Positions 1-64,000 of a stretch of DNA of 64,000 nt are shown one piece after another (the stretch's first letter is position 1; every line of letters starts with the position of its first letter). Source of the stretch: Solicoccozyma terricola (taxonomy: Eukaryota > Basidiomycota > Tremellomycetes > Filobasidiales > Piskurozymaceae); NCBI GenBank assembly GCA_001600875.1, contig BCLD01000001.1:2271422-2335421 (forward strand), given 5' to 3'. The position numbers were made by a program, and so were the translations under genes. The notes beneath the pieces were generated by a model. The model was given only the letters and a program-made list of their open reading frames with translations. It was not told where the DNA came from and made no database searches.

Positions 1-23
1 CCACTCACCTTAGGGAACCGTAG

Positions 24-1567
24 GGCATCATGATGGTGATTTACATATACATCCCAGAGTCACCTTGTGAGTAGAGTGAGAAGTGGACGAATGCAGGTAA
101 TCACTGACCAGGTGTCGGATCCAGGGTGGTGCGCCAACCATGGCCGACACGAACAAGGGCAGGCTATAGTTCGAAGGCTCAACGGTAAAATCAGCGGATA
201 CGATGTAGACTTTCACTACGGAATTATCCGTAAGACCGTGGAAAGGGAGGAGAGATATGCGCGTCAACTCCACGGCGAGAAAAAGTCGTTTTGGCAAGAC
301 ATCATCGCTACGAAGGAGATTTTCATGGGCGTGAATGGGGTGAGTTCCAGCCCAGGTTGCTAAAGGTCCTCCTCACACTGACCAAATATGCGTATAGTTC
401 CGAACACTGGTCGCATTCATGCCGGCCGCAGTCCAACAGCTAACGGGACTTACGGTGGTACGTCCCATCTAACTCCGAATGATATAACAACCAGGATCTC
501 ATTCAAACTTCGTCCAGTTATCGTCATATTCCTCGTATTTCGCTTTATTAACAGGCTTTAGTGACCCGTTCTTGTTTACGGTGCTTCTCGCGTGAGTAAT
601 ATCATGCCTGCATGTGTCCATAATCCCGGCTAAATGTACTGGCGGTCAGCGTCGTTGCCATCCTTATCACCGTCGTCGGCGCATTTGCCACCGATTTCAT
701 TGGTCGTCGTACTCTATTCCTCTCGGCTGCGTTGGTGACCTGGTGCAGTCTGCTCGTTGTCGGAGGCATGGGATATATCCACGATCCTTCGTCTTCTATC
801 AAGCAACTTGTAGTAAGTGGACGCCGCGCAAGACGGGAAAACTGCTTTCAGCTCACCTGTGATGGCCGATTACCAGGTCTTCTTTGCTCTCGTATGGAGG
901 ATGGGGTCGACCTTACTGGGAGATCTGGGATGGTCGTGAGTCTTTAGACCAATCCGCAGATATCGGCGTGAATGTTGACCCTGCTTGATTAGGTATGTTG
1001 CTGAGACGGGATCTAGTCGGCTCCGCGCGAAGACTGCTGGCTTCGCCGCGGCGGGTGGTGTGTGCTTTGGTCTTATCTTTAGTACTAGCGTCCCCTACAT
1101 GGTAAGCGCTGTCTGATTCCTTAGTACTGACTTGGTCACTGAATTTGGTAACCATTCCGATTCAGCTAAACGTGAACTACGCCAACTGGTAGGCGTTGTA
1201 CCAGTCTCGAGTGAGAACGTCCACTGATATCGCCACCACTCTCTCACAGGGGTTTGAAGACGTGTTTTTTCTTCGCCGGCGTCAGTGCTCCACTATGTAT
1301 CGGGTCGATATGGATCATGCCAGACACATCTAGGAGAAGTCCAGCTGAATTGGACGAAATGTTTGAAAATAAAATCCGACCATGGCGGTGAGTAATGATT
1401 TGACAGCAGGCTCCATTCGATATTGAACTGAAACCGTCTGAATTTGCTCCTCCATCAGCTTCCGTTCCTACGTCACCGAGGCTCAGAAGGCCCTCGAAGC
1501 GGAGCGGAAGAGAACTGGGGAGACTGATCCGGCTCTCTTGCAGGCCTCACCAGAAGTGAAAGCGTAA
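24..1567 (+). CDS. MFS sugar/H+ symporter, 3' part (5' end outside window)
   Basis: Plasma-membrane sugar transporter of the major facilitator superfamily (sugar porter family, alpha-glucoside/hexose type). The window opens inside an intron (acceptor about 21-23). Spliced exons give IYIPESPWWCANHGRH (24-66 joined to 125 onward), then GYDVDFHYGIIRKTVEREER and ATKEIFMGVNG, the usual central-loop signature of this family. After that come FRTLVAFMPAAVQQLTGLTV, SSYFALLTGFSDPFLFTVLL, the FIGRRTLF motif near 690-720, YVAETGSSRLRAKT and a C-terminal PDTSRRSPAELDEMFENKI (about 1320-1370). Stop at 1565-1567. At least eight exons with short introns. The 5' half lies to the left of the window, so length and substrate cannot be judged; family membership is firm, the sugar is inference. 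Confidence 0.88.
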
Positions 1568-2008
1568 CGCTGATGCAGTTCAGACGAATAAGTTTCGAGG
1601 GGTAGTACTGGGTGGATCAGGCGTCCGGGAGTGGCTGGCTTGTGGGCTGGGCGATACTGGGAAGCGGTTTGTTGTGAATGAGTTTGCAATATGTTTAGGA
1701 TTCCTATGTTTATGTAGTTGGGAAAGAGAGAATGTCGCTCGTGATCGATGGCATGCTGTTGTTGTGAACGCGGGGCCCTTCTCACGGCGGCGACCACCCT
1801 CGCGTTTCTCACGATGGCCACTCGCCAATCGCTACCGAACCTGTATGTTCATCGTGCATCTATCTGAAAATCCATGACCCACAGACATCACCGCTCCCGA
1901 CCCCAGCTTGTTCAGCGTCGTCCCTCCTATTCGTTGTACGACACACCACATATGCCATTGTGCCTCCCCATCCCTGTCCACGTACGGGTGTTCACACACC
2001 TGAAGACG
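1568..2008. other. intergenic, convergent 3' ends
   Basis: 441 bp between the stop codons of the sugar transporter (+) and the esterase (-). I see no gene, repeat or RNA in it; the open frames here have no protein-like character. Confidence 0.6.
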
Positions 2009-3646
2009 TTACGCGGTCTCATCCCAGAATTCGATAAAATCTCCCTGAATGATTGGCCATGTCCGACCCAAGGATCGGATCATGTTGCGATCCATCCAGA
2101 CGAAATCACTGTGTGTCGCTCCTTCTAGCTAGAACCCAATAAAAACACTAAGTGTCAGTGTTCCCAAGTCTTCTTCGCGGACCCAGCGTCCCGGCCTACC
2201 TGCCGAAACCTGACATCAACGCCATCCTCCAGCATCCCAGTATAGAGTGCCTTGATCTCGTCGAAGAAAGCTTCAGCCGTGCCAGCCGAAATATAGACCT
2301 TGACCCCACCGACTTCGACCAAGTGTTGAGATTGTCCAGCCTTGCTAAGTGCTGGAGAGAAGTATAGGTTGCTAGTATCCCGTGAGAAATGACGGGTATG
2401 GGAAGGTATATGGATGACGTTAAGATCCACCAAATGGTCCTGTGAAAGGTTGCGGAGGTTAGTAATCAAGTATACGGTCATTATAACCGAAGCCATGTTT
2501 ACCGTATAACGATTAGAGGAGATGGAAGGGAATGACGATGTCATATCTGACCATGGCTAAGGAAGATCATTGGTCGTCAAGACTCGTTCTCTCGTTTCGC
2601 CACCACCCCCTAACTCACACTGTGCAAACACATCGAACCGACCTGCCCCCAAGATGTAAAATCCGACTCCCTTTGAAGGTCACCTAGGTACCTTGCAACC
2701 GCCAAGCAAGCGTTGGCTCCGGCGCTATCACCGCACAGCATGATGTTCTATAGGCCACAAAATCTGAATTCAGGCGACGGAGACCTAGAACTTGATGTCG
2801 CACTCACCTTCGGTTGGAATCCAAGGTTCTCTACCAAATATTGATAGCCAGCCATACAATCTAGTAGTGAAGCTGGAAATGCCGTATCGGAGCTCAATGA
2901 TTTACGGTAATTGATGCCTGTCTCTCCGGAGTCGTCAGCTGGAGTCTACGTCGTTGGAATTCAAAGGGGCAATAAAGTCAAGATGTTTGCTCACAAAAGA
3001 CACGAGCTCCAGTGATTTCAGCTAGCGACCATGGAGTATGAATACGCAGTGGGTGGCCGCCAGTATATCCGCCACCGACGATGAAGTATATGATTCTCTC
3101 TTTAGGACCTGCGATACCGAGGAGAGGCTGGGGCTGGCGAAGCGTTAGTCAACATGTGTATGCTACTGTCTGACTGGAGCTCACGTTCTCGCCCTCAGTC
3201 TTCATCGTCTGACCATGACCACGAATCATAAATCCAGGTACTGGTACTCCCTTGACCACTGCAGGGCCCCTCTCCAACACGCTAACCTTTGGGACATCTT
3301 CTCGCAGAGGCAAACACCACACGCGCTCCACATCGGCCTTGGTTCGATATACAGCAGTGCTGAGCGGAACGCTATCCTCTTCAGGATCTCGTAATGGTAT
3401 CCGATATCCAGAGTATTGGTAAAGTACGCGACGTAGATTGATTGTCATGTAGTGCTTCAATGTCCATCCCGGGTGGCGAATTGGCTTCAGTAGATACCGC
3501 CCGACATGATACACCGCTGCTGCTGGGAGAATGATGATATATATGATGGGAAGTGTGATCACGTTGTAGATGCGGTGAGCTGTGGGAGATAATTCCAGGA
3601 GCATGGTCATGAAAAGGTTGTCGCTGCTCAACGTTGACAGGCTCAT
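2009..3646 (-). CDS. alpha/beta hydrolase, HSL/steryl-acetyl-hydrolase-like esterase (copy 1)
   Basis: Membrane-tethered esterase of the hormone-sensitive-lipase group. The start at 3646 gives a cytosolic stub and then a hydrophobic segment (IITLPIIYIIILPAAAVYHV-like, about residues 30-50), a probable ER signal anchor. Further on the spliced frame shows the oxyanion-loop block VGGGYTGGHPL (about 3050-3085; the first position is V rather than the usual H), the nucleophile elbow CGDSAGANACLA (about 2705-2740), and a C-terminal block with the candidate catalytic His in THSDFVWMD (about 2080-2100), ending IEFWDETA at the stop 2009-2011. Several short introns. Closely related in order and motifs to the gene at 10454-12104. 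The substrate (steryl ester, acetylated xenobiotic or lipid) cannot be told from the sequence. Confidence 0.8.
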
Positions 3647-4566
3647 CCATCTTGAATGACTGGCGAAGTTCTAGTTATTTGGACCGGAGGCCTCGGCCCG
3701 ATGATCTTGCGAAGTGGTTGCCTGGCGGTGGTGGTGTGCCGCCCAGCACTGGACTGCTTGAGCAAGTCGGAGGAAACTGTGTTCTAGGACGGTGAATGTC
3801 CTCTACAATGCAGTGCCAGGTCACACAGTGCACACCAGAGTGCACACCCCAACAGACTGGCTATCAACGAGGTCTCTGTTACCTCAAACCGGGGGATCTG
3901 CACTTGCTGTTCAGTCCCTGCGACACCGCGCACAGGACAGATCCCGGCACAAAGTATTTGCCTGGGAAAGCATCATTTGGAATATCGAACACGACTGATG
4001 CCGCCGGTCTACAATACAGCTTGATTGATGCTGATCGACGATGACGTCCAGATGTGATGACGTCAAGAGAACATGCTGCAACGGGCAATGCGCCCTGGGC
4101 GCGGAGGATTTAACTGTTCCCTCCTTTTTTTTTTTTTTTAATTTTTTCAATTTTCTGAATTAGAGTCCGAGATCCAGTCGTTTGTTGATGCGTGGCTTGC
4201 ACGCTCCACAGGCAAATTCAGCTCAAGTGTTCAAGCGTCCCTAGGCAGTTACCCTGTAGCCCCTTCTGGGCCTCGACGTCACCCGTGTTGTCATCCCGGG
4301 TGGCGGGCGGCTGGCGGAAGGCGGTTGGTTTCGTCATATAAGCCCAACCCAAAAATCACAAGCCCAGCGTTTCCTACCTGGTGGTCCTTCTCCTTTTCAA
4401 ACCCGCGAAACAGGATCTGCCTGTCAAACGTCTGTCCAGGAAATCGTCACCGACACTATTCGCATAATCAATAATCTTATAATAAAAAACAACAAACGCT
4501 CGTACGACCCTCCTCCTCCTCACAACAAGACCGTAAAACTTCATATCCGCTCCCGCTCAACCAAAG
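3647..4566. other. divergent intergenic region, esterase / PalI-like gene
   Basis: 920 bp shared upstream region between two divergently transcribed genes. It holds a 17-nt T-run region near 4125-4147, two TGACGT-type sites (separate entry) and a GC-rich tract at 4270-4330. No coding exon recognised. Confidence 0.6.
4042..4065. promoter_or_regulatory. pair of TGACGT (CRE/ATF-type) sites
   Basis: TGACGTCC at 4042-4049 and the perfect palindrome TGACGTCA at 4058-4065 lie 8 bp apart, about 500 bp upstream of the PalI-like start codon and 400 bp upstream of the esterase start. TGACGTCA is the canonical binding site of ATF/CREB bZIP factors. Function here is inference. Confidence 0.4.
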
Positions 4567-5456
4567 ATGGCGATTTCTCCAGCCTTCACCGGAGTGAGTC
4601 GTGCGGGTTGTGTAATCACTTGCCCTTACTCCTATCCTAACACCTTTCTGTGTTCCATCTCTCCCAGCTCTTTTTTTGCTTCGCAGCCATGGTCCTCCTC
4701 CTCTTCGTCTCCGTCTCCGCACCAACGTGGGGCTCAGTCTACTTCCTCAGGGTGAATGCACCCGCCTTTCCTAACACACAGCTTAGATATGGTATCTTCG
4801 GATACTGTGTGACGGGACATGGATGCTCTGCAGCTACGTTTGGATACCCGTTGTCACTTGCAGGGTTGGGCAACAAGTGAGGGTCTCCTGGAGAGGTTTC
4901 GCCATGCACTTCCCAAGCTCACGCCTATTCTGGCCTTCTAGCCGAACTTTCGGCACCGCCACGCTCGACAATCTCACCAAGGCGCTCATCGTGCACCCGA
5001 TTGCAGGTGCACTCGCCTTGCTCGCTGTAATCTGGGGAATGGTGGGTCATATTGATGGATGGAAAAACCGCCCGCTTTCGTAACTCATAACGTTGTTATC
5101 CAACAGCTCGGTGTCTGTGCTGCTTCCCGTGCATGCACTATCCTCATGTCCATCACTGCATTCTTCGCACTCCTCGGTGCCCTCGTCGCATTCGCAATCG
5201 ACCTTGCTCTCTGGATCATCATGAGGGACGATGTACAGAATGCCGGCTATTCCGCGACTCTCGTGAGTCTTGGAGAAAGCATGTTCACCCACCGAGGGTC
5301 CGATGGATCATTAGCTGACATCGTTCTTATCTGCAGGGAAATGCCATTTGGCTCACACTTGGAGCCTTTGTCGCGCTCATTCTCGGCACATGCACTGCCG
5401 CCTGCGGTTCATGCGGACGGTTCGCGACCGGTCGAATGGGCGGTGAGAAGTACTGA
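4567..5456 (+). CDS. SUR7/PalI (Rim9)-family four-TM plasma membrane protein
   Basis: Short four-span membrane protein of the SUR7/PalI family, which includes the pH-sensing Rim9/PalI of the Rim101 pathway and eisosome-associated Sur7. Exon 1 encodes only MAISPAFTG (4567-4593; donor gtgagt). Exon 2 starts LFFCFAAMVLLLFVSVSAPTW, the typical first TM and the W of this family, followed by an extracellular loop (RYGIFGYC, then two Cys). Later exons give LTKALIVHPIAGALALLAVIWG (TM2), CTILMSITAFFALLGALVAF (TM3) and IWLTLGAFVALILGTCTAAC (TM4). The protein stops soon after TM4 (TGRMGGEKY, stop 5454-5456), so it lacks the long cytosolic tail of true PalI proteins. Introns are about 60-80 nt. Rim pathway membership is plausible but not shown. 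Confidence 0.8.
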
Positions 5457-5918
5457 GGGCATTGAGCGGGTATGGGTCAGGAGTAGCATGGGAGAGAATT
5501 TTCCTGGCACGGCTTTCGCTTTTTCTTTTGATTTTTCCACCTTTCCACCATTCCACCCCTCAACCCCCCTCCCTCCCTCTGTTCGCATAGCCTGTTCTCC
5601 TACACGGATGATTGTTGCCATGTTGAGAAGGTGTCCCTTTGACTAGTTGAACCACACATAAATTCTTATAATCATGGGTGTACTAATACAACAATGACCT
5701 TGGGCTGCATTATTGCATTCGTCAACTGCATCAGTGCGGTGGAACTTGGCCATGGCCGCAGTGTAGCGAGATGAGGAAAGAATAATATTGAGGATACCCG
5801 GCTGCACTAGCACAGGCATCAATACTATGGGTACAACAAATACACTTTTCTAGAGGTGGCAGGTCAATTGGAGAAGCATAGGGGTTCATATCGTCCGTGA
5901 TTAAGCACTCGGGTAAAA
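5457..5918. other. intergenic, convergent 3' ends
   Basis: 462 bp between the PalI-like stop (+) and the MIOX stop (-). Contains a pyrimidine-rich stretch near 5515-5585, likely 3' UTR. Nothing else seen. Confidence 0.6.
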
Positions 5919-7135
5919 TCACCACTCGATGACTTCTGGGAAGAACTTGGCAATGAGGTTCTCGTAGTATGGTCTGAGGTCGGAGACTTTTGGTGGGTCG
6001 TCTGATTTGGAGTACAGATCGTATGCTATGGGGCCCGAGAAAGGTTTCAAAATCTTTGACGACGAGTCTCACACGGACACGATTCGACTTACGATTGAAC
6101 GCCCTCACTGCGTGAAGCTGCTTTAGATCTTCGTCGTTACAAAGATGCATGTACGCTCCCTCTCGGTGCCATGGGTAGAAAGAGTGGTATCTGATCATGG
6201 AAAGAGCCTCTTTGGGGACTGTGAGAGAGAGAGACGAATGAGCGTATGACTGCCACCTCGAGCCCAAACCACTCACGAGTCGACTGCTTGGAGAAGATGT
6301 GATAAAGATACTCATCGTGGCCCCACGAAAGCATGACGTTGTCCAAACCACAACCGGCGGTGTATATGCCATTTTCCGTCATGAGCTTCTCATCCTTGGA
6401 GTCTGGATTTGCAGCGAACGTCTCTGGGTAAATGATCTTGTCCGAGAACTTGCATCCAACAACGAAGGTATCACCGACGACATCCCATTGACCATCTGCA
6501 CCGAAGAAGCAGAGGAGCTTGCCGAGGTCGTGTACGAGGCCAGTAACCTGCATCCACTCCGGCTTGCCATCTCGACGGATCGCTTCCGCAGTTTGTAAAA
6601 GATGTTCAATCTGGCCCACCGATGTGTCAGGATCTGATTCGTCGACAAGGGTGTTGAGCATCTGGGGTGAAGATTTTGTGGTGAAGTTCAGCTAAAATGT
6701 GTAGACGGGCGGTTTTATACCACCAATCTCACCTCCATCGCCTGCCAGACGGACAACCTAGCTCGTACGGTTTTGTTGAATTCTGCTCGAATCTTAAGGT
6801 TGTACTCGAGGGTCTGCTTGGCATGTTGTTCCTGTATGCGCAGGGTATACGACGAGGTCAGGACCAGGCAATCTTCAAGACGAAGCGAAGCAACATGGGN
6901 NGNGNGGGGGGGGGGGGGGGGGGGGGGCCGCACTCACAGCGTAGAAGCCCTTGACACGATCACACGCATCTTCATACTGTCTAAAGTTGTCCTTCTCCTT
7001 ACTGACATCGAACTCTGAAGCCTTGTCAAATGCATGGCCGTTCTTGAGCTTGAGGACGTTGACGTCGTCTACAGCATCGGATATCAAGTCGAGCTTTGCA
7101 GCGGCTTGGGCTTGGGTGGCGGCGGCTGCGACCAT
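5919..7135 (-). CDS. MIOX: myo-inositol oxygenase
   Basis: Diiron enzyme that opens myo-inositol to D-glucuronate with O2, the first step of inositol catabolism; cytosolic. The start at 7135 gives [20 protein letters not shown]. Spliced exons then give [63 protein letters not shown] (His-Asp iron ligands), [13 protein letters not shown] (third His), [16 protein letters not shown] (fourth His) and the C-terminal [17 protein letters not shown] at the stop. These are the conserved blocks of the family in the right order, and overall length fits. An intron at about 6850-6950 contains a damaged poly-C/N run (6899-6927) that does not affect coding. It sits directly downstream of, and on the same strand as, a glycerophosphoinositol permease gene, which suggests coordinated use of inositol. 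Confidence 0.93.
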
Positions 7136-7433
7136 GTTGAGCGATATGAAAAGTGGATTTGCAGCTGGTCAAAGCAGAGTGTGAGAGAGTGAAACGAAGG
7201 AGGTGAGTTTGAGCAGGAGTACGGAACAGACATCGCAATGGCAATCCTATATATGTATCAACCTCTAATCTACTCCAACATTATTTTAACTGAAACACCG
7301 GTGGCTCGGGGTGTTGTAAGCCGGTAAACCGGAGTTAAGCTACGACCACGTCCGGGCCGACGAGCAGGCGTTCCACCTCTCAGTAATATCCCTGTTCTTC
7401 CGTCGTCTGACCGGCGAGGGCTCCCGCTCTGGC

Positions 7434-9966
7434 TCAAACCATCGGCGCTGCCTCTCCCAACGTCGTCTTCTCGCCACCCTTCTCCGTCGCGACGCCGGTA
7501 TCTGTGACTTGCTCGGCTAGACCCTCCGTGTCGTGCAGCAAACCAAGCTGGGAGGTATCCCAACCCTTTGACTCGAGGAATGCTCGGAATCGGGCATCTT
7601 CGTGCTGGATCGTGTCCTGGCCGATATGTGGCAGACAGAAAATGACGAGAACGGCGGACAAGAGGCAAAAGGAGGAAGAGACGTAGAAGGGGTATTGGGC
7701 GGAAGCTGCGCGAGTAGAGAAGCGCGTCAGGGGCCATTTTTCAGTCATGAATGCATAGATTCTCCCATCAGCGGGGCTCACTAGTATCGCTCTTCCCGGC
7801 TGCCTGGATATATGGGAACCTGTGAAGCTTCATTGTGAGCTTGACAGACATCGAAATGTTGACCGCTTCACTCACACTTTGGCACCGACGAATGCTCCAA
7901 TCTTGCCCATAGCGGCGGCGATGCCGTAGTACTGCCCTCGGACACTCTGTATTTCGTTCAACAATGGTATGTCAGACGACTGGTGGTTTATGCAAATTCA
8001 TGTCCTTCTTGGACCCACCGTTGCAGAGGTCTTGGCAGCGAGCAACCCGATATTCGCTCCTGGACCGAGCCTGTAGTCACCACATCCTGTGAGCATTCAG
8101 CCGTCCGCAACAGAATGCGACACCACCGTAACGCACTCTCCCAAAGCTAAGAACAACCCGTACATCACCGCGAACCCTCCAACTTGAGACGCTTGTGCCT
8201 GATTAAACGAACAGAACGTGAGTCCTCCGAAATAAAAATACAAATTGAATTAAAAGAACATGGCCACGAATCCAGACTCACAAAGTAATCGTAACCTCCC
8301 GCCATACCGAAACCGAGGATTCCCTGAAGGGAGACACCCACAGCAAGACAATAACGAGGGCCAATCCAATCTGAGAGGAAGGCTCCAAGAAAGGCTCCTG
8401 GTAGGTAGAAGAGATTGATTACGGTGTTCCATCCAAAGGTTGCCGCCAGACTTCGGGATGAACCGGGAATATTGGCTAGAATGGTTGAAGAGTAGATACC
8501 AAACTGTTGTAGTACGGACGATGGTGAGCGGATAGGAGTGTGAGTCGTAGCCAAACGCCACTGTCGAGCTCACCGAATAAGAGGAAAAGTTATACAAGAA
8601 CCAAATGAAAGAGACGATGAATAATCTGGAGAAGAATGCGAAATATCAGACCCGGTCGAAGTTGGTAACTTATCAGGACAAATCCTACCTCCACCCATAA
8701 CACCGTAATACCAACATGTACGGCACCTTCGTACCCTTCCTCATACTTTCTTTCTTGGTGGCATCAGAATCCACGAGTCGAGATCGGAAAAAGAGCAGGA
8801 CAAATGGACAAACACATCCGAGACCAAGCATGACTCTCCATGCTGCTCTAAGATGGTTCTCCGTGAAGATTACTACGCAGAGGTAAGGCACGAACGCTCC
8901 AACGACGAATCCGAGGTCTGGCGTTGGGGCGGCGCGTATGTCATTAGCTTTCGATCGATGGAAAACGTCGTAGTATTGCCCACTCACCGATGCAGAAATC
9001 GGTTGACAAGATGAACCACCTGGAGGTGGACATTTTGATAATCAGCCTTTCAGACGCAATGACTAAGGATATGGGGGGGTGTGGGGGGGGGGGGNGCCCC
9101 AACTCACCGATTCCTCGTCCCCTCTTCAAGTTCTCCAGACGCCTCTGCTGCACCAACACTTCCAGCGGGGTACTCTCCACCGATACCGCATCCGACGAAG
9201 AACCGATAGACTACTAGAGCGGTGAACATGCCTGAAATTGCACATATGTGATTCAGAACACGTGGATATTGCAACTTGCAGGGTGTTCTGCTTCCTTTCA
9301 CTCACCCTCGACACTTCCTCCGGCATAACTACCAGCTGCTAAAGCGGTGAATACGAAAAGAACCAGGGTGGACAGCATGAGTGAGTTTTTACGCGACCAT
9401 CTACGAGAGTATCGAGATTGACATAAGCCCATTCGTCGTTCAACAGGTATCAATGATGAGAGCAAGCGCAAATTTACTCACCGATCCGAGAGGTATCCGA
9501 ATATCAAGTTGCCAACCACCGCACCAGCGAAGCTGATATCGATCGATAACCGGATAGAAGCAGGGTTTTTTTAGTATCGAGGAGCTACTGGTTGGCTCCG
9601 GTTGGAAATTTCCACTCACGCTATAGAGCTAACATTGTTCTGAGCACTTGACTCTGTGTATCGCTTGCCGTAAATCTGACCCAAGACGGTGGAGACGGAA
9701 CCGATGACGTTGTTGATATCTATAAACGAGGGATTTTGCCAGAGTCAGCGGTTGAAGTGTTGCTCGCTCGCTCGCCACACTCGCAGAAGAGAAAGCTCCC
9801 TTGGCTTCACAAACTCACAACCATCGGAAAACAATCCACTTCCACAAGCAAAGACAGGCCACAATCGCTGATAAAAGGTCTTTTCAGAGACGATATCCTG
9901 TTCTGCATCGTATTTGACGGGGGAAGACGCCTTGTCGATCTGCTTTTTCCTGTTGAAGAGAGGCAT
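7434..9966 (-). CDS. glycerophosphoinositol/phosphate permease, MFS PHS family (GIT1-like)
   Basis: Twelve-TM plasma-membrane H+ symporter of the phosphate (PHS) branch of the MFS, closest in character to the glycerophosphodiester permeases Git1-4. The start at 9966 gives MPLFNRKKQIDKASSP. Exons in order: FACGSGLFSDG (TM1 start), INNVIGSVSTVLGQIYGKRY, FAGAVVGNLIFGYLSDRWSR (loop 2-3 MFS motif), YRFFVGCGIGGEYPAGSVGA (the GxGGEYP signature of this branch), DLGFVVGAFVPYLCVVIF, RLFIVSFIWFLYNFSSYSFG, FLGAFLSDWIGPR and GECGGANIGLLAAKTSATSVRGQYYG. The cytosolic tail ends TTLGEAAPMV at the stop 7434-7436. About a dozen short introns, one carrying a poly-G/N artefact (9075-9095). The MIOX gene lies 298 bp downstream. 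Transport of glycerophosphoinositol rather than phosphate is inference. Confidence 0.87.
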
Positions 9967-10453
9967 GATATGGATGTGGGTGTGTGTGATGGTTTGAACC
10001 GGACTACGACAGACTACGGCCGACTACGGCAGACTAGGACTCACTTTTTTCCAGCATTTGACTACCCACACCATTGGGGACTCCACCATTGCAGACTAAT
10101 GGCACATCCGTGCTCTGCATCGATGGAGACCCATGTGGAGGTGGATGGTCGTCGAACGCACGTTTGGGCACTCGGGTCGCTCGAAATAATCCATTCATTC
10201 GCTCATGCAGCCGGGTCCAGCACGATGAGGCAGACTGATTCCAGGATCCAGGTTGTCGACCAAGCTTTGGAGTAGAGGAGTGTGTCCATGACCCCCCTTC
10301 CCCCTGCTCACTGTCTGGATGCTGTCCGTCGTGCTCGACACATGTATGACGCGTACCACTTGCCCTTCGATCGATGGTGTGGACTTGTGTGGACTTGACC
10401 ACACCAGTACGCAACACAGCATCGACAGCGGCCACCACCCCATCACACACACC
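9967..10453. other. divergent intergenic region, permease / esterase 2
   Basis: 487 bp shared promoter between the GIT1-like gene (-) and the second esterase (+). A short direct repeat of the 10-mer GACTACGGCC type, three imperfect copies, lies at 10008-10036. No gene seen. Confidence 0.55.
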
Positions 10454-12104
10454 ATGTCCCTCACTCCACAAGTAGTCTCCACCATCACAGACACCCTCGC
10501 TCCAAGCTGTCTGCCACACTATGTCGACCGGCCGCTCTCCATCTTCGTCAATACCGTGTTCATCCTCGCGATCCTCCCTGCTATACTCGCATGGAATACC
10601 CTCGTTCATCTCGCATATGGTCCCCTTTTACCCTCATGGTCACTCCGTACCCTTCTACTCACTAGAGCACTCAAAGCGTATCTCTGGACGATCTTGTTCT
10701 TTGGTCTACAAGGACCAGATCAGAATGCAGGTCGGATTAAGAAGAGCCATATCAGGAAAGGTATGAAGGTAGAAGCGATTCAAGTTCCTGCCGTACATCA
10801 CAGTCGAAGGATCGGATGGACAGAATGTGAAGCGGTACCTTCGAAACCTGTTCCTAGCTTCATGGTATGGCCAGATAACGAATCAACGAATCATGGACAA
10901 GGTTTAACGCTCGCTCAACCTGGGGAGAAACTGATCATATATCTCCTCGGTGGTGGGTACGTGAGTGGACACCCACTACGTACACATTTAGTATGGACGA
11001 TATCCAAGTGGCTGAATACAAGGATATTTGGTGAGTGATGGATGTTTCCCTTGGGAGATCGAGGATGTGCTAATCCCCCACCCNCCCACCCACCCNCCCN
11101 CCTAACACCATGCGCGCATCACTCACCTACCTACTACCCACGTCCGAATAGCCGTCAACTATAGGAAATCCCTCGATGACAGTTCAGCATTTCCTGCACC
11201 TCTCATCGACGCTTTGGCTGGATGGTCGTATGTCACTGAAAAGCTAGGTTTCAAGCCTGAGGTGAGACTGGCGTTTTCAATTTTTCTTTTTTCTTTTTGG
11301 TCATTCAGTTCCTTTCGATCCCAGCCTGACCTCGACAAACACCTCCTCACCTCATTTAGAATATATACCTCATGGGAGACTCGGCTGGAGCTCATCTTTG
11401 TCTTGCGTTAGCTCGGTATCTTAACGATCTGAAGCTTGCTGAAAAGGGAGAAGATCTAGGACAACCAGGAGGCATGTTTCTGTTCTCGGTGAGCCGGGGC
11501 AAAAGTGAAATCCTTAAAAGGTTATTAATCAGTCTGCTGATCTTGGTCGACCAATACGCGCAGCCTTGGGTAGACATGACATCTTCCGGAGAGAGTACGA
11601 GGACCAATGCTCAATACGTATGTGAACAAATATCTTTTCCGATATCATTCACGGCCCGTTCTGATCCAAAAGATTATATATTCAACCAACCCTTGACAAC
11701 AGGACTACCCATCTCCACTAGGATCACGTAGCGTTCGCTCTGTCATTCGTCATTTCCCTAAATCAATCGCCACTCCTTACTTTTCTCCAAGTTTACCTTC
11801 CATCGATGGTTCCCCACGCTTTTCCCATCTTATACATACCCTAGTGTATATTCAGACTGGAACAGCTGAGCTTCTGTATAGCGAAGACTTGCAGTTGGCT
11901 AAAGGGATGAAGGAGGAAGGTGTTGATGTCCGACTGAGAGAGGTGAGCGACAACAATTCTCTAACCCAGATCCTTTTCTATACCGGACTGATTAAAATCG
12001 CTCGGCAGATCAAGGACGATATTCACGCTAGCATTATTTTCCAACGTAAGCCGTCAATGGAGGCGACGCAGAAGGATCTCAAGGAGATTTGGGGAACTGT
12101 CTAG
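10454..12104 (+). CDS. alpha/beta hydrolase, HSL/steryl-acetyl-hydrolase-like esterase (copy 2)
   Basis: Paralogue of the gene at 2009-3646. The start at 10454 gives MSLTPQVVSTITDTLAPSC and a hydrophobic segment IFVNTVFILAILPAILAW (signal anchor). Motifs in order: YLLGGGYVSGHPL (oxyanion block, again without the His), AVNYRKSLDD, LMGDSAGAHLCLALARYL (nucleophile Ser, about 11370-11405), FLFSPWVDMTSS, and a C-terminal exon with IKDDIHASIIFQ carrying the candidate catalytic His. The exon after QY is best entered at 11703 (acceptor acaacag), which restores DYPSPLGSRSVRSV and then IQTGTAELLYSEDLQLAKG. Stop 12102-12104. The intron at 11032-11150 contains a low-complexity CCCACC tract with Ns. Substrate unknown. 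Confidence 0.8.
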
Positions 12105-12610
12105 ACCTGGTTTCTTTGGCATGTCATTCGAATGAGGATCCGTTTATCTTTCATGGTTGAGCAGACTCAGTTGTATTTGAACAGGGCTGACACATCTTGT
12201 CACATTTATTTTATTTTTTCATGACCACGTCGTCACTGATTCAGGACTGTGAACACCGTCACCTCAAACACGGCGCAATACATCTTCCTTCCCCCTTCCT
12301 TCCCCCTTCCTTCCCCTTTCCTTCCCCTTTCATTCCCCTTTCATTCCCCTTCCTACGCCTCCGTCATCTCCCTCACCTCCTCGCAGCTCCTTTGAGGGCA
12401 ACCGAGATTGAAACAAATGAGTGGGTAAATTTCAGCTGACAGTGATTAAAAGTGCAAATCCGTTTGTGCATCTTGGGATCAGATTCGCTAGATTTCTACT
12501 CAAACCACATCTAGATTTTCAAAGTCACAGTAATTCTCACAGTCATTACCAGACTACCAAGGCAGACACGCTCTTTCTGTCACAATACCATCAGGAGTAT
12601 ATCTTACAGG
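12105..12610. other. intergenic with polypyrimidine tandem repeat
   Basis: 506 bp between esterase 2 and the Kre9-like gene, both +. 12285-12355 is a nearly pure pyrimidine tract of tandem CCTTCCTTCCCC-type units of about 10-12 bp on the + strand. No coding exon recognised. Confidence 0.7.
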
Positions 12611-13817
12611 ATGAGGTTCATTTCGCAATTCCTTGCTCTTACCATTGTGGCCTTGATGGCTGCATGTGTTAGCGCAAACTTGGTCATCACCTCGCCTTAT
12701 GATGAAACCACCTTTTTGGCCAATTCTACGCCCACGATAACATGGGGTAAGTGGTGGTGGCAGCCATCAGGAGCCCTGTTCATATATGCTGAGCTTGCCC
12801 TCATCTCCAGGTGATTCAAGCGAACAACCCACCGCTAAAGAAATAGGAAAATGTTCAGTGCAGCTGTGTTACAGAATCGACTTGGACATCATTGTGGTGC
12901 AGGAGCTCGCTACCCACTTTGACGCGTCCCGTTTGTCTGTCCAATCACCAGCAATTGATGGCTCGTTGGCATCAGATGGTGAGTGGTTGTTGGGTTGTCT
13001 GAGTATTTGATCCCAGACACTGACCAGGCATTCTCGAATAGGTAGCAGCTACTTCATCCGGATAATCTCTGACACCCTTCTAGATGACTCACTCGACTAC
13101 AAGCCACCTTTTGCTGTCTACTCTGGAAACTTCACCCTCAAGGGCATGTCTGGAAAATTACCAAGCCTAGATACCACAACCTCTGTCCCCACCATATCCG
13201 CTTCCTCAAGTACTACTCATGCGGCTGTCTTGACACTTGAAACTATGGCTTCGCAGAGCAGCACAAGTACGGACTCCTCTTCCACTGAAGTGGCAACTAG
13301 CAGCACCCAGAGCAATAGCACGGCTTCCGGTACGGACATCCCGGTGTTGGGAAGCTCTAGCGCTGCTGCTAACACCATTGGGACATTCTCTCTGGGTAAA
13401 ACAGCAGCCACAGGCACTACTCACAGCGCAGCTGTGTTGCCCATTACCACATCATCATGCGGTGAGGTACACACAACAACAGGGTCCATTGACGGGACTG
13501 ATCAAGTCTCCACTGCAAGTAACCGCAACAGTGCTTCTGGTTGCAGTTCTCTGGTCGCTGTAGGTTTTTTTTTGGTCTATCATGACTAGTGCACATTTAG
13601 CTGAGCCATTACTCTGCAGACAAACACCCTTACTGGCTTTGTGCCTTCTGGAGTTGCCAACGCCAGTGGTCCAATAATCGTGGCCGGAACCTTGCCCACT
13701 GCTAATTGCACCCTTTGCCTGAACTCAGGGGTGTTGTATAGTGCGACTCCCAGCAAGCTGCTGAGCATGGCTATTGCCCTCATGGCTGTCGGAGCAACGT
13801 ACACCCTCGTCATTTGA
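12611..13817 (+). CDS. secreted Kre9/Knh1-type Ser/Thr-rich GPI-anchored protein
   Basis: Cell-surface protein. The start at 12611 gives a signal peptide (MRFISQFLALTIVALMAAC, cleavage near CVSA-NL) followed by VITSPYDETTFLANSTPTIT-WG, the opening of the Kre9/Knh1 N-terminal Ig-like domain family, and then SSYFIRIISDTLLDD and FAVYSGNFTL, the closing strands of the same fold. After that comes a Ser/Thr/Ala-rich, presumably O-mannosylated stalk of over 130 residues (13146-13560). The last exon has a short Cys pair (CTLCL) and a C-terminal hydrophobic tail (LLSMAIALMAVGATYTLVI), which fits a GPI-attachment signal. Stop 13815-13817. Its neighbour, convergent and only 117 bp away, is a GPI-anchor biosynthesis gene. 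The exact role (glucan assembly or wall structural protein) is not determined. Confidence 0.8.
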
Positions 13818-13934
13818 CTGGCTTCTCCACCTTGGCTTCCTGACAATGCGTGCCAGGCTCCCCCCGTTCAGAGGGATGTCTTGGCTCCAGGGACAATTGG
13901 TTGACATCAGTTATATATACCACAACGTTCATTA

Positions 13935-15645
13935 CTAGTACTCTTTACAAGCTTTTGTGACCCTGAAGACACCTAGTCCCCTTTCTTTGACTATTCTAAA
14001 CAACTCTCCCGCGACTCCGCCATGATCAAAGTCCATGTCATCGAGGGTGATGTGCATGTTGTACGCCCATTGTTGTGTAATATGGAGTGTTGTCTCGTTT
14101 GAGCGTAGGTATGGAAGGTAGCGGTTTGATAGAGGGGTGACGAGGAATGCAGGTGCACAGTCATTGTCGCACACATTGCATTGTTCATCGAGTCTCTTCT
14201 CTATGTGAGAGACCACGAGATCCATCGGAGACCCTCGGAATACCGTCGTCCTGGAGGCTGTGTCATGGCCTTGGCCACCAAGTATCCAAAATGGTGGGTC
14301 TAGTGTTTGCCACCAATAGATGCCCTCTACTCCGCCCAGGTCAGCTATTAAGAGCTGAGCTGGAAAAACTGAAGCTTGGTGGTACGCTCCCATGAAGAGC
14401 GCGAGAGTTGCATTGTAGAACATCCAGAGACCAAGAAACATGTGTCTGTGTTTGGCAAACCTCGGGAATTGCACCGATGTGAGGATCAGCGGCACGGTCG
14501 GCAAGACGAACCGGATTTCCTGATGCGGAAAGCCCGACAGCAGGATCGTCCCAACCAAACTAGCTTGAAATAGCGGTGACCTCCAGTTTACAAGTGCCAG
14601 TGCGGGGCCGACGAGTACTGGGAGATTGACAAGGAGGTGTAGCCAACGAGGATGAACACCGTGCAGAGCCAGGTTTTGGGCTTGGGAGTTGTATGACCAA
14701 TTGTTCCAAGGTGTGATGATCCTTGTAATGTTTGGCATGAAGCCGAAAGGACTACCAAAGTAGAACCAAGCATCACCCGCCACCATGACGACCACGCAAA
14801 TGCAAGCGGAAGCGAGCATCGTTATCAACATTCGTGCAAGGATCCTTGGACTGCGAGAGAAATGGGTCAACTTGGGGTATATTGAGCTCAAGGTACTGGA
14901 ATTCACCTTCGATAGGCGCTATGGAGCAGACCGCACCCTGGCCCGATCAAAAAGGCAGGAAACGTGATACGATTCCAAGTCCCAAAGACTGTGAGAGTGG
15001 CAACGAGAATAGACCAACGAATGACGTACTGCGAGTGGCATTGTATGAACAAATCCGCGTTGCTCTGTCCCACCCGCCCATCCCACTGACCATTCCCCCC
15101 CGAAGCCGAAGCTCCTTGACAGCGACCAACGTCCATAGAAGCGTGATTGTCTCGATAGAGTTGGAGAATGTATGAGTCTGCATCGCCAAAGTTGACCACG
15201 ATGACGCGTAGAGTAACATCGCCACTCGCCTTCGTTCCTTGGACACCAGTATGAAGATCGCAGCATCCGCAGCAAGTGAGTAAACGAACATTGCTGCACG
15301 GGCAACATAGAACACCATCCAAGCTGGGGGCGTGGCTTGAGCAGCATCGACCCCTATGAATAATTTCCATATCCACCTTAGTCCGTACATGGGCAGGCCT
15401 TGGAACATCAAAATCGGAACCGCAGCCCTGATTGGCTTGTCAGTGGAAATTCCCATGGTAGATCGGCTGGAAAGCCGAAAATGCGTGCTACATGCCGCAT
15501 TGTTAGTCGTGGCTCGATGCAAGAGAGACAAATCACACTCACAAGCTAGTACTTCCAGAGACTGGAAGTTTTCGTCTGGGTGCAGGAAACTGGGAGTCAA
15601 CGCGAAGGCGAGTCTGACAGCCAGTAGGAAAGCATAGAGCTTCAT
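13935..15645 (-). CDS. SMP3: GPI mannosyltransferase 4 (SMP3/PIG-Z), with apparent 1-nt frameshift
   Basis: ER membrane GT-C glycosyltransferase that adds the fourth, side-branch mannose to the GPI core. The start at 15645 gives MKLYAFLLAVRLAFALTPSF followed by LHPDENFQSLE, the luminal HPDE motif of the PIG-B/PIG-M/PIG-Z group. After intron 1 the frame reads SRIFGFPADLPWEF, but the continuation STDKPIRAAVPILMFQGLP is in another frame; a single base is missing at about 15444-15449. Downstream exons are regular: WSILVATLTVFGTWNRITFP, ITPWNNWSYN, ALHGVHPRWLHLLVNLP, LLSGFPHQEIRFVLP (the conserved HQE-RF block) and a C-terminus ending VTKACKEY. The order and the ITP-NN, HG-HPR, HQE-RF blocks fit SMP3 better than GPI10 or GPI18. 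The frameshift is either a base error or a real lesion. Confidence 0.8.
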
Positions 15646-15901
15646 GATGTATGCGGGTACGAGTCTGCCGATGTATTAATTTAAAAGGAGTCTAGCGTCT
15701 CAACCTGATATTTGCCCATACAAAAGACATGAAAGGGGTACATTTTTCGATCGTTCAAGCCGAGGAGACATGATCTTCGAGGTCATAACAGATGAAACAC
15801 GACCACGGAAGGAGGCAGGAACTACATATCACCCCAAGTTACACCCTGAATCACTCAATATCAGATCTATCAAAGATCTTCCCTGTACATTGCATCCTCC
15901 T

Positions 15902-18115
15902 TTACTCTGCAAAGATCGGGGCGTTCTTATGAGCCTGCCATCCAGCGAGTTCGTTGTGGGTGTCGTCATGAGTCTCGATTTGCACATCTTGTTGAATCTG
16001 GATGATAACCTCCGGTGGGAAGGATGAACCGGTTTCGCGTGGCATGCCTGTATTGGAAAAGAAGATGAAAGGATGTCAGGGATGATAGCTCACTCAAAGC
16101 GAATGCTGTTTTTTCCACAGTCGTACCGGTAAGTGGGCCCGCGTAGTTTGCGAGCTGAGCAGAGGAAGGAAAGTACTAACGTTAGCCTAGACCTAATATC
16201 TCCCGCCGTCCGAACCATCCACTCACAGCGCTAGGGATCTCCTTTGCCAAGACCCTCTCGGTGAGCCTATCCCTCGAGTGAACTCGAAACATCTCACCCA
16301 TCTCATTTGTCAAGTGAGATGAGCTCTCGCGAAGACCAACGCCTGCCTCGAGTTCCAACGGGCCATCCAAGCTCTCGTTTGGATCGATGATTGCACCACG
16401 CTCGCGCATGAGAGCTAGAATAGTATTGTTGGCATCATGATGGACAGCCGTCTTGAATGGTCCGTCACCCTTGTTATTATCTTGGACATTCATGAATGAG
16501 CCATGGCGTGCGCCGGTGATTCGGCGGGTGGCAAAGCCCTGATGACCATCGTTGTCCTTCGCGTATTCTAGAGGTAGGTAAAGCTGGAGGAAGGCGACCG
16601 CCAGCGGGCGGGGGGAGGGGGGGGGGGGGGGGGGCTTCAGTGACCCTTGTCGTCATCGAATGAGTCACTGATGCTTACGGTGACGGACAAAATAGCGGAA
16701 ATGGCGAAGCTGATGATTGCGATCTGGAGCATGAAGTCGCTCGCGAAGCTGGAATCAAATCCAAAGAGAGACGGTCTCTGCGTCAACAAACCCTTCCACC
16801 CCCCCCCCNNNNNNNNNNNNNNNNNNNNNNNNNNNNNNNNNNNNNNNNNNNNNNNNNNNNNNNNNNNNNNNNNNNNNNNNNNNNNNNNNNNNNNNNNNNN
16901 NNNNNNNNNNNNNNNNNNNNNNNNNNNNNNNNNNNNNNNNNNNNNNNNNNNNNNNNNNNNNNNNNNNNNNNNNNNNNNNNNNNNNNNNNNNNNNNNNNNN
17001 NNNNNNNNNNNNNNNNNNNNNNNNNNNNNNNNNNNNNNNNNNNNNNNNNNNNNNNNNNNNNNNNNNNNNNNNNNNNNNNNNNNNNNNNNNNNNNNNNNNN
17101 NNNNNNNNNNNNNNNNNNNNNNNNNNNNNNNNNNNNNNNNNNNNNNNNNNNNNNNNNNNNNNNNNNNNNNNNNNNNNNNNNNNNNNNNNNNNNNNNNNNN
17201 NNNNNNNNNNNNNNNNNNNNNNNNNNNNNNNNNNNNNNNNNNNNNNNNNNNNNNNNNNNNNNNNNNNNNNNNNNNNNNNNNNNNNNNNNNNNNNNNNNNN
17301 NNNNNNNNNNNNNNNNNNNNNNNNNNNNNNNNNNNNNNNNNNNNNNNNNNNNNNNNNNNNNNNNNNNNNNNNNNNNNNNNNNNNNNNNNNNNNNNNNNNN
17401 NNNNNNNNNNNNNNNNNNNNNNNNNNNNNNNNNNNNNNNNNNNNNNNNNNNNNNNNNNNNNNNNNNNNNNNNNNNNNNNNNNNNNNNNNNNNNNNNNNNN
17501 NNNNNNNNNNNNNNNNNNNNNNNNNNNNNNNNNNNNNNNNNNNNNNNNNNNNNNNNNNNNNNNNNNNNNNNNNNNNNNNNNNNNNNNNNNNNNNNNNNNN
17601 NNNNNNNNNNNNNNNNNNNNNNNNNNNNNNNNNNNNNNNNNNNNNNNNNNNNNNNNNNNNNNNNNNNNNNNNNNNNNNNNNNNNNNNNNNNNNNNNNNNN
17701 NNNNNNNNNNNNNNNNNNNNNNNNNNNNNNNNGGGGTAGTGTGTTAGCGGTGGCAAGTTCGAAAGGATTGAATGGGGGAAACGTACGACCATGAATACCT
17801 TCAAGGCGTTTTTCCTGCTTGTTGGGATGAGGCATCGAAACTTGTCATACTTGTACTGGCAAGGGTTTGGGGAGATGGGGAGGTGGGGAGGTAGGGATAA
17901 GACCAAGACAAAACATCCGTCCGGTCATTCTCAAAAGCTCACAGTGTGAACAGTTAGGTATGCAAGCCCCTACCGTTTTCCCAATTCGGGACAAGTAATT
18001 CATCAATGTACTGATCACATATTGTTCGTGGTTGTCGTCGTTCAAGGAGAAAATAACTCACCGTGATTGTGATAACAGTAGTTATCAGGTCATTCGCTGG
18101 AGCAGCTGTCGCCAT
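15902..18115 (-). CDS. predicted multi-pass membrane protein, interrupted by assembly gap
   Basis: I do not recognise the family with confidence. The start at 18115 gives MATAAPANDLITTVITIT (donor gtgagt), then HEQYVISTLMNYLSRIGKT, YKYDKFRCLIPTSRKNALK and VFMV before the gap (16809-17732). After the gap the frame resumes with FASDFMLQIAIISFAISAIL, a clear membrane segment, then LYLPLEYAKDNDGHQGFATR, a hydrophilic tail (RRITGARHGSF, HHDANNTILALMRERGAIID, LANYAGPLTGTTVEKTAFAL) and the end HNELAGWQAHKNAPIFAE at the stop 15902-15904. The layout, a tyrosine/arginine-rich loop before a TM, several TMs hidden by the gap and a polar C-terminal tail, resembles basidiomycete 7-TM membrane proteins of the DUF6534 kind, but that is a guess. 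Confidence 0.5.
16809..17732. other. assembly gap (924 Ns) inside the membrane-protein gene
   Basis: Run of N flanked by poly-C on the left (16798-16808) and GGGG on the right. It removes an internal part of the gene on the minus strand. Confidence 0.98.
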
Positions 18116-18972
18116 CCTTTCAAATAGGTTGAAAATGGGGGCGAAACTGTCGACGATGGGGAGAAAAAATGGGAATGGGCAAATGCAACTGCAGCTGCGG
18201 AAGGGAAAAAGGAAATTATATTGTGTGTCTATATACCCAATCCTTTGTACAGAGGGTCCTCCTTGAGGCCAAAAGAGGCAGACGCATGAACCGGATCAAT
18301 TCAACCTGCCTGTCGCGGATAGGATTCTGTTGTGGGTATTCAAAAGGTATATCCTTTGCGCAGCAGTGATGGGCTGGGCTGGGCTGCGATGGGCTGGGCT
18401 GCGATGCGATGCGACAGGGGAGTCGGGAGTGGACGTATGATTCCATTCAAAGGGGGATAGTGCTGACTGCTGTTTGTAAACAGCGATCCGATGGGCGCCA
18501 CTGTCCCCCGGCTGCCGATCTTCCGATTGCGGATGGCAGCGATCTCCAGGATCAGCATTATTGGATGATATGCAGATGGGGTGGAAGAGGCAGCTGGGAC
18601 GTGGATGGGACGTGGTGACCCGGTGACAGGGGGCCTTCGCAGTCGTCTGTCTGTCTACTCTGCTCTGCCCTGCTCTGCTCTGCTCTCCCGGACCGTGTAC
18701 TCTCCACTCGGATGACGCCGACAGACTGACCTCTGACCTCACTCACCTCCACGAAATATTATTACTTATCGATCGGGCACTCACAACGCCGGGACCCGAC
18801 CTCGTCAGCATCCACCCTCACCACCTCCCTCCACCCATCCCCACTCCTCTCCCCTCCATCCACACCATGTCCCCATCCCCCTAACCAACCGTTCATCGTT
18901 CATATCGATACTTGCGCACATATCCCCACCGTCCCCCTCCACATTCCACTTTGGCAATCGCACTAATCCAAT
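18116..18972. other. divergent intergenic region with GC-rich short repeats
   Basis: 857 bp between the membrane-protein gene (-) and the TetA-like MFS gene (+). 18367-18415 is a run of imperfect 5- and 10-mer repeats (GGGCT, GGGCTGCGAT); 18655-18690 is an imperfect CTCTG/CCCTG pentamer run. No coding exon recognised. Confidence 0.6.
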
Positions 18973-21900
18973 ATGGCCCATCTCGACTCGATCTCTCATC
19001 TTCGACATGTACGATCTGGAGCTCCATCTCCTTCTCCATCTGCAACCTCCAACCGCTCCAGGCGATCTCTTCAACCACACCCACACCCACACTCTCAACA
19101 TCGAGAAATATTCGTTCCGGCAGATGAATTCGGAGCTGATATCGGAGGTCTATCCGGTGCTACACCCGGACTCGTACAACAAGTAGAGGATGATATGGAA
19201 GATGAGGAAGAGGAAGAAGCAGAAGCGGAGGCGGAAGCAGAAGCGGGGAAGCTGGCATATGCTCAACCATACCACGATCATGATACCGACGCTGACGACT
19301 ACGACGAAGAAGACACTACGGAGCTCGATCGATCTCTTAATCGTCGACGATCGGTGACTTGGGTTGATCAAACGACATCCTCTATTGATCAATCATCACC
19401 CTCCGCTGTCTCACCATTCACATCGTCATCCGACCCTGTGTCCAAATCAACACTCTCCAAGTCGCCTTTGACTAAATCATCAATCGGTAGTCATACACAC
19501 GTCGAGGCAGCGTCGTCTTCTGATTCTTCATCTATCAATCAGGGTGTAGCAGGAGAGGAATCAGTCGATTGGGTTGCTCTTCGGGAAGGTAGTATTGCAA
19601 GGAGACCTAGATGGAGGAGACCAGGTCCGAATTGGTACGTCGTTGACCCCCCCGTTCCTCCTTTAATATACATGGCAAATTCATGATTACCATCTTTCTT
19701 CCCCCCCCCCCTCCCCTCCCTCTGTTCACAGGCTTCTTCCAGTCGTTATTTGTTTCGCACTTGCGTTCGGGATGGGAGCAGCTCCTAAGCAGGAACTACT
19801 TATCAACCTTGCATGTCTTGCTCATCCACCTCGTAGCCAATCTGCTACAACCACATCCACCGCCGCCGCCGCAGGCACGAGTGACGGCGAGTTGTCCGCA
19901 TTCGCATTAGCAAAATCCATTTGGAACCTCTCACCCTCTACTAGTGGATCGGAATTACATCATGCGCATATTGAAAGTCGTTCATACACGACATTCATAC
20001 CTGATAATATCAATCACACATTCACGACTTCTCCAATCCAATCAGTGGGTATACCTTTCACTCCAGCTGATAAATGGTTACTCGATCTTCAACGTAGAAT
20101 TGCAGCGGATGAACAGAGGAAGAAAATGACTAGTCGTCCAGAGAAGGGTAAAGATTCACCTGTGGTAATTACACCACCAGATGTATCTATACCTACGTCG
20201 TCGTCTCTTGCATCGACCACGATCGACATCACAACCACCACAACGTCTCAACTCCCACTCCCGAGCGGTCCAGTTAGCGGTATACCAACTTCAAGGGAGA
20301 ATCCTCAGCCGTCGTCGGGCACAGTTAAACATCCTACAACACCATGGGGGGATGATGAGGAGATTAGACCGGGTGAAATTGATCCTCGTTTGTGTAAGAA
20401 GGATCCAAAAACACAGGCGGCAGCTGCTAAACTTTCAATGAGTGAGTTTTTGTTTTTGTTTTTGTTGTTTTTCAGTGTACAGAATAATAGATTACGGGTG
20501 AATTTCGAATTGCTTATATGATTTGGCGCAAATAGGTATGACACTCTGCATGGGAGGACTATCCGCTTTGACAACTGGTTTCTGGGGAAGTCTCAGTGAT
20601 CGATATGGACGAACGAGGATAATGTTTTTGGCTATTTGCGGTCTCGTCATCAAGTAAGAAGTCTCTTTTTTTTTTTCCCCCCTTCTCCGATGGCGGCCGT
20701 GGCAGCTCGTCCTAATATGGTCTTTTCTTTCTTTCACAGCGACATCGTTCTCATCATTGTCGCCACCTATCCGCACAAGGTTCCGGGTGGATACCGTTTC
20801 CTACTTGTCGGTGCAGTGTTAGACGGCCTACTTGGCGGTATATCAACATTCTCTGCGACAAACAACGCATACCTTAGTGATTCCACTCCCGATGGTAGTC
20901 GTGCCAAGATGTTCAGTCGATTCCAAGTGAGTTTGAGATGTTTCTCCCGGGTCAAATCAAATCCAATCAACTGAACCACATCGTGGTAGGGCGTCATGAT
21001 GTGCGGGTTTTCCGTGGGTCCGGTTATTGGGTCTATGCTCATCAAGGCGACCGGGAACATGTAAGCTTGCTTTCCTTTCGCTCTAGACTTGCGTCTCTCG
21101 CCACTGACTCGGACGTTCTCGCGCGGTTCAGCATGACCGTCTTCTACGTCGCAATCACTCTCTTCACCGTCTTCGCCCTTTTCGTTCTGTTCATTCTCCC
21201 CGAGTCACTCTCCAGCGAAGCTCGAGCTGCTCTCGCTAAAGTGGCTGATGCCAAAGCACTACGCGCGCGACAGAAGGAGCAGGCAGAAAGGGATTGGGAA
21301 AACGAATCGGAGGATGAGGAGGATACGGCCGGGGCTGGCACATCGTCATATCTCAGTATTCCACAAGGAGGAGAATCGGGCTGGTCTCGCATGTCCACTC
21401 GGACCAACGGAACGGTGTCCTCACGCAAATCCAAACGCGGCAAGAAGTTGAGAGGAACTATCCGCCGCTTGAGAAGACGAGTACTAGGATTCGCTCAGCC
21501 ACTGGGCCTGTTCATTCCCAAGGACACGGAATATAGGACCCCGAGTGGCAATGTCGTGATTCGAAAGGATTGGAACTTGACATTCCTCGCCCTGGCGACG
21601 TTCTTTGCGGCTACTTTGATGGTGAGTGTTCTCTTGCAGCAACTCTATCTGTCATGCACTGACCGACCGTTCTCACCAAACTCCACTACTCTCAGGGTCT
21701 TCTGCAACTCAAAAGCCAGTTCCTTATCTTCAGCTACGGGTGGAGCTCGGTTGAGCTCGGTCCGTACATGACACTGTTGGGATCGTGCCGTGCCATCGTT
21801 CTTCTCGTAATTTTCCCTGGTTAGTGAAGGTCCCCCCCCCCCCCACACACACACACGGGCCGGCTCCCCATCATCTGTCCACGACCCCTAGCTTACTTCC

Positions 21901-22498
21901 TATTCCCGTAGTCATCATCAAGGTCTTCAAACCGAGACTCAACATCGACGAACCAGCACCTGTTCTAGCCGATGCGATCACACCTCCGCCTTCAGGTCCA
22001 GGCATCCTCCGATCACGCCAGGCGCTTGCCGATGCTCGCTTCGACCTTCGCATCATCCGAATCTCCCTTTTCTGCGACACGCTTACCTATATCGGCATGT
22101 CGATCGTGGTGCCCGCTCCCGTATTCGTCCTTCTTACCACGATCGTCACGCTTGGATCATGCACCGCTGCTGCGCAGGCCTCACTTGCTCTTAACCTCGT
22201 TGATTCTGCACGGCAGGCCGGCAGACTATTTGGTGCCATGTCGGTACTTACAGCCATGTCCAGCACTTTCCTCGGCCCACTGGTCTTCTCACTCGTATAC
22301 GCGAATACGATATCGGTGTATGCACCCGCCATTTTCATTGTCGCTGTCGGCATGCTCATCATCAGTCAGGTCCTATTGGCTTTCGTACGACTTCCGAAAC
22401 TCGATGAGCCAGCACAGGTGGAAGTGCCTCGAGGGAGGACACGAAGGGTCAAGGTGGTGAAGAGTAGCGCGAGCTCGACTGGGCATCGTTCATCATAG
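18973..22498 (+). CDS. MFS transporter, tetracycline-resistance-like, with long N-terminal and post-TM1 insertions
   Basis: Membrane transporter of the TetA/TCR-like MFS branch. The start at 18973 gives about 220 hydrophilic, Ser-rich residues including an acidic EEEEEAEAEAEAEA run (near 19195-19240). Exon 2 has TM1, LLPVVICFALAFGMGAAPK then QELLINLAC, the family's opening. An insertion of about 190 Ser/Thr/Pro-rich residues follows (19840-20440). The body resumes with LCMGGLSALTTGFWGSLSDR, whose next residues carry the loop 2-3 motif (RYGRTR), then LLVGAVLDGLLGGISTFSAT and GVMMCGFSVGPVIGSMLIK. Next are a central acidic loop (about 21240-21470), FLALATFFAATLMGLLQLKS and the last helices ending LIISQVLLAFVRLPKL. 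Stop 22496-22498. Substrate unknown; the large hydrophilic additions suggest phospho-regulation, which is inference. Confidence 0.82.
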
Positions 22499-22824
22499 GG
22501 TCCGGAATGAATGTGGGTTCACGATATGAAATAATGTGGCGGAGGGTTGGTGTATAACTCAACGACAGTAGATGATGGTGGTGATACTGGGAGGATGCAT
22601 CTTTGTATAGGAAAGGTGTGTATTGAAGGACAGTCTTTATAGGATGTCGTAATGGTATATAGGCCAAACGTTACATGCCATTAGTGACAATAATCGTTTG
22701 TCGTGGTTTGTGAACCGAATGCACTTTTGTTTGTACCCATTTGCACATCAGACACACGGCAGGCAAAAGAAACAGGGGAAAGGTTCACGGCTCATGATAA
22801 TATGGGTTCAACAGCCATTAACAA
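22499..22824. other. intergenic, convergent 3' ends
   Basis: 326 bp between the MFS stop (+) and the ILV5 stop (-). No feature seen beyond AT-rich 3' UTR-like sequence. Confidence 0.6.
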
Positions 22825-25281
22825 CTAGAGGTCTCCCTTGTAATCAGGCTGAAAGGTGGGAAAAAACAAATACGTTAATAAAGCAAGATGCTAGAACCGA
22901 AACAACAAAACCATCATGACTCACCCTGAGACGACGAACGGTCTTACCGGCACGCCAGATCTCTTGGTCCTCGATCGCCTTAGTCTCCTTGGCAAAGTCT
23001 TCTCGGTAAGTCGGGCGGTTGTTGAACTCCAAAGATCGACGAGTTTCTGATCCGTCCTTGACACTGGCGTAAAGCTCTTGGAAGACGGGCTTGACGGCAG
23101 CGTGGAACTTTGGGTACCAATCAAGAGCACCCCTTCGAGCGGTGGTAGAGCAGGCGTTGTACTGGGTGTGCCGCGGGGGGGGGGGGGGGGGGAGAGTTTT
23201 CAGATCAGTATGCGTTCGAAAAGGATAACAGTGAAGGGATAACATACCATGTAGTCCATACCGTACTTGCCGATCAAGGGGAAGAGAGACTGAGTGGCTT
23301 CCTCGACGGTCTCGTTGACTGCAAATGATGGGGGTAAAGCGTCAGAATGAACGGATATTTGAAGGAAACAGATTAACGTCTGTCACTCACAAGCCTCGGA
23401 TGGAGAGTGGCCGTTCTCTCGGAGGACTTCGTCTGAGGGGAGGATTTTAAAAATTAAGGGTACCAGGTAAGCGTTCCGGACGAAACGAACTCTGGTTTGA
23501 GCAAGTAAGTGAAATCTCACATTGAGCAAGGAACATTCCTTGGATACCACCCATGAGCACACCACGTTCTCCGTAAAGCTATTGGAACGGTAACAGCAAC
23601 ACCTGATCAGTTCAGGTTCCGATCAACTCTGATTGCACGCGCGCGGAGGTACTCACACTAAGTTGGCGTTACAGAGACGAACAGAAGAGGGAAATTGTTG
23701 ATGTCGAACCATCAGCGCTTCCATTCCCCTTCCCCACAAACAGCGCAGCTCGTTTCTAAGCGAAAGAAAAGATGAAACGTTTCACTCACTCACTCCGGAC
23801 CTCCTTCTCAAAGGTGGTCTCGTAACAGTAACCACTTCCAACAGCGATACCAAGAGCAACAGCCTTCTCCATTGCTTTCCCTGTAACATCTTGGAAAACG
23901 GCTACGGAGGAGTTGATACCTCGACCTTCAAGGAAAAGAGTTCGAACGGTACGACCGGAACCTTTTGGTGCGACGAGGATGACATCGACGTCAGTTGGTG
24001 GGATGACACCGGTCTGAAGTGGGGTAAAGAAAAAGAAAAAGAAAAAGAGGTGCAAGGAAAACGTTGTAAGTTCCCCAGTTCAAGATCCCAAAAAACTATT
24101 CAATTTAACCCCCCCGATTCCCCTGAAAATACCGGGTGGGGAACGGTTGGGGGGAAAAACGGGCGCATGCAAAAAAACACTCACGTCCTCCTTGTAAACT
24201 ACGGAAAACCCGTGTGCAAAGTAAAGAGTTTTCCCCTTTGTGATAAGAGGTTTAATTTCCGGCCATGTAGCTGATTGAGCAGCATCGGAAAGGAGGTTCA
24301 TGATGATTGTACCACGGTTGATAGCTTCCTCGATTGGGAAAAGAGACTCTCCTGGGACCTATTAGAGGGAATGAAAAAAAGAACCAAGAACGAAGGAAAA
24401 AAGAAAAGAAAAGAAATGCATACGAACACAATCAGTATCTCGAACAACTCCATCGAATTCCCCCCGACCCCCCAAAAACCACATCACTTACCCAACCATC
24501 CTCCATTGCCTGCTTCCAACTCTCTCCACCCTCTCGAACACCAACGATAACTTTAAGACCGTTATCCCTTGCGTTGAGGGATTGACCGTGACCTTGAGAT
24601 CCGTACCCGATCATGGCAAGAGTATCATTTTTGAAGTAACTGGGTGGTGGGAGGGCGATGATGGGATGGGATGGGAAGAAGGGGGGAAAAAAAAAAAAAA
24701 AAAAAAAAAAAACGGCGTGGTGTAAGTCAGATGACGTCCTAATCTCCCTTTCTCTCTCTCATTCCGCAAAACACATCAAACCATACCCGCGTCATCCTCT
24801 CCTTCGTTGGAAGGACAAGGAGACAAAAGGGTTTTGACACAAAGTAGGAGAATCCATCATCACAACGCCGCGCGTCCTACTCACGCTTGCAACTTTTCAA
24901 GAGGCCAGTCGGATCGCTCGTAGATGGTCTCTGGGGTTCCAGCGAAATCAAGAGTCTTGACTCCGCGAGTGGCCTGCGTGGGGGGGGGGGGGGGGTGAGG
25001 GGGTGAGGAGAGGGGATGGAAGGGGATGGAAGGAGATGGAAAGAGGGATTGTAAGTACGGCGACGGTGTGTGTGTTTTTTCAAAATAACCCCATCTCATC
25101 CCAATCTCCAACCACTCACACCCATGGCCATCTTCGCAACGTTGTTGCTGACATTCGACCTGACTGCCTGATTAGCGAGAAGGGAGAATGAACGCTTTGC
25201 GACCTGGACTTTTGGGGTTGCTGTCGCGGCTTTGACGGCCTGCTTGAGGGTGTTGCGTGTAGCAGCGGTACGGAAGGACAT
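22825..25281 (-). CDS. ILV5: ketol-acid reductoisomerase, mitochondrial (contains a 1-nt microexon)
   Basis: Second enzyme of valine/isoleucine synthesis: Mg- and NADPH-dependent conversion of acetolactate or acetohydroxybutyrate, in mitochondria. The start at 25281 gives an amphipathic targeting peptide ([18 protein letters not shown]). Spliced exons then read [39 protein letters not shown] (NADPH-binding GxGxxGxG), [75 protein letters not shown], then [37 protein letters not shown] and [19 protein letters not shown]. The last exon (22825-22850, PDYKGDL) is very short. Keeping the invariant S-D-L-Y-G-E block requires the codon GA|T|CTT, with the T at 23657 as a one-base exon between introns 23658-23789 and 23579-23656. 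Several introns contain long A or G runs. Confidence 0.95.
23657..23657 (-). other. ILV5: putative single-nucleotide exon of ILV5
   Basis: On the minus strand the sequence reads ccaacttag-T-gtgagtacc. A good acceptor is followed by one base and then a consensus donor. The upstream exon ends AGT GA (23790) before gtgagtg, and the downstream exon starts CTT TAC GGA after ccaatag (23578). Joining GA+T+CTT gives S-D-L-Y-G-E; omitting the T shifts the frame. The Asp so encoded is, by family knowledge, a Mg2+ ligand of the enzyme. Confidence 0.75.
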
Positions 25282-25726
25282 GATGTGGATGGAGTGGATG
25301 GAGTGGATGGGGTGGATGGGGTGGATATGGATGTGTGGATGTGGATGTGTGATGTGTACTGATGTGTCCGACGGGGTGGCTTGAGGATATAGTTTGTGAA
25401 AAAGTGAGAATGACTCGCGCTCTTTCGGCCCCGCCCAGCCCTACCCACCGTTTCGGGTGAAGAAAGGCGGGGGGAGGGGGGGGGGAATGACGTGTATTAC
25501 AAGCAGAATACAGTGATAAGGGAGACCTGCGACAGATGACGGGTAATTCATCACAGGCGGGACATTGATAAGGGATTGATAAGGACGGCAGCAGCTCATT
25601 GCACGTTCGCGCAAGGACGACGTGACGTGTATTGCTCGCGACGCAGTGGCAAGAATAGAGGGGAGGCTTTCATCTTTTCAAACTAACAGACACAGAGGGC
25701 GGTGTTTATGACCAAACACGCGGTTA
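25282..25726. other. ILV5 upstream region and start of tandem-duplicated unit
   Basis: 25283-25365 has G/T-rich degenerate repeats of a GGATGGAGT / GGATGTGT type just upstream of ILV5. From 25488 on, the sequence matches 27480 onward (see the tandem duplication entries). No gene. Confidence 0.6.
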
Positions 25727-26854
25727 TCATTCCCATGAACCACCTATCGGCTGGAAACTTTCGGATGTCACTGGGTCCTCAAACTCCTCGCATGTATCTG
25801 ATGAATACAGGAGCGACGTAAACGAAAATGTCTCACTTTGCTCCATGGTTCCTTCCACAGATGATGGTGGTTCGATGATCCCGATAGAGGGAGGGATTGA
25901 AGTGGATGAATGTGAATTCGTCGTTTCGGGGTAAGCTTGCTGATTGCCGGCCACTCGATTGCGTGAATCATTCCTCGCGTTCGCTTGTTGCATCTCTAAT
26001 TCCTCCCTTTTTTTTTTTTTTTCCTCGCGCCATGTTCTTGATCTCTGTGTGGTCTCCGGCACATCGTCTGGCCCATCTAGGTTAATCAATCCGGCCGCCT
26101 TTAATGCCGCCTTTAATGCCTCCCTGTGTGATTTTTCTTTATCGCGATGTCTCTGTGATCTTACTTTGCTGTCTCGCTTCTTTCGTTCGGCCGGTGACAG
26201 ACACTCTGTCATCGTATTTGATAAATCAATTCCGGGGGCTGGGGCAATAGCAAGGAAATGGCCATGTGAAAATCGATTTGGCTCCTGGAACGGTGTCCGC
26301 GATGAATCACCTTGTTCAGTGGTTCCTACCTCAGATACTGGTCTTTCGATGCTCCAACTAGAAGGAAGGGGGAGGGTTGAAGTGTTCGTTCCGTCCCATG
26401 TAGGTACATTGTTACCATTGTCAACCCACTGGCCGTTTCTATCGATATACCCGGGGGTTGCATAAACATAACCGTACGACTGATTCGAAAATCGAATAAC
26501 TGGTTGAGTGGTTCCTACGCTAGATACTGGTAGTCTGGTGATCAAGCTAGAAGGAAGAGGGTTGATTGAACCGAACGAAAAGGTATTGTTCGATTCGGGG
26601 TAACCTGACTGAGTGCCGGCCACTGCATTGGGTAGATCATCCCACGCATTCATTAGTTCGATCCCTAATCCCTCCGCCGCTTGTACTGGTTGCTCTGCCT
26701 GATATTCGGCGTGCAGAATGGCCGCCTCAAGCATAGCTTCATCTTCCTCTTGCCTTTTTTTGTTTCTTTTGCGATATTCCCTGTTCTGTCCATTTTTTTT
26801 CAAGCGTTTGCGATCAGCTTCACGCTCTTCGTCCGATGGCTGCTTCTCTGCCAT
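25727..26854 (-). CDS. orphan protein A: single-exon, two basic bZIP-like segments, internal repeats
   Basis: No family recognised. 375 residues, no intron, unlike most neighbours. Two highly basic charged segments are visible: residues about 12-35 (RKRLKKNGQNREYRKRNKKR, which has the N-x7-R/K spacing of a bZIP basic region) and about 225-255 (AERKKRDSKVRSQRHRDKEK). Neither is followed by clear leucine heptads, so DNA binding is only a suggestion. Between and after them lie three imperfect copies of a Ser/Thr/Pro-rich unit ending SSVGTTQ, SEVGTTEQ and SSVEGTMEQ. Nuclear localisation would fit the basic segments. It lies in unit 1 of a tandem duplication whose second unit holds orphan B. Confidence 0.6.
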   Translation of the reverse strand: MAEKQPSDEEREADRKRLKKNGQNREYRKRNKKRQEEDEAMLEAAILHAEYQAEQPVQAAEGLGIELMNAWDDLPNAVAGTQSGYPESNNTFSFGSINPLPSSLITRLPVSSVGTTQPVIRFSNQSYGYVYATPGYIDRNGQWVDNGNNVPTWDGTNTSTLPLPSSWSIERPVSEVGTTEQGDSSRTPFQEPNRFSHGHFLAIAPAPGIDLSNTMTECLSPAERKKRDSKVRSQRHRDKEKSHREALKAALKAAGLINLDGPDDVPETTQRSRTWREEKKKKREELEMQQANARNDSRNRVAGNQQAYPETTNSHSSTSIPPSIGIIEPPSSVEGTMEQSETFSFTSLLYSSDTCEEFEDPVTSESFQPIGGSWE

Positions 26855-27164
26855 CCTATTTGATAGGTTGGATTTGGGGGGCTTGAGTAATGAGTGATGC
26901 GTATCAAACTACCTCTTCCATCTCCCTCGCACAAGCATGCCTTTCTTATATATGTGCACCGTACACTAATTGCCAAGTCAATTTTTCTTACTCTGAAACA
27001 ATACCTTCGACAAAGGAGATTATCCAATTTGAACTCAGCCCAGATCCTGCATGCTAATGAGAAATTGAGAACCAATGTCCCTTATCTTCAAGTAAAAGTT
27101 TCAAGGTAGATATTATACAGCGTGCGGCCTCCGCGGAGATTCGTCACCTTGATGAAAGGGTCGC

Positions 27165-27479
27165 AGCTATATCCCTTTGAGGGGTCAAGGGTCATATCGG
27201 AAACACTGTAATAAGTAGGTCTAGCCAAAGTAATCATACACCATGGACCGATCATGACCCGCCACCGGGAAAAGTTGTATGTCCTCCTAGAGCCGCGCGG
27301 GTGTTGATATATTCTCATCCAGCCCTGTATGTAGGTGGATCACCCGACGATATACTTTGCCGATTTCCGAATAATCCAACATTGTCGTCAATCGGACCGT
27401 CTGCAACAGTTCACCAACATCATCTTGGTAGGACGTTGAAACGTCGTTCCATGGTCACGTACCCTTTGACGGGTGAGTA
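27165..27479. repeat. duplicated 5' block, copy 1
   Basis: About 315 bp, located 310-625 bp upstream of the orphan A start codon. Matches 29255-29575 in the same orientation with many substitutions and small indels. Shared landmarks: CCGCCACCGGGAA, CCGCGCGGGTGTTGATATAT, TAGGTGGATCACCCGACG, ATAATCCAACA, GTCAATCGGACC, CATCTTGGTAGGACG, TTCCATGGTCACGTA. Confidence 0.85.
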
Positions 27480-27564
27480 TGACGTGTATAGTGAGAGTAA
27501 CATTAACAAGGGAATGCCGCAGAGGGATGACGTGTAATTCATTACAGGGGGCTATTGGTAAGGG

Positions 27565-28055
27565 CTACGATCCACAAACTACACTACACTACACTTTTTG
27601 CCCTTTGTAGTGTAGTGTAGTGATCTGAGAAATGACTTACTACACTACGTAGTGTAGTGATTCAAAAATGTAGTGATTTATGTAGTGTAGTTAACTACAT
27701 GTAGTGATTCTAGGTTACATAACCCATTTCTAACACCCTTTGCACTTTGTTGCCCTAGAAAGTGAGTGGGACCTTGGAATTGCAACTAAAAGCAGCTGTA
27801 AAGACAGTTTGCTTCTGATGCAAGCACTCTTGTGGACCAGAGAATGTATTTTGAGCATTGTAGATTGAGCATGGGAGTGGAAGGGATCAAAAAATGTAGT
27901 GATTCACAGTCACTACACTACACTACATTTCAGCTAACAGTGTAGTGAAGTGTAGTGATCTCTGGAGTGTAGTGTAGTGATGGTCAACTACACTACAAAA
28001 TCACTACATTACACTACACTACGCACTACAGTGTAGTGTAGTTTGTGGATCGTAG
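27565..28055. mobile_element. MITE (non-autonomous DNA transposon) with 26-bp perfect terminal inverted repeats
   Basis: 491 bp element. Its ends, CTACGATCCACAAACTACAC on the left and the exact reverse complement on the right, match for 26 bp. It is flanked by the direct repeat GTAAGGG (27558-27564 and 28056-28062); if one base of the terminus is shared, the repeat is the 8-bp GGTAAGGG (27557-27564 and 28055-28062), the size expected for hAT elements. The interior near both ends is dense in TGTAGTG/CACTACA motifs (subterminal repeats). It has no coding capacity. The paralogous site in the other tandem unit (25564-25578) is empty. Confidence 0.85.
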
Positions 28056-28270
28056 GTAAGGGAATGCTACGCGGAATGAGAGGAAGGGGTGGAAGAGATG
28101 CAAGGTATCTCTATTACAGCGTTGAATGGTGTACTTGGCTTGACGATCGCAGGGGGTCTACCCAGGTACATGTCACAATCTGATTCAGCTTCACCCGTTG
28201 CTCGTGTGGCACTTCAAATCACTCAGGGCTTACCTATGGTTACGTATCAGTGATCCAGCCTACCTACCGT

Positions 28271-28810
28271 TTAGAACTGTAATGTCGCAGTCGACGCAGA
28301 CATTCGAGAACCTGGGTTCTTGCTACGCGTATTATAAGAATGACACGTTTCGGCGCGAGGTTCTGACAATTCGAGGGATCCATCGTTAGATCGTGGTATC
28401 CAATCCGAAACCTCTATTGTATCCCTAATATCAGACGACTGCTGTCTATGCGTAACGTAAGGACCAGACGTTTCGGCGAGGGGTTCTGACGATTCGAGGG
28501 ATCCNTCGTTAGATGGTGATATCCAATCCGAAACCTCTATTGTATCCCTAATATCAGACGACTGCTGTCTATGCGTATCGTAAGGACCAGACGTTTCGGC
28601 GAGGGGTTCTGACGATTCGAGGAATCCGTCGTCAAATGCTAGTATCGAATCCGACACCTCTCTTGTACTTTCAGCAATAGAAGCCTCCTCTCCAGCTCTC
28701 CTCGCATCATTCCTTGCCTTGATTTCTCTAAGGCGTTGTTGCCTTGCCGTGTATTTCACATTTTGGACTCTATTGGCCTTCTTGGATCCGGAGACTCTTG
28801 GTAAATCCAT
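28271..28810 (-). CDS. orphan protein B: single-exon with near-identical 41-residue repeats
   Basis: No family recognised. 179 residues, no intron. The N-terminus is basic and helical (KKANRVQNVKYTARQQRLRE, then ARNDARRAGEEA), followed by an acidic Ser-rich region built of 41-residue units that contain SDIRDTIEVSDWI and SSEPLAETSGPY. Two units are almost identical at the DNA level (period 123 bp) and two partial units flank them. The general plan, a basic head and a Ser-rich repetitive tail, resembles orphan A in the other unit of the tandem duplication, so the two are probably diverged duplicates, although their sequences no longer align well. An N at 28505 falls in the repeat. Confidence 0.55.
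   Translation of the reverse strand: MDLPRVSGSKKANRVQNVKYTARQQRLREIKARNDARRAGEEASIAESTREVSDSILAFDDGFLESSEPLAETSGPYDTHRQQSSDIRDTIEVSDWISPSNXGSLESSEPLAETSGPYVTHRQQSSDIRDTIEVSDWIPRSNDGSLELSEPRAETCHSYNTRSKNPGSRMSASTATLQF
28384..28629. repeat. 123-bp tandem repeat inside orphan B
   Basis: Copies at 28384-28506 and 28507-28629 differ at only a few positions (for example GATCGTGGT versus GATGGTGAT). Degenerate partial copies extend on both sides (about 28340-28383 and 28630-28670). The period is a multiple of three and the frame is kept. Confidence 0.9.
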
Positions 28811-29661
28811 TGTTGATCGTTGGGGCTAGATAGTTTGATGATATATTGGCTCTCCACGGGGGATATTGTTTTAGGTGAAAGGCTCCCTTCCGTAACCCAC
28901 ATCTGGCTAACGTCTTATATATATTCCTCTCCAGTAACTCCATTCTAAGAATGCTCGTTTCTTTGAACTCAGACCTCGAAAAAAACGAGAAAAACAGGTT
29001 AGGTTAATTTGATTGTCAGCTCAGGGGCAGCCTTTGCATCTCCGATTTCTGTTTCATATCATCCACAGGCTTTCGCCACGGCGGACTTTCTTCGGTCGCC
29101 GCGTCATTGAGAAGAAAGGAACGCGGTAGATGAGCAAACTCCAGAGCGAGTAGATGGTTTGAGGTGAAAAATTGGGTTGACGACGAATGAGAGGCGGTCT
29201 CGGAGTAAGCTCCGGGTCCGGAGCTTCACTCCGTTTGGCCGAGGCTGGATCAAAGGTACGCAACCGCTGCATCCCTTTGCGGGGTTCAATATCGGGAAAC
29301 GGTAAAAATCGGTCCAGCCGAAGTAACCATATACCATGGGAGCGATCATGACCCCGCCACCGGGAACGTTGTATGTCCCGCGCCGCGCGGGTGTTGATAT
29401 ATTCATCCAGCCCTATATGTAGGTGGATCACCCGACGGTGTACTTTGGGGGTTTCCTTCCGTCCATGTAAATGGATAATCCAACACTGTCGTCAATCGGA
29501 CCATCTGCAACAGTCCACGAACCTCATCTTGGTAGGACGCGTTCCATGGTCACGTAACCTTGGGCGGTAGAAGCGCGCCACCCGGAGATCGCCGACGATT
29601 GATAGATCTGTCTCCCGAACATTGTTCGTTCCTCTCGACATCTTGCTGCTACCAGTACCTC
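28811..29661. other. divergent intergenic region, orphan B / aldolase
   Basis: 851 bp; its right third is duplicated block copy 2 (29255-29575). The remainder (28811-29250) shows no gene. Confidence 0.6.
29255..29575. repeat. duplicated 5' block, copy 2
   Basis: Counterpart of 27165-27479, located about 445-765 bp upstream of the orphan B start and ending about 85 bp before the start of the divergent aldolase gene. It therefore may serve as a bidirectional promoter on this side. Confidence 0.85.
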
Positions 29662-30892
29662 ATGCTTCGATCGACGTCGAGGTCCACACAGGCATCAGTT
29701 CGCTCTATTACAGGTTCACTTGGCTATCCAGCTTCACGCCAGACTCGCCATACCTACTTGAGCATGTCTTACGGCAACTTCTCAGTCAACCTCAATGGCC
29801 CACGTCCAGGCGAGCTGTTCGGCCTCCACAAGCATCTTGCGCGAACGAAGGACTTGAAGGATGGGCAGACTAAGAAGCCAGTGATTGGTGAGTGTTCTCG
29901 AGCCCACTATGTAAATTCATTCCGATCTCACAACTCTTCCTACCAGGCTCATGGCTTCAACTACCCGGTGCGAATCTCGCCCGAATGACAGCAAACCAAG
30001 GCTTCGATTTCATCCTCATCGATGCTGAGCACGGGGACATTTCAGATGCAGAGATGCACAATCAGGTAGCAGCTATTGGTGCCATTGACGGATGTAGTCC
30101 AATGGTCCGCATTCCAGCGCCGGAACAGTTCTTGGTCAAAAGAGCGTTAGATACCGGCGCCCATGGATTGCTGTGTCCCATGATGTCGACGGCGGTGAGT
30201 GTACCGGGGGAGGGGGGGGGGGGGGGGGGCAGGGGTGCCAACTCTATAGTGGCCACTGACAAGAACGTCACTACATGCCAGGAGGAAGCTCGTCGATTCG
30301 TATCATACGCCAAATTTCCATCCCTACTATCTAACCGCCCGTCACCTTCCAACACGGACACCTCTCCCTATGCCCTCCTCAATGGCGTCCGCGGCGCTGG
30401 CTCACCCTTCGCTCCTGCCGTATTCAAGCAGTCTATGGCGGACTACCTTGCTACCGCCAACCAAAATATCCTGCTAGCCGTTCAGATCGAGACAGAGGAA
30501 GGACTAGCCAACTGCGAGGAAATTGCGAAAGTTCAAGGCATTGATATGCTCTTTGTCGGACCAAATGATCTTTGTAGCTCGATGGGGTATCCACCGCTTG
30601 ATCATCCCAAAGTACCTGAAGTACAAGCGGCAATTGATAGAATTCTGAAAGCAGCTCATGCTGCCGGAAAGTATGCGGGGATGTTCTGCGTAACGCCCGA
30701 GCAGGTGAGCACCGAACAGAGGAATGTAAGCTTCACGTCTACAGCGGGGGATTGATGGAGATGGTGCAATATCTGTCACAGGTCCTGCAACGCGCGGAGC
30801 AGGGATTCGACTTTATGAATCTAGGAGCGGACACGGTGGCTATCACGTCGTGGAACAGCGCCGCATTGACGGCGGTTAAAGATCTAAGATGA
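29662..30892 (+). CDS. HpcH/HpaI-family aldolase, probably mitochondrial
   Basis: Class II pyruvate aldolase of the 4-hydroxy-2-oxoheptanedioate aldolase / citrate lyase beta family (TIM barrel). From the start at 29662 the N-terminus MLRSTSRSTQASVRSITGSL is rich in Arg/Ser/Thr without acidic residues, which looks like a mitochondrial presequence; an internal Met at 29764 (MSYGNFSVNLN) could make a cytosolic form. Exons then give GSWLQLPGANLARMTANQGF, FILIDAEHGDISD (catalytic His region), MVRIPAPEQFLVKRALDTGA, AVQIETEEGLANCEEIA (metal-ligand Glu), MLFVGPNDLCSSMG (metal-ligand Asp) and FMNLGADTVAIT. Stop 30890-30892. One intron has a poly-G run near 30208-30230. Physiological substrate unknown; the 3' end is 84 bp from that of the convergent AIM18-like gene. 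Confidence 0.87.
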
Positions 30893-30976
30893 GGATGTGC
30901 TCGTCCGTGTATGGTATATGTCATGAGATTATAGCATCCCGCCATATCTTACACTTATCATTATTCTTTACCTTCA

Positions 30977-32375
30977 TCACTTGCGACCTGCAGCGGCTGC
31001 TTTTATTCCTCGCGCTACATCGTCCCTCAACTGATCGACACAAAGTACCTGCATGAGTCCAGCTGGGGACCGATCTCAATAGTGTCCACCTAACTCACCG
31101 CTTGCGAAATAACATTCTTCTCCGCAAAGTAAGCCACCATCATCTCCTTTGCCACCCAAGCGTCGTCTAGTGTGCCAAGGACCTTGCCCTGGGAGGATGC
31201 AGGAATTATCAGCACATATTGAATGGATTAGGATCCCTTATCTTCTCACCTCGTATTCTACGGCAAGACTACCTTTGGATGTTCGGACTAGCAGAAGTTC
31301 CTTGCCTTTTGGTAGTGAAGTGTTGGGGAAGAAGGATTTGAATTGCTGGATGGCGTGGGAAATGCGCTGTAGCAGGTTACGCCGAAAAAGGGTTTAGTTG
31401 GATATACAGCAAAAGAGAGTAGGACCTATCCGTACCTCCTCATCCGATGAAGTGATCGCAGATGCTTTGGCTGCGATCTTTTGACGTGCTGCAAGAGCTC
31501 TGGTGAACCCGTCTCGAAGATGCTTCGATGTTGGGAGGGGCGTCAGCGTTTATCCGGTTTGCCATTTTATGACATCCCTGATCTTACAGAAAAGTCCGTG
31601 TTACGGGACGGCACTTTTAGGGGATGGTGGACACAATCAGCGTCACAAGGTCGACTCGGCAGTGCGATCGACTCACCAATACGTATCGCACACGCAACAG
31701 GCCCTGAAAGCAGATCTTCAAAATACTTCTCTTCGCTTGGCTGTTAGAAGTCAAGGGTAAGATTGGCCATAGTGTCCGAAGTTCTACCAGTCTTGAAAAC
31801 ATACATTGCCTGCAATCGTCCCCACTCGACTCAGAGTCTCTTCATCGAGGTAAAATCCCGCTCCATACACCTTTACTCGTAGAAATGAAACGGTTCGTAC
31901 TCCCACGCCGACAAGCTGAAGCGCTTGCGTGGAAATCGGAGTGACCTGAGTGGGAAAGAAGATCCCGGTTGACTTCTCAACTGCGGTGCAACCGGTGTCA
32001 GATGAGATATGTGGGGGGACGTTACGATGTTGCTTACGGATCGGAGCGTTGGGGTCGGTCACAACAGGTGCGTCAGCATAAACCATTGGCAGCCACCTCT
32101 CTAGATTCCCTGCATGTCAGGAGGACGGACGTTATGACAAGAACTCTAGCTCAGCTACCAGATAACTCACCAGAGACTTGAGACATGGACCATATGCCGA
32201 CAGCGGCGCCACCAACAGCAGCTGCGGCCCACCATGGTTTGGCACTCTCCATTTTCCACGCTGAGCTGCCGAATTTCCGCATTTGACGTGGACATCGATG
32301 CGAGACTGGTCTGGAGCTGGCAGACCTTCGGCCCACCCGAAGCAGCAGTTGGATAGGTTGCTTTGAGGATGGCAT
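30977..32375 (-). CDS. AIM18-like mitochondrial protein, chalcone-isomerase fold
   Basis: Fungal mitochondrial protein of the Aim18/Aim46 family (chalcone-isomerase fold, fatty-acid/haem-binding type, not flavonoid synthesis). The start at 32375 gives MPSSKQPIQLLLRVGRRSAS, a likely presequence, then AKPWWAAAAVGGAAVGIWSM, a short membrane segment. Exons give VTPISTQALQLVGVGVRTVS, FLRVKVYGAGFYLDEE (the conserved strand of the fold), EKYFEDLLSGPVACAIRI, HLRDGFTRALAARQKIAAKA, QQFKSFFPNTSLPKGKELLL, VRTSKGSLAVEYEGKVLGTL and the end LRDDVARGIKAAAAGRK. Stop 30977-30979. Family length and block order fit. Biochemical role in yeast homologues is not well defined. Confidence 0.88.
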
Positions 32376-32788
32376 GATGAATATCTGATGGAATGCTGTG
32401 AATGTTCCGTGAAGCCCCGACTTGGGTCAGTTGGTTGGAACCTCTTGAACCTCCACCGGCCACGTGCTCCCGAGTTGTCCACGTCAACCACCTCAACCAC
32501 CACATCTGCAGGTTGCCCATTCACGAACACCATTCGCACTCATTTTACTTGGTTACATGCTACTTTAGTCCTTGTTCGTCGTTCGTCGTACTGCTAGATC
32601 CCAACACTTTCGCATCAATCACTGTGAGCCCCGGATGTCTCGTCTTTTTAAGTCCACCTGTTACCGCTTTCCCCGATCCCATCTACACTTTTCCGATGCT
32701 CCTCCTGTCCTGGTCGTCAATCTGCGAATCAGGATTGTCATGTCAATAAGGGAAACACGATGCGAGGTATGTCACATCCACTCACTTT
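32376..32788. other. intergenic, AIM18 promoter side
   Basis: 413 bp between the AIM18-like start and the stop of the CUE-CCCH-Smr gene, both on the minus strand. Nothing recognised. Confidence 0.55.
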
Positions 32789-35700
32789 TCAGAAATGCGT
32801 CGCCGCATCAACACATAGCACACCCCCGCCCTCGGACCAAGGATACCCCCACCTTGCCAAGAACTGCTTGACGCCGGTAGCCAACCTGAGTCGAGACGCA
32901 CCGCGCGCGGGGTCTTGGTTGCCAACGTGGCGCTCGTCGCCGACGACGACGTAGGCGAGCCCGTAAAAGTTTTCGCGTTCAAGCTAGGGAATCAGGATGA
33001 GGGACAATCAATTAAAGGGAACAAGTTTGAAACGAACGCGCAACCTACGTTCACCAAGAATTCCTCTAACAACTCCACTCCCTCGGCAGCATGAAGGGCA
33101 TGCAAGTCGATCAAACACTCAGTCCTCTCCTCTGCAGACAGCATAGTACCACCAAGGCCTACGCCCTTGGCACTAGCAACACCCATGATCACACCGAGAC
33201 CACCAGCACATTCCTTGCCCCGCGAGGCTCGATCTGACGGGTCATCGCTCCAGTTTGACCTATTCTGGATAGCCTGCTGTGCAGTCTCTCGTCGGTCCTT
33301 GATAAGCTTGGCCGCAGCGGTAGAGCTCTCTGATGACATTTTCTCGTTGAGGACATTGGCTTCGCGGGAGAATCGTTTCGCAGCCGCTCCATCACCACGT
33401 CGCCAAGCGTCTGCAGCTCGAGCGAGACACGCGTTACGAGCATGGCCAAGTCGCAGAGCTGCAGCACGAGCTTCCATGTACGCGTCGTTGACGATTGCAC
33501 CGGTGGGCAATGTAGGCAACAGAGTCGGTGGTCGAAGCTTGATGCGGGGACTGGGCCGGGGTTGAGGTAGAGCGGCAGCAGCAGTTCGCGCGGGATTGGC
33601 CATGAGACCAGGTAAGGTGAATGGCGGTCGTCGTGGCGGCACGAAGCGTTCCCTAGGCAACTGCATGGACGGTTTCTTGACAGCGTTTGCGAAACGATTG
33701 CGAGTGGGGTCAAAGGCAGTACGTTGGCCTCGAGCGCCGTGCAAATCGGGAAAGTCGTCGACTAGCGGACTTTCTGAGCCGTGACGCGAAGTACCATCTT
33801 GAGAAAGCTCGATGCGGGACATGGCGGTCGAGAGCATGTGTGGGTCGACTTGAGGGAGTGTGTGAACAAATCTAAAGTTGGGATGGGTTAGCTATCGTTT
33901 TGCATTTGGGAATTTTCAGGATACACTCACTCGCACTGGTCGCCCTTTGCACACTGCCCACGCAGCCAGAATCGACACAAGGCACGATCGACATCGTGGC
34001 TGAATCTGCAATCTGCTCTCCTGCACTCTCCTGCTAAAAAGTACCTGCAAACTCTCTGCCCATTCACAACCATCACCCCGCCAGACATTGGTCCGCCTGG
34101 ACTTCTCGTGCCACTCATACCAAATCTGGGACTGATCGCACCCGTTCCCATACCTCCTATACCAGCTCGTCCCCCTTGAACAAAGTAATTCGATCCTGGA
34201 CCGTCTCGGAAGGTGCCACTCGCCGAACGTGGGAAGCCAGGTCTGGGTCCCGGGCTTCCGAGACGCTGAGGAGTGCTAGCACCGGACCGAGCACCACCGT
34301 TTTGAGCAATCAAGATAGCCATCGCACCCTCAAAGTCGTAGCCAGAGCGAGCTAGCGCATCCTCGAGCTCACCAGCGGGTAAAGATGTGAACACGCTTTG
34401 CAGAACATCCAATGGCGTCATTCCGGCCGACAACTCTTCCATATGAGCGGCTGTCGAACTCATGGATGGCGAGGTAGAACCATGCATGTGTCCACCTGGG
34501 GTCAACGCTCCAGATCCGGGCTCGCCGTTCGAAGAGACAGATGACTCGCGTTCAAAGTATGCGCCTGTTGGCTGACCAGTATTTGACGAATGCATCGCCA
34601 TACCGAGAGCCATTGCTGAAGGCGATATCATACCTCCACTCGTAGGGTCATGAGAAGAGTTTCCGTTCCCAATGACACCAGGTCCACCAGGTCCCAACCT
34701 CGTCGGGTCGAACGCCTTGGCAGTCAAATTGAGTTTGACGGCCGTTGGACTAATGTTGTTGACCCTTGTTCTAATAGGACTGCCGAAAGGGGAAAATTCG
34801 TCATCTTCATCGTCATCAGGTAAAAGACCTGATCGAGAGTATGGATTCGCAGTAGACGAGAAGATGTCATCCACGCCTGGTTCCTCTGACTCGGAACCGT
34901 GACTCGTAGCGGGATTATTGGAACCAGTGTCAATTGAGCCTGGAGATTTTCCACCATGGAATGCGAACGCTATATCATCAGCCCTCGAAGTAAGAGGAGC
35001 CGCGATAGCGAGATTGCTTGACGTGCGAGTGAGACTAGGAGCGGACGGCGCAGGAGAAGCGGAGCGACTACCTGCAGTCGAGAACCAAGGGTCGGAATTG
35101 CCCGCGAGACTGGACGGTGGTGGGAGACCGGTGTTACTCCTCGAAGTACTCGGCGACCCCATAGGATTGTAAGTTGCAGCCTTGGCATTGAGAAGACGAG
35201 GGGAGGAAAGAGGAGACCCTCCAGGCACAGGTGAATGTGAACTTTTCGGTGAAGAAAAGTTACCAGTAGGGAAAGTGAAGACTCCTCCACCGGTCGGTGT
35301 GCCAGGCTGTGAACCAGAGGGAGTAGGAGCACCACTACCGCGAACGACGCTGGCGGGAGAGTGAGGTCGACCGAGCGGCGTATGAGCGCGGAACGACGGG
35401 ACGCGGGTCGGGGTGAATGGTCGGAGAGGTGTAGCATGAGCTAGGGAAGGAGATGAACGAACGCGGGTAGGTGCGATGATTGGTTGATAAGGAAGATGAT
35501 CGACGTCGTCTGGAAAAACGACGAAGGTTGTTTTAAGTGGCAGATTCAACCCGGTGACCTCGTCCGGTCCGTCCGTGTATCGTTTCAACTCACCCTTGTG
35601 CTTGTGCATGAGGTCTAGACATATCTGATCGAGGGCGCTTGCGTCCTGTAAGGGCGTCGGCACAAATTAGAAGGAGACTTCCGGCTGCTGGCTGTTCCAG

Positions 35701-36196
35701 TGAGAGCTCATCAACATACCTTGTCTAAACCAGGCACTTGATCCTTCAACAGTGCCTTTATGTCTTCCTCCCGTTCACCATCAAGCATTTCCACCACACT
35801 CCTAACCAGATCTTCTTTACCTAATGACATATGAGAGCGAGAGACCTCAGGCGGCGACGACGACGACGATGGCGACGTCATCAGCTTGTCAAGCGGACCC
35901 TGTAGCTTCACGCTAGGGTGACTGCGAGCGCTATCATCGGTAAGGTCAACCACCTCGCCCAGCTTAGCGGTCTCATTCTTATCCTCTCCGTCTATTATCA
36001 CATCCTCTTCGTCGGAACCATCTGAATCGCGACTGCTCACGCTCAGAGGATGTTGTGGTGCGTGAAGGGTGGTGGTTGGAGTGGAGGTTTGCGGGGTCGT
36101 TTGAACGAGTTGAGAAACGTAGTGGTAAAGATGTGGCCATGTTGCGGAGAGTGAAGTGGAGGAGCTTCCGGGAGGCGGTGATAATGAGGATGACAT
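32789..36196 (-). CDS. CUE - tandem CCCH zinc finger - DUF1771 - Smr domain protein (putative Cue2/N4BP2-like RNA nuclease)
   Basis: Large cytosolic protein that probably acts on mRNA or ribosomes. The start at 36196 (MSSSLSPPPGSSSTSLSATW) is followed by a Ser-rich acidic region, then a long exon (to 33927) with low-complexity Ser/Pro/Gly sequence. A CUE domain (GMTPLDVLQSVFTSLPAGEL ... YDFEGAMAILIAQ, about 34290-34420) binds ubiquitin in relatives. Two CCCH fingers follow: CRYFLAGECRRADCRFSH and CRFWLRGQCAKGDQCEFVH (about 33920-34050). Next comes the DUF1771 helical region (YMEARAAALRLGHARNACLA ... ANVLNEKMSSES, about 33310-33480). The Smr domain has IDLHALHAAEGVELLEEFL (D-x-H motif) and YVVVGDERHVG, where the usual GxGxHS is altered but the His is kept. 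Stop 32789-32791. CUE+Smr is the architecture of the no-go-decay endonuclease Cue2; the CCCH pair is an addition. Confidence 0.85.
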
Positions 36197-36761
36197 GGTG
36201 GTAGTATGGTGGTTGCTGATGATGCAGCAGCGCGATCAGGTGGTGTCAGTTTGGGACGATGAAGAAGGGGAGGGTTGTTCTGGCGATGATATTCGAAAGG
36301 ATCGTGCTCACTCAAGATGATATGTTGGAAAGTTTTTATCGTCTGAATCGATGTAATGACGGAACGGAATGGGAGTCAGTTGCTGAGGTCCCCGAGGAGG
36401 AATACGGTGAGGATGGCTACGTACCTGCTCTGCGTCGTGCGAGGTCACGCTCGTATTACAAACCTCGATGCTCCATCGTTTTCCACCTCGCGGCCCGTGG
36501 ATGACTTGGAGCTGAGGAAGTAAAGGGGGGGGGGGGGGGGGGGTGGGTGACGAGGAGTGTGGTGAGGGAGTGTACAGGAGATATGGATCTGTCCCTGTGC
36601 GGTCGATGTCGAGCGAGGATGGGGTGATGATGGTGATGTCCCAGCCCGGTCATCCTTCGGCGCCCTCCCCTTCGCTGCTAATGGCGCGTCATTTATTGGC
36701 CAACTACGTAGTAACATCGCCACCAGCTAATCAATCTTCAACTCGTTCCTACAAAGTCACC
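36197..36761. other. intergenic between REV3 stop and CUE-CCCH-Smr start
   Basis: 565 bp, both neighbours on the minus strand. Contains a poly-G run at 36525-36545. A plus-strand open frame at 36259-36504 is discussed under rejected items. Confidence 0.5.
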
Positions 36762-39700
36762 TCAGTCGAGCACAATCACAGCGTCCCCAACCTCGTCGTC
36801 CCGCTCAAGCTCCATAACCAGGCCAGGGATAGCGCGCACATCATCCGCCTCCCATCCTGCCTTGACCCGTGCGTACAGCACAGGACAGTCCAGCGAATCG
36901 CACCGTTGGGGCTCGGCCAGCGGCGTGGACGAGCAGGACGCGCAGATCCGATGTGCAGATTGGAGTCGAGAATCGGCGAGGTGGTATCGGGACATCAGCG
37001 TGTGAACGGTAGATGGAAGATCACACCGACACGATGAGCAGACAGCTGGGAGGTTGCAAATGTTACCGTCAGTCATTTTGTGAGAGGTCGAGCCACCACC
37101 ACCACCACGCTGTACCCACCCTTCTTGTCCGTCTTCGCGCCACACACCAAACAATGCAAACTTGTAAAATGCATGTCCAGCGTCTTCCCCATCTCCTTGG
37201 TACCATTCCTACCAGCTATACGAACCCCTGTTTCCCCTCTATATCCTTCCAAGGCATTCTGATATTGTGCGAACGCTAGGCATCGCTTGGGCATTTGATC
37301 GTACCATACTCCCACATCGATGCCGATCAGGTTGAAGACTCGATTCAGAGCCGGAATGAAGTGACGGGTGATGTAGAACTCGGGATCAAGTTTCAGATCG
37401 CTGAGTGGGTTCGGAGTGAGCCTTGGATCACGAGTCATCAACCCCACCCCAACCCTCCTTCACCACTCACCGTCTGTTCAACAACACCTCAGGCGACACA
37501 GCGCGATCCACCAATCTCGACTTTTCAGACATGGTAATCACATACGGCACCCTCTCACCATACTCTGCTTCAGCACGAGGATCTAGTGTGGACCTTCGAG
37601 CGGCTAGGAATGCTCCTGGAGGAGGAACGACCTTGTCGCTGGGGTAGTGTGTAGTGTAAGGAGAGGAGAGGGGAGGGGGGGAGGGGAAGTCAGGGAGGTT
37701 ATCCACCTTCATGCAAATGGATCTTACCCACCTATAAGAACCCATTTTCACTTCCTTTGCTAGAGTGAAATCTTGGATAGACACCTTCCCTTCTCGTACT
37801 TTGGACCACTGGGCTTGGCAGTATTCCTTGATCTTGGAGATGTCTCGCGTCCGGAACAGCATCCTGACAGAGTGAACATCTGTCAATAAACCCAACTCCA
37901 AGGAGAGACTCAAGGACACCCACTTGATGCAAGTCTCCACCATCTTCTGTCCCGCTGGGAACCCGTCTCGTCTTACGGTCTCTATACCCTTTGCATCAAA
38001 AGTCGGCTCGACATCGTCGATATTCTCATGCTTGAACCCGACGTATCGTTTCTTCGCCATCAGCAGTGACGCGGAGTATACCTTTTCAAACTTGAGTTTG
38101 ACTGGCTTCGGATTAAGAGCGGTAACTGCATCTGCAATCTCGTTTCCCAGTTTATGCGCTTGTTCCCTCGATCGTCCCGGCATGTGAACGAACAATGAGT
38201 CGGTGTCTCCATACACGACATTCGCGTTCCACTCCGGCTTGCTTTGGATGAAACTGATGGCCTTTTCCAGGGTTTCTCGTCCGGTTTGTACGATACTGTC
38301 AGCGATTTCAACGCAAGGCATACGACCAGAGAAACTGGCGCCCGTGTATCCGTACGTGACGTTAGCCATGAGCTTGAGACCGAGTTGACGTGCATTCAAG
38401 ACTTGAAGAAGAGACTGTTACCATTGAATTGATAAGCCGTGAAAGTATCACCATTTAACCTTCTAAAACTGACCTTATCACCCCGTGCAAGCTTCATTCC
38501 ATTCTTGACCATCACTCGCGTCTCCAGGATTTCACCCAGCATCTTGCTGAGTAAACTTTTGCGCAGATTTTGTTTGGCGTAGATGATACCGTTTGGTGAG
38601 ATAGTGACGTGGTCCTGCAGAAGCTCCAGGCGACCGGGAGGAAGCACCTTGTCGGTCCATCCCAGCTTCTGCGATCCCATGAACGACTCCACCCTTCCCA
38701 AGCATGTCGAGTAGCAATAGTTGTAGCCGATCATGATCGATGGATAAAGCGATTGAAAGTCAAGCACGACAACCGGGTCGTTGTAGAAGACGGAATGGGG
38801 TTCGAAGATGAGTGGTTGCGCTTCAGCTGCGTTCTGTTTTCCGACCTGTGTTGATGAGGGAGGTCAATATCATCCACTGAAACCCTTTGTCCGCACTAAC
38901 CTCTTCCCTCGTAGGCGATATTAGAACGAAACTCTCCGGCTTGGCGATTCGAAACATGAACGACTCGACTTTGAACTGCGATCCTCGGCTCATAACCGAA
39001 TTGAAATCCACGCCGAAGACTCGAGCGAACTCGGCATTCTTTGTAACGATCTCGGCTTGATCCATCATCTCGACATACATGTTGACCTTGTCGATGAAGT
39101 AATTGAGCAGGCGCGTGACATGTTCAGGGTATTTGCTTCGAAACCATTCGGTGAGGGTCCACGGAGAGTAATGAGGGAATCTGTAGCGGAATGGTTAGCC
39201 AACGCATGTTGTCCACGCTGAATGCGCACCTACCTCTGATGTAGTAGTTGAAATGTCACATTTTCGAACGAATACTGCAACAGATTCAAGTCTCCTCGCA
39301 AGATTCTCCAGATGTTGAAGACGTGGCGACCAATCACCTTGAAGCTTGACGTATGTTGCGCCGAGTAACGATCGTTGCGTGGTCCGGACTGGGTGGCAAT
39401 CACGCGAGATAAATCGTCTGACAAAACAAATCCGAACTCTGCGCCTGCTCGATCGACTAGGTAGCCCCACGATGAAGCGTGCACCTCCCAGCCGGCGAGG
39501 ACGTCCGGATCCCAGTGCTTGACACGGTTGACCACCTCGTTTATCAAATCGAGCTCGGAATCAAAGTATTCGACGTTGATTGTGTTGGGATGACCGATGC
39601 GGCGAAGATCCAGCGCCTTATCTTTGACCATGAGGATGCCTGTATAGCAGAACGGACGGCCAGGATACTCTGGATGCTGTTCCATGTCGGTGACCTCGTC

Positions 39701-42700
39701 TTGCAAGCAGTAAAAGACGGCAACAATAGGGTCGGACTGGGGGTTAGGAAGGAACTTTCCCTTCGAGGTGGCAAATACCTCGAGAGACATGCAAGACATG
39801 TTCTGGCGTTCCCTCTGAGCATTGCTGCTCTTCTTCTTTTCACGTTTAGCGAAGCTGTGGGCTTGCGTCGGACCTCCAAATTGAGATGCCGCTTGAACAT
39901 GCATCTTAGTGGCTCGCTGCTTGTCACTCTCTACCTGCTCTTCCCTTCGGAGCCAGGATCGCACGCCCTTGATTGCCGGTGGTGGAGCTGCATATGTCCA
40001 GTGACATCGATGTCTTACCTCCACCGATTTGAGCCTCACCCTCGTAACATTAGACGATCGTGTGAACTCAAATTCCGGGATATCCATCACAGCATTGCTC
40101 TTCACCCAGATAGAGCTCGTGCCGAACTGCATAGGCCCCTTCCCGACGTCAGACGGTCGCGAGAAAAACGGCTTCTGATATATGATGGCGGGCAATCCGT
40201 GGTTTTCAAGTGATTTGGATGCTTGAGCCAAGCCTGGAGGAGGAACGGCAAAGCGCCAGGCACTGGGCTGAAGAAACTCGACTGGTATCGTATCCGACTT
40301 GATGGAGTCGGAGGTGAAAGATGTGCTTGGCTCTGCGACAGATTTGCTGAGACTGTGATTGGAACGATTCTGGGAACTCGGTAAGCCATCGGCGATTCGC
40401 ACTCGTTTTGTAGGTCGCGATTCCACCCCTGAGTCTGTTTTGTGAGAAGAAAGCAAGGTTGATGACAACGACGCCGGTGTTCTGCCATTCGATGAGCTCT
40501 TGATAGAGACCGAAAGGGGATTCTGACCGGGATCGAGCAGTGTGGGCGCCAAGTGGTCGAATGATGGGGATATGCGAGCAGGCATAGCGGACGGAACACC
40601 ATTGAGAGGAGGAGGTTCCGGTTCAACCACGACGGTCCCAACGTCTTTATCGGGAGGCAAATCAAGATAAGCGCCGGCCAGAGGTGCAGGAGCGGGTTCA
40701 TCCATTCTCCGAGTGATATTAGACTTCGGATTGTTCCCAAATAACAGAGTCGACGGAATATCGACATCACCTCCCAAATCCTCCAAATCGACGACCTGAA
40801 ATGAGTGTCGCCCTGCAGAAGGCGATGGCGATGGCGATGGCGATGGACGGTCATTCCGGGACAAGAGCTTGGCCGGGGTTGAGAGAGTATTACCTCCACG
40901 AGATCGCTTAGTCGGAGTGACAGCCGGGGACGTATTTCGAGCGAATGGATTGAGAGGAGACTTGACTGGTGTGCGTTTCTGTACAATGCCGTAGTTTGAC
41001 GCAGGTCCAGAGCCCATATAAGGGTTGCTACCGACACTACCAATTCCATTCTTCCGTGGGGTGACAGAGGAACTAGCAAATGGCCGAAGTCCGAAAGTCG
41101 ATGGATTGTTCCTTGGCGTCATTGAATTGATCCTCGCGCGCTGACTGGATCGGACCGGCGTGGCCAAACCTCTCTCCTCTGCTGTCTTCCTACCCATCTG
41201 ACTGAGATGCTCCTCCAACCCAACTTCTTCTTCGATCTCCTCCTTCGACTTGATATAGTCCTCCCATGGCGCCTCGCCCTTTTTGGGAGTGTATTCTAGA
41301 GGTAGCCTCCATCCCTCTAGTTCTGCTTGGACAAGGCGCTCGTTCTCCAAAATCTCATCCAGTCCTTCGGATTCTTGAAATGCACGCATAAGCTCTTCGT
41401 CTGTCACATTCACCTCTTCTACGACGGGTGGGACTGGCGTAGACCGAGTATCGAGCTCGAAGGGATTCGCTTCAGACACCACGCTTTCCGAATCGGATTC
41501 CTCATCTGCCTCTGAGGTTTGAGTGGAATCTTGAGGCTTGGTTTTGAGGGTGGAAGAGGGAGGGTATCGTCTGGCGCGTTGTGATATTGTTCGACGAGAA
41601 GGCGTACTGATATTCTTTGGCCATCCAGTTTCAACGCTCTCAAACGTCGTCATGATGAACTGGCAGTTGATGCGCGATCAGCCGATGATTCCAATTATAT
41701 GTTTATAGACCCCACTCACCCGATCCCATTCCGAGTGACCTTTCAGAACGCTCGGTTGACCGATTTTGTCCAATCCCATCCTGCCTTCATACCCTTTCAT
41801 CCCTTTTTCCGACTGGATTTTGGCTTTGAGACCTTCCCAAAACCTCTCACTCGCATCCCAGTCCCCTCCTTTCCACGCTCTATCCTCCTGACTCAAGGAT
41901 ATCCGCCTGATACCGCTTCCATCAATCCCTTGCGATTGACTGACCAGTTCCGGAAGTCCCTTACTAACCCGTCTACGATTTTCTTCCGCCCACAGTTCTC
42001 TCATGCTCCGCACCAGCTTCTCATCGGGGTTTATCGTTTCTGGGTGGAGAAGCTCACGAAGTGATTCATGAAGGTATCGAGGTTCCAAGCGACGACGATT
42101 TATGATTTGCCATGGGAGGACATCGATTTCAAGTTCAGCGTAGGACTCGCGAGGTGGTGGGTGCTCGTAGCGGTTGGAGAGGGCGATGGTGAGGTCGTTA
42201 TGTAGATCGGCTTGAATTTCGGGTGTCTCGTAGGGATCGCCGACTGCATGGCACGTCATTGTAAGTCGAAGCAATGAGGACCGAACATCCCCCCCCCCCC
42301 CTCTCCCCACCCATTCACATACCAGGTAATGGCTCTCTAAACATCCCACCATCCAAATCCAGCCATCCACACCCATAAAGATCATAATCAATCATGAATT
42401 GCAACTTTGCCGCCAAGTGGGATTCGTAGACGGTGAATTTCCTCCCCATGAATTTACCGCTTTGTAAGATGCCGGTCGCTCGTCCAACCATCGACGGACT
42501 AACGAGGGATATTTTGAGATAATATTTGTATCCCACATGATATCCGTAGAATGGGACGCCTTTTACGAGAACTACGGACGCTACGTGAAGCTGAGCGGTG
42601 TTTACATCTCCACCTCCAGCTGCGCGAGATGGACCTGCAAATTCCTGTTGTCTGAGGGAAGTCCGGATGGTTTGATTTAGACTGAGAGCGAATCGATGGG

Positions 42701-43070
42701 TATACTTGTGCACTGTCTCCGGGGAGAGGCTCATGTCATCTGGGTAGTCTACGAAGAGGTACGGCCATACTCCATGTATGTTGACGCAGACCTTCTGATT
42801 GGCGGGTGTCGTGCCAAAGATGCGGATGATAGGGACTCGACGAGGCAGTTGGCCGGTTGGGAAGGAGGTTGAACCAGTGCTGGGTGGTTTGTAGGCTTCC
42901 CTGAGCTGCGCAATGGGTGGGGAGAGGTTGATCTGAAGGTCAATGACGCACACTCTCATGAATGGAGGATCAGCTGATGGAGAAGTCAGGGTCGACGTCA
43001 GACCGAAAAGTACGAAAGATAACAGGAGTGGGCCATACCCACCTGAATCCTCATCTTCCTGGCTTGCCAT
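36762..43070 (-). CDS. REV3: DNA polymerase zeta catalytic subunit
   Basis: Family B translesion polymerase, nuclear; works with Rev7, Pol31 and Pol32. The start at 43070 gives MASQEDEDS, spliced to ADPPFMRVCVIDLQINLSPP. The N-terminal domain has VCVNIHGVWPYLFVDYPDD and VPFYGYHVGYKYYLKISLVS. A long divergent Ser-rich middle (about 40100-41650) is typical of Rev3. The exonuclease-like part is at 39200-39700. Polymerase motif A is LDFQSLYPSIMIGYNYCYST (about 38705-38765), motif B is LKLMANVTYGYTGASFSGRM (about 38320-38375) and motif C is VVYGDTDSLFVH (about 38185-38225). The C-terminal CysA/CysB modules are HCLVCGAKTDKKG, CSSCRCDLPS and RICASCSSTPLAEPQRCDSL with DCPVL (36890-37160); CysB is where an Fe-S cluster binds in homologues. 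Stop 36762-36764 (VIVLD). About ten short introns. Start is 331 bp from a divergent hydrolase gene. Confidence 0.95.
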
Positions 43071-43401
43071 CTCGACACCAATAAGCGGGTTGTCAGGCCG
43101 CGATCAGGAACAAGCTGGATCTACGACCAACTCCGACGGATTTGGGCTTTTCAGCGCCCGCATGGCCGAGTGATAGATTGCGGTGCTGGATAGTAGAGTG
43201 ACAGCGACAGTGGACGTGTCACAGCGCCAGAGTACCTTGACGGTGGTGAAGCTGCTCCTGCTCCTGCTCCTGCTCCTGGACCATACGAATGACCTCTGCC
43301 GCCATCACTTCGCTTGGCCCGCACACGTGACCCCGATGTCGCGTGGCAAATGTCCCCCGATCGCGATCTTGCTCATCTACATCTCCTTCGGTCAGTCAAT
43401 C
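43071..43401. promoter_or_regulatory. compact bidirectional promoter region, REV3 / hydrolase
   Basis: 331 bp between divergent starts. 43250-43278 holds a CTCCTG hexamer repeated about four times. An in-frame upstream Met for the hydrolase lies at 43339, so its true start could be earlier. Confidence 0.45.
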
Positions 43402-44511
43402 ATGCCATCCCCATCTAGTGCTGTCAACGTCGGGGGCATCATCTGTAAAGTGTACAACAAGGTAGAGGCTCTGGACACTGGTCTGCCTGTTGCAGTTCTC
43501 ATCGCTGCCCATGGCCGTCTCGAGAACCAGGATGCGATGGTCAAGTTGGTAGAGGGAGTAGTGGAGACTTGCAACAAGGAAGCCGAGACAGGCAAGGCCA
43601 GGCGAGCAATGGTGGTGGTTACTTTTGTATGTAGGCCATGGACAGAAGGAGAGGGGGGAGGGGGGGGGGGGCGAGGTATGTGTTTTGCCTAACTTTGTCA
43701 TTTGCAACAGGACCAACGCAACCATGGCACTCGGGTAGTAGATGCGAACGCCAATGAGGCATTCAAGCGAAATCCCACTCATGCGTGGGTATTTGTCCTT
43801 TGCTATCGCATGAATGCTGCTGAGAGACTGAGGTGACATTTCGTAGCATCGACATGTACGCCATTCAAAGAGGTACAGCGCGTGATATATCCCTCCTCGT
43901 CGACTTCTTGCCCATGTACCTGTTCCCGGAGGACGAAAGGACGGTGGAGGAATTTTTCGTGACTGGTGTATCATTGGGCGGTGAGTTTGAACGTTGGCCA
44001 TCGAATTACGGAGGATTCGGGGGGGTTAACACGCTCACATTTGGACCCAGGCCACGCTACGTGGATCGCTCTGATGGAAGATCCACGTATCCGGATTGGA
44101 ATCCCTATCATTGGCTGTCCAGATTATACCACGCTCATTTCCACCCGGTTGGACGAATTCAAGACATCTACATCATCTACGAAGCCTGTCTTTCCTAAAT
44201 CCCTCCTTGACCTGCTCGCTATCGTCGACCCGATCAATTCACAGTACTCATCGGCGTCCTCTCTCAACCCGTTTCTGAACAAGAACATTCTCGTGCTAAC
44301 GGGCGCAGAGGATCCTCTTGTGCCTGCCAGGTACACTAGGACGTTCTTTGACGGTCTGAACGTGGGTCGACATGGTGCCAAGGAGTGGGTGGACGAGGCA
44401 GGGAAGGGTCATGAAGTTACAGAGCAGATGATCGAGAAGACTGGGCAGTGGATATGGAAATATGGGTTGAGCGTAGACGGATCAGAGAAACAGGCAAAAT
44501 CAGTATTGTGA
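43402..44511 (+). CDS. alpha/beta hydrolase (serine hydrolase, dienelactone hydrolase/S9-like)
   Basis: Soluble alpha/beta-fold hydrolase. From 43402 (MPSSPS-type start, MPSPSSAVNVGGIICKVYNK) the frame gives LPVAVLIAAHGRLENQDAMV (oxyanion HG), then after an intron with a poly-G run (43650-43672) FDQRNHGTRVVDANANEAFK. Later SIDMYAIQRGTARDISLLVD, VEEFFVTGVSLGGHATWIAL (nucleophile G-V-S-L-G-G), LVLTGAEDPLVPARYTRTFF (acid residue) and EAGKGHEVTEQM (catalytic His) complete the triad. Stop 44509-44511. No signal peptide or membrane segment. Similar proteins are annotated only generically in fungi; substrate unknown. Confidence 0.82.
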
Positions 44512-44940
44512 ACAGTAATTTAGACCGTAGGCCGTCTGCTCTTGGCGTCGGGTGGCGAATGAGCAAATATCCAAAGACGACGAACGTGTACCGTGACTTT
44601 TGGTTGAGGATGAGCATCTATTCGTCGGGCAACCGTATGTGGATGGCACCAGGACTAGGAAAAATGAACGTGCTCCCCAAGAGTCGCGACATTGTTTGAT
44701 ATTTATTCCTCGTCACGGTCCCTGGGCGTCATCGTCTGCAACACACGTTTCATTCAGCATGTGGAACCTCCTCATTCTGAACAACCCGTGTCCCTCGTTC
44801 CTGCGATGCTCTTCCCATCCGCTGCCTGTTTTTGGAAGCCCTTGTGCTATATATTCCCTTGAGTTGCACCGTTCTAGAAGTCGCTATCTTGCCGAAAGTC
44901 TTCAAACCCATCCGATATAGCTCGCGTACTGACCTAAAAT
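44512..44940. other. intergenic upstream of alkaline phosphatase
   Basis: 429 bp. Contains CACGTTT at about 44744, a weak match to a Pho4-type E-box, roughly 200 bp upstream of the phosphatase start. No other feature. Confidence 0.4.
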
Positions 44941-47765
44941 ATGAGGACCACCATCATCCTCGCCTCGGCTGCAACCCTCGTAGCCACGGCTTCAGGAGCC
45001 TTCGCTCAGACATTCAGAAGGCTAGGTGCCTGCCCCAAACTTGGATGTATTTTTCCTCCCGATCAAGCCGACTTTCTTGCCGGTGTGTACTTTGACATCC
45101 GACTGGAGGTGAGGTGATCGAGTCGTAAAAACAAGAGCGAGGAACCCACGCTGGCTTGCATGCTGAACAACTTGCCGGGCCAGGTCCACGCGCCTGTCAA
45201 TGGATCCGAGGCTTTCAACAACGGTACACCGGACGACAACGTGAGTCTGAAACACAGTACGGAGGGAGGCCTTTACCCTCCGTCAATTTGGCTGTGAAAA
45301 CGCCTGTGGTATCTGACGTCTCTTTGGCGATCCTCCCCGCGCTCCACAGTTCTCCTTGACTATCAGTAACGACAACGGATACTCTGCCGACGTGACCGAC
45401 TTTTTCCAAACTTCAGCTCCTCCCCTGGAGCATTGGAACTTCACCTACTACGAGGACCTCTTCGCGCAAGATGCCAAGACGCCTGTTGAAGTCAATGTTG
45501 CTGCGAAAGCTTACCGGAAGGTGGGTGGCGGAAGTGGCGAAAGTGGCAAAAAGTACGCCGGGGTTTCCGTCGTTCCTGAACGGCTCCACCCATTTGACAT
45601 CCGTCGCCTCAGCTCGCTCTCTACGAGCCCGGCAACTACACCGTCACTTTGTCCTACTACAATGGCCAGACTACAACCGCACACTGGACGGTGCGTGAGC
45701 CCGCCAAGGCTCCCAAGGCCAAGAATGTCATCCTCTTCATCGGTGATGGAATGCCTCAATCTGCTATCTCAGCCGCAAGGTTGATCGCACACAAGAGCAT
45801 AAACGGAAAGTACCAGACTAGGATGCAATTGGATGACATGGAAGCGCTTGGTCTTCAAATGACCCATTCAATCGACTCGTGAGTGGCGAGCGCAGAGGTG
45901 TGTACGATGGCAGTGCTTCGCCCCCCAACTTAGCACGACACCCACGCCTACAGATTCATCACCGACTCCGCCAACTCTGCTACCGCCTTGTACACCGGCC
46001 ACAAGAGCACCGTCAATGCCCTTGGTGTTTATGTCGACTCTTCCAAGGACGCTTATGATGACCCGAAAGTTGAAACCATTGCTGAACGTGAGTGGCGCGC
46101 GCGCGTTCAATCGAATGATGCTCCTTCACGATGAGCTGATGTCCTAAACTCGTGGCAGTCTTCAAGAGGCAGAAGGGTGGCACTTCTCAGGTCGGGATCG
46201 TTTCGACCGCATTCGTCGTCGACGCCACCCCCGTCGCCCTTGTCGCACACTCTCGAGACCGTGCCACCTACCCTCCCTTGGCAGAGCAGTACTTGCACGG
46301 TGTGTCCAAGAACTATTCCTGGCCTCAGGTTAGCCCCGATGTCATCTTCGGTGGTGGTGCTGAACAATTCATTGGTGAGTTATCCGAGTACTTGTTTTAC
46401 TCATCAGTATGTTAAGGAGAGCTCTGTAATCCTCAGCGGGATCTGGTTCGCCAAACGGCACCGACTATTACAAGGCTTTCCAGGGAGCTGGCTATCAGGT
46501 CGTATATAACAACACTGAGCTCCAGACGGTTGACACCAGTGAGTGCTGAGTGCTTGGTTACAATCCAGCTTCAACTCGTCCTAGAGCCCTTAAAACCCCC
46601 CAAACAGGCAAGAAAACCCTTGGTATTTTTTCAAAGAGTAACTTGGCGAAATGGCTCGATCGTGAAGTTTACACTGGAAACCTTCAGTACGTAGCTTTCG
46701 CCACCATCGGCCCTCCGAGCCTAGATCCGTCCCCTTACAAGGCTTCCCGCACACAGAAATCAAACCGCAGATCCAACTGGTGCCAAGGGTCCAGCGGTCG
46801 ACCAACCGGGTCTCGCCGACATGACTCTCAAGGCAATCGACATCCTAAAAGCTCGTGATACGGACCACTGCGGTTTCTTCATGATGTCTGAAGCTGCCTC
46901 TATCGACAAGATGTTTCACGTCCTCGATTATGAGCGCGCTCTTGGTGAGCTACTGGAGCTGGACAATACAGTGAGGAAGACCCTCAAGCACCTCGAAGAG
47001 TTGGGTATCGCCGATGAGACCCTTGTCATCGTCACTGCCGATCATGGTGAGGCCATATTGCTGCGAGGGTGAACGGCCAGAGCTGGTAGCTGAACTTCTG
47101 ACCACCCACCAGGTCATGGTTTTGATGTCTTTGGCTCAACCGATACGAAATACCTCAAACAGCAAGCTAGCGATCGAAAGAAGAGGAATGCCATCGGTGT
47201 ATACACCAACTGTGAGCATACCTCTCCGCCTCGTCTACCTTCCTTGAACGTCCACGCTGAGTGCTCTTCTTCCTCCTCCAGCGGGTCTTTCCGAGTACAT
47301 GGTTGCCCCAGGTTCGCTCCCAAATAACGACACCATCATCTTCGGTGCTCAAGGACCCAATTTCCCCGTTCAATGGGATCCTCGCTACGCCCTGGCTGCC
47401 GGATTCGGTGCCGACCCAGACCACAGGGAAACATACGCCACTAACACTGGCGGTCCCCGTGTTCCAGCCACCAACTCCACCCCGTCCGGCAATGACTATA
47501 TCGTCAGCCCATCTGACAATGTCGATGGGTTCGTTGTCAACGGCACCCTCCCCGTCTATGAGTCACAAGGTGTCCACTCGTTGACCGACGTCCCTGTTTA
47601 CGCCACTGGCCCAGGTAGCGAGTGCTTCCGTGGCGTCTACAACTCGATCGACATATTCCAGAAGATGGCAAGCGTATTGGTGAGCTAGAGCGTGAGACCG
47701 TACAGACCGCAGATCCTGACGTTTCCATATGTAAACAGGGTCTCGGTACTACTCAGAGAGAATGA
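44941..47765 (+). CDS. secreted alkaline phosphatase
   Basis: Extracellular or vacuolar phosphomonoesterase with two Zn and one Mg. The start at 44941 gives a signal peptide (MRTTIILASAATLVATASGA). An unusual N-terminal domain of about 200 residues follows (FFQTSAPPLEHWNFTYYEDL, YEPGNYTVTLSYYNGQTTT), which looks like a beta-rich extracellular module. The catalytic domain starts NVILFIGDGMPQSAISAARL (metal-binding Asp). The phosphoserine motif is FITDSANSATALYTGHKSTV (about 45955-46010). Further blocks are VGIVSTAFVVDATPVALVAH, CGFFMMSEAASIDKMFHVLD, VIVTADHGHGFDVFGSTD (metal-ligand D-H) and GVHSLTDVPVYATGPGSE. The last exon encodes only GLGTTQRE; stop 47763-47765. About ten introns of 50-80 nt. 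Confidence 0.93.
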
Positions 47766-48169
47766 TACTCGGCATCATGGGCTAGTCTCAAGTTGAGGGA
47801 CGGTGCTTGGAAAATTTCTGCAGTGGTAGACACCGTTTGAGCGACTGCATTATAATCCTTGTTCATTATTATCCGCTCGCTCAGTTGCGACATATATGTC
47901 CGCAGTTGAGATCGATGCAGCTGTCTTGCACATCCTTGAGAAGCCGATTGCCTCAATAAGAGCCCAATGGGGAGCTTCCAATGACCAAACCACGTCCACA
48001 CCTGAAGTACTTTCAAGCGTAGAGCAACACATCCATGGCAAAAAGAGGTGCAGAACCGATGAGTGACCATAAGCCAAAGAGGATGACAGATATTCAACAT
48101 CTCCCGAAATGCCCGTACAAACGAAAGGATCTTATAGAAACGAACTAACCCGACCAACGTCCAGACGGA
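47766..48169. other. intergenic, convergent 3' ends
   Basis: 404 bp between the phosphatase (+) and SDR (-) stops. Nothing recognised. Confidence 0.55.
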
Positions 48170-49612
48170 TCATTCAAGCCCATATTTCTTTCTCGCCCCA
48201 TCTCTAACCCACTTCACCGCTCCCGTGTCCAATGCCCAATACCCAATCCGATAAGGCCATTCCGGTAAAAACACGAGATCGTTTGGTGCACGAGATAGGA
48301 ATGGGATACGGAGAGCGAGTGGTGTGAATGGGATGGAGAGTGAGATTGGGATTGAGAGAAGGGATGAGTGGGAGATTATTGCGTCGACGGCTGATAGGGT
48401 ATGAGTTTTGGAAAGGGGTTTTGATCTTATGAGTCTCCATCATTGGATTAGGGATGAGAAGTCTACAACTCACTTTGATCAACGCTCAACGTCCTCTTTT
48501 CAAACTCTTCACTCGGTGCAAATCCCCTCTCCGCACTCGTACTCTTCCTCCTAAACCCCGTCTCAATCGTCCCCGGTAAAATCGCCAAAAATCTGACCTT
48601 TTTCTGCCCTGGATCAACTGATTGTTCCCATCCAGCAGTACGGAAAAGCGCCAGACCACCTGCTTTTGTGGCGCTGTATAAAGCGCGAGTGGGAGCTGGG
48701 ATTAAAGCGGCGAGAGAGGAAAGATGATGGATGAGTGGGGATGGTGAGGTTGATGAAAGGAGTGGAAGCTATAGGGAGGGGGTGGTCGAAGGAGTGAGAG
48801 GAGTGGGTTTTGGCAAGGGGAACTTGACTTACAAACGTTGCGATTGCTAACCCGACGCCTGAGATGTTGACTTTTGAACATCGTTCGATCTCATCTTTGA
48901 CACGAACTAGACCTTGTTTATCGACTGATCCGTTGTTGGAGGAGGAATCTGATGGAGAAGTGGCGGCGGTGGTGGTGGTGTTGGCGGCGGCGGGTGTCGT
49001 TGCGAGTGAGAGGAGCGTTTGAGTGGATGGTAGACCCGAGATGATATGGACGGTATCTATTCGGTTCCAAGCTGTAGAGTAGAAAAAGATGGGCAAGGAA
49101 CCTCGGATTCAGTGACCACCGCCGACATTACTTTTGGCGGTGGGTGCATGTTACGACTCACCTTTCACAATGACCTCTTGTATCCTCAACATATCATCAG
49201 GATCACTAATATCTCCTGAAACCACCAAAATCCTCTTATCCTTCTCATCTTCAGATATCGTGGAAGGAAATAACACCAGACATTCTCGTTTGACTCGTTC
49301 TAATTCTTCCTTTCTTCTCGCTACGATGCATCTGTATCGTGGTGGGGGTTGTTTCTTCTATGAGCTCGTCGTCCGTGACTATGACTAGATGATATTGTCA
49401 GAATCAGATCAACCCACTCACATCCTCGCACCACGACTCGCATACCGCTTCACCAATCCCTCTCCCACCCCGCTACTCGCACCGAGAATCAACACATGTT
49501 CCTGTTGCGGTGAGATGAGCGAGTCGCGGGAATGAGCAGGAGAGACGCGAGGACGGAGGAGGGCGATGGCGAGGAGTGAAGTGATCAGGAGGGGGAGTGG
49601 TAGGGATGGCAT
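48170..49612 (-). CDS. membrane-anchored short-chain dehydrogenase/reductase
   Basis: NAD(P)-dependent SDR. The start at 49612 gives a hydrophobic leader MPSLPLPLLITSLLAIALLR, probably an ER signal anchor. The Rossmann fold opens HVLILGASSGVGEGLVKRYA (TGxxxGxG motif with Ala for Thr-Gly). After an intron come CIVARRKEELERVKREC and RILVVSGDISDPDDMLRIQE. Next are AWNRIDTVHIISGLPSTQTL, a Ser/Thr/Ala-rich insert, KVNISGVGLAIATF, then SSLAALIPAPTRALYSATKA containing catalytic Ser and Y-x-x-x-K, and FLAILPGTIETGFR. The C-terminus ends RDGARKKYGLE; stop 48170-48172. The architecture resembles 11-beta-HSD/3-ketosphinganine-reductase type enzymes, but the substrate cannot be assigned. Confidence 0.83.
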
Positions 49613-50095
49613 TTGGGAGTGGAAGGTGGTAGGACGATGAGGGATGGGGGATGGGGGGGTTGAACAGCTGGCTGGCTACGGTCATGGTCTGTGGATGGTC
49701 TGGCCCACGTGGGAGAATAGATTCCGAAACGCGGTCAGGGGTCAGTCAGTCACCACTCCACACTTTTCTAGGCTTGTAAGTTATATTCGGCCTGCCACGG
49801 CATACACTACCCCTGGCTTCAGACGCTCAGACGCTCAGACGCTTGGAACCCTCAGACATGCATCAATGTTACATAGACGTAACCCTGTCTCATATTATGA
49901 AACCACCCCTTTCACCACAAACTGGTGTTACAACCGGTGTTTGACCCTAACAATTCCTTTGATATCATACCACCCATGCGACATGTCCAGTAGTGTTTTC
50001 ATCCCAGTACATAGTCATGGACCGCCCTTACCGCTCACCTCCCCTTTTCCAGCCTCCAACCGTTCACACTCAACATTCTTCGTGTCCTGTTCGCA
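49613..50095. promoter_or_regulatory. divergent promoter with perfect CACGTG palindrome
   Basis: 483 bp between the SDR (-) and type I membrane protein (+) starts. CCCACGTGGG, a 10-bp palindrome around an E-box (bHLH site), is at 49704-49713, about 95 bp upstream of the SDR start. A triple AGACGCTC repeat is at 49820-49842. Confidence 0.5.
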
Positions 50096-50957
50096 ATGCC
50101 AAATTGCAACTCCAGAACGGCAGTGGCGATTCTTGCATTACAACTTGCCTATTCCGTATGTGCTGTGCCTCTACCATTGGCAGGGACGGGGACGGCGACA
50201 GCTGCGGTGGCGGCGGGGGCGGTGGATGGTACTGGTGCAACGACTAAGGATGATCCTGCGAGTACTACGAGTGCTTGTGTTGAGTCTGATGGGACATCGT
50301 GAGTTCTGTAGCTAGGTTTTCGCTTTCGAGGCTTTTTCCATTTATGAACACCGCACCCCCTTTTTTTTTTTTTTTTTTTTTCCTTTCAAAAGATGCTCCG
50401 GTATATCAAGCTTGTCTACAGGTAAACTCATCGCATATTCAGTATGTGCACTCGGTGCAGTGGTCTTAATCGGCGGAATAGTCATCTTCGTTTTGAAAAG
50501 GTATAGGACGAAGAATCAACAGAAGGCTAAGGTTGGTGGTGGTGATGGTGATGGTGATGGTGGTGATAGTAGTGGTGATAGTAGTGGTGATGAAGCAATT
50601 AGCGATAGTGATACGTTGGTTGAGGACAAGAAGCCGCCTAGGAAGGGAAGTGCTGGATCTGGGAAAGTTCAACAAAGAGCAAGGGAGAGTGAGCAGAGGA
50701 GACCTTCTCAAGAAAGCAGGAGTGCACCATCTTCTCGTCGTCCTTCAAAGGATCAACAACGCAGCCATGCCCGTCAAGCAAGCAAGGATTCAGGTAGAAA
50801 TCAACGAATTGCATCACCTGAACCGATCTATCCTGCTCCTCGAAGGGATAAGAAGGTGAAGCGTAGACAAGAGATTTCTCCATCGGATTTGGAAAGTAGT
50901 GAGGAAGATGACGTAGAGGAGAACCCAAGGGGACATGGAAGGAAGACCTCGAGATAG
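50096..50957 (+). CDS. type I single-span membrane protein with charged cytosolic tail
   Basis: No known family. The start at 50096 gives MPNCNSRTAVAILALQLAYS, a signal peptide, then a short Ala/Thr/Gly-rich ectodomain with two Cys. After the intron (50299-50392, with a T-run) there is one transmembrane helix, KLIAYSVCALGAVVLIGGIV then IFVLKRYR with basic stop-transfer residues. The tail of about 140 residues is highly charged: an acidic GDGDGDGGDSSGDSSGDEA stretch, then Arg/Ser-rich sequence (RRPSQESRSAPSSRRPSK) and an acidic end (DLESSEEDDVEENPRG). Stop 50955-50957. The plan resembles fungal wall-stress-sensor-like or septum-site (Mid2/Skg6-like) proteins, which is only a guess. The tail has many possible phosphosites. 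Confidence 0.7.
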
Positions 50958-51040
50958 GGATTGAAGTGGGTGTCAAGTGTGGCCGAAGCCCAGCAACATC
51001 TGTTCCAAGTACCACCTGTTCGTGCCACTGGCCATGATTA

Positions 51041-51117
51041 ACACGTCATAGTCATTACACGTGTTCCCTTATCATTTGGTGGCAGCTGGCCCATACACGT
51101 CATATCCGTCCCACGTG
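51041..51117. promoter_or_regulatory. cluster of CACGTG and ACACGTCATA sites
   Basis: CACGTG at 51058-51063 and 51112-51117, and ACACGTCATA at 51041-51050 and 51096-51105: four related sites in 77 bp, arranged as two direct pairs about 55 bp apart. Suggests a bHLH- or bZIP-bound control region. Which gene it serves is uncertain. Confidence 0.4.
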
Positions 51118-51725
51118 CCACGTTATCAATCTCCCCTCTGTGGCCCCTAGCTCCTACTAGCGCCCTGAGATGGATCACATCCACACCTGGACAGCACATC
51201 ATCCACCACCAGTTGCCTCCAACCACCACTCAACACACCCACACACCCACACACCCATCGTACTCGTCAGCAGATACCCACTTTACCCAGTCCTCGGTAT
51301 ATCATCAACGTCATCTACAACGAAATCACACAACTTTCCCATCTCGCTTTGGACCTGCCTGCACTTGACGGTGGACCATCCCAATAGTCGTACTTGGCTA
51401 GATAGTCAGCTTTTCCATCGTACCGTCCGTCCGTCTCGATCCACACGGCCTCCATTATTGAATTCCTGGCAAAACAAGGAAACCTCCCGTTTACCTCTTT
51501 CAATCTGTCTCTGGATCAATCCTACCGAGGATACAATCCATCACGTCACGTAGTAAATCATCCGTTCCTATCTTGATCCAGATACATAACATTCGGGACA
51601 ATTCATAAAACCACTTCTCTTCGACTTTACGTATCTCTAACGTGACGACAAAATGAATCCGTTGCTCAAGGTACGTCCCATTGTCCCATCATATTCGTCG
51701 TCGTCGCGAGAAAAGGAGGGGGGGG

Positions 51726-51830
51726 NNNNNNNNNNNNNNNNNNNNNNNNNNNNNNNNNNNNNNNNNNNNNNNNNNNNNNNNNNNNNNNNNNNNNNNNNNN
51801 NNNNNNNNNNNNNNNNNNNNNNNNNNNNNN
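51726..51830. other. assembly gap (105 Ns)
   Basis: N run starting in a poly-G tract and ending exactly at the beginning of a 90-bp tandem repeat copy. Probably more copies of the repeat are collapsed here. Confidence 0.95.
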
Positions 51831-52010
51831 GGTCTGTGATGGTGGTGATATGCCACCGGTAATGACGGCGGAGAATGGGTTTGGTATAGGTTTGGTGGAA
51901 GCTGACTGTTCTTCGTTGGCGGTCTGTGATGGTGGTGATATGCCACCGGTAATGACGGCGGAGAATGGGTTTGGTATAGGTTTGGTGGAAGCTGACTGTT
52001 CTTCGTTCCC
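51831..52010. repeat. 90-bp tandem repeat, two copies next to a gap
   Basis: Copies 51831-51920 and 51921-52010 are identical except at the very end. The period is a multiple of three. More than one reading frame is open through both copies on each strand (for example, on the minus strand, a Pro/Ser-rich unit with STKPIPNPFSAVITGG, or one with NSQLPPNLYQTHSPPS), so I cannot tell which, if any, is translated. Confidence 0.85.
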
Positions 52011-52202
52011 TTGTTTCTTGTTCTTTTGTCGTCGTCGTCGTCGTTGTCGTCGTGTTTTGGAATTGGATGGTCGTTTTGATTAGAAAAACTTGGACCCGTC
52101 GGTTAGTAGACGACGTATACCCTCTTGAGACCAAATAACTGAAATGATTTCCATCTCTTCAACTTGTCCTCATCTTCCATCATCCCATCCTCCATTCTTC
52201 CT

Positions 52203-52234
<32 letters not shown>

Positions 52235-52293
52235 TATCATCATCCAACCACCACCAACCACCACCACAACCACCAACCATCACCTCCAACGCC

Positions 52294-53706
52294 ATGCAGA
52301 CAATGTCGGAACAAGAACGAAAATTGTTCGAAATGTACGGCAAGAAACCGGTGAAGAATGTTTTGAGCAACATGCAAAAGGTGAGGTTTGATTCTATTTC
52401 CAGCAATACATTCGATTTTGGGTTTGAGATAGGATCGGTTTAAGAGAGACGAGGAGAAGGAGCGAGTTGGTGGTTTGGTGTTTGAAAGGAAAGAAGTGTT
52501 GGCAGGGTGTTTGAACCTGATCGATCGATCGATTGATGTATTGGAGGGTCAAGGACGGATATGTCATGCGATGGAATGGGAGGTGGAGAGTCGCCGGGGA
52601 AGAGCGTGAAAGACGCTTTTTTATTTATTTCGCAGGTCTTGGGATTGCTGAAGAGTGTTGGGGATATACGGTGTTGAGATATCTGCACCGAGTGGGTTCG
52701 GGATGGTCGTCGAGGACTGGCGGTTGCGGATGATGGGGGTTGGTGGGAATTCGAAGATGTCTCCTATGTGATGTGACGAAAGGACGAGGTTGTTGGTAAA
52801 GAATTGGGCGTCGTGTCTGTCGAAATCAATCAACTCCCTCAATCAGATACCATATCCGCTGACATCCTACACTCATACCCGCCGTTCCCTCTTCAACACA
52901 CAGGAACGCAAATACTTTGATTCTGGCGATTACGCAATGCACAAGGCTGGTGTTTCTAGTGATCTTGGTGGGAGACCATTGGCTGTTGGAACTGCTATTC
53001 CTACGCCTGAAGGGTGAGTGGTTGGTCTGTGCAGTTCTTCAATTACACGAGACGTTGATGACGATCGAACGCCACCTCCACAGTCTTCCACACGCATCCC
53101 CACCATCCCTCTCTTCATCACCCACCAACACCTCCACTTCTCCACCAGGTCCATACCCAATCCAAAGTCCAGCGTTCACAAACCCATTCGCGACGCATCA
53201 GTCGTCTTCACAAATCGGTGCAAGTTCAACCACGTCGTCTAATCCGTTGTTGCAGCCTGCAGCTCAGCGTGCGGGGAGTTTTTCGACCCGTGCGGGGAGT
53301 TTCTCGAAAACGGAACATGGGGTGGGGGTTGGGGTGGGTAGTATCGTTGGGATGCCGATTCCGGGTGGTGGCAGATCCGAGTAAGTTGGGAGTGGGTTTT
53401 TTGGGGTCTAGGTGGGAAGTAACGTACTGACACTCTCGCCATCTTTACCCTCTCCGTAGCCCACGTCGATCCCCACCAACCGTCTTCTCCCCACTTACCA
53501 GCTCCTCCATCTCCGTTCCCACTGGCCTCGGTAAAACCGGAAGCGTACCACCATCCTCCTTCCCTATTCAACACGCGCATCAACATCGGGAATCCATGTC
53601 GATGTCGTCTGGGAGCGGGTCTCCGGTGAGGTTGACAGGTGGACAAACAATGGAGGGGAAGAATGAGCAAGCGGTGGAAGATGAGGAAGGGATGGAGATG
53701 GATTGA
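52294..53706 (+). CDS. endosulfine/ARPP-19 family protein (Igo1-like PP2A inhibitor)
   Basis: Small phosphoprotein that, when phosphorylated by a Greatwall-type kinase (Rim15 in yeast), inhibits PP2A-B55 at entry into quiescence or mitosis. Exon 1 (52294-52380) gives MQTMSEQERKLFEMYGKKPV then KNVLSNMQK. Exon 2 (from 52904) gives ERKYFDSGDYAMHKAG, with the invariant FDSGDY kinase-target motif. Later exons give a Ser/Pro-rich tail (SPPGPYPIQSPAFTNPFATH, RRSPPTVFSPLTSSS) and an acidic end (EDEEGMEMD); stop 53704-53706. An in-frame Met at 52144 would add 50 low-complexity residues; I prefer 52294 because the conserved part starts there. Intron 1 is 523 nt, unusually long for this genome. Confidence 0.88.
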
Positions 53707-54568
53707 AGAGGCGGGATATGGTGCATCGCCGACGGCAAAAGAAGACGTCGAGAAGGAAGTTGATGACAACGGCGATGAAGATGACCCGACAAGATCCAAG
53801 GGAAAAAGACGGCAAGCAAATGCGATTTCTTCTCACCCAAACCCTCTTCTCCCTTTTCCTCTTCCTCATCTACTTAATTTTTTTGGACTTTCCGGGTTCA
53901 GGGTACTGAGCTGCTTTACCCAACTACCCAACGCATACATAATTTCCGGACCCTGCAGCGAACTCTCTACGCGCGACGATTTCTTTTCTATCAACGCATA
54001 GTGGCTGACTTCTTGAAATAATAGGCCTCATGGAGGGCTTTTACGACGAAACGGCGGATCAACGGATCAACGGCGACAGACAACCCTCGTACTTTTGTTG
54101 TCATCTTGGGTTCATCTCTTTGTCTGCGAGTCCCCTCCTGCTCTTTCTCATATCGAACCTCTTTCTCTCCCCGCCCTCCCCTCCGGGGCGATTAAACGCC
54201 TTCATAGTCTACGAAGTTGACGTGTCGATAGTTAGTAATGTGATGTTTTCCATCTATGTAATGTTGTGCAAATGTATTCCTCGGCTTAGTGGTGGCAGAC
54301 GAAAGGATCACCTGCTGGGGGGGTGAGTCACTGAACAGGCATTGCAGGGTTGAGGCAACAATACCCAGGACATATCGAAAGCCGAGATGATATTGCAAGA
54401 GAATCGGGTATCATTCCACTTGAAGAGTCACCACACCACTCTGCCACGGGCACCACGAAATAACAACTCCACCTACCCTCACCACGATCCATCTGGGATT
54501 ACGCTAGACCCGCTAATATACCTACCTATACAGGACGGGCAATCGTTGACCAGGAAGTCTTGTTGACG

Positions 54569-54655
54569 GACGTGTCTGCATCGCCAAGGGGGAACCGATG
54601 ATGACTGCCTAGTCGCCTCATCGTGTGCAACATGGCAGCATCTTTTGATATCTCG
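54569..54655. repeat. flanking direct repeat, copy 1
   Basis: About 87 bp beginning GACGTGTCTGCATCGCCAAG and including CCGATGATGACTGCCTAGT and GCATCTTTTG. Matches 58003-58100 in the same orientation. It lies about 275 bp upstream of the SNTX-like start. Confidence 0.85.
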
Positions 54656-54683
54656 TCTTTATTGATATCACTTTCCGACTCTC

Positions 54684-54701
54684 ACTTGGTTCGAACCAAG
54701 T
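54684..54701. promoter_or_regulatory. 18-bp perfect palindrome upstream of SNTX-like gene
   Basis: ACTTGGTTCGAACCAAGT, a perfect inverted repeat about 230 bp upstream of the start codon. It could bind a dimeric factor. The central GGTTCGAACC recalls a tRNA T-arm, but no tRNA can be folded around it. Confidence 0.35.
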
Positions 54702-54928
54702 CCGAAAGGGTCGGATATCGGACATGGTCGATGGTCCTTTTACAACGTGCAACTGCCTCGACGAATGTGGTCGAACGTGACCAACGAACGACCATTTGAG
54801 TCGGCTTTGTGCCAAGGTGGGAGATAGGACACACATCCGCAATCCATAAGAGGAGTATCGCAACTGCCCCCCCCCCCCCCCCCCCTTCTCCCCTCCTCTT
54901 ACGAATTCCCTCTTCAAACCGCATAACA

Positions 54929-57247
54929 ATGTCAGGCGAGCCACCACCCGCGGACCAACCTGGTTCTTCCTCGTCAGTCGTGTTGGGGGAACATACAGTA
55001 GCAGCTCTTGGAAGACCTGCTCGTATAGGTCAACTTTACGATGCTAGGTCTGGAACCTTCCTGAGCCAATCCCTGTGGTCAAACTTCAAACAACCACCCC
55101 GAGAGATAAACTCAAACACTTCCATCACTTATCACGAGGATAGGACTAGTCGTTCGAGAGGAACAAGTATGGAAATCTCAGCATCGGTTTCTTTATCCAT
55201 TTTATCAGGCGCAGTGACAGTGAGATGCAAACGGACGACTCGAGCCACAGCTCTCACTTTTGGATGCTAATCTGACAACCACCCATTGCTACAGGTCTCA
55301 GGTTACGGTCATTACCTCGACAGATCTGACGAAAGTGAGGAATGTACGACCATCGTTGCCTTGGCCAAGATCAAAACGACTCGACAAGTCTTGATCGGGG
55401 ACGACGATCTACCCAACGCCATCCAATTGACAACCTCCGCAATTCAAAAGAGCAGAGCCACCCACGTAATCACCGAAATCGAATACGGTGGAAATATCTT
55501 AGCAACCTATACTCAATCAGCCTCACAGAAGTCGTCAACCAACGAAGCGGACGGTAATTTCTCTATCGAATTACTCAAAGGATTTGGTAGCTTGGCCAAT
55601 GCCAAAGGTTCAGCGTTTCTCAACACTTCCGAGGCGGCTCAACTCAACAACTACTCCTTGTCAGCCAGTCTTCAAGGTGACTTTCGAGCAGACGACATCG
55701 CGATCTCTCCAGCAGGAATGTTAGTCAAGATTCAATAGTCATCCAAGCTGGTCGGCGAGGGAGTGCCCCAGAAGCTTACGATGACGCCGCTTGAGCGATA
55801 TGAGGATATCAGTGCTATAAAGCTAGCCAGGGAGCTAGCAGAATCAGACTTGATCTCTTTGATGGGTCTTTTTGACGACTTGAAGACTTTGGCTCAATCT
55901 TGTCAAACCCTTTTCCTCGCCGCCACTGCTGGATCTAATGGAACTCTTACCCCTACTCTGGCCCAATCGTTCCAAACCGAGGCCAAGGTAACCCTCGACT
56001 ATTTAACTCACTACAAGGGTAACCTGGGTAGCTTTCTCGCCAAATACCGAGACCTGCCTCTAGAGGACAACGGCTTGACCGCTGCAAAGTTCATGCTCGA
56101 TGGCAATGCCTTTCGGGACGCTCACCAGGTTATTTTGGCAACCAACCAAAGAAAGTGGACTGTTTTTTCCACTCTTCGTAACTCTGCGACCACCCACGGC
56201 TACCCGTTAATTCTCTCAAGTGTCTTGGGAACAAAGATGGATGGAGATAGTGACAACAACGCCGTTGTCCTCGTCATCATTCCCGAATCAGCCACCACCA
56301 CGACGATCTTTAACATCTATCGAGGCTCTGGGGACTTGATCAAAACGTGGAGAAACCAGATCGCCAAGGACACTACCCAATACTTCACTCACTATGCAGA
56401 TCCAAGGACTGAGGATGACTTACTAAGTCATGATGGGCCATCTGCGAGCTTGAAAGCAGCTCTGACTCAAGCTAAACAAACTGCTCAGCCGTCAATCATC
56501 ATTTTCTCCGTCGCCAGCGATAACTCACGAACCTTCGACTGGAAACCTCTAAACAGCAAAGGCGGCTGGGGTATAATTGTAGACAACATCAATAATACCC
56601 GATACGTGGGAGGATTGAGAGATGGCATTCCTTGGGGAGATGGCGCCATGACTCACGCTGATGGATCCATCTATACTGGAAATTTTGCTATCGGCAAAAA
56701 GAATGGACTGGGTGTCATGACGCATCCTGGCGGAAGCTTCGAGAGGAATGTCTACTACGACAACCAAGTCAGCTGGGACGGGTTTGTTCTGCCATTGACC
56801 GTGAAAGATGGAACAGGTTTAATCGTTGACTATGGACGTGTAGTGTTGAGGAAGAGGGACGACCTTCGAACTCAAGTCGCAAGGATCACCAAACTATTGG
56901 GATGGGCATTGAACGAGCAATACTCACTCACAATGCAATGGACGTATGGGAGACAAGAGGATTCGCTTAACTCTTCACAATACAGCATCACCTTGATTAC
57001 CCCTTCCGTTGGCCGCATCGATCTTCCTCACGCCCCCCTTGACCCCCTGGATATCGAGGCAATACAAGCTGCGCGTATCCTGTCAAGGCGAGAGTTCTCG
57101 GATATCGGTATTTGGGGATACTTTTCAGGGTTGACTGATCGTCGTGACTGGGCTCAAGAAGGAGATTTGTCAATCTTTTTGCAGAGCATAGACGCTCTGC
57201 ATACTGTAATAGAGGACGGTTTCCCGGGAGGTGATTTTCCATCATAA
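54929..57247 (+). pseudogene. stonustoxin (SNTX)-family protein with MORN repeats, interrupted by an in-frame stop
   Basis: Member of the SNTX/neoverrucotoxin-like family, whose N-terminal domain has the MACPF/CDC pore-former fold in fish venoms; fungal relatives are widespread and of unknown function. Exon 1 (54929-55216) carries the family's opening block with the ALGRP and YDARSG motifs. After one short intron exon 2 continues the domain. An in-frame TAG at 55736-55738 cuts the coding sequence, which goes on in the same frame to the stop at 57245-57247. No intron with sensible length and phase removes it. The second half has a helical stalk and, near 56590-56740, two to three MORN-like motifs (YxGxxxxGxxxGxG). 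No signal peptide. It is either a pseudogene, a base error or a readthrough case. Bracketed by direct repeats. Confidence 0.72.
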
Positions 57248-58284
57248 TTTTGTTACGCTCGCTCTATGTCACGTCTGGGTAAACGTATGAAGGGGAAACA
57301 TTTGTATATCTGTAGTCAGTTTGTATCTTGTCCTTTGAAGTATGAAAAGCTCTTTCAATTCATCGTCTTGTTAAAATTCGCAGCTTTTTTTTGTCCCTCG
57401 ACCTAGCAGACTTACCTGCCGCCTCCATCAACTTGTCTGTACCATTAAGATCTCCTCGTTCTGGGCTGCTTTACCGCTAGCAGGTCAAGGAGAACCATTA
57501 ACCCTCCCAGAGCTCCAAGTAAGTCGAATCACAACATCCTTTCATGTAACATCCTTGGAGCCTCACATATGCACCTCTTCCTCTTTGGAAAAATCCGCAG
57601 GGACGAAATAGTTAAGTTTGGACAATCAAGAGCATTCGAAAGTAAATTGATAGCTAAATCAGGACCTTCAGGGGGATTCGTCAAAGCAGTAACATCGAAT
57701 TAAAGACACTACAGGAGAAGAATCATAAGAAGTAAAAAAAAAAAAAAACTGGTAATTTGACTACTTTAGTGAAAAGTTCAGCTGAATTGAAGAAGAGGAA
57801 ATGACTTGTTTCTAGGAAACATGTTCATTTCTCGATTAAAAAGGGACCTGAAAGGCTGAATTCGCTACTGAAGTTAGAAAGTCGGAGGCGGATTTGACTA
57901 CTAATATGTTGACGAGGTGAGTTGTCCATTCCTTATTCTCATTCTCATTCAAGCAATGCTATGATTGCTTGCCTCGACTTGGCTATGTCTTGTGCTGTAA
58001 CAGACGTGTCTGCACCGCCAAGGGGAAACCGATGATGACTGCCTAGTGCTTTCATCATGTAGAACATAGCAGCTTCTATTTATCTCGCATCTTTTGGCAT
58101 GTTTCAGAAGGACAGACTGGTTCTACATGAATCCGAGCTAGTTCTTTCCGAACTTAGAGATGCCACATCTTCACGCCTTTGATCTTGACTTGGAGGGAGG
58201 AGATTGAAGGGGAGCTGGTCAACTTTCTGTCACGACGGGCCCATTTGTCGAAACGTCGCTCATCGACAGCGGTGGAGTGCAGAC
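57248..58284. other. intergenic, SNTX-like / orphan C, convergent
   Basis: 1.04 kb with direct repeat copy 2 at 58003-58100 and an A-run at 57734-57748. No coding exon recognised. Confidence 0.6.
58003..58100. repeat. flanking direct repeat, copy 2
   Basis: Begins GACGTGTCTGCACCGCCAAG and includes CCGATGATGACTGCCTAGT and GCATCTTTTGG. Direct-repeat partner of 54569-54655; the two bracket the SNTX-like gene with about 3.4 kb between them. Confidence 0.85.
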
Positions 58285-59078
58285 TCAGGGCCCATTCACA
58301 CGGCCACTTTCCAGGGACGCATCCGGCTCTGTGTACGTCGTTGAGGGATATTTCGTGGAGAAATTGACGTTGGTCCGCTCCCACCGGATAGCGGAATCTA
58401 CCATAGTTGAATCTACCAAAAATCCATCAAACACCTTAGCACTAAACTCCGAATCTTCTCTGGAAGTGGCTGTTCTCGATGGCTCATCGTCTGTTACGTT
58501 GCATTCTTTGCCAGGCGGCTTATGCTGACTCAGTCGTTTAAGGATCACCTCGTCGCGCTTCAGAAATCCGGTCAAGACATCATCAGTCGTGAATTCAACG
58601 ACGAAAGCGTCGAGAAGTGCCGGATCCGGTGATCTGCCTCCGCGGTACTTGTTCACAGCTGCTTCTAGATAATGTACCACATTGGACGAGTACGGTTCCT
58701 TATTGATAAACAATTTGATGGGCCACACTAATCCCTCTTCACTACGATAGGAGGTATCAGCGAGTTCGGTCGGTTCTACGTAGGTCAGATTCCTCTTGCT
58801 ATATTCTCTGACCAAGTTCTCGATTCCCTCTTTTAGGCCTTTGGCTGCCGGTTGAGTGAAGGTCGATTCTTCATGCCTCATTGTCGCATCGGTTGGCTCA
58901 TCAACAATCGATTGGAACTCGAGACGTGATGTGTCGGCTGGAGCTATGAGGCGGTGCACGTTTCTTTGCGGCACTGAATTGCAATTACGATCGTTAGTGA
59001 TTCATCTTCCTTCTCCTCTAAATCTTGGAATTTCTCACCTTCCTTATTCCGAGATCGACGGGTACGTTTGTTATTCAT
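58285..59078 (-). CDS. orphan protein C, two exons
   Basis: No family recognised. Exon 1 (59039-59078) gives MNNKRTRRSRNKE, a very basic head. A 65-nt intron (58974-59038; gtgagaaa...attcag) joins it to exon 2 (58285-58973) in frame: VPQRNVHRLIAPADTSRLEF. The rest contains a helical region KGLKEGIENLVREYSKRNLT and a mid part that looks globular: VWPIKLFINKEPYSSNVVHY followed by LEAAVNKYRGGRSPDPALLD. A polar tail ends ASLESGRVNGP. 242 residues in all, no signal peptide or TM. The basic N-terminus recalls orphans A and B, but I see no alignable similarity. Start chosen because splicing gives a plausible N-terminus; a shorter start at 58974 is possible. Confidence 0.55.
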
Positions 59079-59838
59079 AACTGTGTGTCTTTGTCTTCAG
59101 TCTCGGTTCGAAAGACGATATGGGCTCTCGGTGGTTGGGGAGAGGGAATCAAAGGTAGCAATACCGACGTGACTGTCGTGGAAAGGTTGATCGTAGGTTG
59201 GAAGCAGGAAATATGACTCCCTCTTTTTTCGACATCGCTTATATACTCTCACTGTCGGACTTTTCACTCGACCCCTGGACATGAAAGGAGCTGATGGTAT
59301 TCAAGTCCCTCGCAGTCCACTCCCTCTGGTGTCTTTGTTTCAAGTCGCCACCCTCGCCACCCTCGCCACCTTCGCCACCGCCACCGCCACCGCCACCCAC
59401 CCCCTGCGCTGCCCACCGTGGGAAATCCCTACTGAGACCCCATTTTCTGGGGTCAAAGTTGGTTTGAATTTGATCCCGCTTTGAGCGAAAACAAGGGGTG
59501 GTTGATCGTCAACAGGGGAAAACAGCATCGACAGCATTTCAGCAACCTTCAACATCAACACACCACCCACCATACACAGCCATACACACCGTGCGAAACA
59601 CACTCACTATCACTCCACACTTCCCTTCTACACCACCACACCCTCGTTTTTCCCCATCTCGCCAGTCGGTTCTCTCGCGTGCAACAAGTCACCATAGACG
59701 ACATAGGCTAGGATATCCTGTTCGAGCGTTCTAAACACAGTCAAATCAAACGGGACTCTTTTGTTTTCAACCTCAACCACACACACACACGCACACCCCC
59801 ACGGTACACGGCACAACCTACAAAACACCAAACACATC
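59079..59838. other. divergent intergenic region with GCCACC repeats
   Basis: 760 bp. 59345-59400 is an imperfect (GCCACC)n / (CTCGCCACC)n repeat; a CA-rich leader (59780-59800) precedes the DUF7729 gene. No coding exon recognised. Confidence 0.55.
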
Positions 59839-61111
59839 ATGTTCTGCAAATCTACCGTCCTTTTCGCAGCCGTAGCAATCCTTGGCGCTGTCAATGCTCA
59901 ACAGTCGGCTTCAGTCAGCGTTAATTCGAGTGAGGTAAGTGTTGGGATGTCCCCAGTGTCGTTTTCATATCAGCACGCTCGCATGCTAACCCTAGCATTC
60001 GTTTTTCGTGCGTTTTGTTTTGTGCCTCGCACAGTCCTCCACCGCCTCGTCTGCCGCTGCATCAGCTTCATCAACCGTCCTCCCCATCTCGACATCCATG
60101 ATCCCGACCAACATCTCCACTGGATGTTCATCATTCCTCGATTCCCTCAACACTGATGCAAAATTCACAACCTGTATGGGTCCTTTGGCGAATATCACTG
60201 CGCTTTATAACCCGATTGCCAACTCCTCTGCCGAGGCTGGGATGGCATCGACCGTCACTTCGACTCTCACCCAACTTTGTGCATCATCAAGTGGATGTAG
60301 CAATTCTCTCATCCAGACCTACCTCTCCTCGTTCTACTCTGCTTGCACTGCAGAACTCACAAACCCAAACTCGTACTCGTCCGACGTCAGGGAGATTTAC
60401 GACTTTTTATACGTCGTCAACCCTTTCATGGGTGCGGTTTGCTCAAAGGACGGATCGAGTCAAAAGTATTGTGTACTTCAAATCGCGGCTTCAGCTGCTG
60501 CAAACATGACGTCGATTCCCGCAAACTCGACTGCTACGAACTCTACAGGGGTGATTTCCACGTTAAAATCTTTCGTAGCAACACAAGACCTCTTCTCCCC
60601 ACAAGTCGCACTCGCAGCCGCCAACCTCGTCATCGTTCAAACAGCAAACACTGCCAACTCCATCACCAGACGTTTCCTATCTCTGCTCCCCAGAGCTGGA
60701 ACATCCGATATCTCATCAAACGCAATAATCACTCCAAACACTACAACTTACCTTTCTACAGGTATCGCATACCTATTCCTCCAACCAAACATGTCGAGCT
60801 CCCTTCTCTGCACGTCATGCACCAAATCCATCCTCGCGAGTTACGTAGCGTGGGAAGCTCAAGTCCCTTACGCTCTAGGTCTCGCTTCGTCTCCTATCCT
60901 CGGTAAACAATCGGCATTGTGGTCGAGTGTTTCATCGACGTGTGGTACGACTTTCATGAATTCAATCACATCGCAAGCTGGCATTCTCAGTGCGAATGGA
61001 ACGTCGTCTCCGTCGACTGGGACGAGTGCGGGTGCTGCTACAGTAGCACAGGTTGGGTTCGTAGGCGTCATCGCTACTATTCTCGGTGTAGCTGGTGCTA
61101 CTCTTTTGTAG
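59839..61111 (+). CDS. DUF7729-type Cys-rich GPI-anchored surface protein
   Basis: Secreted protein of the fungal DUF7729 family. The start at 59839 gives the signal peptide MFCKSTVLFAAVAILGAVNA. One intron near 59935-60035 leads to a Ser/Ala-rich linker and then the domain: GCSSFLDSLNTDAKFTTCMG, then ALYNPIANSSAEAGMASTVT, LTQLCASSSGCSNSLIQTYL and CTAELTNPN-type blocks with regularly spaced Cys. Further on are CSKDGSSQKYCVLQIAASAA, TGIAYLFLQPNMSSSLLCTS (continuing CTKSILASYVAWE) and a C-terminal Ser/Thr/Gly-rich stretch ending in a hydrophobic tail VAQVGFVGVIATILGVAGAT, consistent with GPI attachment. Many N-glycosylation sequons. Stop 61109-61111. Function of the family is not established. 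Confidence 0.85.
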
Positions 61112-61850
61112 ACGGGGTCCCCGAGTTGAAGGGATTGGGACTCTTTCCCCCTCGACATCTCAAACCGGGCGTACTTGGTTACCCCCCGTTGGGATGGCGT
61201 CAGTGGGTTGTACTCACTGCGCAAGGACCATGTTCATCTACTCTTTTTTTTTGTCCCTCCTTGTTTTCTTTTCTCTTTACTCCTCACACTCTTGTTTCGA
61301 TATATCAGTTTCTTCTTCTTCCCCNCCCCCCCCCCCCTCTCCTCTTCTCATTATCACCTTTTTGTCATATTATGAATGGGCTTTTTTTCTGGCGTAATCA
61401 GACACATAGTTATTGGAATAGCCATCAGGTACAGGAATCTACAACTTGCCCCTTTCCCTTGAAAGATACATACAGTGATTGAAAAACACACTAAGAACAA
61501 CGGCGGGATAACCCAATGCGACAATGCGTGGAAATACAACGAAAAATGCATGAATGGATGGGACGGGGACCAGATCTCCCTCATAGCGGCTCAGACTGCG
61601 CTCGGCGTGCCAGTCGATCGAGTTGCATTCCTCGAGAGTGTCTACGGGTGATGACGAATTGGTCGTGATGCGGGTGATAGCGTGTGCGATGGACAGGTAG
61701 TGGCTGAGTGACGACTCGTCGTGTGTTTATGGCGGCTTTCGACGGCCCAGGCAGGATAGCATGTCGATAATCGGGGGGGTGGAGTCTGTAATGGGAACAT
61801 CGGATCCATGAGAGGGTTGTTTGTGGAGCCAAGGCACCGGATTTGATGAC
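61112..61850. other. intergenic, convergent 3' ends
   Basis: 739 bp between the DUF7729 gene and the KAR5-like gene. Pyrimidine-rich 61230-61345 with a poly-C/N artefact at 61325. Nothing else seen. Confidence 0.55.
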
Positions 61851-64000
61851 CTACTGAGACTCTGCATCCTGGGAAGAAACCTCCTCTCGCACTTTCCTGT
61901 ATTCGTCGTAGGCCAGTCGAACAGCACCACGTAGCAGCCGCCAGGCACCCGTACGAAGGACGAGCCAAAGAGAGGTCTAGATTCGGAATATCAGACGTAA
62001 TTCGGTCAGACCAAATTCGGTGAACCAGGCAAGCAGACAGACTCACAGCCACGTAGATGATAGTACCCATCAAACCGAGGACGACATCCAACGCATAGCC
62101 TAAAATCTTTACAATCGGGAGCAACGTAGTTGGACCGGTTGCTACCAAAGATAGAGGAGAGAAGACTGGAGGACATGAATCAGTGTGCATTACAGACAGA
62201 TAGGGAACGGATGCGTTGCCCACCCATGCCAAGCAGCCACGACGTTAATCCCCTCGAGTTCGATGACCTCCATCGATCCTGTTGAAGCTCCGCTCTGATA
62301 TCTTGCAATGCGGTGACAGTATCAGACGCCTCGGCAGCTGACTGGAACAGCGTTTCTCGAAGCGTCTGTGCGACATCGACCGTTTCTTGGAGAGCGTGTT
62401 TGTGTGATGCTTGCAAGGTCTGGAGTACGCGGCGGAGATGAGTATCTGAGATTGTAGCAGACCTCAGCATGACTTACGTTCAGCTCGTTCGCCATATTCA
62501 CACTGGCCTCCAGAGCAGAAGGAAGGGAGGCAATATGATCGTCGATATGATCAAGGCGCTAGTTCGCACTCTCAGGTTCAGAGTTACAAACAGGTTTAGC
62601 TTGTCCAAGCAAATACTCACGCCTGTTATGCTGCTCCCAACAAGGTCCAACTCTTGCCACCTGACACCGATTGCATTCTGAAGTGTAGCACTCAGCAGTC
62701 GGTCAGGAACAGTTCTTCATCTCACTCACCTGCCTATCGATGTGGTCATCCAGAACAGCACGCCCATGAGCTTCGAGTCTTGAAGTCACACCATTAACGG
62801 AGTCCTCGATTTCCACGACTCGATCTGACATGGCCATTGAAAACTACATGTCGAGGTATCAGCAAAGTCCATTAACGGGGTGTCATCCATTTCACACTGA
62901 CCTGATCTAGATTGTATGAGAGTCCAGTGGCGAGCTGGCTCGCATCCGTCAGCCCATCGTCACACCTTTGCTGGACGCCTCGAAACTCACATCATCAAGT
63001 AACACCCTCCCTTCCGTCCTCCACGACCCTCTCATCTCCTGCACGACCTCTCCAACCTCTCTAGATCGATATTGACGCATCTCATCCCAGAATGATCTAC
63101 CTCCTCGTGTGATATCCTCCAGAGCCTGGGAGAGAGCGGAGATCAGGGAATGGGTAGCAGTCGTCGTAGTGCTGAGAAGTGAAGACATGGTCGTCTCTTC
63201 CGTATGCAGTGATTCTGTCGTGCGTTGGAGGTCCTATTCGTGTTTCGTTTAGTCAGCCCGCTAATATGATGTTTTGGAGAGATTCTAGCCAGTCCTCACC
63301 TCCATCTTCTCATCCCATTTCTTCTCCTTGCTCTCGTCTTTTTCCCACTTCCTCCTTTCATGCGTGTTCATCATCTTCAACAATGCGAGTTTCTCCATGG
63401 TTATATTGACATAAAGAGCGTTTACCATGTCTGACTCATTGCCATTTCCCGAAAACAGAAAGAGGAAAAAGAAAAGAGTCAGTTTGGTGCCGAATCGCCG
63501 CCTTGTCACGACCGACGAAGAGAACGCACTGAATCGACGAGTAGATTCCAACGAATGACATAATTTGTCTACTCATTACTCGAACCCCACAATATCAGCC
63601 TTCCATTCCCTCTCCATATTAAGCAAGAACTTCGCTCGTTGGAGAGGGGCCGCCCCCGGGGGGGGGGGGAGGGGGATAACTCACTAGCATCGCTCAAATA
63701 CCCATTATAACTACTCCAATCTTGCGGAGACCTATGCAATGCTCTACATGATCCCCGCCCAACGTCAAAACCCCCACTCCCCTTCATCAAGGATCGAGCG
63801 TTGGACTCACCGAAGACAAGCACCTCTCATCTCCATCGCTTTCTCATCTACCAAAGAATCTCTCAATATCCCGTAATTGAAGGAATCGAATTGGAAAGGA
63901 GACCATAGATTGCATTCTATTGGACCTTTTTGATTCAATGTGTGGATAGAACATAATGTTAATGAGATGGCAACTGATGTTGGAGAGAGGGGGCGGGGGG
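61851..64000 (-). CDS. KAR5/Tht1-like nuclear fusion protein, C-terminal part (5' end outside window)
   Basis: Nuclear envelope/ER membrane protein needed for nuclear fusion after mating. The N-terminal side runs off the right edge. The first exon seen gives SVAISLTLCSIHTLNQKGPI then ECNLW (Kar5 block with LTLC and EC) and SFNYGILRDSLVDEKAMEMR. Joined to the next exon (acceptor catgtag) it reads CLRALHRSPQDWSSYNGYLS, the conserved C-x-AL-x-SPQ-WSSY block. Then AKFLLNMEREWKADI, coiled-coil-like helices (SLISALSQALEDITRGGRSF, MSDRVVEIEDSVNGVTSRLE, ALQETVDVAQTLRETLFQSA) and membrane segments near the C-terminus (LLPIVKILGYALDVVLGLMG, TSLWLVLRTGAWRLLRGAVR). The end is VREEVSSQDAESQ; stop 61851-61853. 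Order of features (Cys domain, coiled coils, terminal TMs) matches Kar5. Confidence 0.78.

Follow-up and report, generated by a model that had tools for sequence, protein, structure and literature searches.

A probable one-nucleotide exon in ILV5 completes the codon of a conserved aspartate

The ILV5 gene in the window, the whole stretch of 64,000 nt analyzed here, very likely contains a real exon of a single nucleotide, a T at position 23657, that would be used constitutively; both its use and its constancy are read from the sequence. The gene and the parts around the junction are arranged as follows.

22825..25281, minus strand: ILV5, encoding ketol-acid reductoisomerase (KARI), with 11 exons and 10 introns, 409 aa, ending in TAG
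23790..24013, minus strand: exon 5, ending ...E-V-R-S-GA, in which GA supplies positions 1 and 2 of the D266 codon
23782..23793, minus strand: GTGAGTGAGTGA, a tandem repeat with three copies of GTGA, forming overlapping donors at 23793, 23789 and 23785
23658..23789, minus strand: intron 5, 132 nt, GTGAGTGAAA...CAACTTAG, phase 2
23657..23657, minus strand: one-nucleotide exon T, third base of the Asp266 codon
23579..23656, minus strand: intron 6, 78 nt, GTGAGTACCT...CCAATAG, phase 0
23521..23578, minus strand: exon 7, starting L-Y-G-E-R-G and including E270

A sequence-only reading of this DNA had described the junction, and its observation was confirmed in coordinates, frame and open reading. 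Exon 5 ends in GTC CGG AGT GA at 23790 and is followed from 23789 by the donor GTGAGTG, while the next exon begins CTT TAC GGA GAA CGT from 23578 and is preceded by CCAATAG. The T of CTTAG-T-GTGAGT is located at 23657 as claimed, and the flanking introns of 132 and 78 nt make up, with this T, an interval of 211 nt. Joining exon 5 straight to 23578 shifts the frame, as had been stated, and inclusion of the T restores it, giving E-V-R-S-D-L-Y-G-E-R-G within 409 open codons. The proposed assembly of the Asp266 codon GAT from GA and T, followed by CTT, so that three exons meet at this codon, is supported in the gene model. Two features expected of a single-nucleotide exon are found at 23657, namely AG-N-GT between two canonical GT-AG introns and a base that is needed for the frame and for a conserved motif. 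The ILV5 gene model with the T exon is very probably correct.

The spliced model with the T exon has a coding sequence of 1,230 nt, which is translated into 409 aa with no internal stop codon. The product matches the Pfam domains KARI_N and KARI_C (PF07991 and PF01450), both above the cut-off, and these two domains together with the D....E magnesium ligands place it among the ketol-acid reductoisomerases. It shares 87% of its residues with P0001, a protein encoded on a 1,331-base JGI contig, and at only this identity P0001 is not the product of this ILV5 gene. Its identity to the Kwoniella newhampshirensis protein P0002 is 81% and to Filobasidium and Naganishia proteins about 80%; by the taxonomy of the nearest named relatives, Kwoniella and Filobasidium belong to the Tremellomycetes. 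When residues 55-262 were used for a protein search, none of the 120 matches listed was more than 93% identical in that part, and therefore no protein of the source species is among the matches listed. A search of the 23.9 Mb assembly with the 148 C-terminal residues found a single ILV5 locus, and a scan of the window found no N run inside the gene.

The T falls within a conserved segment of the enzyme. The invariance of D-L-x-G-E given in the sequence-only reading was borne out, as S-D-L-x-G-E is present in all 146 listed relatives (about 8,000 proteins were scored per search). In a profile alignment, D266 and E270 correspond to Asp191 and Glu195 of 7q03, the Methanothermococcus enzyme MtKARI. 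In this archaeal enzyme, Glu195 and Asp191 bind the first magnesium ion, and Asp191 and Glu231 bind the second (PMC8615647). The role of the aspartate and the glutamate as magnesium ligands agrees with this alignment to residues that are ligands in MtKARI; D266 aligns with the ligand position of both magnesium ions, and E270 with the second ligand of the segment. Skipping of the T exon shifts the frame at the D266 codon, just before the magnesium-binding residues. As one base completes a metal-ligand codon, messages missing the T should not yield a working enzyme. Close to the junction, R264 (CGG, 23797-23795, minus strand) adjoins S265. All 146 listed relatives have Y, F, I or H at the equivalent position, where the solved structure 7toc_A has N; among the 146 and the query, R is found only in this protein.

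We enumerated the splice paths that could connect exon 5 to exon 7. For single introns 40 nt or longer with the site types GT-AG, GC-AG, AT-AC and GT-AC, none of the 18 in-frame paths retained S-D-L-Y-G-E. Among these, the donor at 23800 (GAG|GTCCGG) joined to 23579 is in frame but loses V-R-S-D, and the donor at 23793 joined to an AG within exon 7 (23569) is in frame but loses S-D-L-Y-G-E. A single intron 23785-23579 keeps the register but leaves an in-frame TGA. With two introns of at least 20 nt (GT/GC..AG, first donor from 23812 on), 4,173 paths were obtained, 75 of which are in frame without a stop codon; just two of these give SDLYGERG, one through the T exon at 23657 and the other through a C exon at 23717. 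Restricting the introns to at least 35 nt left 1,830 paths, 66 of them in frame and five with D or E before LYGERG. Besides the T and C exons, these five comprise a one-base A exon and two longer exons. The A exon gives S-E-L-Y-G-E and has a poor donor (GTTGAT), and the two longer exons put E instead of D before LYGERG. An acceptor-like CTTTTCTTTCGCTTAG at 23756 (minus strand, 8.3 bits) was also considered, and no path through it gives SDLYGERG in the enumeration with introns of at least 20 nt. An intron from the 23789 donor to this site would measure 34 nt. As introns of 20-40 nt have been mentioned in Cryptococcus neoformans (PMC11913375), this length alone is no ground against the site at 23756.

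A different splice path, either through the C at 23717 with its GC donor or through a site type outside the enumeration, is hardly credible as the true one. The C likewise restores SDLYGERG, but its acceptor scores -10.1 bits and its GC donor -13.2 bits, below all 31 control introns, and the AT-AC and GT-AC types, where tried as single introns, did not yield S-D-L-Y-G-E. Because the T path has normal splice sites and the C path does not, the T path alone is credible among the enumerated paths that restore SDLYGERG.

The scoring matrices behind these values were built from 31 control introns of the same genome, comprising 8 undisputed ILV5 introns and 23 introns of the actin, beta-tubulin and EF-1alpha genes; these introns had been placed by an aligner favoring GTRAGT and YAG, which introduces a mild circularity. 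In leave-one-out scoring, the control donors ranged from 3.8 to 14.0 bits and the acceptors from -1.3 to 12.2 bits (n=31). The donor and acceptor of intron 5 score 9.8 and 3.7 bits and those of intron 6 score 8.7 and 6.4 bits, so all four sites of the T path lie inside the control range and their strength is normal, with a weakish intron 5 acceptor; 8 of the 31 control acceptors fall below 3.7 bits. The donor at 23656 is the strongest interior donor of the interval, followed by one of 2.1 bits that overlaps it and then by one of 1.1 bits. The sole YTRAY within 60 nt of the 3' end of intron 5 sits 54 nt away, and intron 6 has CTGAT 28 nt from its 3' end; the YTRAY element is missing in 7 of the 31 control introns. 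RNA structure prediction for the junction region gave no signal (z = 0.10).

The T exon was also recovered when the genomic DNA was compared with relatives. A purpose-written spliced aligner was run against each of 123 full-length relatives carrying the motif, and at an intron cost of 16 and a frameshift cost of 22 it chose the T exon with all of them; exon 5 was likewise kept in 123/123 alignments, and four alignments of this run contained one frameshift event each. For the first 60 of the 123 relatives, the T exon was chosen 60 times out of 60 in each of four settings with an intron cost of 25 or less. At an intron cost of 30, all of the same 60 switched to the single intron 23785-23579 with its in-frame TGA, and the first 40 of the 123 did so (40/40) when splice-site scoring was turned off. 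The aligner takes 23785-23579 because, under these settings, paying the stop penalty of 15 costs less than opening a second intron. The loss of the T exon without site scoring indicates that the choice of the aligner rests partly on the splice-site consensus, beyond the frame.

The main rival to the T exon is an assembly error, in which the end of exon 5 or the start of exon 7 lacks a base, the interval is one 211-nt intron, and CTTAG-T-GTGAGT is coincidental. An intron of this length is possible, since the controls reach 264 nt and an intron of 245 nt lies within ILV5 itself. The control median, however, is 82 nt, with 2 of the 31 above 200 nt, which favors the split into 132 and 78 nt. The window contains 11 N runs, at 16809-17732, at 51726-51830 and at nine places of 1-2 bases each, which are gaps or withheld stretches and bear on this explanation. 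However, the junction itself has neither an N nor a long homopolymer, and the actin, beta-tubulin and EF-1alpha controls needed no frameshift over 1,265 query residues, GAPDH being left out. An assembly error also requires that a one-base exon with good sites arose by chance. In dinucleotide shuffles of the interval interior, a one-base C or T exon with both sites as good was found in 6 of 10,000 and one with any base in 13 of 10,000; C or T was counted because the aspartate codon needs C or T in its third position. Taken with these points, an assembly error is improbable.

Across the window, YAGYGTRAGT occurs 4 times against 0.61 expected, and 3 of the 507 AG-N-GT sites on both strands, 23657 included, are of this quality. 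The other two, at 2619 and 53013, were rejected as one-base exons, as by inspection their flanking frame reads ordinary exon ends. The one at 2619 (minus strand), CACAG-T-GTGAGTTA, mimics a one-nucleotide exon and reads as the ordinary exon end ...MCLHS of a gene that we take to encode an alpha/beta hydrolase with a GDSAGAN motif.

It is very unlikely that this ILV5 copy is decaying, or broken in this strain only, through a true loss of one base that was never rescued. The unusual R264 might hint at a recent change at the end of exon 5, but every other exon is open and conserved over the 409 aa, and the copy is the sole ILV5 locus found in the assembly. Cells growing without branched-chain amino acids depend on the ILV5 pathway.

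If the T is an exon, introns 5 and 6 would be separate U2-type introns, recognized by intron definition and removed successively. Each is bounded by a donor and an acceptor of its own, and its length falls within the control range. The intron 5 acceptor and the intron 6 donor are one base apart, so that their simultaneous occupancy is unlikely and removal of one intron at a time is to be expected. The order of removal can be conceived from the sequence either way, and in both cases the intron remaining after the first step would be an ordinary intron between exons of normal size. The mature message is expected to read ...CGGAGTGATCTTTACGG... across exon 5, the T and exon 7. Two-step splicing by intron definition is plausible for the T exon, judging from this layout. 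Intron definition is the main splicing mode in fungi according to a cross-kingdom survey (PMC2397502), and successive removal around a one-nucleotide exon was argued for APC11 by Guo and Liu (PMC4674806).

The tandem donors at 23793, 23789 and 23785 score 9.4, 9.8 and -2.0 bits, respectively, and 23789 is the only one of the three that gives an open frame with the T exon. Use of 23793 with the acceptors of the model is out of frame with or without the T exon. As this donor, 4 nt upstream, is nearly equal to the one used in the model (9.4 vs 9.8 bits), measurable unproductive isoforms are predicted. It could be imagined that the near-equal 23793 donor and the single-base exon make mis-splicing or skipping common, so that the junction acts as a splicing checkpoint in which the ratio of productive to unproductive messages sets the output of this branched-chain amino acid enzyme and responds to the state of the cell. 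Such a checkpoint, which is quite doubtful, would mean that ILV5 messages mis-spliced with the model acceptors are frame-broken and prone to decay.

As for the origin of the T exon, our guess is loss and rescue: an ancestral GAT|GTGAGTGA donor would have lost its T, and a cryptic T exon would have taken over. A like scenario has been put forward for the Fusarium one-nucleotide exon (Nelson and Syed; PMC12940212). Introns 5 and 6 do not behave as introners, as each matches only itself in a search of its own genome in which simple repeats and very common words were skipped.

Relatives outside the set of full-length proteins were also inspected. All 13 incomplete relative ORFs examined read through SDL(Y/T)GERG before diverging, 11 of them diverging directly after GERG or GERGV. 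These 13 are probably, for the most part, unspliced or partial ORFs, and since they diverge past GERG, the nearest intron in them seems to lie a few codons further on. Searches for intron-bearing relatives returned 6 pattern matches and no related locus in viral contigs; in prokaryote genomes, 80 of 593 loci were kept, all with bacterial titles and at 31-40% identity.

The statement of the sequence-only reading that single-base exons are extremely rare in any eukaryote was overstated, as cases have been published for plant APC11 and VPS55, Fusarium CYP621A and Cryptococcus neoformans. The nearest in taxonomy is C. neoformans, which shares its class with the nearest named relatives of this ILV5 and is, likewise, a tremellomycete with intron-rich genes (PMC3990503). 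The RNA-seq annotation of C. neoformans var. grubii reports exons 'as small as 1 bp', and one-base exons in this species are described as hard to identify automatically (Janbon et al., 2014; PMC3990503). The intron section of that paper gives neither the gene names nor the count of the 1 bp exons, and its main text does not mention ILV5 (PMC3990503). Among the papers searched, we found no earlier report of a one-nucleotide exon in ILV5.

The CYP621A exon of Fusarium (Nelson and Syed, 2026; PMC12940212) resembles the ILV5 exon in several respects: one base lies within the codon of a conserved motif, its omission breaks the frame, AG and GT stand on either side, and the whole interval is short. 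It differs in that the exon is a G forming the central base of a glycine codon, whereas the ILV5 T stands at the third position of an aspartate codon. Further, CYP621A belongs to an ascomycete and is backed by at least 20 orthologues and RNA reads, while the ILV5 T exon is known from the sequence of one genome. CYP621A has been presented as the first fungal case (PMC12940212), which does not agree with the statement on 1 bp exons in C. neoformans.

In plants, one-nucleotide exons have been described in APC11 (Guo and Liu, 2015; PMC4674806) and VPS55 (PMC8831610). As in ILV5, the single base is placed between two introns; removal of the two introns in succession has been proposed for APC11, and the donor of VPS55 conforms to GTRAGT. 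Unlike the ILV5 exon, both have been confirmed experimentally and are conserved across many land plants (PMC4674806; PMC8831610). Mitochondrial one-nucleotide exons have been reported in placozoan cox1 and, between group II introns, in fungal rnl (PMC12308204). The ILV5 arrangement also shares with stwintrons (spliceosomal twin introns) two adjacent introns and consecutive removal reactions. In a stwintron, however, one of the splicing elements of the external intron is split by the internal intron, whereas here the intron 6 donor is whole and one base is kept. As CTTAG (intron 5) and GTGAGT (intron 6) are both intact and parted by a retained T, a stwintron was rejected.

The ILV5 T exon is a clear new example of an already known exon type in an unusually telling place. 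The candidate is well defined and belongs to a primary-metabolism enzyme for which one locus was found, and it provides a clean natural setting for testing how a one-base exon is handled by a spliceosome that presumably works by intron definition. It may also serve as a gauge of how many tremellomycete gene models are wrong through one-base exons. The Cryptococcus paper implies that 1 bp exons recur in Tremellomycetes, and if they do, their origin could be surveyed comparatively.

Some minor observations were made on the same assembly. Two GAPDH-like loci had been left out of the 31 control introns: the stretch L115 (G000:C4:105800-108000) opens with 821 N, which cover the 5' part of the gene, and its alignment contains a frameshift 116 bases beyond them, and L116, a second GAPDH-like gene, has no frameshift and doubtful introns. 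Enolase gave no match with an approximate yeast query, which is odd for a conserved glycolytic enzyme and possibly reflects a gap, masking or search sensitivity. Within ILV5, introns 1, 2 and 9 (24995, 24712 and 23192, minus strand) carry homopolymers of 16 C, 26 T and 18 C, respectively.
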